In this document: positions 1 through 64,000 of the stretch, one piece after another | Layout: each line of letters begins with the position of its first letter | Numbering within the stretch: position 1 is the stretch's first letter | The notes under the pieces: generated by a model | What the model saw: only the letters and a program-made list of their open reading frames with translations | Database searches by the model: none | What the model was told of the DNA's origin: nothing | NCBI RefSeq assembly: GCF_000314005.1 | Contig: NZ_JH980292.1 | Coordinates: 922,530-986,529, forward strand | From: Spirulina subsalsa PCC 9445 | GTDB taxonomy: Bacteria; Cyanobacteriota; Cyanobacteriia; Cyanobacteriales; Spirulinaceae | Length of the DNA: 64,000 bases | Reading direction: 5' to 3' | Program-made: the position numbers and the translations under genes

Positions 1-1120
1 AGACCTGGGGCATTCCCAAAGGAGTCACCACCACCAGATACTCCTCCTCCGACTTGCGAGGCAAAATGGGCGTTTCCTGTAATTGGAACTTCTGACCCGG
101 CGTGCCATCACTCACCCCCACCTCCTCCCGTTCCACCCGTCGCCCTTGACTCCCATTCACCGTTCCCCCAATCGCCCGCACATCCACCCCCACCAAACGA
201 GGAGAAGCACTATAAGGCGGTCTTTGGGGACTGGGAGGACTAAAACAACAACGCACCCAACGCCCCTGATAAGTGGAAAATTGAGTCACGGGGAAAGTTT
301 GGGGCAAGTGCAGCACCACATCCGCCCCCTGTAACGGGTTGCCCCCTTCTAGCACCAGTTGATTAAAACTAAAACCCTGGGTAGTATCATCAGACTCCTT
401 CAACAACACCGACACCCATTCCGTGCCATTCCAAGCCTCCCAAATTCGGGGCGGTGCTTGGGGATTAATCCCGGTGGGAGTTGCCTCCTGTCCTTGGACA
501 TTAACCGCTACAACATTGCCTTCTAAAGGCTCATCCGGGTCAAACACCAAATAAAAACAATTGCCCGGTTGGGGTTGTTCATCAAAAATGTCCAACTCTG
601 GCCCCCCCCATGCCCCATCAGGTTGTTGACTCCAAAAATTCACCAAGGGATCTCGCAATAATTGGGGGGTGGTTTCTTGATGTCGGGCTTTCAAGAGATG
701 ACGAAGACGCGGTTGACCAATGATTAACGGATGATCGGTATTAAATACAATCGCCGCATCAGTGGCCGTGCGTAGGGTGGAAACTTCAATCCCCCTCGGA
801 ATAGTGTAGCGTTCCGGTAACTCTCCCACGAGGTAAAACGTGATCGGCGTAGTGGCTGGAGTAGGAGGGTGTAGACGAATGCCCAGCAGTTCCAAAAACG
901 TGATGTATTGACGACGAGGGACTTGGTTAAAACGGATGAGCATTTGATCCGTTAACCAAGCAAACAGTTCTACCAACGTAATCCCCGGGTCACTGGGACT
1001 GTAATTCGTCCACTCGGGACAATACCGGGGAATGCGTAAGAGACATTCTTCGATTAAATCCTCAAAGGTGCGGTCATCGAGGTTCGCTTTAGGGAGATTG
1101 GGTAAGAACTGGAATTCCAT
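1..1120 (-). CDS. Putative baseplate assembly protein (baseplate J / gp6-like), 3' end outside window
   Basis: An open frame starts at ATG 1120 and runs off the left edge without a stop, giving about 373 residues. The N-terminus (MEFQFLPNLPKANLDDRTFE), followed by 'YSPSDPGITLVELFAWLTD', matches the opening of the 'putative baseplate assembly protein' family of phage-tail-like extracellular contractile injection systems. It would form the wedge part of the baseplate that triggers sheath contraction. It lies 46 bases downstream of the gp25-like gene on the same strand, an order expected in such clusters. In cyanobacteria related clusters make thylakoid-anchored injection systems; that assignment is inference. 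No good Shine-Dalgarno is seen before the ATG. The rest of the protein and the sheath, tube and spike genes are not visible. Confidence 0.82.
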   Translation of the reverse strand, partial: MEFQFLPNLPKANLDDRTFEDLIEECLLRIPRYCPEWTNYSPSDPGITLVELFAWLTDQMLIRFNQVPRRQYITFLELLGIRLHPPTPATTPITFYLVGELPERYTIPRGIEVSTLRTATDAAIVFNTDHPLIIGQPRLRHLLKARHQETTPQLLRDPLVNFWSQQPDGAWGGPELDIFDEQPQPGNCFYLVFDPDEPLEGNVVAVNVQGQEATPTGINPQAPPRIWEAWNGTEWVSVLLKESDDTTQGFSFNQLVLEGGNPLQGADVVLHLPQTFPVTQFSTYQGRWVRCCFSPPSPQRPPYSASPRLVGVDVRAIGGTVNGSQGRRVEREEVGVSDGTPGQKFQLQETPILPRKSEEEYLVVVTPLGMPQV

Positions 1121-1166
1121 AAATCACGAGGATGAGGGGATAGATGGGGGGGCTAAGAGAGGGAGA

Positions 1167-1619
1167 TTAATACTCTCGACTCAAGTTTTCTTCTGCCATT
1201 GCTTCTTCTGGGGGCATTAAGTAAAAAGGATAAATGAGAGTACCCGGGACATAATTAGCCCGGAGACGATAGTTAATTTCAATCAACACCCGACCCCGTT
1301 CAGAATCGGGAATTGTTTTCACCTCATCCAAGATGATGCGCGCTTCCCAAATACTCAGTGCCTCCTCCACGAAGCGGCGAATCGAAATAAGGGTGTCTAA
1401 ATTGAGGGGAGCAAAGGTTAATTCCGACAACCGAGAGCCAAAATCAGGACGATAGACCCGTTCGCCGATACTCGTTTCCAAAATAATGCGCATGGACTCT
1501 TCCACGTTCTGCTGGGCAGCACTCAGTTGAATAGCACCCTGGGGGTTAACCCGCCAAGGAAAGGCAAATCCTTGACCCAGATAATCGGTCGGGGGTTGAG
1601 AACCGGGGAGTAAGGGCAT
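1167..1619 (-). CDS. GpW/Gp25-like baseplate wedge protein
   Basis: The product of about 150 residues has the gp25-like fold signature: 'QNVEESMRIILETSIGERVYRPDFGSRL' spans the conserved helix and the R-P-x-F-G turn, followed by 'IRRFVEEALSIWEARI' and the strand 'VLIEINYRLR'. Gp25 family proteins are baseplate wedge subunits of contractile tails and injection systems. The longest frame begins with TTG at 1640. I prefer ATG 1619 because AGGAAA stands about 10 bases upstream. The gene precedes the baseplate J-like gene in the same direction, so the two are probably cotranscribed. Length agrees with the family. Function as part of an injection system rather than a prophage is inferred from the pairing with the large J-like protein. 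Confidence 0.82.
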   Translation of the reverse strand: MPLLPGSQPPTDYLGQGFAFPWRVNPQGAIQLSAAQQNVEESMRIILETSIGERVYRPDFGSRLSELTFAPLNLDTLISIRRFVEEALSIWEARIILDEVKTIPDSERGRVLIEINYRLRANYVPGTLIYPFYLMPPEEAMAEENLSREY

Positions 1620-1775
1620 GGACAGATTTTTCCTAGTCAATCACCATGCTGTTCAATCTAGGCGGGGCAACGGTTAATGACCATTCGACTAAGGTCGAGT
1701 TTGCCGATTTTGAGGAGTGGGGAATCAGGAATTGATCTCGCCGTTCCCCGTCTGTCTTTCCTCGTAGGGGAGTTG

Positions 1776-2234
1776 TCAAATCTCACCATCAGGCCAATAA
1801 TCTAGGCTCAAAACATCAGCGACTGTGAACGGACAAACTAAGGGGAATGTCTGTTTCGACAGCCCGGTTTCATGGACGACCCCCCGAATGGCCTTTTGAT
1901 AACATTCAACAAAAAACGCTTCTAAGTAAGGCCTTAAACTCGGACTGTCCCGGAGTATAAGTTGCAGTTGATCTCTTTGTTCATCAATGGTACTCGCCCA
2001 GCTAGCCGTTCGCTTCTGGGGTTGATATTTCCATTTCAACAAATGAAGGAGTAACGCCTTTAAACGACTTAAAACCTCCCGTTTGGTATTGCGTCCCATA
2101 TCCCTTAGTTCTTCGAGCAAATTTTTCACATCTAGATGATGGAGTTCGCCTTTTTCTAAAAGACTCACCGTTTGTTCAAGCCACAAATTAAAATCTTGGT
2201 CATACAGATGAGCAAGTTCAGTGTTCAATTCCAA
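1776..2234 (-). CDS. DUF29 family protein
   Basis: The 152-residue product matches the DUF29 family, which is strongly expanded in cyanobacteria. It starts 'LYDQDFNLWLEQTVSLLEKG', followed by 'LDVKNLLEELRDMGRNTKREVLSRLKALLLHLLKW', the most typical block. No catalytic residues are known for the family and no function is assigned. There is no signal peptide or membrane segment, so it should be cytosolic. The gene ends 157 bases from the baseplate gene cluster and starts next to a repeat element, so it is probably a single-gene transcript. A relation to the injection system is not supported by anything seen here. Confidence 0.8.
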   Translation of the reverse strand: MELNTELAHLYDQDFNLWLEQTVSLLEKGELHHLDVKNLLEELRDMGRNTKREVLSRLKALLLHLLKWKYQPQKRTASWASTIDEQRDQLQLILRDSPSLRPYLEAFFVECYQKAIRGVVHETGLSKQTFPLVCPFTVADVLSLDYWPDGEI

Positions 2235-2253
2235 TCCTCCTGACTATTATTTA

Positions 2254-2551
2254 GGGTCTGCTGAATAACACGCCTACGCTAGACTCAACAAGGGAACAGG
2301 GAACGAGGGAGCAGGGGAGCAGGGGGGCAGGGGAGCAGGGGAATAGTGGCTAGTGAATAGCTAAAACTCTTGACTATTGCCTTTTCTCGACTCCCGACGC
2401 CCAACTCCCCGATTCCCTAGGGCGCAAGCATTGCGCCCCTACACCGACACCCGACACCTGACTCCCCATTCCCCATTCCCTATTCCCCCTGTTCCCTGTT
2501 CCCTGTTCCCTATTCCCCAATTCCCAACTCTCGGACTTATTCAACAAGCCC
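2254..2551. mobile_element. MITE-like element, copy A (298 bp) with TATTTA direct repeats
   Basis: The left end GGGTCTGCTGAATAACAC and the right end CTTATTCAACAAGCCC are imperfect inverted repeats. The element is flanked on both sides by TATTTA (2248-2253 and 2552-2557), which looks like a 6-bp target-site duplication. The interior has no transposase; it is low-complexity sequence of GGGAACAGGGGAGCAGG type and C-rich CGACTCCC-type stretches. It also holds a short palindrome GGGCGCAAGCATTGCGCCCC near 2421-2440. It fills most of the 411-base gap between the DUF29 gene and the next gene. The frames at 2377-2616 and 2607-2789 are low-complexity readings and not genes. Confidence 0.75.
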
Positions 2552-2646
2552 TATTTAAAGGGCGGGGGTCGGGTTCACCCAGTCGAATCGAGAAAATTGG
2601 GGTAGAGTGGAGGTAGGACTATTGAAAGCGATCGCTGTAAATTCCT

Positions 2647-3855
2647 ATGTCTCCCAACTCCCATCATTCCTACACCCCCAGTCATCCAGACAAACATCTA
2701 CAACCCCCCATTCCCTTTTACCGCAAACCCCTATTTGTCGGGTCTGTGGTCATAGCCGTACTGTTGGGCTTTTCCTTTTGGAGTTATAGTCAAAACCCCC
2801 AATGGCTAGAATACTCCGAAGGAGAATCCGTCATTGACCGACTCTTGGCCGCTAATCCTGATTTAACCCGCGAAGAGTTAGCCGCTATGGCCGATGTGGA
2901 TAATGTCTCCTTGTTGATGGAACAGTTGAATCTGCCCACCGTGCCTACCCCAGAATTACCCATCCCAGACTTAGAGGCTGCCTCAGAAAATCCGTCCCCA
3001 AGTTCCACTTCTGCAACCGACACCGCAACAGAGAACCCCTTATTACCGGGGTTAATTCCCAACGATACCGGACAATTTGCCTCCGTTGCCGACTTACTCA
3101 AACGCACCGCCAACGGTCAAGATTCCTCACCCGCTGGGTCTTCTCAACCCACAAACGCCTGGATTAAATTAACTCAACTGCCCTCGGTAAAACCTGTGGA
3201 AACGGTTTCTCAGCCAACGGTGATGAGTCCCTTACAGCAAGCCTTATCTTTGATGAATCAATCCTCTAGGCAAGGAAATGATGCCCCATCAGAACAAGAC
3301 TCAAGCCGTAATAGTCAGGGGACTAACACTATCACCACATCCCCCCATCAGAATCAGTCTACTCTCAGCAATACTGGCAACAATGGGACGGGGATGAATG
3401 GCCAAATCCCTGCAACGGGGATGAATAACATGGGAATCCCTGCATCGGGCCAACCCTATAATCCCTATAATCTCCCTACCGGGCAAGGATTAGGTCAACA
3501 ACCCAACTATGGGAACTCCTACTCCACCACCCCCTACGGGAATATTAACAATCCTCCGGGGACTGTTCGAGGACAGATGGGACAGACTCCCACCCTGCCC
3601 TATTCTGTCCCCCCCACTCGTTCCTCCCGCCATGTGAGTCCGAATTTTAATAACTATGGCGTGCCGAATATGCCACAGGGGAATAATGCAACTGGGGTTA
3701 ATCCCTTGTTTAATAACTCCAACATGACCCAGCAACAGCCTATTCGGGGGCAGAACAATAACACCCTCAATCCCAGCGGCCCCCAAATGGGACAACAATC
3801 TAGTCCCATTCGGCGCATTGGTAACGGTGAAATTAATACTTTCGCCAATCCGTAG
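2647..3855 (+). CDS. Hypothetical single-pass membrane protein with low-complexity N/Q/G/P-rich tail
   Basis: I do not recognise a family for this 402-residue protein. It has a short cytosolic N-terminus, one hydrophobic segment at about residues 28-46 (FVGSVVIAVLLGFSFWSYS) and a small helical part at about 60-100 (SVIDRLLAANPDLTREELAA). From about residue 100 the sequence becomes rich in Pro, Ser, Asn, Gln and Gly, with many short N/G/Q repeats. The last third, containing NNMGIPASGQPYNPYN-like stretches, is probably unfolded and outside the cytoplasm or in the periplasm. Reverse-strand frames over this gene are shadows of the low-complexity composition. The next gene (DUF2854) is 129 bases downstream. 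Possible roles such as cell-wall or surface linker are speculation. Confidence 0.65.
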   Translation: MSPNSHHSYTPSHPDKHLQPPIPFYRKPLFVGSVVIAVLLGFSFWSYSQNPQWLEYSEGESVIDRLLAANPDLTREELAAMADVDNVSLLMEQLNLPTVPTPELPIPDLEAASENPSPSSTSATDTATENPLLPGLIPNDTGQFASVADLLKRTANGQDSSPAGSSQPTNAWIKLTQLPSVKPVETVSQPTVMSPLQQALSLMNQSSRQGNDAPSEQDSSRNSQGTNTITTSPHQNQSTLSNTGNNGTGMNGQIPATGMNNMGIPASGQPYNPYNLPTGQGLGQQPNYGNSYSTTPYGNINNPPGTVRGQMGQTPTLPYSVPPTRSSRHVSPNFNNYGVPNMPQGNNATGVNPLFNNSNMTQQQPIRGQNNNTLNPSGPQMGQQSSPIRRIGNGEINTFANP

Positions 3856-3984
3856 TCTAAGTTCTGAAGTGATGCCAAGTTCCGTTGACCGACTCTCCCT
3901 CTATCGCGCAGCTTAGAGGGGACATTCCCGCGCCATGTTTCTGGTAAAATCTAGAACAAAACTTAACATTTTTCTCACAATATC

Positions 3985-4539
3985 ATGTTCCGCAAAATAC
4001 CGCTTGGATTACTAGGCCTCGTGGTCGGGCTAAGTCTTACCCTAATGGGCGTTATCGCCTATGCTTTGGGGAAACCCACCTTGAACCTTATTGGCTTTTT
4101 TTATGGCGTTCCCCTATTGTTGGGTGGCTTGGCGCTGAAAGCGGCGGAACTGAAACCGACTCCCTTTAGTGTTGCGACTTCCCCGGAAATCCTCAGCCTG
4201 CGTGAACAACAGGCTACCCCCACCCAGAACCAAATTCGCAACGATGTCACCCGCTACCGTTACGGACAAGAAGCCCATTTAGATGACTCTCTCGAACGTT
4301 TAGGCCTCAGTCCCAACGATGAAGAGCGTCCCATCTTGAAGGCTATCCGAGAAACGGCCATTGAAGGACAATACGCCCTAATTTTGGAATTTGACTCTCC
4401 CTTTGTTCCTCTGGAAACTTGGCAACAACAACGGGAGAAAATCGAAACGTTCTTTGGCCCGGGCATCCGTGTCACGGTTGAACAGGTGGAGGAGTCGGAT
4501 ATTGAAGCGGCACTTATTGCATTGAATCGTGAACCGTAA
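3985..4539 (+). CDS. DUF2854 family membrane protein
   Basis: The 184-residue product has two N-terminal transmembrane segments, at about residues 5-28 (PLGLLGLVVGLSLTLMGVIAY) and 33-53 (LNLIGFFYGVPLLLGGLAL), followed by a soluble domain of about 130 residues. The conserved 'KAAELKPTPF' and 'RYRYGQEAHLDDSLERLGL' blocks match DUF2854, a family shared by cyanobacteria and plants. Its biochemical role is not established. The soluble C-terminal part probably faces the cytoplasm. A possible -10 box TAAAAT lies near 3945. A hairpin follows the stop codon (4549-4576). Length is normal for the family. Confidence 0.8.
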   Translation: MFRKIPLGLLGLVVGLSLTLMGVIAYALGKPTLNLIGFFYGVPLLLGGLALKAAELKPTPFSVATSPEILSLREQQATPTQNQIRNDVTRYRYGQEAHLDDSLERLGLSPNDEERPILKAIRETAIEGQYALILEFDSPFVPLETWQQQREKIETFFGPGIRVTVEQVEESDIEAALIALNREP

Positions 4540-4548
4540 GCCTAGATT

Positions 4549-4576
4549 GTAGGGGGAATTCATCAATTACCCCTAC
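4549..4576. terminator. Hairpin after DUF2854 gene, possible terminator
   Basis: GTAGGGGGAATT, loop CATC, AATTACCCCTAC form a 12-bp stem with one mismatch, starting ten bases after the stop codon. There is no clean T-tract, only GATTTTCG further on. It could be a terminator or one of the short palindromic repeats common here; a related string (GAATTTCCCCTACCACAAC) occurs near 53976. Confidence 0.4.
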
Positions 4577-4642
4577 GGCAAGATTTTCGTGACATCCTCC
4601 CGACACCGACCCTAGGGGTACGGTGCGGGCTTCCCCATATTA

Positions 4643-4828
4643 CTATGAGGCTTTCCTGCTTCTACGGGAGGCTCTAGATGTCTTTTTAGGGACATCCCCA
4701 ATAACCTCTTCCTCTACAGGCAGCTTGACCCCCAGTCCAAGGGCTGCAAGTCCACGTTGCTCAACAACCATCGCCGCAGCAACGTCCCTATCCGTTACCA
4801 ACCCACAATGAGAACATTTGCTACGCAA
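4643..4828 (-). pseudogene. TnpB (OrfB) C-terminal fragment
   Basis: The translated fragment carries 'KCSHCGLVTDRDVAAAMVV', which is the second CxxC pair of the TnpB zinc finger followed by the RuvC-III aspartate context (TDRD-x-AA). It then shows 'EQRGLAALGLGVKLPVEE', like the usual C-terminal tail of cyanobacterial OrfB proteins. Only about 60 of roughly 400 residues remain. The N-terminal side is cut by a palindromic repeat (4818-4870). It encodes no functional nuclease. Confidence 0.75.
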
Positions 4829-4870
4829 CGCTTTGCGTTCACTTCGTGACGCTTCGCGAACGCGAACGTA
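4818..4870. repeat. GCGTCACGAAGTGAAC-type palindromic repeat, copy inside tnpB remnant
   Basis: TTCACTTCGTGAC and CTTCGCGAACGCGAACG are short overlapping palindromes. GTTCACTTCGTGACGC (4837-4852) is the reverse complement of a 16-mer present twice at 59221-59257. It interrupts the tnpB remnant, so it arrived after or during decay of that gene. Confidence 0.6.
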
Positions 4871-4958
4871 CAGTGCGGGGCTTCCCGACGATGAGCTAAC
4901 TCCCCTTCGCGCCCCTTGACTCAGGAATTCCCGACGAGCCGACTTTCTCCACCCGCCC

Positions 4959-5351
4959 TCATGATTCTAATTGAGGCGTGTTATCCACCACTTCTACATT
5001 CACGGCTTCCACATCAATGGTACCTGGTGGGGTGATGCGCTGAAATCCACTTTGGGTGACATTTAGAGATTCTCCACAACTCGGACACTGCATCTGGACT
5101 CCATCAAACCCCATAAAACGATAATCACACACTGGACACTCATCCTCCACTAACTTCCGGCGAATCCACCAACGCGCTAGCAAAAGCAGTAGGGGAGGAG
5201 TGATAAAAAGGAGGAACAGGAAAATAAAAAAGCCATTGACGACCCACCCGAGTCCGACAGATCCGAGTAGAAGGCAAATCAGGATAAATAGTAACCCACA
5301 GCCAATGCTAGAAGAGTTAATCTGAGAGAGTTTATAAAAATTTTGATTCAC
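4959..5351 (-). CDS. Small membrane protein with zinc-ribbon tail
   Basis: The 130-residue protein has two hydrophobic segments, at about residues 14-40 (SIGCGLLFILICLLLGSVGLG) and 41-62 (FFIFLFLLFITPPLLLLLA), followed by a basic WWIRRKL. After that comes a zinc-ribbon-like domain with CPVC (about residue 74) and CPSC (about 90), four cysteines placed to bind one zinc ion. The last 30 residues are polar and acidic. No family name is recognised. The ribbon probably lies in the cytoplasm. The gene stands alone between the IS605 remnant and the histidine kinase gene, which reads the same way and starts 1.1 kb upstream, so joint transcription is possible but unproven. Confidence 0.65.
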   Translation of the reverse strand: MNQNFYKLSQINSSSIGCGLLFILICLLLGSVGLGWVVNGFFIFLFLLFITPPLLLLLARWWIRRKLVEDECPVCDYRFMGFDGVQMQCPSCGESLNVTQSGFQRITPPGTIDVEAVNVEVVDNTPQLES

Positions 5352-5394
5352 CGTGACCTCCTACTGAATTCCGATCGATCTCACTACCATCCTA

Positions 5395-6516
5395 TCAACT
5401 CCTCTGTAGAGATTCTGGTTCCTGAATTCTCGGTAACTTCACCACAAATTCTGTCCCTTCCCCCACTTGACTTTTTACGTCAATTGTGCCTTTGTGTAAA
5501 TCGACGGCTTGTTTAACAATGGACAATCCTAAACCTGTCCCGGCAATTTTTCCCACATTTTTGGCACGGTGAAAGGTTTCATAGAGATGCTTTTGATCGT
5601 CTAGGGGAATGCCAATCCCCTGATCTTTAACCCGAAAAATCACCCATTCTTCCTGACAGGTTAATTCAAAATGGACGGGACTCCCATTTGGGGAATATTT
5701 AGCGGCATTGGTGAGTAAATTTCGCAAAATATGAGTTAATAAATTCCGATCCAGCTTTCCGTGATGACAGTCTCCTGTCACCACAAACTGAATCCTTTCT
5801 TGACATTCAGTTAATTTTAAATCATCTAATAAATCAAGGCAAAATTTCTCTAAATTCAGTTCCAGAGGTTTAAAATCTAACTTTTGAGATTCTGCTTGTC
5901 CTAATAACAAAACATCATCAATTAAACTCCGGAGTTGTTTGACGCTACTGTGAATTTTTTGGAAATAATCTTTTCGTCGTTCTGCTGGCCAACTTTCATC
6001 AAAATTTTCTAACAGGGTTGCAGAAAATAGAATCGTGGACAAGGGGGTTCTAAATTCATGGGAAACAATGGAAACAAAATGATTTTTTAACTCATTTAGT
6101 TCTCGCTCTTTTTCAATCGCACGCTTGAGGGCAAACTCAGACTTGGCACGGACTAAAGCAATTTCTACAGTGGTCTGTAAGTTCCGTTCCTCAAAGGGTT
6201 TAACAATGTAACCAAAGGGGGCGGCCGCTTTGGCACGTTCAATGGTTTGGGGGTCACTATGGGCGGTTAAAAAGACGATAGGAATTTCTAGATTTTCGCT
6301 AATCTTTTGGGCCGCTTCTACCCCATCAATTCCGCCTTTTTTTAACATAATATCCATTAAAATTAGGTCGGGTTTAATGCTATTCGCTTTTTGTACGGCT
6401 TTTTCTCCCGAGGGAACAACGGGAGGGACTTGATAGCCCAAACGCTTGAGGGTTGATCGGATATTCATGCCGATCACCGCTTCATCTTCAACGACCAGAA
6501 TCGTATAAGTTTCCAT
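5395..6516 (-). CDS. Response regulator-histidine kinase hybrid (REC-HisKA-HATPase)
   Basis: This 373-residue protein starts with a receiver domain (residues 4-120; acidic pocket EDE 10-12, phospho-acceptor Asp55 in LILMDIML, conserved Lys106 in KPF). It continues with a HisKA domain (phospho-acceptor His153 in VSHEFRTPLS) and an ATPase domain with N-box NLLTNAAKYSP and G-box GTGLGLSIV. It has no membrane segment or separate sensory domain, so its input is probably phosphorylation of the receiver by another kinase. Such REC-first kinases work as intermediates in cyanobacterial phosphorelays. No output regulator is encoded next to it. ATG 6516 is the natural start just before the first receiver strand. 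Confidence 0.9.
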   Translation of the reverse strand: METYTILVVEDEAVIGMNIRSTLKRLGYQVPPVVPSGEKAVQKANSIKPDLILMDIMLKKGGIDGVEAAQKISENLEIPIVFLTAHSDPQTIERAKAAAPFGYIVKPFEERNLQTTVEIALVRAKSEFALKRAIEKERELNELKNHFVSIVSHEFRTPLSTILFSATLLENFDESWPAERRKDYFQKIHSSVKQLRSLIDDVLLLGQAESQKLDFKPLELNLEKFCLDLLDDLKLTECQERIQFVVTGDCHHGKLDRNLLTHILRNLLTNAAKYSPNGSPVHFELTCQEEWVIFRVKDQGIGIPLDDQKHLYETFHRAKNVGKIAGTGLGLSIVKQAVDLHKGTIDVKSQVGEGTEFVVKLPRIQEPESLQRS

Positions 6517-7063
6517 AGATCATGTTGGATGCAGGTAGCAACAGGCTGGACAGCATTTGAACGAGGAGTAAGAAAGGAAAATCAGAACACAAGGGAGGTT
6601 TACAGAATAGCAGAAAATGGGACTGAGCAAAATGAGTTAAAATATATTTTTTCTCTGAGCAAGTAAAAATACCAGAGAAAAAATCAGGGAAATAGAGGAG
6701 AAAAACGAAGTAAGAGGGGTGAGATTCTGGGGCTATTTTACCCAATGATTCTATCACAATGCCCCGAGTTGATAACATCGATTTTGGGGGGTGAATCGGG
6801 CTGGGGGTTGAAAATTTAAAGACTTTTTATAAATTGTCAAGAGTCCACCCTTCTCCCCCATCGCACCCCCTAAACCGCATCCCCTGCACTCTCCCTTGTT
6901 TCAGCCGTTTGTGCGTCTCTTTAGATCCTAATTTAGGATTACTCTAGAATAGAGACGGACTGACCCCAAGGGTTGCTCGATCCTAGGTAGAGTTTGAACT
7001 CCGGAAAATGTTTAACTCCTGATGCTTGGAAACCTTGCTGATTGTCTTTATGTTTAGACTGCG
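6517..7063. other. 547-base intergenic region between divergent genes
   Basis: Nothing in it looks coding: the 6488-6778 minus-strand frame is hydrophobic and Phe/Leu-rich without family resemblance, and overlaps the start of the kinase hybrid gene. The right part (6925-6954) holds two adjoining palindromes around a -10-like TAGAAT, listed separately. The left part is AT-rich and probably holds the promoter of the minus-strand hybrid kinase gene. Confidence 0.5.
6925..6954 (+). promoter_or_regulatory. Two adjoining palindromes with -10-like box upstream of the tandem-kinase gene
   Basis: ATCCTAATTTAGGAT (6925-6939) is a perfect 15-base palindrome around a central T. It is followed by CTCTAGAATAGAG (6942-6954), another palindrome, which contains the -10-like TAGAAT. 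The arrangement suggests an operator over a promoter, about 110 bases before the ATG at 7064. This is inference from sequence symmetry only. Confidence 0.4.
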
Positions 7064-10039
7064 ATGAAAGTAGGACAGATTCTCAAGAAACGCTACGGGA
7101 TTACCCATCGTTTGGGTAGGGGAAGGTTGTGTCAAACTTACTTAGCGGAGGATTTGCAGTTGCCGGGGAATCCCCAGTGCGTGGTGAAGGTGTTTCGCTT
7201 ACAGGCTAAACACCCCAAAATTGTGCGGTTGGCCCGGCGGATTTTTGAACAGGAGTCTGGTATTTTGAGGCAGTTGGGGCAGGAGTCGCCCTTTGCGGAA
7301 GTTTTGGATGCCTTTGAAGGGGATCACACTTTTTTTTTAGTGCAGGAGTTTATCAAGGGGGAGAGTTTAAGCGAACAGTTGACACTGGGTCAACCTTGGA
7401 CGGAATCCCAAGTAGTGGGGTTTTTGCTGTCCAGTTTGGAGGGGTTGGCGATCGCACACCAACAGAATATTATCCATCGTAACCTAAAGCCCAGTAATTT
7501 GATCCAGCGCCAAAATGATCAACAGTGGGTTCTGATCGACTTGGGGGGAATGCGCCAAATCTGCGCCCTAGCGGTCAATTCTCAAGGTCAAATCGGCATG
7601 AAAGGGATTCTGAGTCATCCGGGGTATTTCCCGCGCTCAGAACGCCGTAAACCGACCTGTAGCAGCGATCTTTATAGCTTGGGGGTAATGGCGTTACAGG
7701 CCTTAATGGGGGTTGCGGTGCAAGATTTACCGAAACCCTCTCCCGAGTCTAGCGAAATTCTCTGGCGGGAAAATTTGACCATCAGTGACTCTCTGGCCGA
7801 GGTTTTAGCCCAAATGGTCGCCCCAGACTCCCAAGAGCGTTATCCTTCGGCGGGTGAGGCGTTACAGTGGTTACGGGGGACGGTGATCACCGTAGCGTCC
7901 AATGACGACACTTTAATTGAAGTCCCCACCGCTTCCCCCCTTATTCCCCCACCCCTGACTGTGGCCGAATTACTGCGAGAAGACCCGAAAGATCCCCCCC
8001 TGTTGGCTGGACGTTATCGGATTTTAGAATCCTTGGGCAAAGGGGGGTTCGGCACAACTTTTTTAGCGGAAGATCGACAAATGCCGGGTCATCCGCGCTG
8101 TGTGGTCAAACAACTTAAACCCTATCGCACCACCCCCGCAGCCTTAAAATTGGCTCGTCGTCTCTTTGACAGTGAAGCCCAAGTTTTAAATCAATTGGGG
8201 CGACATCCCCAAATTCCCCAACTCCTGGCCCACTTTGAGGAAAATAACGAGTTTTACTTAGTGCAGGAATATATCGAAGGCCACGACTTGGAGAAAGAAC
8301 TCCCTCTGGGTCATAAACTGGATGAATTAACGGTGATTGCCCTGTTGCGGGATATCCTGCAAGTTCTCAAATTTGTTCATGATCAAAAGGTAATTCACCG
8401 GGACATTAAACCCGCCAATATTCGGCGACGAGAGGACGGAAAAATTGTCTTGATTGACTTTGGGGCGGTCAAACAGATTGGGGAACATCTGGAAACCTTT
8501 GATAAAACCCTGCTAACGGTGAGTATCGGCACTCCGGGTTATATTCCGGGGGAACAGGCCCAAGGGAAGCCCAAGCTGGCGAGTGATGTGTATTCTGTGG
8601 GGATTATTGGTATTCAAGCTTTAACGGGATTGAATCCCGAATATTTGAAGGAACACAAAAAAACCGGGGAGTTGCGCTGGCGAGATCATGCGACGGTTAG
8701 CCCCTATTTGGCGAAAATTATTAACAAAATGGTGCGTTATGACTTCCGTCACCGTTACCCCTCCGCGACGGAAGCGCTGGCGGCCTTGGATGATTTGTTA
8801 GCGCATCCTAATAAACCTGTGATCTCCCTGAGTTATTGGTTAACCTGGCTGGAGGATAATCGGGTATGGGGGGGGGTAGGGATGGCGCTGATTGCCTTGG
8901 CCTCGGCTTTTTTGGCTTTGTCTCTTTTTCCGGGGGCTCCGGAGTTAAGTTTGAGTCCGGCGAATCCGGTAGAGGAGGGTGGCGGTGGGGAATCTGAGGC
9001 AGGGGGGGCGGAAACGATGACTTTGCCCCAACTCCCGAGTCGGCAAAAAGTGGCGTTACCCTTTGAGGAGGTGATCGACGCTCAATATACGATGCGGGAG
9101 GGGATTGTGGTGGTGGGGAAGAATCCTAATCAATTGTATATGTATTATCCTCGCTCGCGGCGTAGGGTGACGATTAACCTCCCGGCGGAACCTTTGATGG
9201 TGTCGATTAGTCCCAATGGACAGTTTGCGGTGGTGGGTCATCAGGAGAGTTTGTCGTGGGTGAATTTACAACGGGAACAAATCGAGAAAACTCTGTCCCT
9301 TCCTCATCCCCCGTTTCATCTGGTTGTGACGGATCGGAATTGGGTTTATGGGTCTTTGGTGAATCATAGTCCGTTGTTGGCGGTGGATTTGAGTGGGGAG
9401 GAGGAGATTTTGCTGTCGGACTCGCGCCATTATGGGGAAACGGTGTATGTGTTGGATGGTTCGCAAAATCATCTCTATGGGATTGTGAAGGGGGAAGACC
9501 GCAACAGTGCGATTTTGCGTCGGGTGAATATTGCCCAAGGTGCGCCGGAGTTTCGCACGGATACGGCGATTCGGGCGGATGTTCCGGTGGGGCAACCTGT
9601 GGGGTTTTTACAAGATGGTCGTTTATTGACCAGTAATGGGATTTTACTGGGGGTTGCTCCGACGGGGGATGTTCGTAATGTGCAGAAGTTGGAGGGGGCG
9701 CAAAGTCCGATGTTGAATGTACGGACTCGTTTGATGGCTTCGGATCGGCAGGGGGTTTTACTGGGGTTACATGGGGAGAGAATGGATCCTGAGGAGTTTA
9801 ATCGTTTGTCTTGGTGGTCTTATGATGGGTTGGCTCCTCGTGGGACTTATGAGTTGCCGCCTTTGTCGAACCAAGCGGAAGCCCCGAGGACTCGCAGTCA
9901 TTTTGTGTTTATGAATCGTCAGGGGGAGCAGTTTTATGTGATTTTGCAGGGTCGGGAGTATCATGTGCGCGATCGCCTCACCGCTCCGGAGCAATATAGT
10001 TTGCTCATCGGTAGAATAGAAGATATTGTCTCTCGTTAA
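7064..10039 (+). CDS. Tandem pseudokinase-Ser/Thr kinase with transmembrane segment and propeller-like sensor domain
   Basis: The 991-residue protein has two protein kinase domains. The first (about 10-270) keeps Lys42 (VVKVF) and DLG 159-161. It has HRN instead of HRD at 138-140 and a broken glycine loop (GRGRLCQ), so it is probably a pseudokinase. The second (about 318-580) is complete: GKGGFG loop, Lys349, HRDIKPAN 445-452, DFG 465-467 and an activation segment ending GTPGYIPGEQ. A single transmembrane helix follows at about 600-622. The last 370 residues contain repeated strands such as 'PLMVSISPNGQFAVVGHQES', like a degenerate beta-propeller. The kinases should be cytosolic and the propeller outside. 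The CHAT gene follows after 111 bases on the same strand. It may sense a ligand and signal through phosphorylation, possibly to the CHAT protein; this is inference. Confidence 0.88.
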   Translation: MKVGQILKKRYGITHRLGRGRLCQTYLAEDLQLPGNPQCVVKVFRLQAKHPKIVRLARRIFEQESGILRQLGQESPFAEVLDAFEGDHTFFLVQEFIKGESLSEQLTLGQPWTESQVVGFLLSSLEGLAIAHQQNIIHRNLKPSNLIQRQNDQQWVLIDLGGMRQICALAVNSQGQIGMKGILSHPGYFPRSERRKPTCSSDLYSLGVMALQALMGVAVQDLPKPSPESSEILWRENLTISDSLAEVLAQMVAPDSQERYPSAGEALQWLRGTVITVASNDDTLIEVPTASPLIPPPLTVAELLREDPKDPPLLAGRYRILESLGKGGFGTTFLAEDRQMPGHPRCVVKQLKPYRTTPAALKLARRLFDSEAQVLNQLGRHPQIPQLLAHFEENNEFYLVQEYIEGHDLEKELPLGHKLDELTVIALLRDILQVLKFVHDQKVIHRDIKPANIRRREDGKIVLIDFGAVKQIGEHLETFDKTLLTVSIGTPGYIPGEQAQGKPKLASDVYSVGIIGIQALTGLNPEYLKEHKKTGELRWRDHATVSPYLAKIINKMVRYDFRHRYPSATEALAALDDLLAHPNKPVISLSYWLTWLEDNRVWGGVGMALIALASAFLALSLFPGAPELSLSPANPVEEGGGGESEAGGAETMTLPQLPSRQKVALPFEEVIDAQYTMREGIVVVGKNPNQLYMYYPRSRRRVTINLPAEPLMVSISPNGQFAVVGHQESLSWVNLQREQIEKTLSLPHPPFHLVVTDRNWVYGSLVNHSPLLAVDLSGEEEILLSDSRHYGETVYVLDGSQNHLYGIVKGEDRNSAILRRVNIAQGAPEFRTDTAIRADVPVGQPVGFLQDGRLLTSNGILLGVAPTGDVRNVQKLEGAQSPMLNVRTRLMASDRQGVLLGLHGERMDPEEFNRLSWWSYDGLAPRGTYELPPLSNQAEAPRTRSHFVFMNRQGEQFYVILQGREYHVRDRLTAPEQYSLLIGRIEDIVSR

Positions 10040-10150
10040 TCGGTCAAGTCGCTGGGTGGAAACATTTCCGGGTTAAAGTTCATCAAGGTTTGTATCAGCA
10101 TTTTGTCTGGTTCTTTTGGGACATTTGCGCCTAGCTAATAGCCACTTACT

Positions 10151-12511
10151 ATGTTTCAGGAATTCCAACTTTCCGTTACGCCTTTGGGTCAGGATCACTA
10201 TCTGGTACGCACGGAAAAGGTTGCATCGGGTGTTCCCCTCGCGGAGGAACAAGTCCACTGGGTCGTTGAGGATTGGTTACAACAAGCAGGACAGTTGATG
10301 GATGATCCTATGTTCCGCTTGTTGCAAGATCAGGATTCTCTGGCGACGGAGTTTTTATTTATTACGGGACAATTGCCTCCTGATGGGGGGGAGGTGAGTC
10401 CGAGTTTGGTGGCCTTGGGACAACAGCTTTATGATGCGCTGTTGCAGGGGAGTTTGCGGGATAGTTGGATGATGGCTCAGGCGATCGCCCATAATCAACG
10501 GTCGGTGTTACGTTTTCGGCTGGGTCTGAAGGGATCCCGGCTGTTGCGTTTGCCTTGGGAGGTGTTACATGAGGGCAGTCGGGACACGGGAAATGGGGTC
10601 TTTCGTCCTTTGTCTACAGGGCCCGATATTGCCTTTTCCCGTTACCAAATTGGGACGGCGTTGGGGTGCGATCGCTTCAGTTTACCCCCAAGACCTCAGC
10701 CTCCCCTACGGGTGTTAATGGCGATCGCTAGTCCCGAGGATCAAGACAGTCTCGCCCTACACCAAGAAGCCCTACAGCTACAAACGGAACTGCAAAGCCC
10801 GGACCCTGATATCCCCCCTAATATTGAACTGACGCTGCTAGAACAACCGGGACGGGCTGAATTAACCCAAGCATTAGAACAAGGGAACTATCAAGTATTT
10901 CACTATGCCGGACATAGCAATTTAGGGGAGTCGGGGGGGGATGTGTATTTAGTCAGTCGCACGACGGGACTCACGGAAAAACTCTATGGTCAAGATTTGG
11001 CCGGGTTGTTGGTCAATAATGGGATACAACTGGCGGTGTTTAACTCTTGTCGGGGGACGGATACGGCTTTAAACCCCAATGAAGACAAGCAAACAAATTT
11101 AGCTCAGGCTTTGGTCAATCGGGGGATTCCGGCGGTGTTGGCGATGGCGGAGCGTATCCCGGATGAGGTGGCCTTGGCCTTCACGCGGTTATTCTACCGC
11201 AACCTTGACCAAGGGTATCCTATTGATTTAAGCCTCAGTCGCGCTCGACAGGGGTTAATTTCGGCCTATGGGTCAAACCAACTCTATTGGGCGCTGCCTG
11301 TCCTCTATTTGCACCCGGAGTTTAATGGGGTCTTGATTCCTTCTCCTGCACTGCCGGATCCCTTTGATTTGGAAGATCCTGATGATCTGCCCTTGGGGTT
11401 TTTGACGGGGGATGAGGAGGAGATGGACGAGGAGGATTATTTAGAGGATGACCCTTATTTGGAGGATTTGGATCCCCTAGAAACGGAGGAGGAGGATGAG
11501 GAATTTTTAGCGGATTTGGTGGCTACGGCACGGGTGGCCTCTCGGGAGCAAGAGGAGGAGATGTTACGTCCGGCCAAGGCTGAGAGTGATGAGGAGGATT
11601 TGAGTTTTATTCAGGATGTGCTGAGTGAAACGCCGTCGGTGGTGACTCCTCCCCCTCCTGTCACTCTTCCCCCAACGGAAACACCCGAGGCACCCCCTCC
11701 CTCCCGTTTTCCTCTGGCGGGTTTCTGGGGGGGGATGTTGGCGATGGTGTTAATGTTTGGGGGGGTGGTCTGGATTTGGGGGCGGATTTATTACCCTAAT
11801 GTGTTTTCTAATCCGTTGGAGGCCTTACTAAGTGGGCAGGATCCGGTGGATCCCGAGGATTTAGATTTTAGGGCAGTGAGTACGGAACAGTTGACGAGCT
11901 TTGCTATTGAGCAGTTTAATCAGGGGAATCTGGAGACGGGGGCGATCGCCGTAGAAACCCTATTAGAGCGCAATGTGTTGAGTCATGGGGCTTCGGTGTT
12001 GGCTGGAGTGAAACCGGAACAACGGGACACTCCAGAAATTCTGTTTTTATTGGGTCGTTTAGCTTGGCAGTCGGTGCAGATTGGGGATAGTCGTTACAGT
12101 GTATCCGATGCGCGGCGCTATTGGTCTAGTGCGATTCAGAAGGCCCCTGAGAAAGTGAAGTATCACAACGCTCTCGGGTTTGCTTACTATGCGGAGGGGA
12201 ATTATGATCAAGCGAATCAGACTTGGTATGATGCCCTAGAGTTGTTGGATTCCCAAATGGTGGGAGGTGGGGATGAGGGGATGGATCGGGTAACGCTGAA
12301 CACCTACGCGGGATTGGCGTTAGGATTACAAAAGCTGGCGGAAAATCAAACGGGGGATGCTCGGACAACGCTGCTCAATAAGGCCTACAAGTTGCGTCAA
12401 ACGGTGATGAATGAAGATCCTTTGGGGTTTCAGGTGGACCGATTAGCCCAAGATTGGTTATGGACGGAATCGGCGATCGCAGACTGGCAGAGTTTGGCTT
12501 CTCTGGACTAG
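10151..12511 (+). CDS. CHAT-domain (caspase-like) protein with transmembrane segment and TPR tail
   Basis: The 786-residue protein carries a CHAT peptidase-like domain (about 130-395) with the expected dyad: His255 in VFHYAGHSN and Cys300 in AVFNSCRGTD. The region after it is a strongly acidic linker (about 402-485, runs of Glu/Asp) and a Pro-rich stretch. One transmembrane helix follows at about 522-545 (LAGFWGGMLAMVLMFGGVVWIWG). The C-terminal 230 residues contain TPR-like helices (about 575-780; 'YHNALGFAYYAEGNYDQANQTWYDALELL' is a clear unit). CHAT proteins are proteases of the caspase-separase clan, some of them defence effectors. Both catalytic residues are present, so activity is expected. 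It is probably cotranscribed with the upstream kinase. Its substrates are unknown. Confidence 0.88.
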   Translation: MFQEFQLSVTPLGQDHYLVRTEKVASGVPLAEEQVHWVVEDWLQQAGQLMDDPMFRLLQDQDSLATEFLFITGQLPPDGGEVSPSLVALGQQLYDALLQGSLRDSWMMAQAIAHNQRSVLRFRLGLKGSRLLRLPWEVLHEGSRDTGNGVFRPLSTGPDIAFSRYQIGTALGCDRFSLPPRPQPPLRVLMAIASPEDQDSLALHQEALQLQTELQSPDPDIPPNIELTLLEQPGRAELTQALEQGNYQVFHYAGHSNLGESGGDVYLVSRTTGLTEKLYGQDLAGLLVNNGIQLAVFNSCRGTDTALNPNEDKQTNLAQALVNRGIPAVLAMAERIPDEVALAFTRLFYRNLDQGYPIDLSLSRARQGLISAYGSNQLYWALPVLYLHPEFNGVLIPSPALPDPFDLEDPDDLPLGFLTGDEEEMDEEDYLEDDPYLEDLDPLETEEEDEEFLADLVATARVASREQEEEMLRPAKAESDEEDLSFIQDVLSETPSVVTPPPPVTLPPTETPEAPPPSRFPLAGFWGGMLAMVLMFGGVVWIWGRIYYPNVFSNPLEALLSGQDPVDPEDLDFRAVSTEQLTSFAIEQFNQGNLETGAIAVETLLERNVLSHGASVLAGVKPEQRDTPEILFLLGRLAWQSVQIGDSRYSVSDARRYWSSAIQKAPEKVKYHNALGFAYYAEGNYDQANQTWYDALELLDSQMVGGGDEGMDRVTLNTYAGLALGLQKLAENQTGDARTTLLNKAYKLRQTVMNEDPLGFQVDRLAQDWLWTESAIADWQSLASLD

Positions 12512-12514
12512 GGG

Positions 12515-12593
12515 AACAGGGAGCAGGGGACCAGGGGAATAGGCAATAATGATCAACTCCCCCTCTCCCGACTCCCAGACTTTCACAAAGCCC
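12515..12593. repeat. Degenerate repeat-element remnant between CHAT gene and dndC
   Basis: GGAACAGGGAGCAGGGGACCAGG and CCCCCTCTCCCGACTCCC match the interior of the MITE-like family. The right limit TTTCACAAAGCCCTAATT resembles its right end (TTATTCAGCAAGCCCTAATT). The dndC stop codon (TAG, 12593-12595 on the minus strand) overlaps this end. The left end is not recognisable. Confidence 0.5.
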
Positions 12594-14176
12594 TAATTCT
12601 TCTCAGAAGACCCAAATTTTACGTCAGCCCAGTTATTACGAGGGGGGATGGCCTCAGCGCGGGCGAGGGTGTCTTTTAGTTTAGTCATATCTTCTGCTTC
12701 AATCGCTTGTTTAATATCCCATTTATAATGAGCGTGTTGGATGGCCTCTTCCTTAGAACGGGAAGAGGTTTCAAAGCATTTTTCAAGGTCGCCTAGGATG
12801 CCTGACCTACGCGCTTTTGTGTAATATTTTCGTTCAGTTCCTAGTAGTTTGCTCATCAGTTCAAGGTGCATGGCATCTTCCCCACAGATATCCGCGAGAG
12901 TTGCCCATTCGTCGGGGCCGAGGATACTATGTTCATCAGCACCCGGGCGAGGATCTACAAAAGTTTTTCCTGTGACTTCTTTATAAATGCGGGGGACACT
13001 ATCATCAAATTCGTACTTTTCTTCGACCCAAATCCGTCGAATTTCGCTCAATTCTTCCGTTGTGATTAAGGTGATGTCTTTCATATCATCAGGGGCAGTA
13101 TTTCGGATAGTTTCTTGTGCTTGTAGGACTCGTCGCAGCCAATGTTCTCGCCAATATTTGGTATAAGGCCCCGGAATTGGTTCGACCGATATTTCACCGT
13201 TAACATTCCGCTCAAATAGTTCCACTCGTCCATGTAAGCGCCGAAAGTCCCTTTTATCTCGGTCGTTTCGGATATCGAGTTCTAAGCGAAAGTCAATTAA
13301 AGGTTGTAGCCATTCTTTTTCATGATCATTTTTTATCATGGCTGATAACGATTTGTCACTATCAACTAAGGTACAAACCCAACAACCAAAGCGGGAATTT
13401 CCACAACTAGGAGTAGATGTATCAACAACTAAAGGACATTCATTATCTGCGGTTGAACCTCGATACATTTCAAATAAATCTTTATTACTATGTCCCCAAG
13501 GGTTTTCCCATTGCATTAGATATAACCAGACCTCATCAGTTCTCCATGCTTCAATGGGAGTATAAAGTTTTGAATTTGGCAAGCTGGGATTAGGACATAA
13601 ACGCTCTTGGAATCTAGTCTCTTCTCGTTTCTTCATAATTGCAGCACGGTTAGCACTTTCCGTTTTACGAGTCCCTAGTAGTAAAACAGTTTCGCCATTT
13701 TTACGAACTACATCTCTTATGAAATTGTTCGATGGATCAATTTTTAGTCTACCAGTACACCATCTAAACTTTTGACGAGGAGCAGGATAACCTTTTCCAA
13801 TTAATGCACTCCAGTAAGTCGTTTCTGGTGGTGGCTGCAAAAGGTTAGCAGAAATTGGCATATTTTGCTCTTTAGCCGCTAATTCAATTTGGGCTAACGA
13901 CTTACGCACCCAGGCTGAAACTATTGGGTTCTCCACTCTTGTATCAGTGGTAATAACGTCAATATGTTTGATTCGTTTCTCTATTGGCAAATCTGCGATT
14001 GCATACCAAACAAGCTGTAACAATGCTGTTGAATCTTTACCACCACTATAACCAATAACCCAAGGAATTTGATCAAGAAGATAGAACTCTTGAATTTCTT
14101 CGGATAAAAATTTAATGTCATCGAGAAACTCTGTAACGCCACGTGGCGGAAACAGGGATGTCTGAACAGGTGTCAT
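12593..14176 (-). CDS. dndC: DNA phosphorothioation-type sulfurtransferase DndC
   Basis: The product of about 527 residues is a PAPS-reductase-fold ATP pyrophosphatase of the DndC type. It has the PP-loop GYSGGKDSTALLQ at about 42-54, RWCTGRLKI at about 138-146, and the cysteine group CPLVVDTSTPSCGNSRFGCWVC at about 247-268. That group is expected to hold an iron-sulfur cluster. In known Dnd systems DndC works with DndD, DndE and a cysteine desulfurase to put sulfur into the DNA backbone. Here only dndB accompanies it, divergently. The open frame could begin at TTG 14191, but ATG 14176 is more likely. The region looks more AT-rich than its neighbours, which fits horizontal acquisition. Without dndD/E nearby its activity in DNA modification is uncertain. 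Confidence 0.88.
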   Translation of the reverse strand: MTPVQTSLFPPRGVTEFLDDIKFLSEEIQEFYLLDQIPWVIGYSGGKDSTALLQLVWYAIADLPIEKRIKHIDVITTDTRVENPIVSAWVRKSLAQIELAAKEQNMPISANLLQPPPETTYWSALIGKGYPAPRQKFRWCTGRLKIDPSNNFIRDVVRKNGETVLLLGTRKTESANRAAIMKKREETRFQERLCPNPSLPNSKLYTPIEAWRTDEVWLYLMQWENPWGHSNKDLFEMYRGSTADNECPLVVDTSTPSCGNSRFGCWVCTLVDSDKSLSAMIKNDHEKEWLQPLIDFRLELDIRNDRDKRDFRRLHGRVELFERNVNGEISVEPIPGPYTKYWREHWLRRVLQAQETIRNTAPDDMKDITLITTEELSEIRRIWVEEKYEFDDSVPRIYKEVTGKTFVDPRPGADEHSILGPDEWATLADICGEDAMHLELMSKLLGTERKYYTKARRSGILGDLEKCFETSSRSKEEAIQHAHYKWDIKQAIEAEDMTKLKDTLARAEAIPPRNNWADVKFGSSEKN

Positions 14177-14230
14177 TATTGATTGCCCCAAAGACTAAAA
14201 TACAAGCGATCTATATATATCGACCGACTT
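14177..14230. promoter_or_regulatory. Divergent dndC/dndB promoter region with AT-rich inverted repeat
   Basis: Only about 54 bases (97 if dndB starts at 14273) separate the two start codons. CGATCTATATATATCG (14207-14222) is nearly palindromic. TACAAGC (14201-14207) and GCTGTA (14233-14238) form an outer imperfect inverted repeat. DndB-type proteins can repress dnd promoters in other bacteria, so this is a candidate operator. Binding is inference. Confidence 0.4.
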
Positions 14231-15448
14231 ATGCTGTATCATGGTGATGATTTACACAACACCAACCTAGTCATGTCAGACGATATCCAATTTGATTCAG
14301 AACCCATTGTAAGGCTAGACGATATTCTAGAGCCGTATTTTTCAAAATACCATCGTCACAGGTGCTTCCTAGGTCTTCTATTCCATCAAGGGAAACGAGA
14401 CATGGTTCAGATCAATGTGCGCGCTGATGACTTGCCTACCCTCCTTCAGGCAAAGCCTTCCAAGAATAATGATCCGGATTCTGGGAAAAATCGTCCAGAA
14501 GTCAAAGGTCATGCGGATGAGGTTAAGAATTATGTATTGAAAAGAGTCAAACGGGATAAGCCTTGGATTTTAGGAACATTAACCGCTAACGTTGATCCAG
14601 AAAAAGTTCAATTATATCCTTTAGGACGGGGATTGTGTTTTGTTGTAATACCACGTGGGGTCAAGTTAGATATTACTGATGGTCAACACCGGAAGCGTGC
14701 CGTTCATGATCTTATTGAAAGTTCTAATGGGGAATTAATCGCTAATAATGACTTTCCCATTACTCTCGTTTTGGAAAAAGACTTAAATCAATGTCAAACA
14801 GACTTTAGAGATATGGCACAGACTAAATCCTTGCAAAAGTCTTTGCTTTTATCTTTTGGTGAGTTCGAGGGGACTATTGGGATTACAAAAAATCTCATTA
14901 AATCTGTGCCAATTTTTACAGGAAAAACCGAGAAAATACAGGGTTCAGCGTCGGCTAAAAAGCGGCTAATTTTCACAAGTAATTATATTGCTAAACTGGT
15001 TTCGTGTGCTTTTACAAATGACCCTAATAAAGATTTGCTTAATCTAGATTTTGACTCGGCATCACAAAGTTTAATCGATGCTCTAAATCAGTTTTTCTAT
15101 GAGTGTAAAGATACAAGGAAAATTTATGAAATTAGTCCAGAAGATTTGACGGTTAATGAAGTAGCTGATTTTATTGATAATTGCCTATTAGGTAGAAGTG
15201 TTGGTTTAGAAATATTAGGTAAACTTCTGTATTGTGCTTATAACAAAGATGTAGAAGAGTGCCATTTTGACTCTGAAAAGGTATCCAAGATAGCTGATCT
15301 GGACTGGTCAAGAAGTAGTTATCTTTGGAAGGATAATGTTGTGTTAACAGATACTAAGAATCCACAAAAACCTTATAAGATTACGACTGGTATTAATGCT
15401 ATTAGAATTGCTACGAATCAGGCAAAGGCTGCATTAGGCTGGCAATAG
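14231..15448 (+). CDS. dndB: DndB-like protein with DGQHR domain
   Basis: The protein of about 405 residues contains the DGQHR motif in ITDGQHRKRAVHDL, preceded by 'VIPRGVKLD', and the later block 'DFRDMAQTKSLQKSLLLSF'. This is the DndB/DGQHR family, a relative of ParB-like nucleases. DndB of Streptomyces is described as a transcriptional repressor of the modification genes. The open frame extends to TTG 14183, but the first ATG is at 14231; ATG 14273 (MSDDIQFDSEP) is also possible. It is transcribed away from dndC, unlike typical dndBCDE operons where all genes read the same way. DUF389 follows convergently 124 bases downstream. The lower GC content resembles dndC. Confidence 0.82.
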   Translation: MLYHGDDLHNTNLVMSDDIQFDSEPIVRLDDILEPYFSKYHRHRCFLGLLFHQGKRDMVQINVRADDLPTLLQAKPSKNNDPDSGKNRPEVKGHADEVKNYVLKRVKRDKPWILGTLTANVDPEKVQLYPLGRGLCFVVIPRGVKLDITDGQHRKRAVHDLIESSNGELIANNDFPITLVLEKDLNQCQTDFRDMAQTKSLQKSLLLSFGEFEGTIGITKNLIKSVPIFTGKTEKIQGSASAKKRLIFTSNYIAKLVSCAFTNDPNKDLLNLDFDSASQSLIDALNQFFYECKDTRKIYEISPEDLTVNEVADFIDNCLLGRSVGLEILGKLLYCAYNKDVEECHFDSEKVSKIADLDWSRSSYLWKDNVVLTDTKNPQKPYKITTGINAIRIATNQAKAALGWQ

Positions 15449-15572
15449 ATAGCAACCCATTCCAAAAGTCAAGTTATTTTTATAAATTGCAATAACCTGA
15501 CAATATCCGGTATTGATTCGCCAGTTCCCTTGACTTTGCCATCACTTCTTGATCAATCATTTTAGACCACCC

Positions 15573-16721
15573 TCATGGATTCTCTTGATTCTCTTTGGGG
15601 GGTTTTTGAATACTATCTAAATCTGGGGGAATGGGAGAAGGAACCGGATTAGCTTCAGGAGAAGGGCGCAACTCCCGCATAAACAGACGATCAACTTGTA
15701 GGGGAATTGTCATATTCAAGTTAACCCCATCAGCCGTTACGGTTTTCCCCTGACTGACAAAAAGAACAAACTTCAATTCTCGACCCACTTGTTGACTCAC
15801 AAACTGTTCCACCTCCATCACCTGCTTGGGTGTAATCTCTATGGCCGATTGTACCGTTAAATAGACGATTGGCACTCTCCTAGACCAATCAATGCGAGTA
15901 TCAATGAGGGTGACATCTTCTTGCCCAATGGTGATGGTTTGACGCAACAATAACGTCCGCACTACTGTTTCTAAGCGGGACTTCTGCACCAATTCAAGGA
16001 AATTAGTTCCCAAAGGAATGACTAACAACAGGGCCGACAAAATCGCCCAGGTGATGGAATGACTCACTTGAGCATATCCAGCGACGATAAACACCAACAT
16101 ACAGGCTAGGGTAATGCCCAATAGGTTGGTCGCATAGAGTAAGAACGCCCCCATTGCCGCATCCCCAAGTCCGGCAGATAGGGCTAAACCGACAACACAT
16201 AACGGGGGCATTAGGGCAACAGCGATCGCCGTTCCGGCCACCGCATCGCTCACCCCCTTACGCACCTTGGCAAAACCGCTAATTCCCCCAGCCGCTAAAG
16301 CAATGCCTAAGTCTACAATATCCGGTCTAACCCGGGCTTGGAATTCCGAACCAAACCCCGCAATCGGAACAATTGACCCCAGAAACCACGAAAGGAGAAT
16401 GGCCAGTAGAGTTCCTCCCACAATCGCAATAACCGATTTGCGAAACAGGGGAACATCCCCCTCTAGGGCAGAAAAGGCTAATCCTCGCAGGGGTAACATG
16501 AGGGGAGCAATCAACATCGCCCCAATGATCACGGCCGCACTGTTACTGAGAAGACCAAAAGTGGCGATCGCACAGGAACTAATCGTCAATACGACATAAT
16601 TCGTCGTCCAACTGGCCTCTGACGCTAATTCACTCTGGAAAATATTTAAACGTTCCTCAGTCACCGCTTGGGGAATCAAACGACGCAAAAAACGCAAGTA
16701 GGGACTCAGGGATAAACGCAT
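15573..16721 (-). CDS. DUF389 / TIGR00341 family membrane protein
   Basis: The 382-residue protein has about six to seven transmembrane segments between residues 35 and 235. It carries the signature 'SAAVIIGAMLIAPLMLPLRGLA' at about 60-82 and 'GTAIAVALMPPLCVVGLALS'. Both mark DUF389, a family of unknown transport-like function. A soluble C-terminal domain of about 140 residues follows (LIDTRIDWSRRVPIVYLTVQ) and the tail is Pro-rich. The start at ATG 16721 places a short amphipathic region before the first helix. The gene stands alone, convergent with dndB and divergent from hisF, so it has its own promoter within 16722-16849, shared with hisF on the other strand. Confidence 0.85.
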   Translation of the reverse strand: MRLSLSPYLRFLRRLIPQAVTEERLNIFQSELASEASWTTNYVVLTISSCAIATFGLLSNSAAVIIGAMLIAPLMLPLRGLAFSALEGDVPLFRKSVIAIVGGTLLAILLSWFLGSIVPIAGFGSEFQARVRPDIVDLGIALAAGGISGFAKVRKGVSDAVAGTAIAVALMPPLCVVGLALSAGLGDAAMGAFLLYATNLLGITLACMLVFIVAGYAQVSHSITWAILSALLLVIPLGTNFLELVQKSRLETVVRTLLLRQTITIGQEDVTLIDTRIDWSRRVPIVYLTVQSAIEITPKQVMEVEQFVSQQVGRELKFVLFVSQGKTVTADGVNLNMTIPLQVDRLFMRELRPSPEANPVPSPIPPDLDSIQKPPKENQENP

Positions 16722-16849
16722 ATCGGCCTATAGATCGGGATAGGGAATCGGGAGTTGGGAAGACGCAAGAGCTTTAGTTATGACCTATTGCCCTATTCCC
16801 CACACCCTCCTTATGTGAGACTGTTATAGAACATTGTAGGGAAATTATT

Positions 16850-17617
16850 ATGCTGGCGAAACGGATTTTACCTTGTTTAGATGTGAATGCAGGGCGTGTG
16901 GTCAAGGGGATTAATTTTGTCAATCTTCAGGATGCCGGAGATCCCGTCGAGTTAGCCCGGGCTTATAATGACGCAGGGGCCGATGAGTTAGTGTTTTTGG
17001 ATATTACCGCCACCCATGAAGACCGAGATACTATGGTGGATGTAGTCTATCGCACGGCCGAACAGGTATTTATTCCCCTCACTGTGGGCGGTGGGATTAA
17101 TTCCTTAGAAAATATTAAAAATTTGTTACGGGCTGGGGCGGATAAAGTGAGTATCAACTCCGCCGCCGTGCGTAATCCCGATTTTATTAATCAAGCCGCC
17201 GATCGGTTTGGGAATCAGTGTATTGTGGTCGCCATTGATGCCCGACGACGGAAGGGCGAAAACCAGTCAGGCTGGGATGTGTATGTGCGCGGGGGACGAG
17301 AAAATACCGGGATTGATGCGATCGCCTGGGCCAAAGAAGTCGAACAACGCGGAGCCGGAGAATTGTTGGTCACAAGTATGGATGCTGACGGGACTCAAGC
17401 CGGTTATGATCTCGAACTGACGCGCACTATTGCCGAGTCCGTAGAAATTCCCGTCATTGCCTCGGGAGGGGCTGGCAATACCCACCACATTTATGAGGCC
17501 GTCACAGAAGGGAAAGCAGAAGCCGCACTACTCGCTTCCCTACTCCATTACGGCCAATTGACGATCTCAGAAATTAAAAACTACCTAATTGACCATCAAA
17601 TCCCTATGCGCCGCTAA
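16850..17617 (+). CDS. hisF: Imidazole glycerol phosphate synthase cyclase subunit HisF
   Basis: The 255-residue TIM barrel starts '[20 protein letters not shown]', with the catalytic aspartate at position 11, and has the second catalytic aspartate in VAIDARR (about 130). HisF uses ammonia delivered by HisH to turn PRFAR into imidazole glycerol phosphate and AICAR in histidine biosynthesis. Phosphate-binding loops GGGIN and SGGAG are both present. Length is typical. hisH is not in the window, so the subunits are encoded apart, as is usual in cyanobacteria. GGGAAATT stands just before the ATG as a weak ribosome binding site, and TTATAGAAC near 16822 may be the -10 region. Confidence 0.96.
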
Positions 17618-17689
17618 GTATTTAGGCTTAGACCCATTTCTTAAAAGAAGCGAAAGTTTCTGGGAGATGACCCAATCTCTCAGATTTTG

Positions 17690-17695
17690 TATACT
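17690..17695 (+). promoter_or_regulatory. -10 box TATACT before small membrane protein gene
   Basis: TATACT stands 31 bases before the ATG of the 68-residue gene, preceded by an AT-rich stretch. No convincing -35 is visible. Confidence 0.45.
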
Positions 17696-17726
17696 AGAAT
17701 AGAGAAAAGTTTACAAAACGTAAAAT

Positions 17727-17933
17727 ATGTTGATTCCTATTCTAATCTTTGACGTTGCACTGGTGGCCTGGTCCCTCCACCTGATGCAGGAAGCTGTTGA
17801 TCAACAGGAATTTTCTCTCATGCTAGCAGGAACGCTAGTTTCCTTATGTGCTGCGGGTTTGCTCGTAGTTTACTTCATGATGAACCACTGCCTCACCTAC
17901 CTCACCCAAGCCGGGGGGATGGGCTATTATTAA
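17727..17933 (+). CDS. Small two-helix membrane protein, hypothetical
   Basis: The 68-residue product is mostly two hydrophobic helices (about residues 2-19 and 29-52) joined by the polar stretch LMQEAVDQQEFS, with a short polar tail NHCLTYLTQAGGMGYY. It has its own likely promoter (TATACT at 17690) and lies 109 bases downstream of hisF. No family with a function is recognised. Its size and shape resemble small conserved cyanobacterial membrane proteins. Coding status is supported by the promoter position and the good start, not by recognised homology. Confidence 0.6.
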   Translation: MLIPILIFDVALVAWSLHLMQEAVDQQEFSLMLAGTLVSLCAAGLLVVYFMMNHCLTYLTQAGGMGYY

Positions 17934-17973
17934 AGCACGTTAAGAAACTTTGGAAAAAATTTTGAGTAATCGC

Positions 17974-18003
17974 TTGACAAAAGCTTTTTATTTTGGCTAT
18001 TAT
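17974..18003 (+). promoter_or_regulatory. Promoter of tRNA-Ala gene
   Basis: TTGACA (17974-17979) and TATTAT (17998-18003) are separated by 18 bases, a near-consensus sigma-70-type promoter. Transcription would start about ten bases before the tRNA 5' end. Confidence 0.75.
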
Positions 18004-18019
18004 CAATAATGCACTGAAC

Positions 18020-18092
18020 GGGGTTATAGCTCAGTTGGTAGAGCACTGCAATGGCATTGCAGGGGTCAGGAGTTCGAATCTCCTTAGCTCCA
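18020..18092 (+). tRNA. tRNA-Ala (anticodon GGC)
   Basis: All four arms fold. The acceptor stem is GGGGTTA with TAGCTCC, the D arm is GCTC-AGTTGGTA-GAGC, and the anticodon stem is CTGCA/TGCAG with loop ATGGCAT, giving anticodon GGC for GCC/GCU codons. The T arm is AGGAG-TTCGAAT-CTCCT. The discriminator is A and the CCA end is not encoded. The 73-base gene has a strong promoter just upstream. Confidence 0.95.
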
Positions 18093-18475
18093 TTTCGATT
18101 TTTCGCGTTTCCTTGTGCGCCCAAGGCGCTAAAGCGCAACCCATCCTGACAACGAAAGAAGCTCAGTGAGGGTAAAGTCCTTGGACTCCCGTAGAACGGA
18201 GAATCTCCGCCCCTTTGCATCGGGGAGTATCGAAAAAAGCTGTAGTTAATCTGTAAAAACGGGAAAATTCTTGAATTTGCCCTTAGAGTTTTCCCAGAGG
18301 CAGCAGGTCATGATGTTCCCTCATCGGCCCAGAAAATCAGCGTGCATCAAGGAAAGCGAATACTCCCGAAGAACTTCTCCCTCTCGAAGAAATATCTTTT
18401 TGATCTAAGCGGCTAAGACTCGCAAACTTCTTTCCCCAGACCAACTCAAACCGAACAGTTCTCTGGATTGACTGT
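18093..18475. other. 383-base region without recognised gene
   Basis: It lies between the tRNA and the chemoreceptor gene. GCGCCCAAGGCGCTAAAGCGC shortly after the tRNA contains small inverted repeats that may help termination. Frames on the minus strand at 17930-18220 and 18337-18534 look spurious: the first is antisense to the tRNA. The promoter of the chemoreceptor gene should be in the right part, but no clear box is seen. Confidence 0.4.
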
Positions 18476-19960
18476 ATGCTTATTAACCTGTCTTCCTTAA
18501 CGTTTCTGCTCAAGAAGCTCAAGCTACGCAACACGATTCTAGTCGGTTATTCTGTTCCCATTGTCTTATCTGGTGTGACCGCCCTTGTGGTTTATGTGCA
18601 GGGAGTGCGACAAGTAGAGCAGCAAACCCAACAAGTCACCCAGTTACACGAACATATTAATCAAGTCAAAGACCTTGCCTTTAGTATCTCTGCAATGGAA
18701 AAAGCGGCAAGAGGTTACTTAATGGGCGAAAAAAGTGCAGAATTGGCGATTTATGAAGAATGGGATAGTCGATTTTATGAGCAATCGGAAATTATTCGCT
18801 ATTTAATCGACAATCCTCAACAACGCCAGACCTTAAATGAAATTATCGAAGTCGGCGATCGCATGAACGAACTCTATCGCCGTCTGATCTCCTACGTTCA
18901 ACTGAACAACCGCAGCAAATCCCAACAAATCTGGCAACAGGGGCAAGTCCAAGCCATCACCCAAAATCTGAGCGAATTAGTCAGCACCTTTGAAGCCTAC
19001 GAACAAGCCCAACTCGCCCAAGAACGTCAACAACAACAAGCCGCCCTGCAATTTTTAACCTTCTTAGTCTTTAGCATTACCTGTTTATCCGGGGGAATTG
19101 CCTTTATCTCAGGAGTGAGTATTGCCTCAGCCGTAAGTCACCACCTCACCCAAGAAGCCAGCGCCATCACCCAATCCTCCCTAGAAATTGCCGCCACCAT
19201 GGAACAACAAGAACGGAACACCTCCCAACAAGTCGCCGCCGTCAGCCATGCCAGCATTACCTTTGATGAACTCAATGCCTCCTTCCGTAAAGCCGAAGAA
19301 CAGGCCGCCCATTCCGCCGTTGATGCCAGTCATGCCCTTGACCTCTCAGAAAACGGGAAACTCGCCGTCCAGCGTACCCTAGAGCGAATGCAAATTTTAG
19401 AAAACAAAGTAGACGAAATTCGCGACCAAACCGAACGACTGCGAGAAAAATCGTCCCGCATTGAAACCATTAGTCAATTAGTAGGGGAACTGGCCGCTCA
19501 AACCAATATGCTCGCCCTCAACGCCGCCGTAGAAGCCGCCCGGGCAGGAGAACAGGGTCGAGGTTTCGGCATAGTCGCCACAGAAATCCGTCGCCTAGCC
19601 GATGAAAGCAAGACCTCCGCCCGGAATATTAGCGATTTAATCGGGGAAATTCGCCTCGAAATTACTAGCACCGCCCAAGCCACAGAAGCGGGAACCGAAA
19701 CCGTTAAAGAAGGGGTCATCATTAGTCAAGAAATGGCCCAGGCCTTTGGGGGGGTAGCAGATGCCGTGGAAAGTGTAGTGAATAACAATCAGATGTTAGC
19801 CTTAAATGCCAAACAACAGGTCGCGGCAATGGAGCAAATGTTACAGGTCATGAACGAAATCACCCAGGCCGCTCAAAATAATGCCGCCAGTGTGACCCAA
19901 GTTCGCAGTGGTGTAGACTTTCTCAACCTTGCCCTAGAAAACCTCAAAGCCTTGGTTTAA
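18476..19960 (+). CDS. Methyl-accepting chemotaxis protein with CHASE3 domain
   Basis: The 494-residue receptor has a transmembrane helix at about 20-42, a CHASE3 sensory domain (about 45-185; '[20 protein letters not shown]' is the typical block) and a second helix at about 194-215. The cytoplasmic signalling domain has the hairpin tip '[20 protein letters not shown]', where CheA and CheW bind. No HAMP domain is obvious between the second helix and the coiled coil. In cyanobacteria such receptors act in phototaxis and gliding control with Pix/Pil-type che clusters; none is in this window. There is no C-terminal NWETF-like CheR-binding pentapeptide. ATG 18476 gives a short cytosolic N-terminus. 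Confidence 0.92.
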
Positions 19961-20019
19961 TAGAGATTTGTTCAGCTTCTCCAGCCCCCTGCTCTGTAAT
20001 AGGGAATAGGGACTAATTG

Positions 20020-20194
20020 GGGTCTGCTGAATAACACGCCTATGCTAGGCTCAACAAGGGAACAGGGAACTCTTAACAGGGAACAGATCATCTAAAACTG
20101 GCACGATTGCCTATTCCCGACTCCCGACTCCCGACTCCCGACTCCCGATTCCCGACTCCCGATTCCCCAACCCTCGGACTTATTCAGCAAGCCC
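20020..20194. mobile_element. MITE-like element, copy D (175 bp)
   Basis: It starts GGGTCTGCTGAATAACACGCC and ends CTTATTCAGCAAGCCC. It is flanked by TAATTG (20014-20019) and TAATTA (20195-20200), a near-perfect 6-bp duplication. Its interior repeats the octamer CGACTCCC several times (about 20115-20160). Another right-end sequence, CTTATTCAGTAAGCCC (20247-20262), ends five bases before the ATG of the next gene. Together they fill the 306-base gap. Confidence 0.72.
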
Positions 20195-20266
20195 TAATTA
20201 TCAATTCTCCCCTTCTCCCCCTCTCCCCTGCCCCCCTGCTCCCCAACTTATTCAGTAAGCCCTACC

Positions 20267-21850
20267 ATGAAAAATCTCACCCCGACCCTAACACCCCCTG
20301 CCCTCTGTCCCCGTTGTGGCAAAACCCATTTAAGCCTCGATTCAGTTTCCCAGACTTGGCGAGATCATCACCCCTTCTGGATGGATTGTCCTACCAATCC
20401 CGTGGACTGGCTAGAAGAACAGGTCAAATTAGGATTACAGTCCCCCTCCCTCTTTAAGACGGCTCAAGACCAGATAGAAGAGGAAATGCGCCAAGCCCTG
20501 TTAGTGGAGAAAATCGCCGGAAATGACCCCGAAACAGCCCTCTGGGTGCAAGAATTAATCCGCCAAGCGGGGGGCTTTGATAGCGCTTTTCGGGCGGCTT
20601 TTGGGGAGCAGGCGACCCAGTTGGCGCAAGATAGCCAACAGCGTTATCCCCTCAGTCGCCGCCAGTTTATCCAAAACCTGCTAATTGGGGCAATGTTAGT
20701 CACGTTAGCCAATTGTGGGGAGGCGATGCTACCAGAGGATGAGGAGAGTTTAGCCCAGCGCCGCTTAGAAAAGACTCATTTAAAAATTGCCTTTCTGCCT
20801 ATTGCTTGTGCAACCCCCATTTTAATGGCTCAACCCTTGGGGTTTTATGAGAAACACGGGCTAACGGTGGAATTAGTCAAGATGAATAGTTGGCCTGACT
20901 TGCGAGATGCTGCGATCGCGGGAGAATTGGACGCCTACCATATGTTATCCCCCATGCCCCTCGCCATGTCCTTGGGATTAGGTTCTCCGGCGACGGCGAT
21001 CCGCTTGGCTAGTATTGAAAATAACAACGGCAACGCCATTGTCGTCGCCCTCCGTCATCGAGAACGCATTACCGGACCCGCCGACTTTAACGGTTTTCGC
21101 ATTGCTGTTCCCTACATTTACTCCATGCACAATCTCCTCCTCCGCTACTATTTAGCCACCGGAGGAGTTCATCCGGATCGGGAGGTAGAAATTGTGGTAG
21201 CCTCCCCTATGGCAGCACTGGAAGAATTACGCAACGGCTCCATTGATGCCATGTTAGTGGCAGAACCGTTTAATCAATTAGCCGTCGATCAAAATCTGGG
21301 CTTTATTCACCTGTTGAGTCAGGAATTATGGACAGGCCATCCCTGTTGTTCATTTACCGCCTCGAAAGCCTGGATTGACCAATATCCCAGCACCTTCCGA
21401 GCGGTGAATAAAGCCATTATTGAAAGTGCCTACTACGCCAGACAGTCCCAAAATCGCCGTGAAGCCGCCCAAGCCGTAGCGGGGGCAGAATACTTAAATG
21501 TTTCCCTGACGGCTTTAGAAAGTGTGTTTACGGGGCAATTTGAGGACGGTTTAGGAAATCGACGCAATGTTCCCAATCGCATTGATTTTGATCCCTATCC
21601 TTGGAAAAGTTTTTCCTATTGGATGACGACTCAATTTAAACGCTGGGGGTTTTTAGCAGATCCCAATATTGACCATGAGGATCTCGCCGATGAGGTGTTT
21701 ATGACCGCTTTAGCGCGTCAGTTGAGCAAGCAGTTAGGTCAAAACCCCCCGACGTTGATTATGCGTCATGAGGATTTGAAATATGACCGTTTCGACCCAA
21801 CGAATCCCACGGAATATTTAACTCGGCAAGTAGAGCAGTTTGGGTTTTAG
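20267..21850 (+). CDS. NrtA/CmpA-like ABC substrate-binding lipoprotein with N-terminal cytosolic extension
   Basis: The 527-residue protein contains a nitrate/bicarbonate-type periplasmic binding domain from about residue 170 (LKIAFLPIACATPILMAQPLG; later 'LDAYHMLSPMPLAMSLGL' and 'SIDAMLVAEPFNQLAV'). Just before it is a twin-arginine signal plus lipobox: SRRQFIQNLLIGAMLVTLANC with Cys150 as the probable lipid anchor. Oddly this signal is preceded by about 128 residues. That part contains a CPRC pair (14-17) and Cys41 and is mostly helical. Either the extension remains in the cytosol before processing or it is a separate regulatory module. No permease or ATPase gene is adjacent. The start ATG follows directly on a repeat end. 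Substrate could be nitrate, nitrite, bicarbonate or an organic sulfonate-like ligand. Confidence 0.82.
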   Translation: MKNLTPTLTPPALCPRCGKTHLSLDSVSQTWRDHHPFWMDCPTNPVDWLEEQVKLGLQSPSLFKTAQDQIEEEMRQALLVEKIAGNDPETALWVQELIRQAGGFDSAFRAAFGEQATQLAQDSQQRYPLSRRQFIQNLLIGAMLVTLANCGEAMLPEDEESLAQRRLEKTHLKIAFLPIACATPILMAQPLGFYEKHGLTVELVKMNSWPDLRDAAIAGELDAYHMLSPMPLAMSLGLGSPATAIRLASIENNNGNAIVVALRHRERITGPADFNGFRIAVPYIYSMHNLLLRYYLATGGVHPDREVEIVVASPMAALEELRNGSIDAMLVAEPFNQLAVDQNLGFIHLLSQELWTGHPCCSFTASKAWIDQYPSTFRAVNKAIIESAYYARQSQNRREAAQAVAGAEYLNVSLTALESVFTGQFEDGLGNRRNVPNRIDFDPYPWKSFSYWMTTQFKRWGFLADPNIDHEDLADEVFMTALARQLSKQLGQNPPTLIMRHEDLKYDRFDPTNPTEYLTRQVEQFGF

Positions 21851-21956
21851 GTCATTCATTCTTTTGGATGCTTCAAAAGACGGGGTTTCAGACCCAAGAG
21901 ATTTGATGATCGAATAGGCCGACTCCTCAATTCTTCTACATCCTACTTCGCACCAC

Positions 21957-22238
21957 TCAGGAATTCTCCCCATCCCCAATACCCAACTCCCGCTTACTTT
22001 GCCGCAGTTCCTTCCATAAATCCTTAATGCGTTGATAGGCCTCCTCCGTCGAAATCTTGCCCGCCGTTTCTAGATTGCAAATAAAATTCACCCGTTGGGC
22101 AAACTCCTGTAAATTCGCATTAAAAACTAACCGTTCCGGCGTGAACTTGCCATGATAGGAACTCCGAGGATATAAAAACTGCTGTTTATTTGTTGGTTGA
22201 TCCGGATTCGAGGGATTGGGAGGATGGGAATTAGACAT
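21957..22238 (-). CDS. Small conserved cyanobacterial protein (DUF7219-like)
   Basis: The product of about 93 residues has the core 'FLYPRSSYHGKFTPERLVFNANLQEFAQRV', followed by 'ICNLETAGKISTEEAYQRIKDLWKELRQSK'. I associate it with a small cyanobacterial family (DUF7219), with moderate certainty about the number. There is no signal peptide or membrane helix; a soluble, helical, possibly regulatory protein is expected. The open frame extends upstream to 22277, but ATG 22238 (MSNSHPPNPSNPDQ) is the better start because the upstream codons look unrelated and the N-terminus from there is the Pro/Asn-rich leader usual for such proteins. It is convergent with the substrate-binding gene and divergent from purC. 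Confidence 0.7.
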   Translation of the reverse strand: MSNSHPPNPSNPDQPTNKQQFLYPRSSYHGKFTPERLVFNANLQEFAQRVNFICNLETAGKISTEEAYQRIKDLWKELRQSKRELGIGDGENS

Positions 22239-22569
22239 TACGCTACCACTTGCAGACCATTGGGGAACATTTAGCACGACTTAACTTATTGTATCGACAA
22301 ACTCCCAGTTGATTCTGTTTCCCTGATTCCCTTCCCCATACCCCCCTATTCCCTATTCTGGGACACAACCGGATTTTCCCGACCCCCCTGTTCCCCGTTC
22401 CCCGTTCCCTATTCTGGGACACACTGAGTTACGACGCTTGAGGTCAGGACAGATAAAGCTTGTGTTAATCTCAGTGTATCATTGTCCTTTTTTCTCGCCA
22501 GTCCAATCCTGGACGCTCGCCAACATGAAGCGAAACGTTTCCATTCCCGTCAACCTAAGAGGAAAAACT
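22239..22569. repeat. Intergenic region with direct repeat TTCCCTATTCTGGGACACA
   Basis: TTCCCTATTCTGGGACACA occurs at 22349-22367 and again at 22405-22423, 56 bases apart, among C-rich CCCCGTTCCC-type low-complexity sequence. The purC promoter should be in the right part. The frame beginning at 22438 upstream of purC is not a real extension. AAGAGGA at 22557-22563 is the purC ribosome binding site and decides the start at 22570. Confidence 0.55.
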
Positions 22570-23316
22570 ATGTCTCAAGCCCCTAACGAAAAACTGTACG
22601 AAGGGAAAGCTAAAATCCTCTATCCCACCGATGACCCGAACATCCTGATCTCCTACTTCAAAGACGATGCCACCGCCTTTAATGCCCAAAAACGGGGGCA
22701 AATCCTCGGCAAAGGAGAAATCAACTGCACCGTTTCCGCCGCCCTCTTCCAGTACCTAGAACACAAAGGCATTGCCACCCACTATATCGACCAACCCACC
22801 CCCAATGAAATGCGGGTGCGGGCGGTGAAAATTCTCCCCCTAGAAGTCGTCGTCCGTAACATCGCCGCCGGAAGCTTGTGTAAACAAACCGGACTCCCCC
22901 TCGGTAAAATCCTACCCAGCCCCTTAGTGGAATTTTATTATAAGAAAGATGAACTCGGGGATCCTTTGCTCACATTAGAACGTCTACAAGTGATGGAACT
23001 AGCCACTCCAGACCAGGTGCAACAATTGATTGACAAAGCGTTACAAGTTAATCAACACTTAACTCAGTTCTTTGAGGGTTGCCGAATTCAGCTAGTTGAC
23101 TTCAAACTAGAGTTTGGACTCGATTCTACCGATCAATTGTTACTGGCCGATGAAATCAGCCCAGATACTTGTCGTTTATGGGATCAACAGGAAACTGACC
23201 CCAATAAACGAGTGATGGATAAAGATCGATTCCGTCACGATCTCGGGCAAGTTGAAGCGGCCTATCAACAGATTCAGGAACGGGTGCTAACGGCGGTTCA
23301 AGCCAATCGTCCGTAA
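22570..23316 (+). CDS. purC: Phosphoribosylaminoimidazole-succinocarboxamide synthase
   Basis: The 248-residue enzyme (SAICAR synthetase) joins CAIR and aspartate with ATP in purine biosynthesis. Typical blocks are 'KLYEGKAKILYPTDDPNILI', 'FKDDATAFNAQKRGQILGKG', 'VVVRNIAAGSL' and 'LVDFKLEFG', and the late 'LADEISPDTCRLWD'. The open frame continues 44 codons upstream, but ATG 22570 has a good ribosome binding site (AAGAGGA, six bases spacing) and matches the normal family start. It is followed by the Omp85 gene on the same strand, so the purine gene may lead the outer-membrane operon. Confidence 0.96.
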   Translation: MSQAPNEKLYEGKAKILYPTDDPNILISYFKDDATAFNAQKRGQILGKGEINCTVSAALFQYLEHKGIATHYIDQPTPNEMRVRAVKILPLEVVVRNIAAGSLCKQTGLPLGKILPSPLVEFYYKKDELGDPLLTLERLQVMELATPDQVQQLIDKALQVNQHLTQFFEGCRIQLVDFKLEFGLDSTDQLLLADEISPDTCRLWDQQETDPNKRVMDKDRFRHDLGQVEAAYQQIQERVLTAVQANRP

Positions 23317-23370
23317 ATCTTGCAAAATCACGTTAGTTGGTGTGTGGAAGTGCTGAAAACATTTAAAAAT

Positions 23371-25809
23371 ATGCGCTTATCTCCTCTTTTAGTCGTTTTT
23401 CTCACAACGTCAACCACTTTGGGTTTAGCGCGTACTGCCTTGGGAGAAGTCGCCACTTGGAGCGAGGGGAATCCAGATTCCCTGACCCAAGCTGATAGTC
23501 CCTCAACGCTTGCTCTAGAGTCCTTAGATTGGTCTTCCCTTGTCTCCGTAGCCTCGCCTCCCGATGGTTTACAGGAGTTCTCCGGCCGTGAAACGTCCAA
23601 CTGGGGAACTCCAGAGCCGTCTGTAGGCATCTGGAATGAGCTTCTGTCTTCTCAGTTGCTTACTCAGGAGTCCCTAGAAACCCCCCTCTGGGTCGCCGCC
23701 GCTACCCTGCCGATTCCGGCCTCTCTACTGGAGGTAAATCCGGGGAATCCCAAGCCCTCAGTCCCAGATAGTTTGGAGAGGGTAGATAGTGAGGAAATCG
23801 CCCAAATGGTGGAGGCTGAAGCCCATCATCCTGATGTCCCGACGGGGTTAGAGGACGAGAATCTAGAAGGGGAGATATCCCTAAATGAGGACAGTGGGGA
23901 AACCTTAGTTGCGGGCGAAGTGCAACCGGAGACCATTATTCCCCCCCTGATTGCGACGGCCTTGGATCTCGCTCAATCCCCCCTCGACCAACCGCCCCCG
24001 GCCGCCCCTCCTGCGGAAGGAGAACCGAGGGTATTAGTGGCGGAAGTAGTAGTGGCTGGGGATAACCTCACCCCTGAACTGGAAGATGTGGTTTATAACG
24101 CCATTCGCACCCAGCCCGGCCGGACGACCACCCGTTCCCAACTGCAAGAAGATGTGAACGCGGTTTTTGCGACGGGGTTTTTTGCTAATGTGACCCAAGT
24201 TCCCGAAGATACGCCCCTAGGGGTGCGGATTACCTTTCAGGTGGAAGTGAATCCGGTGTTGCGGCAAGTGGTGTTACAAACTCTCCCCGAAGGGGCCGAA
24301 CAGCGAGCGGTTCCCCCAGAGGTGATTGATGAGATTTTTGGCGGTCAGTATGGGGAAACCCTGAATCTGCGCACTTTACAGGAAAATGTTATCGCCCTGA
24401 ATCAGTGGTATCAAAGCAATGGTTATGATTTGGCTCAGGTGTTGGGCAGTCCCCAAGTGTCTCGCGATGGGGTGGTGACGTTGCAGGTGGCCGAGGGGGT
24501 GATTGAAGATGTTCAAGTTCGATTCCTGAATGAAGAAGGGGAAGAGGTGAGCGGCCGGACTCGTCCCTTTATTGTCACTCGGGAGATGCAGATGGCCGCT
24601 GGGGGGATTTTCCAGCGTGATATGGCGCAGGCGGATTTACAGCGTGTGTTTGGCTTGGGATTATTCCAAGATGCCCGCCTGAATTTTGAGCCGGGGACTG
24701 ATCCCAGCAAGGTGATTGTTAATGTGGAAGTGCAGGAAGGGAATACCGGGTCTGTGGCGGCCGGGGTGGGGATTAGCTCTGCTAGTGGTTTCTTCGGCAC
24801 GGGGAGTTATCAACAGCGCAATGTGGGGGGGAATAATCAGGATTTAACGGCGGAGTTGCAAATTGGGACGCGGGAGTTCTTGTTTGATGTGGCCTTTACG
24901 GATCCGTGGATTGCGGGGGATCCCTATCGCACGTCTTACACGGTGAATGCGTTCCGTCGGCGGACGATTTCCTTGATTTTTGATGGGGGAGATCCCGAAA
25001 TTCGTTTACCGAATAATGACCGCCCTCGGGTGGTACGGACGGGGGGCGGGGTGAATTTTGTCCGTCCTTTGGCTCCGGATCCCTTTAGTCGGGCGGATTG
25101 GACGCTTTCGGCGGGGTTTCAATATCAGGCGGTTTCCATTCAAGATGGTAATGCGGATATCAGCCCGGTGGATAGTTTGGGGAATTTGTTGTCGTTTTCT
25201 CCTAGTGGTCGGGATACGATTGTGGCGTTGCAGTTGGGGGCGATTTATGATCGTCGAAATAATCCCTTACAGCCGACTTCGGGGAGTTTGGTTCGTTTAG
25301 GGATGGATCAAACGATTCCTATTGGGTCGGGTCAGATTTTCTTTAATCGGTTACGGGGGAGTTATAGCCGCTATATCCCGGTGGATTGGTTTAATTTAAG
25401 CCGGGATCCCGACGCGCCCCAAACTTTGGCGTTTAATATCCAAGCGGGGACGGTTTTAGGGGATTTACCGCCCTATGAGGCTTTTAGTATTGGGGGGGCG
25501 AATTCGGTTCGAGGTTATGAAGAGGGCAATGTGGGCAGTGGTCGCTCTTATTTGCAACTGACGGCGGAGTACCGTTTCCCGATTTTGTCTTTTGTCGGGG
25601 GGACGTTGTTTGTGGACTATGGGACGGATTTGGGCAGTGGGTCGGCTGTTCCGGGGAATCCAGCACGGGTGCGCAATAAACCGGGTAGTGGTTTAGGATA
25701 TGGGGTCGGGGTGCGGATTCAATCGCCTCTGGGCCCGATTCGGGTGGATTATGGGTTTAATGATCAGGGGGATAGTCGTTTGCATTTTGGGATTGGGGAA
25801 CGGTTCTAA
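23371..25809 (+). CDS. Omp85/BamA family outer membrane assembly protein
   Basis: From ATG 23371 the protein of about 812 residues starts with a signal peptide ([20 protein letters not shown]). A long acidic, Pro-rich linker follows (about 30-215), then POTRA domains ('[20 protein letters not shown]' begins the first), and a 16-strand barrel from about residue 460. The barrel carries the substrate-loop motif SVRGYEEG and the terminal strand ending in Phe (FGIGERF). Cyanobacterial Omp85 proteins fold and insert beta-barrels into the outer membrane and are ancestral to chloroplast Toc75. The frame could be extended to TTG 23320, but the signal peptide fixes the start. lpxC begins within its stop codon. 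Confidence 0.9.
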
Positions 25810-26636
25810 TGGTTCAACGGACGATTCGAGAGGCTTTCTCCTGTGGGGGGGTGGGTCTGCATAGTGGTCAAATGATTAGGGTGCGGGTCTGTCCTGCCCA
25901 GCAGGGGGGGCGGTATTTTGTGCGGGTGGATCTGCCGGAGATGCCTGTGATTCGGGCGCAGGTGGGGGCGGTCTGTCAAACGAGTTTATCGACGGAGTTG
26001 GGTCAGGGGGGCGCAAAGGTGCGGACGGTGGAGCATCTGCTGGCGGCTTTGGCGGGTTGTGGGGTGGATCAGGCGCGGATTGAGATGGATGGGGGGGAGG
26101 TGCCGTTGTTGGATGGGTCGGCCGAGGAGTGGGTGAGGGCGATCGCACAAGTGGGATTACAGGAGTTACCGGAGGCGGAATCCCCCACCCCCCTGGTGGT
26201 TGAGCGACCGATTACGGTACAAGAAGGGGAGGCCTTTGTGACGGCACTCCCGGCCCCCCGTTTGCGCTTAACCTATGGGATTGATTTCCCTTACTCGGCT
26301 ATTGGCAATCAGTGGTATAGCTGGAGTCCAGAAGGAGAACGGTTTGAGGAGGCGATCGCACCAGCCCGAACCTTTGGCTTTGCCGATCAGGTGGAACAGT
26401 TGCGCCAAGCGGGCTTGATTAAAGGGGGGAGTTTAGAAAATGCCCTGGTTTGTGACGAAACAGGCTGGTTAAATCCCCCCTTACGATTTGCAAATGAACC
26501 CGCACGTCATAAACTTTTAGATTTAGTGGGAGACTTAAGTTTATTGGGCTTATTTCCCCAAGCTCATATTCTGGCTTATAAGGCAAGTCATAAACTCCAT
26601 ATTCAACTGGCTAAAGCCCTCCTCGCCGGGGGCTAA
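25809..26636 (+). CDS. lpxC: UDP-3-O-acyl-N-acetylglucosamine deacetylase LpxC
   Basis: The 275-residue zinc deacetylase catalyses the committed step of lipid A synthesis. Visible motifs are GGVGLHSGQ (11-19), the zinc ligand His76 in [23 protein letters not shown], and [15 protein letters not shown] with the other zinc ligands His and Asp. The catalytic histidine is in SHKLHIQ near the end. Length is slightly short but normal for cyanobacteria. The ATG shares one base with the TAA of the Omp85 gene (TAATG), indicating translational coupling. fabZ follows after 32 bases. Confidence 0.95.
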
Positions 26637-26668
26637 AAGCCTTACTGCTTACCTATTCACAATTACCC

Positions 26669-27181
26669 ATGACCATCCTAACCACCGAAGAAAAGAAAAC
26701 GGCCCCCATTCCCCCCGTGGAAACCGCCCCGGTTGAAGATCCAATCCCTACCACCATCGAAGTGGAAGAAATTCGCCAACTCCTGCCCCATCGTTATCCC
26801 TTCGCCTTGGTGGATCGCATTATTGAGTATATCCCCGGTAAACAAGCCATCGGGATTAAGAACGTTAGTATTAATGAACCTCACTTTCAAGGTCACTTCC
26901 CTGATCGTCCCATTATGCCCGGTGTGTTGATTGTGGAAGCAATGGCTCAGGTGGGGGGCGTAGTATTAACCCAACTGCCCAGTCATCCGGGGGGCTTATT
27001 TGTTTTTGCGGGGATGGATAAAGTCCGTTTTCGCCGTCCGGTGGTTCCCGGTGATCAATTAGTGATGACTGTGGAACTCTTGCGCGTCCGAGGGGGTCGT
27101 TTTGGGAAAATGTACGGTCGGGCTGAAGTAGAAGGTCAGCTTTGTGCGGAAGCCGAGATGATGTTCTCCTTGATTGATTAA
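26669..27181 (+). CDS. fabZ: 3-hydroxyacyl-ACP dehydratase FabZ
   Basis: The 170-residue hot-dog-fold enzyme dehydrates 3-hydroxyacyl-ACP in fatty acid elongation and competes with LpxA for the same acyl-ACP pool. The catalytic His is in [10 protein letters not shown] and the Glu in [26 protein letters not shown] opens the fold. The first 30 residues form a variable Pro/Glu-rich leader, making the protein longer than the typical 145-150 residues. It lies between lpxC and lpxA, the standard arrangement. Reverse-strand frames over this gene are shadows. Confidence 0.95.
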
Positions 27182-27497
27182 TGCCTTGATGAATGACCGA
27201 GGGGCGCAAGAATTCCTCAGTGTTCAGGTCAACCTCAAAAACCCGGTTTCTCAACCTCGTTTGACCCAAAAACCAAGATTTTTCCCAGAAACCGGGGCGT
27301 TGACCGCTCACTTGATACCAGTGGCAAGCATTGCGCCCCTACGGGATGGGGTTAAGGAAAATCCTTGGCGAGAAAATTTTCTCCCTTTCCCGCTTTTCTG
27401 ACCCCGCTTATGTCAAGATGTCTTCATAATTTGTATAGTTTGTTATTTCTCCTTAATCCTTAATCATTGGTGACGTGAGATTGCCGGAGTTGTCCCG
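27182..27497. other. 316-base fabZ-lpxA spacer with short repeats; Shine-Dalgarno for lpxA TTG start
   Basis: It contains AACCCGGTTTCTC and CCCAGAAACCGGGGC as inverted partners, and CAAGCATTGCGCCCCTAC (about 27328-27345), which matches palindromic repeats at 2425 and 29510. No gene is seen. GGAG at 27486-27489 is eight bases before TTG 27498 and supports that codon as the lpxA start. A separate promoter for lpxA-lpxB is possible in this unusually long spacer. Confidence 0.55.
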
Positions 27498-28319
27498 TTG
27501 AAAACACTAATTCATCCCACTGCTGTTATTCATCCCCAAGCAGAACTGCATCCTACCGTTCGAGTTGGTCCCTATGCCGTGATTGGGGAACAGGTGACGA
27601 TTGGCGCACATACCCACATCGGCGCTCATGTGGTGATTGAAGGCCCCACCGACATCGGCGTAGATAATCGGATTTTTCCGGGAGCCGCCATCGGATTGGA
27701 ACCCCAAGACTTAAAGTATAAGGGAGCCGCCAGTCGCGTGCGGATTGGCGACGGCAACCAAATCCGGGAATATGTCACGATTAATCGAGCCACCGAGGAG
27801 GGAGAAGAAACCCTCCTGGGCAATAATAATTTACTGATGGCCTATGTTCATGTTGCCCATAACTGTGTGTTGGGGGACAATATCGTGATTGCCAATGGGG
27901 TAGCCTTGGCGGGTCATGTGGAAATAGAGTCTCGTGTTGTGGTGGGGGGGGTGTTAGGCATCCATCAATTTGTGCATATTGGCCGATTGGCGATGTTGGG
28001 GGGGATGAGTCGAGTAGACCGGGATGTACCGCCCTATATGCTGATTGAGGGGAATCCTTCACGGGTGCGATCGCTTAATTTAATTGGTTTGAAACGAGCG
28101 GGCATGAACAAAGATGAGATTGCCCTACTCAAGAAAGCCTTCCGGGTGCTGTATCGTTCCTCCTTACCCTTGAGCGAAGCCCTTGAGCAACTAGATTTAC
28201 TAGGGGATGACGAACATCTCCAACATTTACGGCGTTTTCTCCACCTCTCCACAGGTGCCAAGCGTCGAGGCCCCATTCCGGGGCGGTCTAAAGGTCGGCA
28301 CTCTGTGGAGAGTGAATAG
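27498..28319 (+). CDS. lpxA: UDP-N-acetylglucosamine acyltransferase LpxA
   Basis: The 273-residue left-handed beta-helix enzyme transfers a 3-hydroxyacyl chain to UDP-GlcNAc, the first step of lipid A synthesis. Hexapeptide repeats run from 'LIHPTAVIHPQAELHPTVRVG' onward. The catalytic histidine is in AYVHVAHNC and the C-terminal helical domain begins 'NLIGLKRAGMNKDEI'. The start is TTG, supported by GGAG eight bases upstream and by the family's usual N-terminus directly before LIHPTAV. The tail of about 15 residues (GAKRRGPIPGRSKG) is basic and longer than usual. lpxB starts six bases after its stop. Confidence 0.94.
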   Translation: MKTLIHPTAVIHPQAELHPTVRVGPYAVIGEQVTIGAHTHIGAHVVIEGPTDIGVDNRIFPGAAIGLEPQDLKYKGAASRVRIGDGNQIREYVTINRATEEGEETLLGNNNLLMAYVHVAHNCVLGDNIVIANGVALAGHVEIESRVVVGGVLGIHQFVHIGRLAMLGGMSRVDRDVPPYMLIEGNPSRVRSLNLIGLKRAGMNKDEIALLKKAFRVLYRSSLPLSEALEQLDLLGDDEHLQHLRRFLHLSTGAKRRGPIPGRSKGRHSVESE

Positions 28320-28325
28320 GAAAAA

Positions 28326-29483
28326 ATGCGTATTTTTATTAGTACCGGGGAAGTCTCAGGGGACTTACAGGGGGCTTTATTAGTGGAAGCCCTGCATCAA
28401 GAAGCCCAGCGTCGCGGTTTGGATTTAGAAATTGTGGCCTTGGGAGGCGATCGCATGGCCGAAGCCGGAGCCCAGATTATCGCCAATACGGCTCAAATTG
28501 GGTCCATTGGGTTATTCGAGTCCATCCCCTTCGTTTTACCCACCTTACAGGCGCAAAAACGAGCCAGACAGGTCTTCCGAGAACAGCCCCCGGATGTGTT
28601 GGTTTTGATTGATTACCATGACCCTAACATTGCCCTTGCCCGTGTTGCCCGGAAACAACTGCCCCATCTACCGATTTTTTACTACATCGCCCCACAAAGT
28701 TGGGTCTGGGCGCCGACTCTCCGTTCTACCCAAGAAATTGTCACCTTAACGGATCGGATTTTGGCCATCTTTCCCCAAGAGGCCACCTTTTTCACAGAAC
28801 AGGGGGCGAAGGTCCAATGGGTCGGACATCCCATTGTAGACCGGATGCAGCAAGCCCCCAGTCGAGAAGAAGCCCGCCAACGCTTTGGTTTTGAGCCAGA
28901 GCAAAAAGTGGTAACGCTCCTCCCAGCCTCCCGTTGGCAAGAAATCAAGTTTTTGCTCCCCCCCATGTTGGAGGCCGCCCAACAACTTCAGGAGAAGATC
29001 CCGAATCTGCAATTTTTACTTCCCCTTTCGTTGAATATTTATGAGGGCAAAATCGGCGAAATTTTGGCGAAATATGACCTAAATTTGAAAGTTTTGCAGA
29101 ATGAGACGTTAGAGGCGATCGCCGCCTCCGATCTCGCCATTACTAAATCCGGTACCGTGAACTTAGAGATTGCCCTGCTCCAAGTTCCCCAAGTGGTGAT
29201 TTATCGCCTGCATTGGTTTACGATGTGGTTGGCGCGAACCTTTTTCCGCTTTTCTATTCCCTTCATGTCCCCCATTAATTTGGTATTAATGCGGGAAATT
29301 GTGCCGGAATTACTGCAAGAAAAAGCCACCCCAGAGCGAATTGTTGAAGAGTCGTTAGATTTTTTACTCAACGACCAACGACGGGCTAAAGTGGTGCAAG
29401 ACTATCAAGAAATGACCGCCGCCCTGGGAGACGTGGGGGCTTGTGAGCGGGCGGCTGAGAATATTTTAGGGCTTGCGGAATAA
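28326..29483 (+). CDS. lpxB: Lipid A disaccharide synthase LpxB
   Basis: The 385-residue GT19 glycosyltransferase joins UDP-diacylglucosamine and lipid X. 'MRIFISTGEVSGDLQGALLVEAL' at the start and 'YIAPQSWVWAP', 'VGHPIVDRM', 'LLPASRWQEI' and 'SGTVNLEIALLQVPQVVIYR' are family blocks. AGGAAAAA precedes the ATG, and the gene closes the lpxC-fabZ-lpxA-lpxB operon. The last four codons and the TAA stop (GGGCTTGCGGAATAA) coincide with the left end of a MITE-like repeat, so the present C-terminus may have been set by an insertion. Confidence 0.95.
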   Translation: MRIFISTGEVSGDLQGALLVEALHQEAQRRGLDLEIVALGGDRMAEAGAQIIANTAQIGSIGLFESIPFVLPTLQAQKRARQVFREQPPDVLVLIDYHDPNIALARVARKQLPHLPIFYYIAPQSWVWAPTLRSTQEIVTLTDRILAIFPQEATFFTEQGAKVQWVGHPIVDRMQQAPSREEARQRFGFEPEQKVVTLLPASRWQEIKFLLPPMLEAAQQLQEKIPNLQFLLPLSLNIYEGKIGEILAKYDLNLKVLQNETLEAIAASDLAITKSGTVNLEIALLQVPQVVIYRLHWFTMWLARTFFRFSIPFMSPINLVLMREIVPELLQEKATPERIVEESLDFLLNDQRRAKVVQDYQEMTAALGDVGACERAAENILGLAE

Positions 29484-29644
29484 GTCCGAGAGTTGGGAGT
29501 CGGTGTAGGGGCGCAATGCTTGCGCCCTAGGGAGTCGGGAAAAGGCAATAGTCAAGAGTTTTGGCTATTCACTGGCCACTATTCCCCCGCTCCCCCTCCC
29601 CACCTCTCCCCGATACCCGATTACCGGATGTTTTCAAAAAGCCC
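29469..29644. mobile_element. MITE-like element, copy B (176 bp), diverged
   Basis: The left end GGGCTTGCGGAATAAGTCCGAGAG overlaps the end of lpxB. The interior has TGTAGGGGCGCAATGCTTGCGCCCTAG and purine/pyrimidine low-complexity tracts. The right end GATGTTTTCAAAAAGCCC is a diverged version of the family right end. No clean target duplication remains (ATTTTA left, TAAATG right). Confidence 0.6.
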
Positions 29645-29659
29645 TAAATGAACCAGAGA

Positions 29660-32600
29660 TTATCGGCAGATTAACCACTTGCCAAACTGGGCATATAAGG
29701 CTGGAATTACTAATAAGGTCAAAGCCGTAGAGGTGAATAATCCTCCTAATACCACGATGGCGAGGGGTTGTAGAACTTCATTTCCGGCCCCCTGTGCGAT
29801 CGCCAACGGTAACATTCCCAGAGCAGAAGTTAAAGCCGTCATCAGGATAGGATTTAACCGCTCTAGGGACCCTTGAGTAATAACCTCTTTTAACAGCATC
29901 CCTTGAGCAAACTTCTGGTTGTAGTTATCCACCAACAGCAAACCATTGCGGACAGCCACCCCAAACAGGGTAATAAACCCGATCAGAGAAGCAATGGAGA
30001 TTACCCCCCCCGTTAAGAGAATCGAGACAATACCACCCACCAAGGCCAGGGGAAGATTGAGCATAATCGCCACAGTCGCCGGGAGAGACTTAACCGAGAA
30101 GAACATCAAAATGGCAATCATAATCGCGGCCAGGAGGCTATACCAGACCAGATTATTGGTGGCCTTTTGCTCCGCTTCAAACTGTCCGCCATATTGGATA
30201 AAGTAGCCATTGGGTAACTGGACATTTTGGCGGATAGCAGCTTGAATGTCACTCACCACACTGCCTAAGTCTCTTTCCGCAACGTTGGCTGATACGACAA
30301 TTAAACGAGACACATTTTCCCGATTCACCACATTAGCCCCCATACCATATTCAACTCTAGCCACAGCACTGAGGGGAATAATTTGTCCGGTGGGGGTAGA
30401 GAGGGGAATCGCCCCAATGGCATCTAAATTATTGCGTGAGGCGATCGGCAAACCGACGATAATATTAATCAGTTGTTGATTTTCCGGGACTTGGGACACC
30501 ACTTGACCATTGAGGGCGGTTGCCACGACTTCAGAAATGGCAGCCATAGTTAAACCATAACCAGCCGCCGCCGAGCGGTCATAATGAATTTGAACTTGGC
30601 GGATAGGTAATTGAGGTTCTAATTGTAAGTCTACGACTCCCGCAATGGGTTTGATGGCATCGCGGACTTGTTCCCCGACTTGACGCAACTGGACTAAATC
30701 GGGGCCAAAAATTTTGACAGCGATCGCACTTCTGACCCCCGATAAAACTTCATCCATGCGGTGAGAAATAAAACCGCCAATATTGGGAGCAACCCCCGGC
30801 AATTGCAGAAACTTCTCCCGCAGTTGCTGAACAGCAGCCTCTCGGTCTTCCAGGGCAACATCACTCAACTCTACATCCACATGAGCCATGTTCACCCCCG
30901 CCCCATCAGCATCCCCCGGAGCGCGTCCAGCGCGGACTTGTACCCATTCATAAAGGGGATTATCTTGTAGGGATTGAGCCAGAGCCATTCCCGCCCGATT
31001 GGTCATCTCCAAAGAGACACCAGGGAATAAAACCATAGAGTTGACCATGGATTTTTCCTGAAATTCCGGCAGGAAAACCCGTCCCAAGGAAGGCACAACG
31101 GCTAGAGTAGCCACTAAGGAGGCTAAGGCTAATCCTAAAATCAGTTGGGGAGTCCTCAGAGACAAATTGAGCAGAGGGCGATACCAACTTTCGGCCAAGC
31201 GTGAAATAAAAGTGCCTTCCTGGGGGAGTCTATGATGAGCCAATAAAATGGCACAGAGGGCGGGAGAAAGGGTCATGGCGACCAAAGTAGAGGCCGCAAT
31301 GGAGAGCAAATAAGCCCAACCCATGGGGGCGAAAATTCGCCCTTCTACCCCCGTTAAACTAAAAATGGGGGCAAAGACGACGATGATAATAACCGTGGAA
31401 AAAATGACGGCTAAACGGACCTGAACCGAAGTGTCATAAACCACTTGAAAGGGGGGTTTTGGGGTTTCTTGGGTTTGATTCCGCCGTAAACCACGATAGC
31501 AGTTTTCCATATCCACAATGGCATCATCGACCACGGAGCCGATCGCCACCACTAGGCCGCCCAGGGTCATAGTATTGATCCCTAACCCCACAGCTTTCAT
31601 CAACATTAAGCCAATCAGCAGAGACAAAGGAATAGCACTCAGGGTAATGATGGCCGTGCGCCAATTCATTAAAAAGAGCAACATAATCACCGAAACGATG
31701 ATGATTCCTTGAATCAGGGAGCCGCTAACGTTGCCAATGGCAGAATCAATGAAGTTTGACTGACGGAAAGTGCGTTGAACTTCCACATCAGGGGGAAAGG
31801 TAGACTGTAGGGAGTTCATCACCGCTTCCACGGCTTGGGTGACGGTGGGGGTGTCTATATAGGGTTGTTTGTTAATCATCAACACCACCGCCGCCTGTCC
31901 GTTAAAGCTGGCATCTCCCCGTTTAAGTGCCGCTCCCGTTTTGACTTCAGCCACATCTTGCAGCAAAATCGGTTCACCGTATTGAACTTTCACCACCGAC
32001 TGCTGCAAGTCTTCTAGGGTGTTAACCTGTCCGATGCCTCGGATGAGTAACTCTTGACCTCCACCTACGAGAAAACCCCCTGGGGCGTTGGAATTGGCTT
32101 CCCTTGCCGCTTCAGTTACTTCAGTAAGGGAGACTTGACGCGATCGCAACAGTTGCGGATCGACCAAAATCTGTTCTTCCCGTTCATCCCCCCCATAAAT
32201 AGTCACCTGAGACACACCAGGAACCGAGAGAATCTGATTTCTGAGGGTAACATCCACCAAACGGCGTAAATCCATCAGAGACGTTTCTCCCTGACCATTC
32301 ACCGTAAAGGCATATTGCAGAATCGTTCCCAAAGGAGAGACTAAGGGGGAAATTTCCGGCGGATGAATCCCTTGGGGAAGTTGACTCATCACCTGTTGCA
32401 GTCGTTCCGTTACAGCCTGCCGCGCTTGGTAAATATCAGCCTCCTGGTCAAAGACAACATGAACCATAGAGAGTCCCACCTTGGAGGAAGAACGCACCAG
32501 GGTAACACTGGGTAAGCCATTAACCGCACTTTCAATAGGAACCGTAATCTGAGCCTCTACTTCCTCGGGAGCCAAACCAACCGCCTCAGTTTGGATATCT

Positions 32601-32752
32601 ACTTGAGGGGGAGCAAAGGGAGGGAAAACATCCAAGGGCATTTGCGTGATGCTCAAAAAGCCCCAGATGGTTATGACTATCGCCCCGATAACGATTAACC
32701 ATCGTTGAGCAATGGAATTTTTTAGGGTCTGATTAAGGATGGTGTTAAACAT
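29660..32752 (-). CDS. RND efflux permease, heavy-metal type (CusA/CzcA-like)
   Basis: The 1030-residue permease has twelve transmembrane segments and two large periplasmic loops. 'QMPLDVFPPFAPPQVDIQTE' follows the first helix. The proton-relay region in TM4 reads 'GLVVAIGSVVDDAIVDMENC', the layout of the CusA/CzcA branch. 'GLPSVTLVRSSSKVGLSMV' also fits it. The pump would export metal ions, or another toxic compound, from periplasm and cytosol using the proton gradient. The adaptor gene lies 20 bases upstream in the same operon. No TolC gene is present, so the outer-membrane channel is shared or elsewhere. The divergent rppA-rppB genes probably control it. Confidence 0.9.
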   Translation of the reverse strand: MFNTILNQTLKNSIAQRWLIVIGAIVITIWGFLSITQMPLDVFPPFAPPQVDIQTEAVGLAPEEVEAQITVPIESAVNGLPSVTLVRSSSKVGLSMVHVVFDQEADIYQARQAVTERLQQVMSQLPQGIHPPEISPLVSPLGTILQYAFTVNGQGETSLMDLRRLVDVTLRNQILSVPGVSQVTIYGGDEREEQILVDPQLLRSRQVSLTEVTEAAREANSNAPGGFLVGGGQELLIRGIGQVNTLEDLQQSVVKVQYGEPILLQDVAEVKTGAALKRGDASFNGQAAVVLMINKQPYIDTPTVTQAVEAVMNSLQSTFPPDVEVQRTFRQSNFIDSAIGNVSGSLIQGIIIVSVIMLLFLMNWRTAIITLSAIPLSLLIGLMLMKAVGLGINTMTLGGLVVAIGSVVDDAIVDMENCYRGLRRNQTQETPKPPFQVVYDTSVQVRLAVIFSTVIIIVVFAPIFSLTGVEGRIFAPMGWAYLLSIAASTLVAMTLSPALCAILLAHHRLPQEGTFISRLAESWYRPLLNLSLRTPQLILGLALASLVATLAVVPSLGRVFLPEFQEKSMVNSMVLFPGVSLEMTNRAGMALAQSLQDNPLYEWVQVRAGRAPGDADGAGVNMAHVDVELSDVALEDREAAVQQLREKFLQLPGVAPNIGGFISHRMDEVLSGVRSAIAVKIFGPDLVQLRQVGEQVRDAIKPIAGVVDLQLEPQLPIRQVQIHYDRSAAAGYGLTMAAISEVVATALNGQVVSQVPENQQLINIIVGLPIASRNNLDAIGAIPLSTPTGQIIPLSAVARVEYGMGANVVNRENVSRLIVVSANVAERDLGSVVSDIQAAIRQNVQLPNGYFIQYGGQFEAEQKATNNLVWYSLLAAIMIAILMFFSVKSLPATVAIMLNLPLALVGGIVSILLTGGVISIASLIGFITLFGVAVRNGLLLVDNYNQKFAQGMLLKEVITQGSLERLNPILMTALTSALGMLPLAIAQGAGNEVLQPLAIVVLGGLFTSTALTLLVIPALYAQFGKWLICR

Positions 32753-32772
32753 CGACTAACAATAATCCTCCC

Positions 32773-33423
32773 TTATTTGTCGGAAAAGAGATTTTTGTTC
32801 CGACGACTCCCTGTCCAGAAGAAAATCCCACCGCAGAGGAGCAAAACTCCTCCCCCAACGGTAGCTAAAGTTCCCATCGGAAAGTTATTGCTTGTGGTTT
32901 CCGCCAGATTACCCTCAACATCCTGTTCCTGTGGGATACCTTGAGCTTCCGCTTGAGCATGAACTTCATCGGGGGGAGTGGTGGCGGTTTCTGGACTGGG
33001 TGCAGTTGCTGCTGTTTGGGTTTTGCGAGATTCAGCATAGAGGGACAAACTACCCTGGGTAACCAGTTGTTCCCCAACGGATAACCCTTCGGTTACTTCG
33101 ACCCATTCCCCTTCTGCTGTTCCGATTTGCACGGGAACTGGCTCATAAAAATTACCATACAAGACAAAGGCTAACTGTTTCCCATCGGCATCGACTAGGG
33201 CGGTCATGGGAACAAGAACGCGGTAACTCCCATCCGCCGCCGGAGCAATGGGGGTAACATTAATCCCTAGGAGGGAATCGGTTTCTGGCTTGACAGGAAC
33301 CCGATCAATGCCGCCTTCAGCCTGAAACTCATCCCCATGTCCTACATGGGCTAAGGTTAGGGTGGGTGTGCCGAAAATTAAGCTCAGAGCGAACATTGAG
33401 CCAATCATAGAAGTTGTGTTCAT
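32773..33423 (-). CDS. Minimal RND periplasmic adaptor-like protein
   Basis: The 216-residue protein has a signal peptide (about 1-25), a His-containing mature start (AHVGHGDEF), and a domain at about 60-135 that matches only the membrane-proximal part of CusB/CzcB adaptors ('VLVPMTALVDADGKQLAFVL', 'VEVTEGLSVGEQLVTQGSLSL'). The lipoyl, beta-barrel and hairpin parts are missing. A Pro/Glu-rich linker follows, then a transmembrane helix at about 184-204 and a basic tail (SRRNKN). It therefore could sit beside the pump but not reach an outer-membrane channel. The start is certain: AGGAGGT stands five bases before ATG 33423. It may act as a metal-delivery or modulator subunit; this is inference. 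Confidence 0.75.
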   Translation of the reverse strand: MNTTSMIGSMFALSLIFGTPTLTLAHVGHGDEFQAEGGIDRVPVKPETDSLLGINVTPIAPAADGSYRVLVPMTALVDADGKQLAFVLYGNFYEPVPVQIGTAEGEWVEVTEGLSVGEQLVTQGSLSLYAESRKTQTAATAPSPETATTPPDEVHAQAEAQGIPQEQDVEGNLAETTSNNFPMGTLATVGGGVLLLCGGIFFWTGSRRNKNLFSDK

Positions 33424-33485
33424 CAGACCTCCTCACAAAAAATGGGGTTTTATACCAAAGCCTCCCCAGTTTGCCAAAGAAAAGA

Positions 33486-33503
33486 TGAAATCCAGGTGAA
33501 ATC
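33486..33503. promoter_or_regulatory. 11-bp-spaced direct repeat, candidate RppA operator
   Basis: TGAAATC occurs at 33486-33492 and 33497-33503, with an 11-base period, in the 145-base space between the divergent adaptor gene and rppA. OmpR-family regulators bind direct repeats one helix turn apart, so this may be where RppA acts on both transcripts. No footprint evidence exists in the sequence itself. Confidence 0.4.
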
Positions 33504-33568
33504 TCCCCCTTTTTCCTTCGCGGTCTGTTAACCTCGATCGCAGTCGTCTCCCCCTGGCAATTCTCACA

Positions 33569-34264
33569 ATGCGAATCCTGTTAGTCGAAGATGAAGCGGA
33601 ATTAGGATTGGCCATTAAGCAAGTTCTGGTCAATGAGAAATATATTGTCGATTGGGTAGCCGATGGGATTCAGGCTTGGCATTGTTTAGACAGTCAATGG
33701 ACAGATTACACGGTGGCGATTATTGATTGGTTATTGCCTCGATTGTCGGGTTTGGAGTTATGCCAACGCATCCGCTCTCACCAGAACCCCCTACCGATTT
33801 TGATGTTAACGGCTCTGGGACAACCGGAAAATCGAATTACTGGACTTGATGCGGGGGCTGATGATTATTTAGTGAAGCCTTTTGTGATGGCGGAATTATT
33901 GGCTCGTTTACGCGCTCTCCAAAGGCGATCGCCCACCCTCCAACCCCAAACCCTGACTGTAGGCGCATTTATGCTAGATTACGCCAACAATACCATCTGT
34001 AATCGACTCACCCAACCCCCAAAAAACATTCCCTTAACGGTCAAGGAATTTCAGATTTTTGCTTATTTAATGCAAAATCCCGATCGCATTATTCCGGGGA
34101 GTAAAATCCGCTATCAACTGTGGGATTTAGAGGAGGAACCCATCAGTAATGTGGTGGCGGCGCAAATGCGCTTATTGCGGCGCAAATTAGCCAGTTATGA
34201 CTGCGGGTGTCCCATTGAAACCATCCGAGGTCAGGGTTATCGTTTTAATACCTCCCCGCGATGA
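33569..34264 (+). CDS. rppA: OmpR-family response regulator (RppA-like)
   Basis: The 231-residue regulator has a receiver domain (acidic pocket EDE at 7-9, phospho-acceptor Asp in AIIDWLLP, Lys in LVKPF) and a winged-helix DNA-binding domain (about 130-228; 'PLTVKEFQIFAYLMQNPDRI', 'IETIRGQGYRF'). It pairs with the downstream kinase, whose ATG overlaps its TGA by four bases, showing translational coupling. In Synechocystis the related RppA/RppB and NrsR/NrsS pairs respond to redox state or nickel. The position divergent from a metal-type RND pump supports a metal-response role. The assignment to RppA rather than another OmpR paralogue rests on context. Confidence 0.85.
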   Translation: MRILLVEDEAELGLAIKQVLVNEKYIVDWVADGIQAWHCLDSQWTDYTVAIIDWLLPRLSGLELCQRIRSHQNPLPILMLTALGQPENRITGLDAGADDYLVKPFVMAELLARLRALQRRSPTLQPQTLTVGAFMLDYANNTICNRLTQPPKNIPLTVKEFQIFAYLMQNPDRIIPGSKIRYQLWDLEEEPISNVVAAQMRLLRRKLASYDCGCPIETIRGQGYRFNTSPR

Positions 34265-35736
34265 ATAGCTATCAACTGTTTCGCCATAGCAGAATCCGTC
34301 TGGCGCTTTGGTATGCGTTAGTGATGGGTGGGATTTTGGGCTTATCGGGGTTTGGGGTGTATCGCTCTCTGATTCAGTCGAATTGGACAGCGATGGAACG
34401 GGAAATGGAATCAATCGCCGGGACACTTCATGATAGCTTAGAACCCATGCTCCCTCAATCGGGAGAGCCAACAGGTATCCTACGACAAATTTTTCCCGAT
34501 TTATGCCTACAAGGACAACCTTGTAACCATCACCCCACCTTAATTCAGCGTCATACTATTGGCATTAGCGATCGCAGTACCTACTATATCCGGGTGTTCA
34601 ATCATCGCGGTCAACTTTTAGCCTTTTCCCCAAATCACCCTCTCCCCTTACCCCAAACCCTAAACCCCACACCTTGGCAAACCTTTCGCAGTGCGAGAGG
34701 GACGCGCTACCATCAATTCACTACCATTCTCCACAGTGGCAAGGTTAATCCTCAAACGCCAATGCACTTAGATTCCTCTTGGGGATATATCCAAATTGGA
34801 CGCACTTTAGCGACGTTTGATGCAGAAGTTAATCGAATGAGGTGGATTTTAGGTTTAGGGTTTCCCTTGGCGTTAGGTTTAGTCGTGGTGGCTGGTTGGT
34901 GGCTTTCTGGATTAGCGATGGGGCCTATTTACCAATCCTATCAACAGCAACAACAGTTTACCGCCAATGCTGCCCATGAACTGCGCTCTCCCCTCGCGAC
35001 TCTTTTAGCAACTATTGAGGCTATTTTACGGGTTCCCCCATCAAATCCCCAGCAAATGCAGGCGATGCTACAAACCCTTGAACGACAGGGACGACGTTTA
35101 AGCCATTTAATTGCTGATTTACTGTTTCTTAGTACCTTGGAACATCAGTCTTCAAGCCAAGCCTTTGAACCCTGTTGTTTAAATGATTTAATTTATGATT
35201 TAACCGAGGAATATGCAGAATTTGCAACTTTGGCGAAAATTAATCTAATGCAAGAAGTTCCTGCTGAGGAAATTTATGTGTTAGGTAATGAATCTCAGCT
35301 TTATCGTTTGGTGTCGAATTTAATTGCTAATGCTATCCAGTATACCCTTAAATCTGGGGAAGTGGTTGTAAGTTTAATGGTACGCGATCGCACGGCTTTG
35401 ATTACAGTCCAAGATACAGGAATTGGCATTGCTCCGGCTGAACAAACTCGAATTTTTGAGCGATTTTATCGGGTGGATAGCGATCGCTCTCGCCAAACTG
35501 GGGGAACGGGATTAGGACTAGCCATGGCACAGGCGATCGCCTATCGTCATCAAGCATCTCTGACGGTTAAAAGTGAACTAGGAAAAGGGAGTATATTCAC
35601 CCTGCAATTCCCTTGTATCAACAAAACCCCATACAATATCGACAACTGTTTACGGTTCACTAATTATGGGTCAACGCTTAACCAGTTTGGATGTGCTGCG
35701 CGGGATGGCCATTGCCGGGATGATTCTTGCCAATAA
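34261..35736 (+). CDS. rppB: Sensor histidine kinase (RppB-like)
   Basis: The 491-residue kinase has two transmembrane helices (about 13-33 and 200-222) around a periplasmic sensor of about 160 residues, which includes CLQGQPCNHHP, a possible metal or redox site. It then has a HisKA domain (His in NAAHELRSPLATLLA) and an ATPase domain (NLIANAIQYT, DTGIGIAP, GGTGLGLAMAQAI). No clear HAMP domain is seen. The kinase fold normally ends near SIFTLQFP; another roughly 36 residues follow and overlap the next gene by 71 bases. These may be a real but unconserved tail. It forms an operon with rppA. Confidence 0.87.
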   Translation: MNSYQLFRHSRIRLALWYALVMGGILGLSGFGVYRSLIQSNWTAMEREMESIAGTLHDSLEPMLPQSGEPTGILRQIFPDLCLQGQPCNHHPTLIQRHTIGISDRSTYYIRVFNHRGQLLAFSPNHPLPLPQTLNPTPWQTFRSARGTRYHQFTTILHSGKVNPQTPMHLDSSWGYIQIGRTLATFDAEVNRMRWILGLGFPLALGLVVVAGWWLSGLAMGPIYQSYQQQQQFTANAAHELRSPLATLLATIEAILRVPPSNPQQMQAMLQTLERQGRRLSHLIADLLFLSTLEHQSSSQAFEPCCLNDLIYDLTEEYAEFATLAKINLMQEVPAEEIYVLGNESQLYRLVSNLIANAIQYTLKSGEVVVSLMVRDRTALITVQDTGIGIAPAEQTRIFERFYRVDSDRSRQTGGTGLGLAMAQAIAYRHQASLTVKSELGKGSIFTLQFPCINKTPYNIDNCLRFTNYGSTLNQFGCAARDGHCRDDSCQ

Positions 35737-36865
35737 TCCCGGAAGTTGGTCATTTGTTTATCCTCCCCTCCTCCATGCGGAATGGCACGGTTTCACCCCC
35801 ACCGATTGGGTGTTTCCGGCCTTTTTATTCATCTCTGGCACCGCAATGGCCTTTTCCTTCGCCAAGTATCAAAACCCCCCCAGCGAGATCCCCCCCTTCC
35901 AAAGGGGGGCTAGGGGGGATAATTCCCCACAATCTCCCACCTCGTCGGTTTACTGGCAACTGGGGCGGCGCTGCTTGGTTTTATTCCTGCTGGGCTTATT
36001 TCTCAACGGTTTAAGCATCTTTCTGACTGGATTTCCCAACTTTGATTTTAGTCAGATTCGGATTTTGGGCGTATTGCAACGGATTAGTCTAGCTTATTGG
36101 GTCGGTGCGATTGCCGTCTTAAACCTGAAACGCCGAGGACTCTGGATTTTCTCCGCCCTCGTCCTGTTAGGATATTGGGCAATCATGACCCTAATTCCCG
36201 TCCCCGGTTTCGGGGCGGGGGATCTCTCCCCAGAGGGCAACGTTGCGGCCTATATTGACCGTTTAATCCTCACCACAGACCATCTTTATCTACAGGGGCA
36301 ATTTGACCCTGAAGGCCTTTTAAGCACCTTCCCGGCTGTGATAACCCTCATTCTGGGCTATTTAACCGGGGATTGGTTACGCCAACAAAAGCCCCCAGAA
36401 GATCCCCCCCAAATCCTCTCCACTGCCAGTTTAGGATTAGTGCAGTTTGGGTTAATGGGGATTGTCTCCGGGGCGCTGTGGGGGGTGCTATTCCCCATTA
36501 ATAAGCAACTGTGGACGAGTTCCTATGTGTTGTATAGTGCCGGGTGGACGTTGTTGATTTTTGCCTTGTGTTACGAGTTGATTGAGGTGCGAAACATCCG
36601 GCGCTGGAGTTTCCCCTTTCAGGTGATGGGACTCAATGCGCTGTTTGTTTTTGTGGCCTCCGGGGTGATTGTGCGGATTCTCCACCGGACAAAGATCGGC
36701 ACGGGGGATGATGCCGTGAGTACCTATGCTTGGCTATATAAGAATCTGTTTGAACCTTGGGCGGGATCTTGGAATGGGTCGCTATTTTTTGCGATCGCCA
36801 ATCTCCTGATCTGGGGGTTGATTCTTTATCTGATGTACCGTCAACGCTGGTTTATTAAACTGTAG
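35666..36865 (+). CDS. Multi-spanning acyltransferase-like protein (DUF5009/heparan-acetyltransferase type)
   Basis: The 399-residue membrane protein begins 'RLTSLDVLRGMAIAGMILANNPGSW', the signature of bacterial relatives of heparan-alpha-glucosaminide N-acetyltransferase (NagX/DUF5009). The conserved 'WHGFTPTDWVFPAFLFISGTAM' follows. About ten hydrophobic helices are visible. Its substrate in bacteria is not established; a sugar or cell-wall acetylation is plausible. Residues about 71-92 (EIPPFQRGARGD and flanks) are encoded by a CCCCCCTT/AAGGGGGG palindromic repeat and are absent from a typical family member as far as I recall. The ATG lies inside the rppB frame, giving a 71-base overlap; this start is needed because the first conserved block follows at once. 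Confidence 0.82.
   Translation: MGQRLTSLDVLRGMAIAGMILANNPGSWSFVYPPLLHAEWHGFTPTDWVFPAFLFISGTAMAFSFAKYQNPPSEIPPFQRGARGDNSPQSPTSSVYWQLGRRCLVLFLLGLFLNGLSIFLTGFPNFDFSQIRILGVLQRISLAYWVGAIAVLNLKRRGLWIFSALVLLGYWAIMTLIPVPGFGAGDLSPEGNVAAYIDRLILTTDHLYLQGQFDPEGLLSTFPAVITLILGYLTGDWLRQQKPPEDPPQILSTASLGLVQFGLMGIVSGALWGVLFPINKQLWTSSYVLYSAGWTLLIFALCYELIEVRNIRRWSFPFQVMGLNALFVFVASGVIVRILHRTKIGTGDDAVSTYAWLYKNLFEPWAGSWNGSLFFAIANLLIWGLILYLMYRQRWFIKL
35887..35920. repeat. CCCCCCTT...AAGGGGGG palindromic repeat inserted in a coding sequence
   Basis: GATCCCCCCCTTCC is followed by AAAGGGGGGCTAGGGGGGAT, a palindrome of the type dispersed between cyanobacterial genes. Here it lies in frame in the acyltransferase-like gene and translates as roughly IPPFQRGARGD in a loop after the second hydrophobic segment. 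Confidence 0.7.
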
Positions 36866-36874
36866 AGTTATTTA

Positions 36875-37060
36875 GGGCTTGCTGTTCGCGAAGCGTTGCG
36901 TAGCAATATAACTCTACTCTGGGTGGGGAACAGGGAACGGGGAACAGGAAGGGGAATCGGAAAAAGGCAAGCCTTTTTGATGATTTATCCCTAAAACCTT
37001 GCAGTTTCTCGCCCCTAAACAGCCCAAAGCCCTATTAACAGTGCTTAGAGCAGCAGACCC
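36875..37060. mobile_element. MITE-like element, copy E (186 bp), tandem with copy C
   Basis: The left end GGGCTTGCTG is preceded by TATTTA (36869-36874). The right end CAGCAGACCC is followed by TATTTA (37061-37066). Right after the left end a GTTCGCGAAGCGTTGCG palindromic repeat (36884-36906) is present, so the AATAA part of the left terminus was replaced. The interior has GGGGAACAGGGAACGGGGAACAGG low-complexity sequence. The right flanking TATTTA also serves as the left flank of copy C. Confidence 0.65.
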
Positions 37061-37066
37061 TATTTA

Positions 37067-37212
37067 GGGCTTGCTGAATAAGTCCGAGAGTTGGGGAATC
37101 GGGAGTCGGGAGTCGGGAATAGGCAATCGTGCCAGTTTTAGATGATCTGTTCCCTGTTAAGAGTTCCCTGTTCCCTTGTTGAGCCTAGCATCTGGTGTTA
37201 TTCAGCAGACCC
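37067..37212. mobile_element. MITE-like element, copy C (146 bp) with exact TATTTA duplication
   Basis: It begins GGGCTTGCTGAATAAGTCC and ends TGTTATTCAGCAGACCC, in inverse orientation relative to copies A and D. TATTTA flanks both sides (37061-37066, 37213-37218). The interior (CGTGCCAGTTTTAGATGATC and TGTTAAGAGTTCCC) is shared with copy D at 20068-20108 in reverse complement, so the two are recent relatives. The remaining 37219-37381 contains GGGTTGCGCTGTCGCTTCACCC, another dispersed cyanobacterial repeat, and no gene. Confidence 0.78.
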
Positions 37213-37381
37213 TATTTAGCACGCCCGAAGGATTGGTTAGGAAACCCGGTTTTTGGGTTACTTGTTGGGTTGCGCTGTCGCTTCACCCAACCTACGAATT
37301 ACTTGTCACGGTTGGCTAGCGACCTATTCCCCTACCTCTGGGGCAAGGTGGGGAGGGCGGGATCTCTGCCTATCAAACGCA

Positions 37382-40300
37382 CTAACTCACACTACGAGAG
37401 CGTAAAACTTTCTGCTGGAATAAACCTAATAACGCCTCCCATAAACCACTTAAAAAAGAAGGCTGTAGATATTTTTGTAACTCCTGATATCCTTGCAGTT
37501 CTGTCAGTTCTAAATCAGTAGCAATGGTAATCGCTTGTTGACAATACTCCCGCGCTTGTTCTAAGTGGCCGGTTTTTTGACTCAGGTAAGCTAGATTTTT
37601 CAGAACTTCGGCCTCCCAATGTCGGGTTTGGATGGCGCGGACGACTTTGAGGGCTTCTTGCAAGTATTCCCGCGCTGGGGGGTATTCTTGTAGGTGGAGA
37701 TGGCTTTCTCCAAGGTGACAGAGGGTTTCGCCTTGGGCTAGGCGATCGCCTATTTCCTTGGCGACCTCTAAATATTGTTGCAGATGCTTAATCGCTTGGG
37801 TGTAGTTGCCCAATAAACAGTAAGTCCAGCCCATATTGCCCAAGGCGGCTCCGATGGCGGCTGTATCATGGGCTTCTCGGGCAATGTTTAACTGTTGTTG
37901 ATAGAGGGACATAGCGCGGTCATAGTCCCCGGTGGCGTGGTAGGTGCGGCCTAAACTGCCCAGAGTTTGGCTTTCTAAGAGGCGATCGCCCATTTGTCGG
38001 CACAGACGCAGGGCTTTATGACCCACAGACAGCGCTTTGTGATGGTTTCCTAGCCCTAAATAAGCGTTGGCTAAGTAGTGTAAGGCGGCTCCTTTCCCTA
38101 ACCAATCACTCAGCGCCTCAGTAATAACTAAATAGCGTTTTAAGTATTCAATCGCCGTCCCATAACGGCCGATGATAAAGTAGGCTTTCCCCACACTAAT
38201 CAAGGTTTGACCTTCCCGCACCGGATCATCAAACAGTTGAGTCAACGGCAACAAGTCCTGATAACCGCGAATCGCCCGGTTCATATCCCCTAAGCGTTGA
38301 CAAGCTTCCGCTAAGGTCATCATCCCTTGATGGAGTTGATGCCAACTTTCGAGCTTGAACATTTTCAGGGTTTCTGGGGGCAGGGGGAGGGATGTCTCCG
38401 ATTTTCCGCCTTCGGGGTTTTCGTTTTTTTTCTGGAGGACGAGATATTGATCTAACAGGGATTGAACGGCGGGACGGCTTAATTTAACGTACTGTTGGAG
38501 ATAATCCACCGATTGGCTGTAATCTTGCAGCAGAAAATAGGACTGTCCGAGATCAAAAAGGGTTGTCGCCAAGGCCATCGGGGCAATTTTACTCCCCGTG
38601 ACGGTGAGATATTGCTGTAGATAGTCAATGGTAGCGGCGGGATCTCCTAGGGCAAAATAAGCGGTTCCTAAGTAAAACAAGGTCATCCCCCATTCTGGAT
38701 TAGGAAGCTGTTCACTCTTAGGAAGGGGTTCAGTTCCATTTAAGGTGAGGTACTGTTGCAGGTAAGTAATCGCGGGTTCATAATCTTGGAGGAAGTAATG
38801 GGCTTTCCCCAAGGCGAAGAGGGTCGCACAGAGGTTACTAGGATTGTCTTGGGTTTCCACTAAGGAGAGATAGTGGCGTAAGTATTCAATGGCGGCCGAG
38901 TAGTTTTCTAGGGCATAGTGGGCGGTGCCGAGTTGTAGGTAGGGGATGGCTAAGTCTGGACTTTCGTTGTCCTGTGCAATCTGTTCTAGATATTGTTGCA
39001 GTATCTCGATGGTTTCGGGGTACTGTTGGAGTTCGTAGTGGGCTTCTCCTAGGCACAGCAGGGCTTTTTCTCGGCGCGGGGTGGGGGTTTGAGCGGTGAC
39101 TTTCAGATATTGCTGGAAGTAGCGGATGGTGTTGGTATGGTCGCCGAGGGTATAGTAGGCGGTGCTGATATAAAACAGACTATTTTCTAGCTTGGAAACA
39201 TCCCGAGACTGGACGGCCTGACTGAGATATTGGCGCAGGGCATCAATACTTTGAGGATAGTGACTCAGGGCATAATGGGCATGGCCGAGGAGGTAGAAGA
39301 CCTGATGGGGCGGGGTTTGGTTAAGGAGAGGGACAAGTTCTAAATACTGTTCGAGGGCGTGAATGGTTTCGGGGTGGGCATTTTGGGCGTAGTAGGCGCG
39401 GCCGAGGGTTAGCCAAGCTTGGGCGTTCGCCTCGGGATTTTGGGGGGCGGCGTTATGATAGCGGGTGAGGTAGTCAATGGCTGGGGTGTATTGCTCAATG
39501 GCACTATAGGCCTGACCTAAATAATAGAGGGTTTCGAGGGCTTCTGGCTCGTCCCCTTGGACTCCGGCGAGGTATTTTGCAAATTGTGCGATCGCCTCCT
39601 CATACCGTTCACTCTGATAGTAGGCATAGGCCAAGCGATAGAGGGTTTTTTCCATCCCCTCGGGAACCACCTGCACTAAGGGCAAATCCAGACACTGTTC
39701 TAAAGCCCCAATTGTGTTTTCATAATCCCCCAAGGCATAGTAGGCATTCCCTAAATACAAATGAATCGTTGTTAAAGAGCTATCGGGAACATCAGCAACC
39801 GTCCCTAAATAGCGTTGAAAATAGGTGATCGATGGGTCATACTCTTGTAGAGCATAATAGGCTTGACCTAGCCCTTGTAAACAGACCTGATGCACCATTC
39901 CACCCTCATCTAAATGGTCTAAGACCCTTTGGTAAAGGTGAATCACTTCCGGTAAATAGCCCCCCATCAACAACAGACGATGTAACTCTTCCGGGCGCTC
40001 CTCTGTCTCCCGTAAAATCGGCCAAAAGAGAACCTCGCTGGCTTCTTCCCAAGCTTCCAACTCACAGAGATGATCAAACGCCTCTAAATAGCCTTCAACT
40101 TGAGTTAAGGGACTGTCACTTTCTATCGGTTGATGAAGTTGTAAATAATAAAACGCCCAACGAATATGAGCAATTTCCGTTAAATTTAAATCCTTGAGGA
40201 TTTCATGGAGAGTCGGCGGGTTTTGGTCATGAAGCCCTGCATTTTCTCTCAAGCCGGCCCAATATTTTACACATTCAAAAAAGCGCAAAACTTGGGGGCG

Positions 40301-40462
40301 TTCTCTCTCTGAGGTAGACCCTTGATGACTGGTAGCTGTAGACCCATCCCTTGATTCAGAACTCGGTAAAATTAGCTGGCCAGAAGCGGAGTTATAACGC
40401 ACTTTTAAGGCATCAGCTTCAGAAAGAATACGGAGTTGGATTTTGGGATTTGAGGCAGTCAC
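37382..40462 (-). CDS. Large TPR-repeat protein, partner of the NB-ARC-type ATPase
   Basis: The 1026-residue protein consists of a short N-terminal region (about 1-130) and then roughly 20 tetratricopeptide repeats, many of the form 'ALETLYYLGQAYSAIEQYTPAIDYLTRY' with conserved G-A-Y spacing. A later block near residues 680-700 (QKKNENPEGGKSET) breaks the array, after which repeats are of the Rapsyn/LGN-like type ('GDRLLESQTLGSLGRTYHATGDY'). No enzyme domain is visible. The start is GTG, two bases after the TAG of the ATPase gene, so the two are tightly coupled. The protein should be a scaffold or sensor arm. The C-terminus (LFQQKVLRSRSVS) is basic. Confidence 0.85.
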   Translation of the reverse strand: MTASNPKIQLRILSEADALKVRYNSASGQLILPSSESRDGSTATSHQGSTSERERPQVLRFFECVKYWAGLRENAGLHDQNPPTLHEILKDLNLTEIAHIRWAFYYLQLHQPIESDSPLTQVEGYLEAFDHLCELEAWEEASEVLFWPILRETEERPEELHRLLLMGGYLPEVIHLYQRVLDHLDEGGMVHQVCLQGLGQAYYALQEYDPSITYFQRYLGTVADVPDSSLTTIHLYLGNAYYALGDYENTIGALEQCLDLPLVQVVPEGMEKTLYRLAYAYYQSERYEEAIAQFAKYLAGVQGDEPEALETLYYLGQAYSAIEQYTPAIDYLTRYHNAAPQNPEANAQAWLTLGRAYYAQNAHPETIHALEQYLELVPLLNQTPPHQVFYLLGHAHYALSHYPQSIDALRQYLSQAVQSRDVSKLENSLFYISTAYYTLGDHTNTIRYFQQYLKVTAQTPTPRREKALLCLGEAHYELQQYPETIEILQQYLEQIAQDNESPDLAIPYLQLGTAHYALENYSAAIEYLRHYLSLVETQDNPSNLCATLFALGKAHYFLQDYEPAITYLQQYLTLNGTEPLPKSEQLPNPEWGMTLFYLGTAYFALGDPAATIDYLQQYLTVTGSKIAPMALATTLFDLGQSYFLLQDYSQSVDYLQQYVKLSRPAVQSLLDQYLVLQKKNENPEGGKSETSLPLPPETLKMFKLESWHQLHQGMMTLAEACQRLGDMNRAIRGYQDLLPLTQLFDDPVREGQTLISVGKAYFIIGRYGTAIEYLKRYLVITEALSDWLGKGAALHYLANAYLGLGNHHKALSVGHKALRLCRQMGDRLLESQTLGSLGRTYHATGDYDRAMSLYQQQLNIAREAHDTAAIGAALGNMGWTYCLLGNYTQAIKHLQQYLEVAKEIGDRLAQGETLCHLGESHLHLQEYPPAREYLQEALKVVRAIQTRHWEAEVLKNLAYLSQKTGHLEQAREYCQQAITIATDLELTELQGYQELQKYLQPSFLSGLWEALLGLFQQKVLRSRSVS

Positions 40463-40464
40463 TT

Positions 40465-41790
40465 CTACACTCCCTTTTGCTTGAGGTCAGGTATAGTTAA
40501 TCCTACAACGTGCCGTAAAAATTTGTGTAAACTGTAACGCACTTGGGGATCATTGATTTCGGCTTCTAACAAAAAACGTTGTTTTAGGCTTAAAATGGCG
40601 GCTTCTTGTTCAGAAAGGGGGAAATCTCCGATCAAAAACTGCCATCCTCGCAAATCAGCCCCTTTAGGATTCATCGCACCTAAACCTAACAACTCATAGG
40701 CTAAGGGAGCCAGACGGCCTAACCGTTGCAAAACCCGCTCTAACGCCCGGATTAAGGGAGGATAGGGATCTGTTGTCTCTGGGGTTTCCGAGAGGGCTAG
40801 TTCATAATCGTAGCCGTAATCATGCCAGTAAGCGCGCAGATTGCCGTAGTAAGGGGCGGAACGAATTTCTCCGGCTAAAATCTTGAGGGTCAACGGATGA
40901 CCGTCATAGACCCGCATCATGTCCCGTAAACTATTCTGACTGGCCTCATCGTCTAGGGCAATGCCCCAAGCTTGAAATAAGCGGCTTAACGCCCCCTCAT
41001 CAAGGCCGTCTAACTCCCATTGGGGCAGGGATATAGGCAAGGGGGAGGAGGAGACGAGAATCACCCGGGAGGGGCATTGGGTTTGAGTGAGTAATGCTTC
41101 AAGCAAGGGCTGTAATCCGGGATCTTGAAAGGCGTCCTGTTCCGGATTTAACCAAGCTTCCACCCCATCTAAAATCACTAACTGGGGGGTGGTTTCCAGT
41201 GCCATCAGGAGAGGGTGGATTTGTTCGGCGGGGGTGGGCAGTTTGAGGGCGATTTCTTCGCCGAGGACTTGCCGTAAAAGAGTGGGAAAGGGGAAACGAA
41301 TGCGATCGCCATCTAGCCAAACCACCCGCTCAAACCCCTCCCCCACCTCCTGCACCCCATGACGGAGTAAGGTCGTTTTCCCCACCCCAGAAATCCCCGT
41401 CAAGGCACGAACAGGAGGGTTAGACTCTAATTCAACCTTCAGGCGTTCTAACCACCCCTCTCGCCCCTCATAGCCCGGACTCAGGATACAATCGGCAGGG
41501 GGTTCAACCCTCCCCACTTCCTCCTCCGTGCGGATTACCTCATAGTCTTGCCGTTGTAAGCGCACCCCAAAGGCCTTATAAAGGGATTGAATCGCCTTGA
41601 GGTCACTTTTCCCCTGACGGTAGAGAATCTGAATCGCCACTTCCACAGGAATCCCGGCTTGTTGGGCAATTTTGCCATAACTGGGGGGGAAGTTTTGGCT
41701 TTCATTGGCTTGTTGGATGGCTTGTTCTAACTTTTCACAACCCGTTACAGTTAAAATCCCACCTTTTTGAGGTTTTGCGGCTGACGGCAT
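40465..41790 (-). CDS. NB-ARC-type STAND ATPase with N-terminal helical/HTH-like domain
   Basis: The 441-residue protein has an N-terminal helical domain (about 10-80: YGKIAQQAGIPVEVAIQILY and SDLKAIQSLYKAFGVRL) like those at the front of cyanobacterial NB-ARC/WD40 proteins. A nucleotide-binding domain follows: Walker A GISGVGKTT (132-140), Walker B LVILDGVE (204-211), sensor strand RVILVSSS, and GHPLTLKIL matching the GLPLAL motif of NB-ARC. A winged-helix-like end follows ('LKQRFLLEAEINDPQVRYSLHKFLRHVV'). It lacks its own repeat arm; that is supplied by the next gene. Together they look like one NLR-type signalling ATPase split in two. An effector domain is not obvious. A defence role is inference. 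Confidence 0.82.
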   Translation of the reverse strand: MPSAAKPQKGGILTVTGCEKLEQAIQQANESQNFPPSYGKIAQQAGIPVEVAIQILYRQGKSDLKAIQSLYKAFGVRLQRQDYEVIRTEEEVGRVEPPADCILSPGYEGREGWLERLKVELESNPPVRALTGISGVGKTTLLRHGVQEVGEGFERVVWLDGDRIRFPFPTLLRQVLGEEIALKLPTPAEQIHPLLMALETTPQLVILDGVEAWLNPEQDAFQDPGLQPLLEALLTQTQCPSRVILVSSSPLPISLPQWELDGLDEGALSRLFQAWGIALDDEASQNSLRDMMRVYDGHPLTLKILAGEIRSAPYYGNLRAYWHDYGYDYELALSETPETTDPYPPLIRALERVLQRLGRLAPLAYELLGLGAMNPKGADLRGWQFLIGDFPLSEQEAAILSLKQRFLLEAEINDPQVRYSLHKFLRHVVGLTIPDLKQKGV

Positions 41791-41899
41791 AAATCAAGAT
41801 TCCCCTTGTGAGTCCCAACACATCCGGTATGATAACCCAATTGGGAATCGGGTATAGACAACAGGGAACAGGCGGTTTTAATGATTCCTTGTTTGTGGT

Positions 41900-42036
41900 G
41901 ACATCCTCCCGACACCGACCCTAGGGGTACGGTGCGGGCTTCCCCATATTACTATGAGGCGTTCGGTGCTTCTACGGGAGGCTCTAGATGTCTTTTTAGG
42001 GACATCCCCGTGCGGGGCTTCCCGACGATGAGCTAA
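41900..42036. mobile_element. IS200/IS605-derived miniature element, copy II (137 bp)
   Basis: Bases 41900-42009 repeat copy I (4591-4700) almost exactly, from GACATCCTCCCGACACCG through TTTTTAGGGACATCCCC. The sequence then jumps directly to the other end, GTGCGGGGCTTCCCGACGATGAGC. The entire tnpB remnant is missing. Both subterminal hairpins are kept, so it could be mobilised by a TnpA elsewhere. It lies in the gap between the NB-ARC gene and the isoaspartyl peptidase gene. Confidence 0.72.
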
Positions 42037-42039
42037 GGC

Positions 42040-42966
42040 TTAACAAGAACCGCTTAACTCTTCGCCTACACCGTGCCATTCTAGGGTGTCGCCAATGGCG
42101 GTTCCGTTGTGGTAGGCGGCCAGGATGATATCACAGGTTTTTCCCCAGGCGATCGCACCCGTATGATCCAAAGCAATCACCCCTAAATCCCGTTGATTCT
42201 CCCGCGACTCCACCATAGAACGCTGCATGGCTTCCCCTAATGACAACCCATCTGTCACCCGAATAACAATCCTTGCCGCCAAACACTCGTTAATAATATC
42301 TTCCCCAATCCCTGTACAACTGACCCCCGCTAGGGAGGTGGCATAATTCCCCGCAGGCATGGCTGAATCACTCACTCGGCCAATGCGTTCAAATCCTTTC
42401 CCTCCCGTTGAAGTTCCTGCGGCAATGCGTCCCTCTTGGTCTAAAGCCACTACTCCAATAGTTCCCCGTCCGGCTTCGTCATCGGCGATTAAACGCGCCA
42501 TATCCCGCGAGAAATCGTTTTTTCGTTCTTCTACCCATTCTTTTAAGCGGGAGTCTGTTAAGGGGTTATAAATGGGGGTTTTTAACTCTCGCAACAATTC
42601 CGCAGCCCCATAATCTGATAACACCCGGTCTGATTCATTTTGTAAAAACTGCGCCAACTCAATGGGATTCTTAGTCCGTGAGACGTTAATCACCCCACTA
42701 AAACGCTGGGCCCCACCGTCCATCAAGGAGGCACTCATGCGCACTTGACCATCGGACTGTAACACGGATCCGGTTCCGGCATTAAACCGGGGTTCATCTT
42801 CGAGTTGTTTACACCCTAACACCACCGCATCCACGGCACTCCCCCCCTGCAACAGCAAGTCATAGGTAGTCTGAACAATCTGGTGTAGGGACTGACGAAC
42901 GCTGTTTAATCCCCCTTTATCATCCAGAGAACTAGCGCCGCCGTGAATAATTAATTTGGGTTGCAT
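42040..42966 (-). CDS. iaaA: Isoaspartyl peptidase / plant-type L-asparaginase
   Basis: The 308-residue Ntn-hydrolase is a precursor that cuts itself before a threonine. The site is visible in DDEAGRG|TIGVVALD, about residue 175, giving an alpha and a beta subunit with Thr as nucleophile. Other family blocks are 'KLIIHGGAS', 'GSAVDAVVLGCKQLEDEPRFNAGTGSVL' and 'ATSLAGVSCTGIGEDII'. It releases aspartate from isoaspartyl dipeptides and asparagine, and in cyanobacteria may degrade cyanophycin dipeptides (beta-Asp-Arg). That last role is known for relatives but not shown here. The stop codon is three bases from the IS605-derived element. It is transcribed divergently from era. Confidence 0.92.
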   Translation of the reverse strand: MQPKLIIHGGASSLDDKGGLNSVRQSLHQIVQTTYDLLLQGGSAVDAVVLGCKQLEDEPRFNAGTGSVLQSDGQVRMSASLMDGGAQRFSGVINVSRTKNPIELAQFLQNESDRVLSDYGAAELLRELKTPIYNPLTDSRLKEWVEERKNDFSRDMARLIADDEAGRGTIGVVALDQEGRIAAGTSTGGKGFERIGRVSDSAMPAGNYATSLAGVSCTGIGEDIINECLAARIVIRVTDGLSLGEAMQRSMVESRENQRDLGVIALDHTGAIAWGKTCDIILAAYHNGTAIGDTLEWHGVGEELSGSC

Positions 42967-43095
42967 GGGTGCTTGTCTAAATCCTGTAAATGTTGAGTGT
43001 TACTGATTTTACCCGAATTTTGGCTTGTGGTCTTTCGTGGATTCATCAAGGAGCGTGCAAAAATAGAATAACTATCTTAGGGATTTTGTCAAGAT

Positions 43096-44040
43096 ATGGA
43101 AAACCAACTACCTTATGACGAACAGCCGATTATTCCTACTGCACCTCCGGGTTTTAAATCGGGGTTTGTGGGGATTATCGGACGACCCAATGTGGGGAAG
43201 TCTACGTTAATGAATGAATTGGTAGGACAAAAAATTGCGATTACTTCTCCGGTGTCCCAAACGACGCGCAACCGTCTGCGGGGGATTCTATCTACTCCCG
43301 AAACTCAGATCATTTTTGTGGATACTCCGGGGATTCATAAACCCCACCATGAGTTAGGGAAAATTTTAGTACAGAATGCACGCTTGGCGATTGAATCGGT
43401 GGATGTGGTGCTGTTTGTGGTGGATAGCACTGTGGAGGCTGGAGGGGGCGATCGCTACATTGCCGAATTACTCCACAATATCCCTACCCCAGTGATTTTA
43501 GGCCTTAACAAATCGGATCAACAACCCTCCGAAGCGGCGGCCTTAGATGAAAGTTATCGTCACCTTGACGTTCATCAACGCTGGAATTTCTGCAAATTTT
43601 CTGCTCTCACGGGTCAAAATCTTGACAGTGTACAATCTCTCTTAGTTGACCAATTACCAACAGGCCCCTATTACTATCCCCCAGACTTAGTTACGGATCA
43701 ACCGGAGCGTTTTATTATGGGTGAATTAATCCGAGAACAGGTTTTATATCTCACTCGTCAAGAAGTCCCCCACTCCGTCGCGGTGACGATTGAAAAGGTG
43801 GAAGAAGCCCCCAAAATTACCCGAGTTTATGCGGCGATTAATGTGGAACGAAAATCACAAAAAGGAATTTTAATCGGCAAAGGGGGCAGTATGTTAAAAG
43901 CTATTGGTACGGCGGCTCGGGAACAAATTCAAAAGTTAATTTCGGGGAAGGTTTATTTAGAAATCTTTGTCAAGGTTCAACCGAAATGGCGACAGTCTCG
44001 GCTTCATTTATCGGAGTTTGGTTATCAAGTGGAAAAATAG
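43096..44040 (+). CDS. era: GTPase Era
   Basis: The 314-residue GTPase binds the 3' end of 16S rRNA during small-subunit maturation. G1 is GRPNVGKST, the switch region has TTRNRLRG, G3 is DTPGI, and G4 is LNKSD. The KH domain at the C-terminus contains GKGGSMLKAIGTAAREQI. The N-terminus is about 20 residues longer than the usual Era start (FVGIIGRPN), as in other cyanobacteria. A -10-like TAGAAT is seen about 30 bases before the ATG. No operon partner is evident. Length is normal. Confidence 0.95.
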   Translation: MENQLPYDEQPIIPTAPPGFKSGFVGIIGRPNVGKSTLMNELVGQKIAITSPVSQTTRNRLRGILSTPETQIIFVDTPGIHKPHHELGKILVQNARLAIESVDVVLFVVDSTVEAGGGDRYIAELLHNIPTPVILGLNKSDQQPSEAAALDESYRHLDVHQRWNFCKFSALTGQNLDSVQSLLVDQLPTGPYYYPPDLVTDQPERFIMGELIREQVLYLTRQEVPHSVAVTIEKVEEAPKITRVYAAINVERKSQKGILIGKGGSMLKAIGTAAREQIQKLISGKVYLEIFVKVQPKWRQSRLHLSEFGYQVEK

Positions 44041-44142
44041 TTTTTCGAGGTTCACAATCTGAGTTCTGAGATGGCTTTATTCTCTTGGGTTTAACTGACT
44101 ATGGGGAAACAAGCCATCTCTTGGAGTGAGTTAAAACCTTTT

Positions 44143-44275
44143 GGGCGTATGCAATAGATCCCTACGGATTTTTGGGGTGTATAATTTGGGCGTATGCAAT
44201 AGACCCCTACAAATTTTTGGGGTGTGTAATAGATGCCTACGAATTTTTGGGCGTATGCAATACGCCTCTACAAAA
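44143..44275. repeat. Short imperfect tandem repeats between era and malQ
   Basis: Units of the form GGGCGTATGCAATAGA, CCCTAC and ATTTTTGG recur four times with intervals of about 30-45 bases and with GGGTGTGTAATAG as variant. The whole 302-base gap holds no gene. The malQ promoter may be TATACTAAG near 44306. The units are too irregular and too close to be a CRISPR array. Confidence 0.65.
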
Positions 44276-44342
44276 TGATTGATTTTGAACCGTCAATCGG
44301 ATGTTATACTAAGTAATAACTTGATGATTTACAGGTTCGATT

Positions 44343-45857
44343 ATGCCTTTTGAACGTGCGAGTGGGATTCTCTTACACCCAACCTCCCTACCTAGTAGTT
44401 TTGGGATTGGGGATTTAGGAAAGTCTGCCTATGAGTTTGTGGATTTTTTGGTTAAAAGTGGACAAAAACTCTGGCAGATTTTACCCCTAGGGCCGACGGG
44501 TTATGAACATTCTCCCTATACCATGAATTTTAGTGCTTTTGGGGGCAATCCTTTATTAATTAGCTTGGAACAGTTGGCCTCGGAAGGACTGCTTAATGCG
44601 GCAGATTTAGAACCCTTGACGGGAGATGATATTGAAGCGGATCGGGTGAATTATGACCGGGTGATTGCCCATAAAACCCAGTATCTGGAACAGGCTTATG
44701 GGGGGTTTAAAGATGAATTTAATACAACTTCTGACCCTCTTTTTGAACAGTTTTGTCAAGAACAAGCTTGGTGGCTAGAGGATTATGTGTTGTTTATGGC
44801 AATTCATGAACAACAACCTGATAAAATGTGGCAGGAGTGGGAAACGGGTTTAGCTCGACGAGATCCGGGGCGGTTAAAGGAAAAGGCGGGGGAATTAGCG
44901 GATCGGATTTTGTACCATAAATTTGTTCAGTATAAGTTCTTTGAACAGTGGACAAAGTTAAGAAAATATGCTAATGAAAAGGGGATTCAAATTATAGGCG
45001 ATGTGTCTATTTATGTCTGTGAAAATAGTGCGGAGGTGTGGTCCCACCCGGAGATTTTTAAGTTGGATGAGCAGACGTTAGAACCGTTATATCGGGCGGG
45101 GGTGCCGCCGGATTATTTCAGCGCGACGGGGCAGTTGTGGGGGAATCCGGTTTACGATTGGGATAAGTTACAGGAGACGGGTTTTGCTTGGTGGATTGAA
45201 CGGTTTCGGGCAACGTTGCAGTATGTGGATTTAGTGCGGATTGATCATTTTCGCGGTTTTGAGGCCTATTGGCAGGTGCCGGGGAGGGAAACCAATGCCA
45301 TTAAGGGGGAGTGGATTCCTTGTCCGGGGGGGGAGTTTTTTGAGACGCTGGGGCAACAGTTGGGAAGTTTGCCTGTGTTGGCGGAGGATTTGGGGATTAT
45401 TACTCCACAGGTGGAGGAGTTGCGCGATCGCTTTGATTTCCCCGGTATGAAAATTTTGCTCTTTGCGTTTGGGGAAGGGGCGGATCATCCCTATTTACCC
45501 CACAATTTCCCCCGGAACTGTCTGGTCTATACGGGAACCCACGATAATGATACAACTTTGGGGTGGTGGGGGCAGGCCGGGGAGACGGAACGGCAAAATG
45601 TGGCGAAATATTTAGGCTATGATAGCCCAGAGGCGATTGTCGAGGTGCATTGGGGCCTCATTCGTTTGGCATTAAGTTCTGTGGCGAATCAGGCGATTAT
45701 TCCCCTACAGGATCTCTTAGGGTTAGATAATCGGGGGCGGATGAATGATCCTAGTGTAAATGCAGAGAATTGGCGCTGGCGTTATGAAAGTTCGGCTCAA
45801 TTGAGTGATGATCTGGCCGAGCGACTGCGGATGTTGACCGAGTTGTATAATCGGTGA
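44343..45857 (+). CDS. malQ: 4-alpha-glucanotransferase (amylomaltase, GH77)
   Basis: The 504-residue enzyme transfers maltooligosaccharides between alpha-1,4-glucans in glycogen metabolism. The start 'RASGILLHPTSLPSSFGIGDLG' and 'WQILPLGPTGYEHSPY' are typical. Catalytic residues are the nucleophile Asp in RIDHFRGFE, the acid/base Glu in LAEDLGIIT, and the transition-state Asp in GTHDNDTTLGWW. Length is standard. Its stop codon lies at the start of an IS605-type end remnant, after which the transaldolase gene follows on the same strand at 57 bases. The two carbon-metabolism genes may be cotranscribed. Confidence 0.95.
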   Translation: MPFERASGILLHPTSLPSSFGIGDLGKSAYEFVDFLVKSGQKLWQILPLGPTGYEHSPYTMNFSAFGGNPLLISLEQLASEGLLNAADLEPLTGDDIEADRVNYDRVIAHKTQYLEQAYGGFKDEFNTTSDPLFEQFCQEQAWWLEDYVLFMAIHEQQPDKMWQEWETGLARRDPGRLKEKAGELADRILYHKFVQYKFFEQWTKLRKYANEKGIQIIGDVSIYVCENSAEVWSHPEIFKLDEQTLEPLYRAGVPPDYFSATGQLWGNPVYDWDKLQETGFAWWIERFRATLQYVDLVRIDHFRGFEAYWQVPGRETNAIKGEWIPCPGGEFFETLGQQLGSLPVLAEDLGIITPQVEELRDRFDFPGMKILLFAFGEGADHPYLPHNFPRNCLVYTGTHDNDTTLGWWGQAGETERQNVAKYLGYDSPEAIVEVHWGLIRLALSSVANQAIIPLQDLLGLDNRGRMNDPSVNAENWRWRYESSAQLSDDLAERLRMLTELYNR

Positions 45858-45898
45858 CATCCTCCCGACAGTCTCCCCAGAGGGGACTGGGCGGGATT
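45855..45898. repeat. IS605-type end remnant between malQ and transaldolase
   Basis: GACATCCTCCCGACAGTC shares its first 15 bases with the left end of copies I and II. CAGTCTCCCC and GGGGACTG then form a hairpin. It overlaps the malQ stop codon. A frame starting at GTG 45854 would translate through it into the transaldolase and is not a real N-terminus. Confidence 0.6.
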
Positions 45899-45913
45899 TT
45901 GCAAGTTAAGATC

Positions 45914-46552
45914 ATGGTACTTTATCTAGATTCTGCACAGGTTGAAGAAGCCGAACAAGTGATTCAGTGGGGGTGGGTGAAGGGGATTACGACGAATCCC
46001 ACGCTGTTGGCGAAAAGTCCGCTCTCCCCTATCACCACCCTGGAGAAGTTGACGGCAATTTGTCCGGGGGAGTTATATTATCAACTCACGGCGGTAGAGG
46101 TTGAGGGAATGATGCAAGAAGCGGCTCAAGCGCGGGAGGTGGTGGGGGAAAAGTTGGTGTTGAAGATTCCGGCTACTCCCTTGGGGTTTACCGTTGCGGC
46201 GCGTCTTTCGGGGGAGGTTGCCTGTTCTATTACGGGGATTTATAGTGCAGCACAGGCGGTTGTTGCGGCAGAAACGGGGGCAAAATATGCGATCGCCTAC
46301 GTCAATCGGGCGAGTCGTCTACTGGGGGATGGCATCGCCTTAGTCTACGAAATGGCTCAGGTGTTACAGCATACCCCCACCCAAATTTTAGCCGCCAGTT
46401 TAAAATCGTCCGCCGAAGCGGCGGGCGCTATCCAAGCGGGGGCGCATCATCTCACCTTACCCCTGCCCATGTTACAGGCGCTGACTTATCACGAATATTC
46501 AGAACAAACAGTCGAAGAATTTCGCGCCAATGGCCGGGGAATTGTGGAATAG
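45914..46552 (+). CDS. Transaldolase family protein (fructose-6-phosphate aldolase type)
   Basis: The product of 212 residues is a short transaldolase of the FSA/TalC type. 'LYLDSAQVEEAEQVIQWGWVKGITTNPTLLAK' begins the barrel, the Schiff-base lysine is in LVLKIPATPLG, and 'ILAASLKSSAEAAGAIQAGAHHLTLPL' closes it. Short members either cleave fructose 6-phosphate to dihydroxyacetone and glyceraldehyde 3-phosphate or act as transaldolases; the sequence alone does not decide. ATG 45914 is chosen over the upstream GTG 45854 because the interval is repeat-derived and the family starts directly at the first strand. It follows malQ. Confidence 0.88.
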   Translation: MVLYLDSAQVEEAEQVIQWGWVKGITTNPTLLAKSPLSPITTLEKLTAICPGELYYQLTAVEVEGMMQEAAQAREVVGEKLVLKIPATPLGFTVAARLSGEVACSITGIYSAAQAVVAAETGAKYAIAYVNRASRLLGDGIALVYEMAQVLQHTPTQILAASLKSSAEAAGAIQAGAHHLTLPLPMLQALTYHEYSEQTVEEFRANGRGIVE

Positions 46553-46624
46553 CCCCCACGTCCCACATTTGACAAAACGAAGTCATAACGAGTATGATTA
46601 AGAAGTTGAAACGGAGATTGAACT

Positions 46625-47095
46625 ATGGAAGCCCCAGTAAATATCGGTATCTCAGAAGGTGATCGCAAAAGTATTGTAGAAGGGTTATCCCGGTTATTGG
46701 CTGACACCTATAGCTTGTACCTGAAAACCCATAACTTCCACTGGAACGTTACCGGACCGATGTTTCAATCCCTGCATACCTTGTTTGAGACACAATACAC
46801 CGAACTGGCGCTAGCTGTAGATGCGATCGCCGAACGGATTCGCACCTTGGGTTATCCTGCACCCGGGAGCTATAGTGAATATGCCGAACTGAGTTCCATC
46901 GCCGAAACACGCGGCGTTCCCGAAGCCACCGACATGATTCGCCTCCTCGTAGAAGCCAACGAAGCCGTCGTGCGCACCGCGAGAGCCGTTTTCCCCAACG
47001 CAGAAAAGGCCAATGATGAATCAACCGTTGATTTATTAGTGGAACGGATGAGCATTCACGAAAAAGCCGCCTGGATGCTTCGTAGTATGCTTTAA
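46625..47095 (+). CDS. Dps-family ferritin-like protein
   Basis: The 156-residue protein has the Dps core: 'LYLKTHNFHWNVTGPMFQSLHTLFETQYTEL', with the His-x3-His and Asp/Glu residues that form the intersubunit ferroxidase centre, and 'AERIRTLGYPAPGSYSEY'. Twelve subunits form a shell that oxidises iron with peroxide and protects DNA. There is no basic N-terminal tail, so DNA binding may be weak. The gene stands alone with its own promoter region and a hairpin after the stop. The 140-residue frame on the opposite strand is a shadow. Confidence 0.93.
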   Translation: MEAPVNIGISEGDRKSIVEGLSRLLADTYSLYLKTHNFHWNVTGPMFQSLHTLFETQYTELALAVDAIAERIRTLGYPAPGSYSEYAELSSIAETRGVPEATDMIRLLVEANEAVVRTARAVFPNAEKANDESTVDLLVERMSIHEKAAWMLRSML

Positions 47096-47108
47096 CAAAT
47101 TTGCCGGA

Positions 47109-47133
47109 AATTCCCCATTCCCTTGTGGGAATT
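47109..47133 (+). terminator. Hairpin after dps, possible terminator
   Basis: AATTCCC (47109-47115) and GGGAATT (47127-47133) can pair around an 11-base loop, 13 bases after the dps stop. There is no T-run behind it, so its termination strength is doubtful. Confidence 0.4.
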
Positions 47134-47242
47134 AACGCCCATTCCCTGATCGTCTTACGCCGTTCTTCCACAGAGGAGAACGGTGTATAGTTTTGTTGCC
47201 TAGAAAAATAGAAGCGGGAAGCCCCAACAGGAACAAACCATC

Positions 47243-48685
47243 ATGAGCAAAACGATTTTATGCTGGCATCGGCGCGATTTACGTTTAACCGATCATTTAG
47301 GACTGAATCACGCCCAAACATATAGCCAAACTCACGGATGCAAACTTATCAGCTTATTCTGCTTTGACCCCAACATTTTACAACGAGATGATATTGCTCC
47401 CGCCCGTGTAGCCTATCTCATCGGTTGTTTAGCAGACCTACAACAACAGTATCAAACTCTAGGCAGTGACTTACACTTTTTCGCCGCACAACCTCAAGAA
47501 CTTTTACCCAAACTTGCTCAAACCTTAAACAGTGAAGCGGTTTTTTGGACAGAAGACATAGAACCCTATGCCAGACAACGAGATGAGCAAATTAAAACCC
47601 AATTAGAGCAACTGGGGATTAAAGTTTTTACCCATTGGGATCAACTTTTACACCCGCCCGGTGACATTCAAACCAAAACCGGAGAACCCTATAAAGTCTA
47701 TACCCCCTTTTGGAAAAACTGGCTGAAACAGCCCAAACTAGACCCCGTTGGTCTGATTCAACCTTTAACCCCTTTAACCGACTCAGAACAGCAAATTCTC
47801 CAAGACTTGGGCGCGGTTTCTCTCCCCACTGCCGAGGCTTTAGGCTATTCTTGGGACAATGGATTTTTACTCAATCCCGGCAAGGCAGCGGCCGAAGAAA
47901 GACTAGAACAATTTTGTGATCAGGCACTGGTTTTTTATGACGAACAACGAAATTTTCCCGCCCTGGATGGCACATCTTTATTAAGTCCAGCCTTAAAGTT
48001 TGGGGTGCTAGGGATTCGTCAAATTTGGCAAAAAACCGCAGAACTTTATAGCACAGCGCGCAGTGATGAAGCGCGGGATAATATCCAAACTTGGCAACAA
48101 GAACTAGCTTGGCGGGAATTTTATCAACACGCTCTATATTTTTTCCCAGAATTGGCAGAGGGGCCTTATCGAGAGGCCTTTCAAGATTTCCCTTGGGATA
48201 ATAATGAAGACCATTTTCAAGCGTGGTGTGAGGGCAAAACGGGCTATCCCATTGTAGATGCTGCCATGCGTCAATTAAATGAAACGGGATGGATGCACAA
48301 TCGTTGTCGGATGATTGTGGCCAGTTTTTTAACCAAGGATTTAATCATTGATTGGCGTTGGGGTGAAAAATACTTTATGCAAACCCTTGTTGATGGGGAT
48401 TTAGCGTCGAATAATGGGGGGTGGCAGTGGAGCGCCTCTAGTGGCATGGATCCGAAACCATTACGCATTTTTAACCCCGCCAGTCAAGCCCAAAAATTCG
48501 ACCCAGACGGAGAATATATTCGTCAATGGGTGAGAGAATTAAGTTCAGTGGAGAGTGAATATTTAGTGACGGGAAAAATACCCAAAGCAGAGCGCGAAGC
48601 TTGTGGTTATCCTGCGCCCATTGTAGATCATAAACGACAACAGGCGGAGTTTAAGAACCGATATAAACTTATGCGTCTGTCTTAG
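47243..48685 (+). CDS. phr: Deoxyribodipyrimidine photolyase (class I)
   Basis: The 480-residue enzyme opens '[20 protein letters not shown]', the antenna-domain start of class I CPD photolyases, and has the FAD domain with '[20 protein letters not shown]', '[21 protein letters not shown]' and '[21 protein letters not shown]'. Trp residues of the electron-transfer chain and the Asn facing FAD N5 (in [11 protein letters not shown]) are in place. It repairs UV-induced pyrimidine dimers using blue light; a cryptochrome-like signalling role is less likely given the complete catalytic set. Its 3' end overlaps the convergent exporter gene by 17 bases. Confidence 0.94.
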
Positions 48686-49691
48686 GGGTTTCCACTTGAC
48701 TTAAGCGCACAATAACACCCGCCACGGGAATGGCTAAAAAGACTCCTAATAATCCGGCAATTCTCGCCCCAACCAGTAAGGCAAAAAACATAATAATAGG
48801 GTTTAAGTTGATGGAGTCTTTCATAATGTGAGGCATGAGTAAGTTTTCTTCGACTTGTTGTAAGACAACACAGGTAATTAAAACTTTTATGCCGAGCCAA
48901 AGGCCTTGGGGTAGTAGGATCAGGGTGACAAGACTAATGCCAAGGGTGGCACCAATGCCGGGGATCAGGTCAAATACTCCGGCAATGACGGCTAGAATAA
49001 GACTGTAGGGAACTTGTAATAAGGCAAAGACGATTAAACAGGATATACCAAAGAAAATGGAGAGTAAGAGTCTGCCCCAAAAAAAGCCTAAAAAGTTTTC
49101 TTTAATAGCGGTGTTAATGGGTTCTCGTAAGTAGGGGGGAAACAGTTTAAGAATTAGTTCCCAAATGGGTAAGCCATCGAGTAACATAAAGAAGGCGACA
49201 ACGGCTATTAAAATGAGGTTAACTAGGTTATAGAGAAAGCTTTGTAGGGTGGATAATCCCACGCCTAAACCGGCTATAATTTGGTCTTGCAGTTGGTCTT
49301 CAATAGCGCCGACGTTGGCTCTGATGTTCCAGTTGGCTAGAACGTTTTGCAGATCATCTAAGACTTCGGTGAGGGATTCTAGTAATTCGGGAGATTGACT
49401 TAAAAGTTGTTCGGCTTGGGCTAAAATGGTGATACCCAAGGGGATGGTTAAACCCACAAATAGGGCTAAGGTTAAACCGAAAACAAGGCCGACGGCTAGG
49501 GTATGAGGTAAAATTCTTTTGAGGAATTGAACGGGATAGTTGAGGAGAAAGGCGAGGATGGCGGCGAAGGTAAAGATGATGATAATGTGTTCAAAGTAGG
49601 CTAATAGTTCGATGATGACCCAACCTAGAATAAAGATGAGTAGATAGCGCATCAATTGGGAGGTAGTCAGATGATTGAACAGGTCTTTCAT
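48669..49691 (-). CDS. AI-2E/PerM family transporter
   Basis: The 340-residue protein has about eight transmembrane segments. It carries the family signature '[26 protein letters not shown]' at about 230-255 and '[14 protein letters not shown]' in the middle. Members include the autoinducer-2 exporter TqsA and Na+/H+ antiporter-like proteins; the substrate here is unknown. '[35 protein letters not shown]' is the conserved C-terminal region. The 3' end overlaps that of the photolyase gene, and csaB lies upstream on the same strand with a 53-base gap, so they might be cotranscribed. Confidence 0.9.
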
Positions 49692-49744
49692 GGGAGAAAC
49701 TGAGTTTCTAGATGGGGCATTGTTTTTAATTGTTGGGTTTCGCG

Positions 49745-50857
49745 TTAATCAATCACTTGCCAGAGTAATTGTTGATGAAGACGGGCGGCATCACAAAGGG
49801 CTTGAATTTTATTAGGATTTAGGGGGGTTTTGGCGTGATAATGGGTGAGCCATGTTTCATAGAGGGTGTTGGCATCATCGGGGAGTTGGCTTAATTCCCA
49901 GCCCGGAAGATTGAGGCTGTGCATGAGTTGGGTGACTTTAGGATCGTAGCTGAGGGCGAAACAGGGGGAGGCTTGGGCGGCGGCCATGATCAGGCTGTGG
50001 AGGCGCATTCCGATGGTGAATTGTACCTGTTTAAAGAGTCCTTTGAGTTGGCGGGGATCTTCTAGGGTGAGGATTTGATGCTTGCCGGGGAGTTGAGGTG
50101 CGATCGCCTCGGCTAAGGGTAAGTCTTGGCTTTTCTGGAAGGGAACGAATAGAATTAGGCTCTCTGTGGCGGCTTGCAGGCGCGCTAGGGCTTGGGTGAG
50201 ATGTTTTAGACGTTTTTGGGTCAAGGTGGGGTGAGGGCGTAAATTAACGGCAATGATGGGGGAATCGGAGGGGGGAGAGTAGGGGGGGGAAGTGTCTTCT
50301 AACGCCCAAACGGGATCCGGGGCAAGGGCGGCATTCATCCCCCACTGGCTGAGGAGTTGGGCGGAGGCAGCATCCCGCACGCTGACGGCATGACAGCCTT
50401 CTAAAACTTGGCGAGTTAGCCACTGGGTAAAGGGGCGCCCGAGGGGGCCAATTCCCTGGGCCCAGGCGATGGTTTTTAAGCCTCGTTGCTGGGCGAGCGC
50501 CATTAATCCGCCATAATAAATGGGGCTGACTAAACTGGTGACATCCTGCATTAAACTCCCTCCCCCCCAGATGAAGTAATCGGATTGTTGTAGGGCTTCT
50601 AAAATTCTAAAGGCAGAGGTGCGATCGCAAGTTTCCACCTGATACCGTTCAAAAGTATCTCGGGGATTGCCCGACAGGACAATGGGCTGCACTGTGGGGG
50701 GTAACATTTGTAAAAGAGTGGCTAAGAGGGCTTCATCGCCCCCGTTGCCTTTGCCATAATAGCCGCAGAGGACGGCCTTAGAATGTGTTGCGGTGCGATC
50801 GCCCATAAGTTCCCCAATCTCTTCAGCTAACCCGTATAATGTAGGGGGGGATACCAT
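49745..50857 (-). CDS. csaB: Polysaccharide pyruvyl transferase CsaB
   Basis: The 370-residue protein belongs to the pyruvyltransferase family that adds ketal pyruvate to cell-wall polysaccharides, anchoring S-layer proteins with SLH domains. The family start 'AVLCGYYGKGNGGDEALLATLL' is at about residue 28. 'YFIWGGGSLMQDVTS' and 'FTIGMRLHSLIMAAAQASPCFALSYDPKV' are the other signature blocks. Starting at ATG 50857 leaves 27 leader residues before the first strand; a later ATG (MGDRT) is an alternative. In cyanobacteria csaB commonly stands alone, as here. Donor is phosphoenolpyruvate. Confidence 0.9.
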   Translation of the reverse strand: MVSPPTLYGLAEEIGELMGDRTATHSKAVLCGYYGKGNGGDEALLATLLQMLPPTVQPIVLSGNPRDTFERYQVETCDRTSAFRILEALQQSDYFIWGGGSLMQDVTSLVSPIYYGGLMALAQQRGLKTIAWAQGIGPLGRPFTQWLTRQVLEGCHAVSVRDAASAQLLSQWGMNAALAPDPVWALEDTSPPYSPPSDSPIIAVNLRPHPTLTQKRLKHLTQALARLQAATESLILFVPFQKSQDLPLAEAIAPQLPGKHQILTLEDPRQLKGLFKQVQFTIGMRLHSLIMAAAQASPCFALSYDPKVTQLMHSLNLPGWELSQLPDDANTLYETWLTHYHAKTPLNPNKIQALCDAARLHQQLLWQVID

Positions 50858-50960
50858 TCATGTCAATATTTGAGTCCTAACCACTCATGACCCGACCCAT
50901 TCCCCGTCTGCCTATTGTGCCTTCTTCAGTCTCTACTCCTTTCTCCCTCATTTCGCGCTC

Positions 50961-51476
50961 ATGTCTAACTTCATCACTTGGGAACATAACAGCACAGATC
51001 CCCACAATTCAGAAGTCTTTCTTCAGGTTAAACAATGGTGGGAAAGTTTAGCCGGACAAGACATGATTTTTGCTCAACGTTTACTGCCTCCTTCTGAACA
51101 AGTTCGGGATTTAGACTGGTCTACTCAACGCTTTGATGAAACTGTAACTCTAAAAAATACTCGTGTTGGCGGGATTACTTTATATTGGTCGAAACAAGAG
51201 GAAGAATTTGAACATAGCATTACCCTGCGCAAATTAGAATTTCACCCCGGCCGTCAGGAACTCTATATTTATTCTCAGGCACAACAGCAATTAGTGATTC
51301 GGGTTTCAACCCCCCAAATTCAGTACACCACCATAACCGTTACGAAACCCAATGTAGCCGGGGCAAAATCGGGAGAGAATGCGGTGATTTTATTTCAAGA
51401 TCCAACAGAACAATTAGAGTTAAAAATTACATTGGATCCAGTAGCCATAGAACAACTTCGTCGTATTTTAAGTTAG
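50961..51476 (+). CDS. Conserved hypothetical protein
   Basis: The 171-residue product is not recognised. It lacks a signal peptide and membrane helices. The N-terminal part has aromatic and acidic residues (ITWEHNSTDPHNSEVFLQV), and the second half is strand-rich ('RVSTPQIQYTTITVTKPN', 'QLELKITLDP'), suggesting a beta-sandwich-like domain. Codon use looks like its neighbours and the start has no alternatives nearby. The gene is divergent from csaB and has no partner on its strand for 200 bases. Confidence 0.6.
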   Translation: MSNFITWEHNSTDPHNSEVFLQVKQWWESLAGQDMIFAQRLLPPSEQVRDLDWSTQRFDETVTLKNTRVGGITLYWSKQEEEFEHSITLRKLEFHPGRQELYIYSQAQQQLVIRVSTPQIQYTTITVTKPNVAGAKSGENAVILFQDPTEQLELKITLDPVAIEQLRRILS

Positions 51477-51691
51477 TTTTTTGGGGATTTCTAGCTCAAT
51501 TCCCTTAAATTCACTGGGGAACCCTCATCATGATAGGTGCATAAAAACCTATCTATTCTTGTCTCTGAACTTGTCTCTCTCCGAAATTTCCACATTGTCA
51601 ACTTGTCTCACAATCAGGTAATCTAAGGCCTGTTCTCTCCAGTCCGTGAAAACTAACGCTAAGTGATGTAGCATTTCCGCAAGAGTAATCC

Positions 51692-52078
51692 ATGAGCAAT
51701 AAAACCCTATTAGTGATTGATGATGAAGAACGTATTCTTGAAGTCGTAAAAGCCTGTTTAGAAGACTTAGGAGGCTGGAATACGATCACCGTTCAATCGA
51801 GTCAAGAAGGATTGCAACGACTAGATAAAGATTCCTTTGATGCCATTCTCCTTGATATTTCTATGCCAGATTTAGATGGCTTTCAGTTTTTTGATCAATT
51901 GCAACAAAACAACAGTCGCAGCCAAACTCCTGTTATTCTGTTGACGGCTAAAGCATTACCCGAGGATCGGGAGAAGTTCGCACAGATGGGAATTGCTGGG
52001 GTGATTACTAAACCATTTAATCCCTTGACGTTGTGCGATCGCGTCGCCGACTTTTTAGGCTGGGATGTTCCGGTGTGA
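51692..52078 (+). CDS. Single-domain response regulator
   Basis: The 128-residue protein is a receiver domain alone: DDEER at 11-15, phospho-acceptor Asp in AILLDISMPDLDGF (about 53), Thr in VILLTAKA, and Lys in VITKPFNPL. It has no output domain, like CheY or Spo0F, so it transfers phosphate or binds a partner. The neighbouring diguanylate cyclase gene is convergent and begins with its own receiver domain, so the two may share a kinase, but nothing in the sequence proves this. The start ATG 51692 has a weak purine-rich site (GCAAGAG) upstream. Confidence 0.88.
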   Translation: MSNKTLLVIDDEERILEVVKACLEDLGGWNTITVQSSQEGLQRLDKDSFDAILLDISMPDLDGFQFFDQLQQNNSRSQTPVILLTAKALPEDREKFAQMGIAGVITKPFNPLTLCDRVADFLGWDVPV

Positions 52079-52340
52079 ACTAGAAATTTTTCCCCTTCTC
52101 GCTCAGTCCTCATATTTTCCTTATTTTTGCCTGCTACAGTGAAACTGCAATCAGGAGAAATGAGTGTGAGCGTACAACTCAAAGAACTGATCAAGAGACA
52201 GGACGACTATAGTAAGTCGTGAGGCGTTTCTATACATGGGGTGTAGTGCGTCCGTCCTTGTCTTTCTGATTGATCCCTTGAACGCTTGAATCCTTCCCTT
52301 TTGATTTGATCCCATACCCCAACTGATCTGATTCCCTCAC

Positions 52341-52383
52341 AGAGTCCGTGCTAGATAAGCCTCCTAAGAGCGATGCGGACTCT
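52341..52383. terminator. Bidirectional terminator candidate between convergent genes
   Basis: AGAGTCCG (52341-52348) pairs with CGGACTCT (52376-52383), followed by ATTTTATT. It lies between the single-domain regulator (ending 52078) and the convergent cyclase gene (ending 52397), whose products need termination in both directions. The rest of the 318-base gap shows no gene. Confidence 0.5.
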
Positions 52384-52396
52384 ATTTTATTGGGAT

Positions 52397-53869
52397 TTAA
52401 GGATTTTGAACAGGACAAGATTGAGCCACAACAATACAATTGCGGCCTAACTCCTTCGCCTGATACATCGCCTCATCTGCACTTTGAATCAACTGTTCAG
52501 GGATAGCATTACCACAAGGATATAAAGTGGCTACCCCTAAACTCATCGTGACCCAACGACTCACCGAAGACAACAAATGGGGAATTTCCAAATTGCGCAC
52601 CGCTTGCTGAATCCCATGTGCCACTCGTAAGGCTCCCTGTAAATTAGTATTCGGTAAAATAATCACAAATTCTTCCCCCCCATAGCGTGCAACTAAATCA
52701 CTAGGACGCTTGACCGCCCCTTCTAGAACTTTAGCCACACGACATAAACAATCATCCCCCTGTTGATGCCCATAACAATCATTGTAAAGCTTAAAATAAT
52801 CAACATCGCAGAGAATCAAAGACATCGCCGACTGTTCCCATCTACAACGCTTCCATTGTTGTTGTAAATAGTGATCAAATTGACGACGATTAGCAATTTG
52901 GGTTAAGCCATCAATAGCCACTAAACGCTGAAGTTGTTCATTAAACCGTTCCAGTTTTTGATAGAGTTGGGCTTGATGAATGGCAATGGCTAATTGAATT
53001 GTCACCTGCTTTAATAAATCAATCTCCCATTCTTGCCACTGACGCGCCCGAAAACATTGATGAATACAAAGTAAGCCCCATAACTCCTGTTCTAAGACAA
53101 TGGGAACTAGGACTATTGCCCGAATTTGATGCTTTTCAAAATCCTTCAGATCCTCTGGGGCTAATCCCACCTGTCTCACATCATGCAATGCTACTTTACT
53201 ATCGGCTTCAATGGGCAAAAACAAAAGTTCAAAAAAATAACGGTTGTTCAGGGATTGATTGAGTAAAGAAGGAGCTTTATTCACAACAGATTCAGCAATA
53301 AAATGAGACTGATCGGGAGCAGAGAATTTATAAACTGCGGCTTGATCTGCTCCTAAAAAATGGCGAATTTCTATCACTGTTGTTTCTAAGATAACCGACA
53401 GTTCTAAGGAAGCATGAATCCGTCTGGCAATTTCAACGAGCAGTTGTTCTCGTCGTCTCTGTTGGCGCACAGTCTCTAAAATTTGCGCTCGTTCAATAGC
53501 ATAACGAATTCCCCGCACTAAGCCTTCCCCCAAATATTCTCCCTTGACAAAATAATCCTGCGCGCCTTCCCGTAGAGCTTGTAAAGCTAACTGATCATCT
53601 TTAATCCCGGTTAAAACGACAACTGGAATATTTGGAAAAGTTTTTTGAATTTTTTTGAGGGCTTCTAGTTCTTGGTTTTGGGGTAAAAATAAATCAAGAA
53701 TAATGGCATCAAAATCATATTGTTGTAGGAGAAGAAAAGATGATTTTAGGCTAAAAACATGGTTGATCAAAAACTCATTAGGTGCTATTTTACTTAAAGA
53801 TTGCTTTAAGATAAGAGCATCAGTTCTACTATCTTCAATGAGTAAAATATTAAAAGCAGGAGAATTCAT
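52397..53869 (-). CDS. Response regulator with GAF and GGDEF domains (diguanylate cyclase)
   Basis: The 490-residue protein has a receiver (about 5-120; Asp in AIILDLFLPQN), a phytochrome-like GAF domain (about 140-300) and a GGDEF domain (about 320-485) with RYGGEEFVII, a complete active-site loop. It should make cyclic di-GMP on phosphorylation or GAF signalling. The GAF domain resembles bilin-binding ones ('ADQAAVYKF', 'IRAIVLVPIVLEQELWGLLCIHQC'), but at the usual Cys-His position it has PEDLKDFEKH, without cysteine. So a covalently bound chromophore is unlikely. In cyanobacteria c-di-GMP controls aggregation, motility and cell-wall export. No EAL domain is present. Confidence 0.9.
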   Translation of the reverse strand: MNSPAFNILLIEDSRTDALILKQSLSKIAPNEFLINHVFSLKSSFLLLQQYDFDAIILDLFLPQNQELEALKKIQKTFPNIPVVVLTGIKDDQLALQALREGAQDYFVKGEYLGEGLVRGIRYAIERAQILETVRQQRRREQLLVEIARRIHASLELSVILETTVIEIRHFLGADQAAVYKFSAPDQSHFIAESVVNKAPSLLNQSLNNRYFFELLFLPIEADSKVALHDVRQVGLAPEDLKDFEKHQIRAIVLVPIVLEQELWGLLCIHQCFRARQWQEWEIDLLKQVTIQLAIAIHQAQLYQKLERFNEQLQRLVAIDGLTQIANRRQFDHYLQQQWKRCRWEQSAMSLILCDVDYFKLYNDCYGHQQGDDCLCRVAKVLEGAVKRPSDLVARYGGEEFVIILPNTNLQGALRVAHGIQQAVRNLEIPHLLSSVSRWVTMSLGVATLYPCGNAIPEQLIQSADEAMYQAKELGRNCIVVAQSCPVQNP

Positions 53870-54137
53870 TCCCTAAGTCCGGTAGTTTCATCAGATCAAG
53901 AGAAGAGCAAGCTATAGCCATCAGATTTGAGTTGTAATATTTTGGGGACTTGAACCCAGATCCTAGGGAGAATTGATGAATTTCCCCTACCACAACCTAT
54001 TGAGGATTGCTATAGATTCTTAGCACTCTTGTTCCATTTTGACTGAAGTTTTAGACTTCTGCCATAATAGTCAGCAATTTGTTAAACAATGCAGCCATCG
54101 GGAGCAAGCAAGGTCAAATTTTGTGTCTTAAATCAAA

Positions 54138-54557
54138 ATGAAGCGAAGAATCAAGTTATTGTCGATTGGTTTAGACTTATTAAGTTTATTCGTGGTAGGA
54201 GAGGTCATACTAGGAACGAGACATTACGCCAACGCTCAAAGTTATCCCCCCTGTCGTCCTCCCCAGTCGGAAGCCTATATTATTTTGGCAAGGACTCCCT
54301 CTTGGAGTGAGCAGGATTTATTGCGTCGCAGTCTCCCCACAACTGAGAATTTAACGGTGTGTGTGCATCGAGGGGAGACTATGACTCGTCTGGGAGGATT
54401 TCAAAACCTAACCATCAGTCAACAGTGGGGGCGGTACTTGCAGGAAGTGGTGGGGGTGGAGGTGGTGATCGTCCGCTCCCAGCATTCGACCCCAGCCAGC
54501 CCAGCAAGCCCCTTTCCCCCGGCTTCAGGTGTTTTTGCGCCTCCACCCCCCCCTTAA
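54138..54557 (+). CDS. Secreted hypothetical protein
   Basis: The 139-residue product begins with a signal peptide (MKRRIKLLSIGLDLLSLFVVG..., cleavage probably after ANA at about 34). The mature part is small, with paired cysteines CRPP and TVCVHRG that could form a disulfide, and ends in a Pro-rich tail (FAPPPPP). The fold is not recognised. Overlapping frames at 54089-54310 and 54359-54613 are out of phase and spurious. The last bases run into a repeat-like region: GATATTCAGCAAACCCTG at 54596-54611 resembles the MITE right end. Confidence 0.55.
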   Translation: MKRRIKLLSIGLDLLSLFVVGEVILGTRHYANAQSYPPCRPPQSEAYIILARTPSWSEQDLLRRSLPTTENLTVCVHRGETMTRLGGFQNLTISQQWGRYLQEVVGVEVVIVRSQHSTPASPASPFPPASGVFAPPPPP

Positions 54558-54623
54558 CCGGGCTGGAGGGGATATATGGGGCTGGTGGATTAGGGATATT
54601 CAGCAAACCCTGATTAGAAAAAA

Positions 54624-55079
54624 CTAGAAGAAACTCTCTACCACCACAGCAATACAAATCCCTAACGTGAGTCCTGCCAAGACCTGAACCGGGGTGTGCC
54701 CTAACAGTTCTTTTAACCGTTCCTCGCTCACTTCCTGATCTTCTTGTAACATCTCGTCAATAATTTGATTGAGAATCCGCGCTTGTTTGCCCACGGCTTG
54801 GCGGACTCCGGCGGCATCATACATGACAATCACCGCAAATAGACAGGCAATGGCGAAGTCGGTACTTGCCCAGCCTTGGTTTTGCCCTACCCCTGTCGCC
54901 AAGGCCGCCACTAACGCTGAATGGGCGCTGGGCATTCCCCCGGTACTAAACAACGTCCGATAGTTGACGGTGCCATCCCGAATCAAGCCAATAATTGCCT
55001 TGAGGCACTGGGCGATTAAACAGGCTGCGATCGCCGCGATTAAAACATGATTTCCCAAAATTTCGCCAAAGTCCTGCAT
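54624..55079 (-). CDS. Divergent PAP2 / DUF212 family protein
   Basis: The 151-residue membrane protein has about four helices and the family signature 'LFSTGGMPSAHSALVAALATGVG' with the His of the phosphatase-like motif. 'CLFAVIVMYDAAGVRQAVGKQARILN' is also typical. Members are related to acid phosphatase/haloperoxidase PAP2 proteins, but their substrate is unknown. It may act in phospholipid or isoprenoid pyrophosphate turnover. It is 72 bases downstream of crtE on the same strand, and the pair is often adjacent in cyanobacteria. Confidence 0.9.
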   Translation of the reverse strand: MQDFGEILGNHVLIAAIAACLIAQCLKAIIGLIRDGTVNYRTLFSTGGMPSAHSALVAALATGVGQNQGWASTDFAIACLFAVIVMYDAAGVRQAVGKQARILNQIIDEMLQEDQEVSEERLKELLGHTPVQVLAGLTLGICIAVVVESFF

Positions 55080-55151
55080 GATTGGTTCTTTATCGTTCGT
55101 CGTTCGGGTTGAGAAACATGAGCCAAAACAACACCCGACACCCGGGCTCTG

Positions 55152-56078
55152 TTAGTTTTTGCGCTCCACAATGAACCGAGCTAAAGCCCGCAGTGGGTCA
55201 GCTTTGGTGTCATAATTCGCTAAAGCCGCGATCGCCTCATCAATTAACCGTTGTGCCTGTACCCGTGACTCCTCAATCCCCCACAAACTGGGATAAGTCA
55301 CTTTTTGAGCCGCCAAATCCTTTCCGGCCGTCTTGCCTAACTCCTCTTGGGTCGAGGTAATATCGAGAATATCATCTACAATCTGGAACGCTAACCCAAT
55401 ATTTTTCGCATAGCGGGAGAGGCGTTGTAAATCCTCCTCCCCGGCCCCCGCAATCAGCGCCCCACAGATCACACAGGCTTCCAGCAACGCCCCGGTTTTG
55501 TGAGTATGGATAAACGTCAAGGTATCCACCGTAATATCGGCCTTCCCTTCCGACTCCAAATCCACCACCTGACCGCCCACTAAGCCCCCAGCCCCAGCCG
55601 CATGGGCTAAATGCGCGATCGCCTTTAACACCCGTTCCGGCGGCACCCCTTCCGTTTGGCTAGCGATTAACTCAAAAGCATAGGCCAACAGGGCATCCCC
55701 CGCCAAAATCGCCATATCCTCCCCAAAAACCTTATGATTCGTCAGTTGTCCCCGGCGATAGTCGTCATTATCCATCGCGGGCAAGTCATCATGAATCAAA
55801 GACATGGTATGAATCACTTCCATAGCGCAGGCCGTTGGCATTGCCATCTCCGCCGTTCCCCCCAACAGGGTGCAAGTCGCCAAACACAGAGTCGGCCGTA
55901 GTCGTTTCCCCCCTGCTAACAGCGAGTAACGCATTGCCTTATAAATCGTAGGCGGTTCTGTAATGGGTAGCAACTGGTCCAATGCTTCTTCTACCCTGAC
56001 TTTCTGCTCTGCCAGATACCCTACTAAATCAAACGCGCTGTTTTCAGAAGTGGCGATTTTTCCGTCCGTCGTTACCAT
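55152..56078 (-). CDS. crtE: Geranylgeranyl diphosphate synthase
   Basis: The 308-residue prenyltransferase condenses isopentenyl diphosphate units to the C20 precursor of carotenoids, chlorophyll phytol and tocopherols. The first aspartate-rich motif is DDLPAMDND and the second DDILD in [10 protein letters not shown]; '[17 protein letters not shown]' and '[11 protein letters not shown]' are family blocks. Helix contacts permit chain length of C20 but the exact product cannot be read from the sequence. It is followed by the DUF212 gene. Start ATG 56078 leaves about 15 variable residues ahead of the first helix. Confidence 0.95.
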
Positions 56079-56214
56079 GCCCTACCCTTTTAAGCCAACA
56101 AATTGCTCTCCTTATTGTATCAGCAGGAGGGGACTTGGGCGGGAGATTGACGCTCCCCCCTCTTGCCTAGACCTGTGGGGAGGCCAGAAGCAATCCCACT
56201 CTACTTGTGGTTAA

Positions 56215-56574
56215 ATGTCGCAAGAGGACTCCCGTTACAGCGCAGCTTGGCGGCGAGAATGTCAAAACGGATACCTGATTATGCGGGCTACTTTTGAAGA
56301 TAATATTTTACTCCTCCAGGCAGAAGATGTCCCTAAGTATAAAAAAGGGGGATCTGTGGTGCGGAATAGTTACTTTTGGGCATTAAAATCTATCAGTTGT
56401 TACGCCCCAAGGGGAGGAAATTGGGAATTTGATCCCCCCGTTTGGGTCGCCTTAAATCGACTGTTATTATCTTTTGCTGAATCGGGCTATTTAGGCATCT
56501 CAGAAACAGTTTTAGAATTCCCCCCTGATGTGGTGATTCCCCCAGAATTAAGAGATGTGAGCAGTTGGCTTTAG
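56215..56574 (+). CDS. Conserved hypothetical protein
   Basis: The 119-residue product has no recognised family. It begins MSQEDSRYSAAWRRE and contains a central hydrophilic domain and an aromatic-rich stretch (SYFWALKSISCYAPRGGNWEFD). It has no signal peptide or transmembrane helix. It is divergent from crtE and convergent with the HpsJ-like gene, whose 3' end is six bases away. The codon pattern is regular and it is probably a real gene, but function is unknown. Confidence 0.55.
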   Translation: MSQEDSRYSAAWRRECQNGYLIMRATFEDNILLLQAEDVPKYKKGGSVVRNSYFWALKSISCYAPRGGNWEFDPPVWVALNRLLLSFAESGYLGISETVLEFPPDVVIPPELRDVSSWL

Positions 56575-56580
56575 GCTGAA

Positions 56581-57408
56581 TTAATACCGTTGACGCGCCC
56601 AATGAGTGCGAATCCAAACCAAAATTAACCACACTCCAGAGAGAATTGTTCCGATATTCAGTTTGACAGAGTTTTTGAGCAGGGTTAGTTTTTGCGTTTC
56701 CCACTGAATCCCTACTTGCCGCATAAATTCCTGTTCTGCTTCGTCAATTTTAACTCGGATTTGATTGCGATAGGTAGCGAGATTATTGGGAGATTCCACC
56801 GTGAAATTAACCACCTGCGCCACATCATTTAACTCGGAAATAGTGGTAGCAGATTGTAGACGATTGCGCAGTTGATTCACTTGGAAAATTTCGCGGGAAA
56901 TTTGGTCTTCTACTTGGATTTTATTGAATTGATGAATCCGCCAAGTATTGCCTAATCCCAAGGGGAGGAGGAAGAGGTAGGTTAATCCTAATAATAAAGC
57001 GAACCAAGAGAGCAACCGTAAGCGCCGCATTTGCCAGCGTGTGAGTTTTTCTTGACGGTTGTAGAAAATACAAACAAATCCTAATAAGGGCGCCCAAATT
57101 CGTTCGACTAATCCCCCCATTACTTCAAACTGCCAAATGGGGTCGGTTAAACGAGGAGGGACGACTAAATACACAAAATCAACGAGGGTAAAGAGGAGTA
57201 AGGCGTAACCAACAAGGGGCAGGAGGGAGAGGGAATGATAGAGAGCATTTTCAGACAAAACAATCCCCCGTCTTCTGCTTTTGTTGGGGGCTTTTGACCA
57301 CCCCTCAGCGGTGGGGGGTGGGGCAAGATTGGCAGATTTGGGGGAGGGGGGGTCTGAGGATGGGTCAGAGTTGGGGGGGGTGGATGGGGAAAGATCAGAT
57401 TGAGACAA
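56581..57408 (-). CDS. HpsJ-like membrane protein
   Basis: The 275-residue protein has a Pro/Ser-rich N-terminal tail, three clustered transmembrane helices (about 57-80, 96-115, 128-155), a coiled-coil-like region (about 165-240; RNRLQSATTISELNDVAQVV) and a last helix (about 247-268). This architecture and 'NALYHSLSLLPLVGYALLLFTLVDFV' resemble HpsJ, a protein of the hormogonium polysaccharide system needed for gliding of filamentous cyanobacteria. Other hps genes are not here. The start is TTG at 57408; there is no better ATG. Assignment is by family resemblance, with moderate confidence. Confidence 0.72.
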   Translation of the reverse strand: MSQSDLSPSTPPNSDPSSDPPSPKSANLAPPPTAEGWSKAPNKSRRRGIVLSENALYHSLSLLPLVGYALLLFTLVDFVYLVVPPRLTDPIWQFEVMGGLVERIWAPLLGFVCIFYNRQEKLTRWQMRRLRLLSWFALLLGLTYLFLLPLGLGNTWRIHQFNKIQVEDQISREIFQVNQLRNRLQSATTISELNDVAQVVNFTVESPNNLATYRNQIRVKIDEAEQEFMRQVGIQWETQKLTLLKNSVKLNIGTILSGVWLILVWIRTHWARQRY

Positions 57409-57447
57409 AATGCTAAAACCCTGTGTAGTCAGTCTTTACCTCCTCGA

Positions 57448-57963
57448 CTATACTCCATCAGAGGAGCTTGAGGAAAGGTTAGGAATAAGGGTAGTGGGGG
57501 CGGGATTTTCTGCGGTTTGGCGGCCTTTTTTCCGTCGAGATGCTACTGCCCAAACTCCAGCCCCGACCAGTAACGCGACGGTGGGGTTAAAATCCCAAGG
57601 AGCAGCGGCCGCACCTAACGGGGAAAAGGTAACAGGCCCGGAAATCCCCCCCAGACTCCCGTTTGTAGCGGAAAAGGTTAGGGTATTGCCGCCAAAAGTC
57701 CCGGTGAAGTTGGCGCTGGAGATATTCCCCCCAGAAATATTAAAGGTTCCACCTCCCCCATAGTTTCCGATGCTGCCACCAATGGGGGAATTTGTTACTG
57801 TGACTTGACTCGCACCACCGCCCCCCGGTGGAACTCCGGTAATTGTCCCACTCACACTTTGAAAGGAAAAGCTGAAATCTAGAGCAAGGGCGGGTAACGA
57901 CCAACTCAGAGAGCCTAGAGTTAGACCTAAAATGCTGAGAGATTTAATAAGTGAGGATGGCAT
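57448..57963 (-). CDS. Secreted Gly/Ser-rich protein with CTERM-type sorting signal, probable exosortase substrate
   Basis: From ATG 57963 the product of about 171 residues has a signal peptide (MPSSLIKSLSILGLTLGSLS..., cleavage near ALA), a Gly/Ser/Thr-rich beta-strand region, and a sorting-signal-like end: APWDFNPTVALLV-G-AGVWAVASRRKKGR. This resembles the P-F-E type CTERM signal with PWDF in place of the usual motif, a hydrophobic helix and a basic cluster. Unusually, 20 more residues (AENPAPTTLIPNLSSSSSDG) follow the basic cluster. The exosortase gene is adjacent and divergent, 171 bases away, so it is the likely processing enzyme. The protein should reach the outer surface. An alternative start is ATG 57981. 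Confidence 0.78.
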   Translation of the reverse strand: MPSSLIKSLSILGLTLGSLSWSLPALALDFSFSFQSVSGTITGVPPGGGGASQVTVTNSPIGGSIGNYGGGGTFNISGGNISSANFTGTFGGNTLTFSATNGSLGGISGPVTFSPLGAAAAPWDFNPTVALLVGAGVWAVASRRKKGRQTAENPAPTTLIPNLSSSSSDGV

Positions 57964-58134
57964 GGTAGACCCCAGAAACATAGCTAACTTGTAGTCTAAC
58001 TCAGGATTGAGGAATATTCTACAAAGAATTAATAACCCGCCCGAAGGGGAGAAAACCCTCTGATGGGGGATTTCCTGCGATACAATCCCCTTTAACGAAG
58101 GTCTGATGTTGGAAACTTAGACAACCCAAGAATT

Positions 58135-59025
58135 ATGATGGCTTTAACGTGGTTTCGCTCTCTGACTAGGATGAGTCAAGTCCTCTTAGGCATGGGTGGG
58201 GTGATTTTTGCGTTGACTCTTCATGTGCTGGGGGTGGCAGGACTCAGCAGTTTACAGGCGACAACGGTTTTATTTGCGATCGCCTTTATCCTACGCCTCC
58301 GCCCAAACCAAGTCACCCCCCACCCCCACCCCACCCCCCCTCATCTCTTCCTAGCGGGAGTTTGGATTCTCTTTTTAGTCCTCAATCAAGCCCCCCTCGC
58401 CGCTCAAAATTGGCTCATTTATTTCCTCCCCCTGACTACAGCCATCGGTCTAAGTCTGCTCCTCTTCGGCCGCGCTCAGTGGGGCAAATATTCCCAACAT
58501 TTAACCCTGTTTATTATTCTAACTTTACCCATTGAACGACTCATTCACCCCATTAATAACCTCCTGAAAGTTAGTCATTTTATGACACAATTATCTACCT
58601 TTTTGTTATGGTATGTGGGCTTTAATGTAGATTATCACGAGGACTTTATTGTATTTCCACAGCGCGCCATGTGGATTGATCCTCACTGTGCCGGAATTGC
58701 TACCATTCTCTGGATGTTACAGCTTGCCCTGCTCTTTTTAATCATGATTCCTACCTCTAAATTGTATAAAATTATTGTTCCTTTAGTTGCTATTTTAACA
58801 GTCTTATTTGTCAATGGAATCCGCCTAGGAATGCTTGCCTTTTTTGCCGCCCATTCCCCCGCCGCTTTTGACTTTTGGCACTCTGATAATAGTCAAATTT
58901 TCTCGACCTTACCGATTGTATTATTTGGTATATTTTGCTGGTTTACTGCCCAAAACAAGACCCATCAAACTAATCCACAAGAGCAATTTAGCTCTGAATC
59001 TACTCCCCTAATAAAAGAGCGCTAG
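58135..59025 (+). CDS. Cyanoexosortase (dedicated exosortase)
   Basis: The 296-residue membrane protein has about eight helices and the exosortase catalytic triad: Cys185 in IDPHCAGIATI, Arg230 in FVNGIRLGMLAFFAAH, and His249 in FWHSDNSQIFS. Exosortases cut CTERM-type signals during export and attach the protein to the envelope, probably with exopolysaccharide systems. The cyanobacterial variant fits the single-target type, and the divergent neighbour carries a matching signal. It is probably cyanoexosortase C, but the subtype is inferred. No associated glycosyltransferase or EpsI-like gene is adjacent. Start codons ATGATG at 58135/58138 both work. Confidence 0.88.
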   Translation: MMALTWFRSLTRMSQVLLGMGGVIFALTLHVLGVAGLSSLQATTVLFAIAFILRLRPNQVTPHPHPTPPHLFLAGVWILFLVLNQAPLAAQNWLIYFLPLTTAIGLSLLLFGRAQWGKYSQHLTLFIILTLPIERLIHPINNLLKVSHFMTQLSTFLLWYVGFNVDYHEDFIVFPQRAMWIDPHCAGIATILWMLQLALLFLIMIPTSKLYKIIVPLVAILTVLFVNGIRLGMLAFFAAHSPAAFDFWHSDNSQIFSTLPIVLFGIFCWFTAQNKTHQTNPQEQFSSESTPLIKER

Positions 59026-59192
59026 TTAACAATCCACGCTCTGGCTTAGACGGGGATTCTTGCTTTTTTAAAAATGCTAGCTGTGGAATTTACAATTGTG
59101 CAAATCAAGGTCTTTTGCTTGTCTCAAGAATTTATAGCTAGTCCTAATGAGATGCGAACTCTGGGCTATTGTCCTATCTGGATTGTAGGCGT

Positions 59193-59257
59193 TTGCTGCG
59201 CAACGCTGCGCGTTCGCGAAGCGTCACGAAGTGAACGCGGAGCGTCACGAAGTGAAC
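59193..59257. repeat. GCGTCACGAAGTGAAC tandem palindromic repeat
   Basis: GCGTCACGAAGTGAAC occurs at 59221-59236 and 59242-59257 with a 21-base period, preceded by the palindrome-rich TGCGCAACGCTGCGCGTTCGCGAA. It is the main feature in the 553-base gap 59026-59578; the rest shows AATCC...GGATTC terminator-like pieces after the exosortase gene (59030-59060) but no gene. Confidence 0.65.
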
Positions 59258-59578
59258 ATTTTTTGCACGACTCAAGTAGGTTGGCTATACATCTTAGCCC
59301 TTATATTGCCCAAAATAAAGAATGAGAGCAAATCAAGCCTTTTGTTAACAATATGGCAAAATTTTTGCCCTATTTTTGTCACAATTTACAGCTATTGTGA
59401 GAAACACAAAGCGATTCTCAAAAACGGGTAAAATGGTTCAATCTCCTCTGAATCATCTCAGAGCAGGGTTAAACGTGAGGGAATTTCACCCATTGACCTA
59501 GGATTGCTATAAGTAGATGTCTCCACACAAACTTAAGCAACAGTTGAGGCAAAACCCGAGAACTCGAAGACCTGACCT

Positions 59579-61681
59579 ATGAAACAATACCTTACCAACA
59601 ATTTCGTCGCCCTATTTATCCTAGGGGGACTGTTCCAAAATCATGGAGTACTAGCCCATGAAGTTCTGACGAGATCATCAGCAATTCACGCATCACCTGA
59701 TTTTCCCCTGACCGTGAATGCTCCAGCACAAGTATCTGTTTTGATTGACCACGATCATTTTTTTGGGGAACCCGAACTTTCTGATTTAACCTTATCGCCA
59801 GATGGTCAGTATTTAGCCTTTCGCAAACCTTGGCAGGGAGTCTCTAATCTTTGGGTGAAACCCCTTGATGCCGCGTTTACAGAGGCTTATCGCGTCACAG
59901 AAAGCGATCGCCCCATTGCCAGCTACTTTTGGAGCAAAGACGGACAAGCCATCCTCTACCTGCAAGATCAAGCAGGCAACGAAAACTATCAAATTTACGC
60001 CATTTCGCCCCATACCCTCACCCCTCCCCGCCAACTAACCCCCCCAACAGACGTTAGGGCGCTCATTTTAGCCGTCCCCAAAGCGACCCCCCAGCAGATT
60101 ATTATTGGCTTAAATCAGCGAGATTCTCGCTACCACGACGTTTATCAACTCAACATCACCACCGGAAAAAAAAACCGACTGCGTGAGAACGATCAAAGCA
60201 TCGTAGACTGGATTACAGACCTCGACGGAACCCTCCGTCTGGCCGTGCGACGCACCCCCGACGGCGGCAGCGAAATCCTCCGCGTCGATCCCCAGCAATT
60301 CACCCCCCTTTATCGTTGCAACTTCCAAGAAACCTGTTCCGTCCTTCGCTTCCACCCCAACGGAGAACAAGTCTATGTGATTAGTAATCGGGGAGAACCT
60401 TTCGATAAAACCCGTTTAATCCTCTTGGATCTCCGCACAAAATCCTACAAATTAGTACAAGCCGATCCTAAACAAGAAGTTGACTTTGGCTTTGCTCTCT
60501 TTGCTGCCCAAGATGAACGATTACTCGCCACCTATTATGAAGGCGATCGCTGGCGAGTTTATCCCCAAGATGACCAATTTGCTCAGGATCTCGCCCTCCT
60601 GCAAACCCTCCTCCCCCCCGGCGACATCTTTTTCCAATCCGCCACCAACGATGATCGCCTGCAAATCATCACCCTGCGCAGTGATATTAACCCCGGTTCC
60701 GTCTACCTCTTCAACCGCCAAACCCGCACGATCCAAAACCTCTACAACCTGCGCCCCCAACTTTCCCCCCAAAACCTCGCCCCCATGCAATCCTTCCGCT
60801 ACACAGCGCGAGACGGCCTCGAAATCCCCGCCTATCTGACTCTACCCCGCAACACCCCCCCCCAAAACCTCCCCCTCGTTGTCTTCCCTCACGGCGGCCC
60901 CTGGTCCCGAGATAGTTGGGGTTATAATCCCTATGTTCAATTCCTCGCTAATCGGGGTTACGCCGTCTTCCAGCCCAACTTTCGCGGCTCCACAGGCTAC
61001 GGCAAAGCCTTCCTCAACGCCGGGAATCAAGAATGGGGTACCGGAGCCATGCAGCACGACATCACCGATGGCGTAGAGTACCTGATTGAACAGGGAATTG
61101 CCGATCCAGAACGCATTGCCATCTTTGGTCTTTCCTACGGTGGATTCGCCGCCCTAGCAGGTTTAGCCTTCACTCCCAATCTATACCAGGCCGGAATTTC
61201 CTATGTTGGCATCTCCAACATCGTCACCTTTTTAGAAAATATCCCCCCTTACTGGAAACCCTTCCAGAAATTCCTCACCCTGCGCGTTGGAGATCCCAAT
61301 GATCCTCAAGACAGACAACGCCTACAGCAACAATCCCCCCTCTTCGCCGTTGAACAAATTCAATCCCCCCTCCTCGTCATTCAGGGGGCCAATGATCCCC
61401 GAGTCAGAGCCACCGAATCCCATCAAATTGTCGCGGCTTTACGGGATCTCGGGCGAGAAGTAGAGTATTTACTCGCCCCTGACGAAGGACATGGTTTCAC
61501 CCAGTCCATCAACCGTTTAGCCGTTGCCGTCGCTATGGAACGTTTTTTAGCCCATCATTTAGGGGGGCGTTATCAAGAAACACTTCCCCCAGCCTTACAA
61601 ACCCGCTTACAACAATTAACTATTGATATAGACCAGATCAGGACACCTACCGAGCCACAAGAATGGGGCTATAAACCGTAA
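59579..61681 (+). CDS. S9 family (prolyl oligopeptidase-like) peptidase, secreted
   Basis: The 700-residue protein starts with a signal peptide (about 1-27; LFILGGLFQNHGVLA). A seven-bladed beta-propeller occupies about 50-420 ('DLTLSPDGQYLAFRKPW', 'PIASYFWSKDGQAILYL') and an alpha/beta-hydrolase domain the remainder. The catalytic serine is in FGLSYGGFAAL (about 516), the aspartate in QGANDPRV (about 604) and the histidine in DEGHGF (about 637). It should hydrolyse short peptides, like acylaminoacyl or dipeptidyl peptidases, in the periplasm. 'GGPWSRDSWGYNPY' is the oxyanion region. The gene is alone, convergent with clpB. Confidence 0.93.
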   Translation: MKQYLTNNFVALFILGGLFQNHGVLAHEVLTRSSAIHASPDFPLTVNAPAQVSVLIDHDHFFGEPELSDLTLSPDGQYLAFRKPWQGVSNLWVKPLDAAFTEAYRVTESDRPIASYFWSKDGQAILYLQDQAGNENYQIYAISPHTLTPPRQLTPPTDVRALILAVPKATPQQIIIGLNQRDSRYHDVYQLNITTGKKNRLRENDQSIVDWITDLDGTLRLAVRRTPDGGSEILRVDPQQFTPLYRCNFQETCSVLRFHPNGEQVYVISNRGEPFDKTRLILLDLRTKSYKLVQADPKQEVDFGFALFAAQDERLLATYYEGDRWRVYPQDDQFAQDLALLQTLLPPGDIFFQSATNDDRLQIITLRSDINPGSVYLFNRQTRTIQNLYNLRPQLSPQNLAPMQSFRYTARDGLEIPAYLTLPRNTPPQNLPLVVFPHGGPWSRDSWGYNPYVQFLANRGYAVFQPNFRGSTGYGKAFLNAGNQEWGTGAMQHDITDGVEYLIEQGIADPERIAIFGLSYGGFAALAGLAFTPNLYQAGISYVGISNIVTFLENIPPYWKPFQKFLTLRVGDPNDPQDRQRLQQQSPLFAVEQIQSPLLVIQGANDPRVRATESHQIVAALRDLGREVEYLLAPDEGHGFTQSINRLAVAVAMERFLAHHLGGRYQETLPPALQTRLQQLTIDIDQIRTPTEPQEWGYKP

Positions 61682-61706
61682 TCTGCCCCTAGGAACCCAA
61701 TAGGGC

Positions 61707-64000
61707 TTACTGTTTACTGATAAAGGTGAGACGTTCATCCACCACATCAACAAAAATAGTATCACCGGGGTTAAAGTGACCCCGTAGGATTTCTTTAGCA
61801 ATGGCTGTTTCTAAATACCGTTGCACGGCACGCTTAAGGGGACGTGCGCCATAAACCGGATCATACCCAATTTCTACTAAGAAATCTAACGCCGCTTCGG
61901 CCATTTTAAGGGATAGTTTTTGTTCCGCCAGACGATTCTCTAAATGGCTAACGTGCAGCTTGACAATTTCCCGCAATTGACTTTTAACTAAACTGCGGAA
62001 AATAATCATTTCATCAATACGGTTGAGGAATTCTGGGCGGAAACTCTCCCGCATGGCATTCACGACCCGCGATCGCATTTCCTCATATTGACTATCATCT
62101 CCCGCCAAATCTAGAATATATTGCGACCCGATATTACTGGTCATAATGATAATCGTATTGCGGAAGTCCACCGTATGACCTTGGGAGTCTGTCAAGCGCC
62201 CATCATCTAACAATTGCAACATGATATTAAATACATCGGCATGGGCTTTTTCAATCTCATCAAATAAAATCACTGAATAGGGACGACGGCGAATGGCTTC
62301 GGTGAGTTGTCCCCCCTGTTCATACCCTATATAGCCCGGAGGCGCTCCCACTAAGCGGGAAACGGCGTGTTTTTCCATATATTCGGACATATCAATCCGT
62401 ACCATTGCCTCCTCACTGTCAAAGAGACTTAAGGCCAAGGTTTTCGCTAATTCCGTTTTCCCTACCCCAGTCGGACCGAGGAAAATAAAACTGGCAATGG
62501 GACGATTGGGATCTGCAAGTCCGGCACGGGAACGCTGGATGGCATCGGCAACGGCTGTTACAGCTTCATCTTGTCCTACTACTCTCTGATGTAATTCTGC
62601 TTCAAGATGGAGCAGTTTCTCTTTCTCCGATTCCACTAATTTACTAATGGGAATCCCTGTCCATTTAGAAATAATTTCGGCAATGTCGGCCTCGACTACT
62701 TCCTCCCGTAGGAGAGATTTCCCGGTGGTTTGAATATTGGTGAGTTTAATCTCGGTTTCCTTGGCCTGACGTTGTAAGTCGGTTAATTTGCCATAGCGCA
62801 ATTCTGCCGCCCGGTTGAGGTCATAATCCCGTTCGGCTTGTTGAATTTCTAAATTCACCTGATCAATGGTTTCTTTAATGGTGCGGATTTCGTTGATGAC
62901 TTCTTTTTCCGATTGCCACTGGGCATTTAAACGGGATTGTTCTTCCTTGAGGTTGGCTAATTCCCGTTCTAATACTTCTAAACGTTCCAAGGAAATGGGA
63001 TCATTTTCTTTTTGTAAGGATAAGCGTTCCATTTCCAATTGAAGAATTTTGCGGTCTACTTCGTCTAATTCTTCCGGTTTGGAGGTGATTTCCATTTTCA
63101 ATTTAGCGGCCGATTCATCGACTAAATCAATGGCTTTGTCGGGGAGGAAGCGATCGCTAATATACCGATCCGATAACATGGCCGCCGCCACTAGGGCAGT
63201 ATCGGCGATTTTAACCCCGTGATGCACCTCGTAGCGTTCTTTTAAGCCCCGCAAAATGGAGATGGTATCGGCGACATCCGGTTCATCCACTAAAACCTCT
63301 TGAAAACGCCGTTCTAAGGCCGCATCCTTTTCAATATATTTGCGGTATTCATCCAGCGTCGTGGCTCCAATACAGCGCAATTCACCCCGCGCTAACATGG
63401 GTTTGAGCAGGTTTCCGGCATCCATTGCCCCCTGAGTGGCCCCAGCACCTACCACGGTGTGGATTTCATCAATAAACATGATGATTTGTCCTTCTGACTC
63501 TGTAACTTCCTTCAGAACCGCTTTGAGACGTTCCTCAAATTCCCCGCGATATTTAGCCCCAGCGATTAAAGCCCCCATATCCAGGGCAATCACTTTGCGA
63601 TCGCGCAGAGAATCCGGGACATCTCGACTAACAATCCGTTGGGCTAATCCTTCCACAATGGCCGTTTTCCCCACCCCCGGTTCCCCAATCAACACCGGGT
63701 TATTTTTCGTCCGACGGGAGAGAATTTGAATCGTGCGGCGAATCTCTTCATCTCGACCAATGACGGGATCCAATTTACCAGCCCGCGCCAAGGTCGTCAA
63801 TTCCCGGCCATACTTTTCTAGCGCGTCGTATTTGCCTTCTGGATTCTGATCGGTGACGGTTTGACTGCCTCGAATACTCATAATAATCTCTTGTAACTTT
63901 TTGCGCGTTAAGCCAAATTCTTTAAATAAAGCCGCCCCAAAGCGCTCGTCTTGTTCGTAGGCGAGAATTAAATGTTCAATAGAAATAAAATCATCTTTAA
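61707..64000 (-). CDS. clpB: ATP-dependent disaggregase ClpB, 5' end outside window
   Basis: The frame is open from 61707 to the right edge. The first seen residues ([21 protein letters not shown]) belong to the N-terminal Clp domain, so roughly 100 N-terminal residues lie outside. NBD1 has Walker A GEPGVGKT and [11 protein letters not shown]; the M-domain coiled coil is present ([20 protein letters not shown]). NBD2 has [18 protein letters not shown] and the GYIGYEQGG pore loop. ClpB rescues aggregated proteins with DnaK. An internal ATG 63881 would make the short N-domain-less form known in cyanobacteria. The stop codon (TAA, 61707-61709) lies within TAGGGCTTACTG, a sequence like a MITE end. 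Confidence 0.95.

Follow-up and report, generated by a model that had tools for sequence, protein, structure and literature searches.

Dedicated sorting systems, in which a sorting enzyme is paired with a single target per genome, have been described before, and in rhombosortase systems the enzyme and its sole target are mostly adjacent, according to passages of PMC3237569. A section of PMC8416519, citing Haft 2012, likewise holds that the majority of sortases are each specific for a few targets or just one. The locus studied here resembles the systems in those passages of PMC3237569 in that the enzyme gene adjoins its only apparent target, and differs in that 22 PEP-CTERM tails and two further exosortases are found in its genome as well. 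Among cyanobacteria, part of PMC12188702 reports 35 predicted PEP-CTERM proteins for the cyanoexosortase B of Nostoc punctiforme; as in our case, exported proteins with a C-terminal tag are the presumed targets of an exosortase, but that enzyme belongs to a different subfamily, and our genome has its own cyanoexosortase B at another locus (L002, 440.8 bits, with its associated protein adjoining). Another comparison is with the cyanoexosortase A systems (TIGR03763 with NF050013 and TIGR04153), which share with this locus the enzyme group, judged by score and tree, the Cys, Arg and His residues, and an HpsJ-like neighbour; here, however, the enzyme falls below the TIGR03763 cut-off, lacks an adjoining TIGR04153 gene, and faces a substrate whose tail is PFE-like rather than PEP. 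This kind of system is already known, and the version described below is somewhat unusual.

The window, by which we mean the whole stretch of 64,000 nucleotides that was analyzed, comes from Spirulina subsalsa PCC 9445 (genome G000, 5.3 Mb), whose nearest relative among the genomes compared is G001. We consider it very probable that the window encodes a small sorting cassette, composed of an exosortase of the cyanoexosortase A group, an HpsJ-like protein and a dedicated substrate whose sorting signal is a diverged PFE-CTERM. The features, in window coordinates, are as follows:

56581..57408, minus strand: HpsJ-like protein A (NF050013, 230.2 bits, cut-off 140)
57448..57981, minus strand: candidate substrate, 177 aa as the longest ORF (ORF listing, orthologue alignment)
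57451..57519, minus strand: C-terminal extension of 23 residues beyond the basic cluster, not counting the stop codon (orthologue tails, dN/dS)
57520..57615, minus strand: predicted sorting signal, consisting of GAAAA-PWDFNPT, a hydrophobic helix and RRKKGR (tail profile, dN/dS)
57982..58134, no strand: divergent intergenic region between substrate and exosortase, 153 bp
58135..59025, plus strand: exosortase, cyanoexosortase A-like, 296 aa, with Cys185, Arg230 and His249 (PF09721 and TIGR03763 scores, residue read-out)

Both ORFs are present in G000 at these coordinates, and the divergent exosortase and substrate pair put forward by the original prediction was borne out, with 153 bp between the two genes. 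Its three catalytic positions (Cys185, Arg230 and His249) were exact when read from the sequence, the signal peptide it assigned to the substrate agrees with an N-terminus that is Sec-like as judged by eye, and the PWDF motif and basic cluster are where it saw them, as the protein ends in GAAAAPWDFNPT, the helix, RRKKGR and then 23 residues (in full, ...GAAAAPWDFNPTVALLVGAGVWAVASRRKKGR followed by those 23 residues). What it overlooked were the HpsJ-like neighbour, the two other exosortases of the genome and the missing partner protein. The substrate likely starts at the ATG at 57963, giving 171 aa, since this codon lines up with a Met of the G003 orthologue and GGGG stands shortly before it. 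Only 39 bp separate the substrate gene from the downstream HpsJ-like gene on the same strand, and the two probably form one operon. An antisense ORF of 117 aa (57410-57763, plus strand) lies over the substrate gene and is open in G001 too; it is probably a by-product of codon usage.

The exosortase scores 83.5 bits with PF09721 (cut-off 25.7) and 46.2 bits with TIGR04178 (cut-off 23), which places it in the family. With the cyanoexosortase A model TIGR03763 it reaches 138.5 bits, short of the cut-off of 150, and this counts against the cassette as we describe it. A search of 195 genomes with the window exosortase alone as query singled out seven genomes: G000, G001 and G003, of the same family, and G099, G131, G169 and G181, of another family. 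The six other enzymes are 39 to 84% identical to the window enzyme (E 5.1e-56 or better); with TIGR03763 the G001 enzyme is also below the cut-off (141.5), and the remainder are above it (G003 157.9, G131 177.7, G169 206.2, G099 213.9, G181 215.9). Cys, Arg and His are invariant in all seven rows of the alignment, the window row included, and we take them to be the active site, as in the exosortase family. The next matches, at contigs G099:C48 and G181:C273, are 37% identical (E 3.2e-49 or better), followed by matches at E 1.1e-39 and weaker; G099 also has a broken 86-residue fragment, 49% identical to the window enzyme, on contig C159. The predicted structure of the exosortase has a mean pLDDT of 62 and no Foldseek match in the PDB at E 0.001 or better, and a sequence search at E 10 gave no relative of solved structure.

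The seven enzymes form one group with an SH-aLRT of 100 in a quick maximum-likelihood tree that has 121 exosortase rows, including three duplicates; long branches make the deeper forks of this tree unsafe. When 388 genomes of the order were searched with a profile built from the seven, no other genome of this kind came up: the seven scored between 415 and 485 bits and the match after them 282, although part of this gap follows from how the profile was built. A scan of genome contigs returned a match only in Spirulina subsalsa FACHB-351, in a search that may omit records near the window's own. In the same quick tree, the exosortases at G099:C48 (L238) and G181:C273 (L240) are sister to the window clade, and beside them neither an HpsJ-like protein nor a partner was seen, nor any convincing substrate.

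The substrate had no family match in Pfam or NCBIfam at E 1, and its predicted structure (mean pLDDT 63, with an all-beta middle) no Foldseek match in the PDB at E 0.001 or better. Its tail shares with PFE-CTERM (NF050011) a proline, an aromatic, an acidic residue and Phe, followed by N/S-P, a helix and a basic cluster; unlike the model, it has Trp for Phe and Asp for Glu, runs for 50 residues from the proline, and scores below the cut-off. The NF050011 score is 14.6 bits for the 28-residue tail piece and 12.0 bits in the genome search (cut-off 24), which also counts against the cassette; the whole substrate was not listed in the NF050011 search, and the orthologues fail as well (G003 13.5 bits, G001 not listed). 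With the PEP-CTERM model TIGR02595 the same piece scores 15.4 bits, and 13.5 bits in the genome, under a cut-off of 16, and it has no PEP motif. By NF050011 on its own, two PEP-CTERM tails of G000 do better than the window tail (20.4 bits against 12.0), with only positions 9-26 of the 28-position model matched, and this too counts against the cassette. The term PFE-CTERM did not occur in the open-licence papers searched, which does not establish its absence from print.

Tails were also compared with profiles of our own. Since ten of the 21 genomes searched with the ten-row tail profile A1 had supplied its rows, their best E-values are self-matches, and the independent test is a leave-out profile of 13 PFE-like tails from which the rows of G000, G001 and G003 were withheld. 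It gives the window tail 22.0 bits, the G001 tail 20.2 and the G003 tail 25.7, whereas the best PEP-CTERM tail of G000 reaches 5.8 bits and the best of 2000 shuffles of the window tail 8.1 bits. For this reason the window signal is best read, from sequence comparison, as a diverged PFE-CTERM and not as a PEP-CTERM. The signal is thus atypical, as originally claimed, only when set against PEP-CTERM; as a type it is already catalogued by NCBIfam, although it lies below that model's cut-off. That the curated models leave the tail uncalled would fit a chance neighbourhood of an unrelated exosortase and an ordinary secreted protein that ends in a membrane helix, but the distance from the shuffles, together with an adjacency that recurs across two families, in seven genomes, while the ectodomains differ, makes such a coincidence extremely improbable.

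This adjacency is further evidence for the cassette. In all seven clade members the enzyme adjoins a protein whose tail has the form P-[WFY]-[DEN]-F-[NS]-P-T; the two genes are divergent in G000, G001 and G003, and in G131, G169 and G181 the end of the substrate gene overlaps the start of the exosortase gene by four bases. The four substrates of the second family pass NF050011 (39.4 to 42.2 bits, cut-off 24), a further likeness to PFE-CTERM, and belong to the choice-of-anchor Y family (NF050052, 136 to 178 bits), a model without a match in the window protein. BLASTP of the window protein against the G131 and G169 substrates aligned significantly in the tail only, and two types of ectodomain occur among the seven adjacent PFE-like substrates.

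Two further exosortases are present in G000, the cyanoexosortase B already mentioned and a standard cyanoexosortase A (252.6 bits), which adjoins a cistern-family PEP-CTERM protein. TIGR02595 exceeds its cut-off at 22 places in this genome, at one of them only together with its neighbours in frame, and 22 PEP-CTERM tails were read out; among 24 rows, the tail of a truncated ORF at L045 was discarded as false and another row was the window tail itself. In G000 the components of cyanoexosortase A systems sit at three separate loci: the standard enzyme with the cistern-family PEP-CTERM protein (C2:2493288-2494070), a TIGR04153 partner with another HpsJ-like protein A (C2:3706255-3707627), and the window cassette (56581-59025). 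At least one of the two other enzymes is needed for the 22 PEP-CTERM tails, and either might process the window substrate as well, leaving the adjoining enzyme to another target, an idea to which a TIGR02595 score just under the cut-off (15.4 against 16) lends something. We regard this as unlikely, as the leave-out profile separates the window tail from the PEP tails (22.0 bits against at most 5.8), the gene pair has stayed together in seven of seven clade members despite the change of ectodomain, and G003 keeps the pair with no second match at E 1e-8 in the search that used the window exosortase as query.

A dedicated pair is also well supported by tail counts. With A1, counting matches below E 0.01, the window tail is the only one in G000, where it is also alone below E 0.1 (next best 0.158), and it lies beside the enzyme, so the search of the genome for other proteins with the same C-terminal motif returned a single protein. 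One match each was likewise found in G001, G003, G131, G099 (next 0.041), G031, G023 and G090, two in G169 and G033, three in G181, and four in G057 and G015. Eight genomes had none: G005 to G010, members of the window's family in which the enzyme itself was not matched at E 1e-8, and also G093 and G165, with enzymes on another branch. These counts are to be read with the sensitivity of A1 in mind, which misses some PFE-like tails (it finds one of the two read near the G023 enzyme). Judged from these sequences, enzyme and substrate seem to pair one to one in the Spirulina group and in two of the remaining four clade members; the further PFE-like tails of G169 (two in all) and G181 (three) count against the cassette. 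The one-enzyme, one-substrate system of the original prediction is supported by the sole tail and by the adjacency in seven of seven; dedicated systems are already in print (passages of PMC3237569).

The length of the tail was the other feature thought to be unusual. The extension past the basic cluster is real, and numbers 23 residues instead of the 20 first counted. From the motif proline, the tails of the window protein and the G001 orthologue are 50 residues long and that of G003 is 41, against 22 to 32 residues from the motif for the 22 PEP-CTERM tails of G000. In the part of the Haft 2006 survey used here (PMC1569441), 87% of PEP-CTERM proteins have fewer than 10 residues past the 24-residue model, and very few have dramatically longer tails, which may be non-functional. 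Exceptional or rare by these standards, the length is less so among PFE-like tails: of 26 distinct ones picked up with a single pattern in the loci retrieved, six have at least 41 residues (the window, G001, G003, G460 with 45, G015 with 47 and G181 with 51), and outside the window protein and its two orthologues, 3 of 23 are 45 residues or longer.

The orthologous proteins are 89% and 52% identical to the window protein, and the 12-residue motif block GAAAAPWDFNPT is identical in G000, G001 and G003. Between G000 and G001, dN/dS is 0.04 for the motif and helix (26 codons), 0.16 for the ectodomain and 0.28 after RRKKG (24 codons), the first and last being small regions; the exosortase gene has a value of 0.14 and the HpsJ-like gene one of 0.07. 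Purifying selection on the motif and helix is strong, and the extension, though less constrained, is genuine coding sequence. A frameshift origin of the tail was ruled out because the G001 tail has the same length and frame, the G003 tail is nine residues shorter, and dN/dS is 0.28; the comparison of orthologue tails revealed neither loss of the motif nor a frameshift. It could still be argued that the signal is a decaying, non-functional CTERM and that the protein stays anchored in the inner membrane, given that the tail is the fastest-evolving region and that dramatically long PEP-CTERM tails may not function (the same part of PMC1569441). We find this quite unlikely, as the motif and helix evolve more slowly than the ectodomain (0.04), the block is invariant over three genomes, and other PFE-like proteins have tails of similar length.

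If the cassette works as we propose, the substrate would be exported by Sec and then retained by its C-terminal helix. The exosortase, through Cys185 with Arg230 and His249, would cut near PWDFNPT at the outer face of the membrane, and the cut would free or transfer the ectodomain, which is small and probably all-beta. Sequence comparison shows the pairing, the adjacency and the selection that acts on the signal, while cleavage, cut site and fate of the product are inferred by analogy with the exosortase family. To our knowledge, exosortase target recognition and the events after cleavage have been little tested. One enzyme and one 171-residue substrate, with no adjoining partner gene, would make a convenient system to reconstitute, in which one could ask if the enzyme is specified by PWDF and not by PEP, and if a short cytoplasmic tail is required. 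In addition, the clade offers a natural experiment, with the same enzyme type and the same kind of tag on different ectodomains.

Which other genes belong to the cassette is less uniform. An HpsJ-like gene lies near the enzyme in four of the seven clade members (G000, G001, G003 and G131) and was not found there in G099, G169 and G181, and it is therefore not a fixed part. A TIGR04153 partner is beside the enzyme in none of the seven. In a search of 22 genomes with the curated model, G003 and G099 had no match over the cut-off, and G000, G001, G131, G169 and G181 had one at another locus, the single match of G000 lying far off at C2:3706255. Across the tree, where partners were called with our own profile within 2.5 kb or as fusions, 89 of 121 rows have a partner-like gene, which is usual with cyanoexosortase A and not universal. 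A missing partner as hallmark of the window clade alone was ruled out, and its absence from the clade is only suggestive, because other exosortase branches also go without one and 14 of the 32 rows without a partner within 2.5 kb have less than 1.5 kb of flank on the shorter side. Only tentatively, then, do we suggest that the clade might be a distinct exosortase subtype without a TIGR04153 partner, which would recognize an aromatic-acidic-Phe signal (PWDF, PFDF, PFNF or PYEF) on a neighbour whose ectodomain has been swapped between lineages, with the Spirulina lineage accepting or using a conserved cytoplasmic extension.

Another cyanoexosortase A branch (L081, L085, L087, L088, L090, L096 and L099) had no partner-like gene found beside the enzyme, each row having less than 1.5 kb on its shorter flank. 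In sixteen exosortases of 429 to 557 aa (L149, L146, L151, L154-L157, L161-L166, L169, L170 and L172) a cyanoexosortase A-like domain appears to be fused to a TIGR04153 partner; one of them, L149:4774-6372, was tested with NCBIfam. A few kb or less from the long exosortases at L161, L163 and L164 there are tails of the kind VPWETDALP or VPLESDALP.
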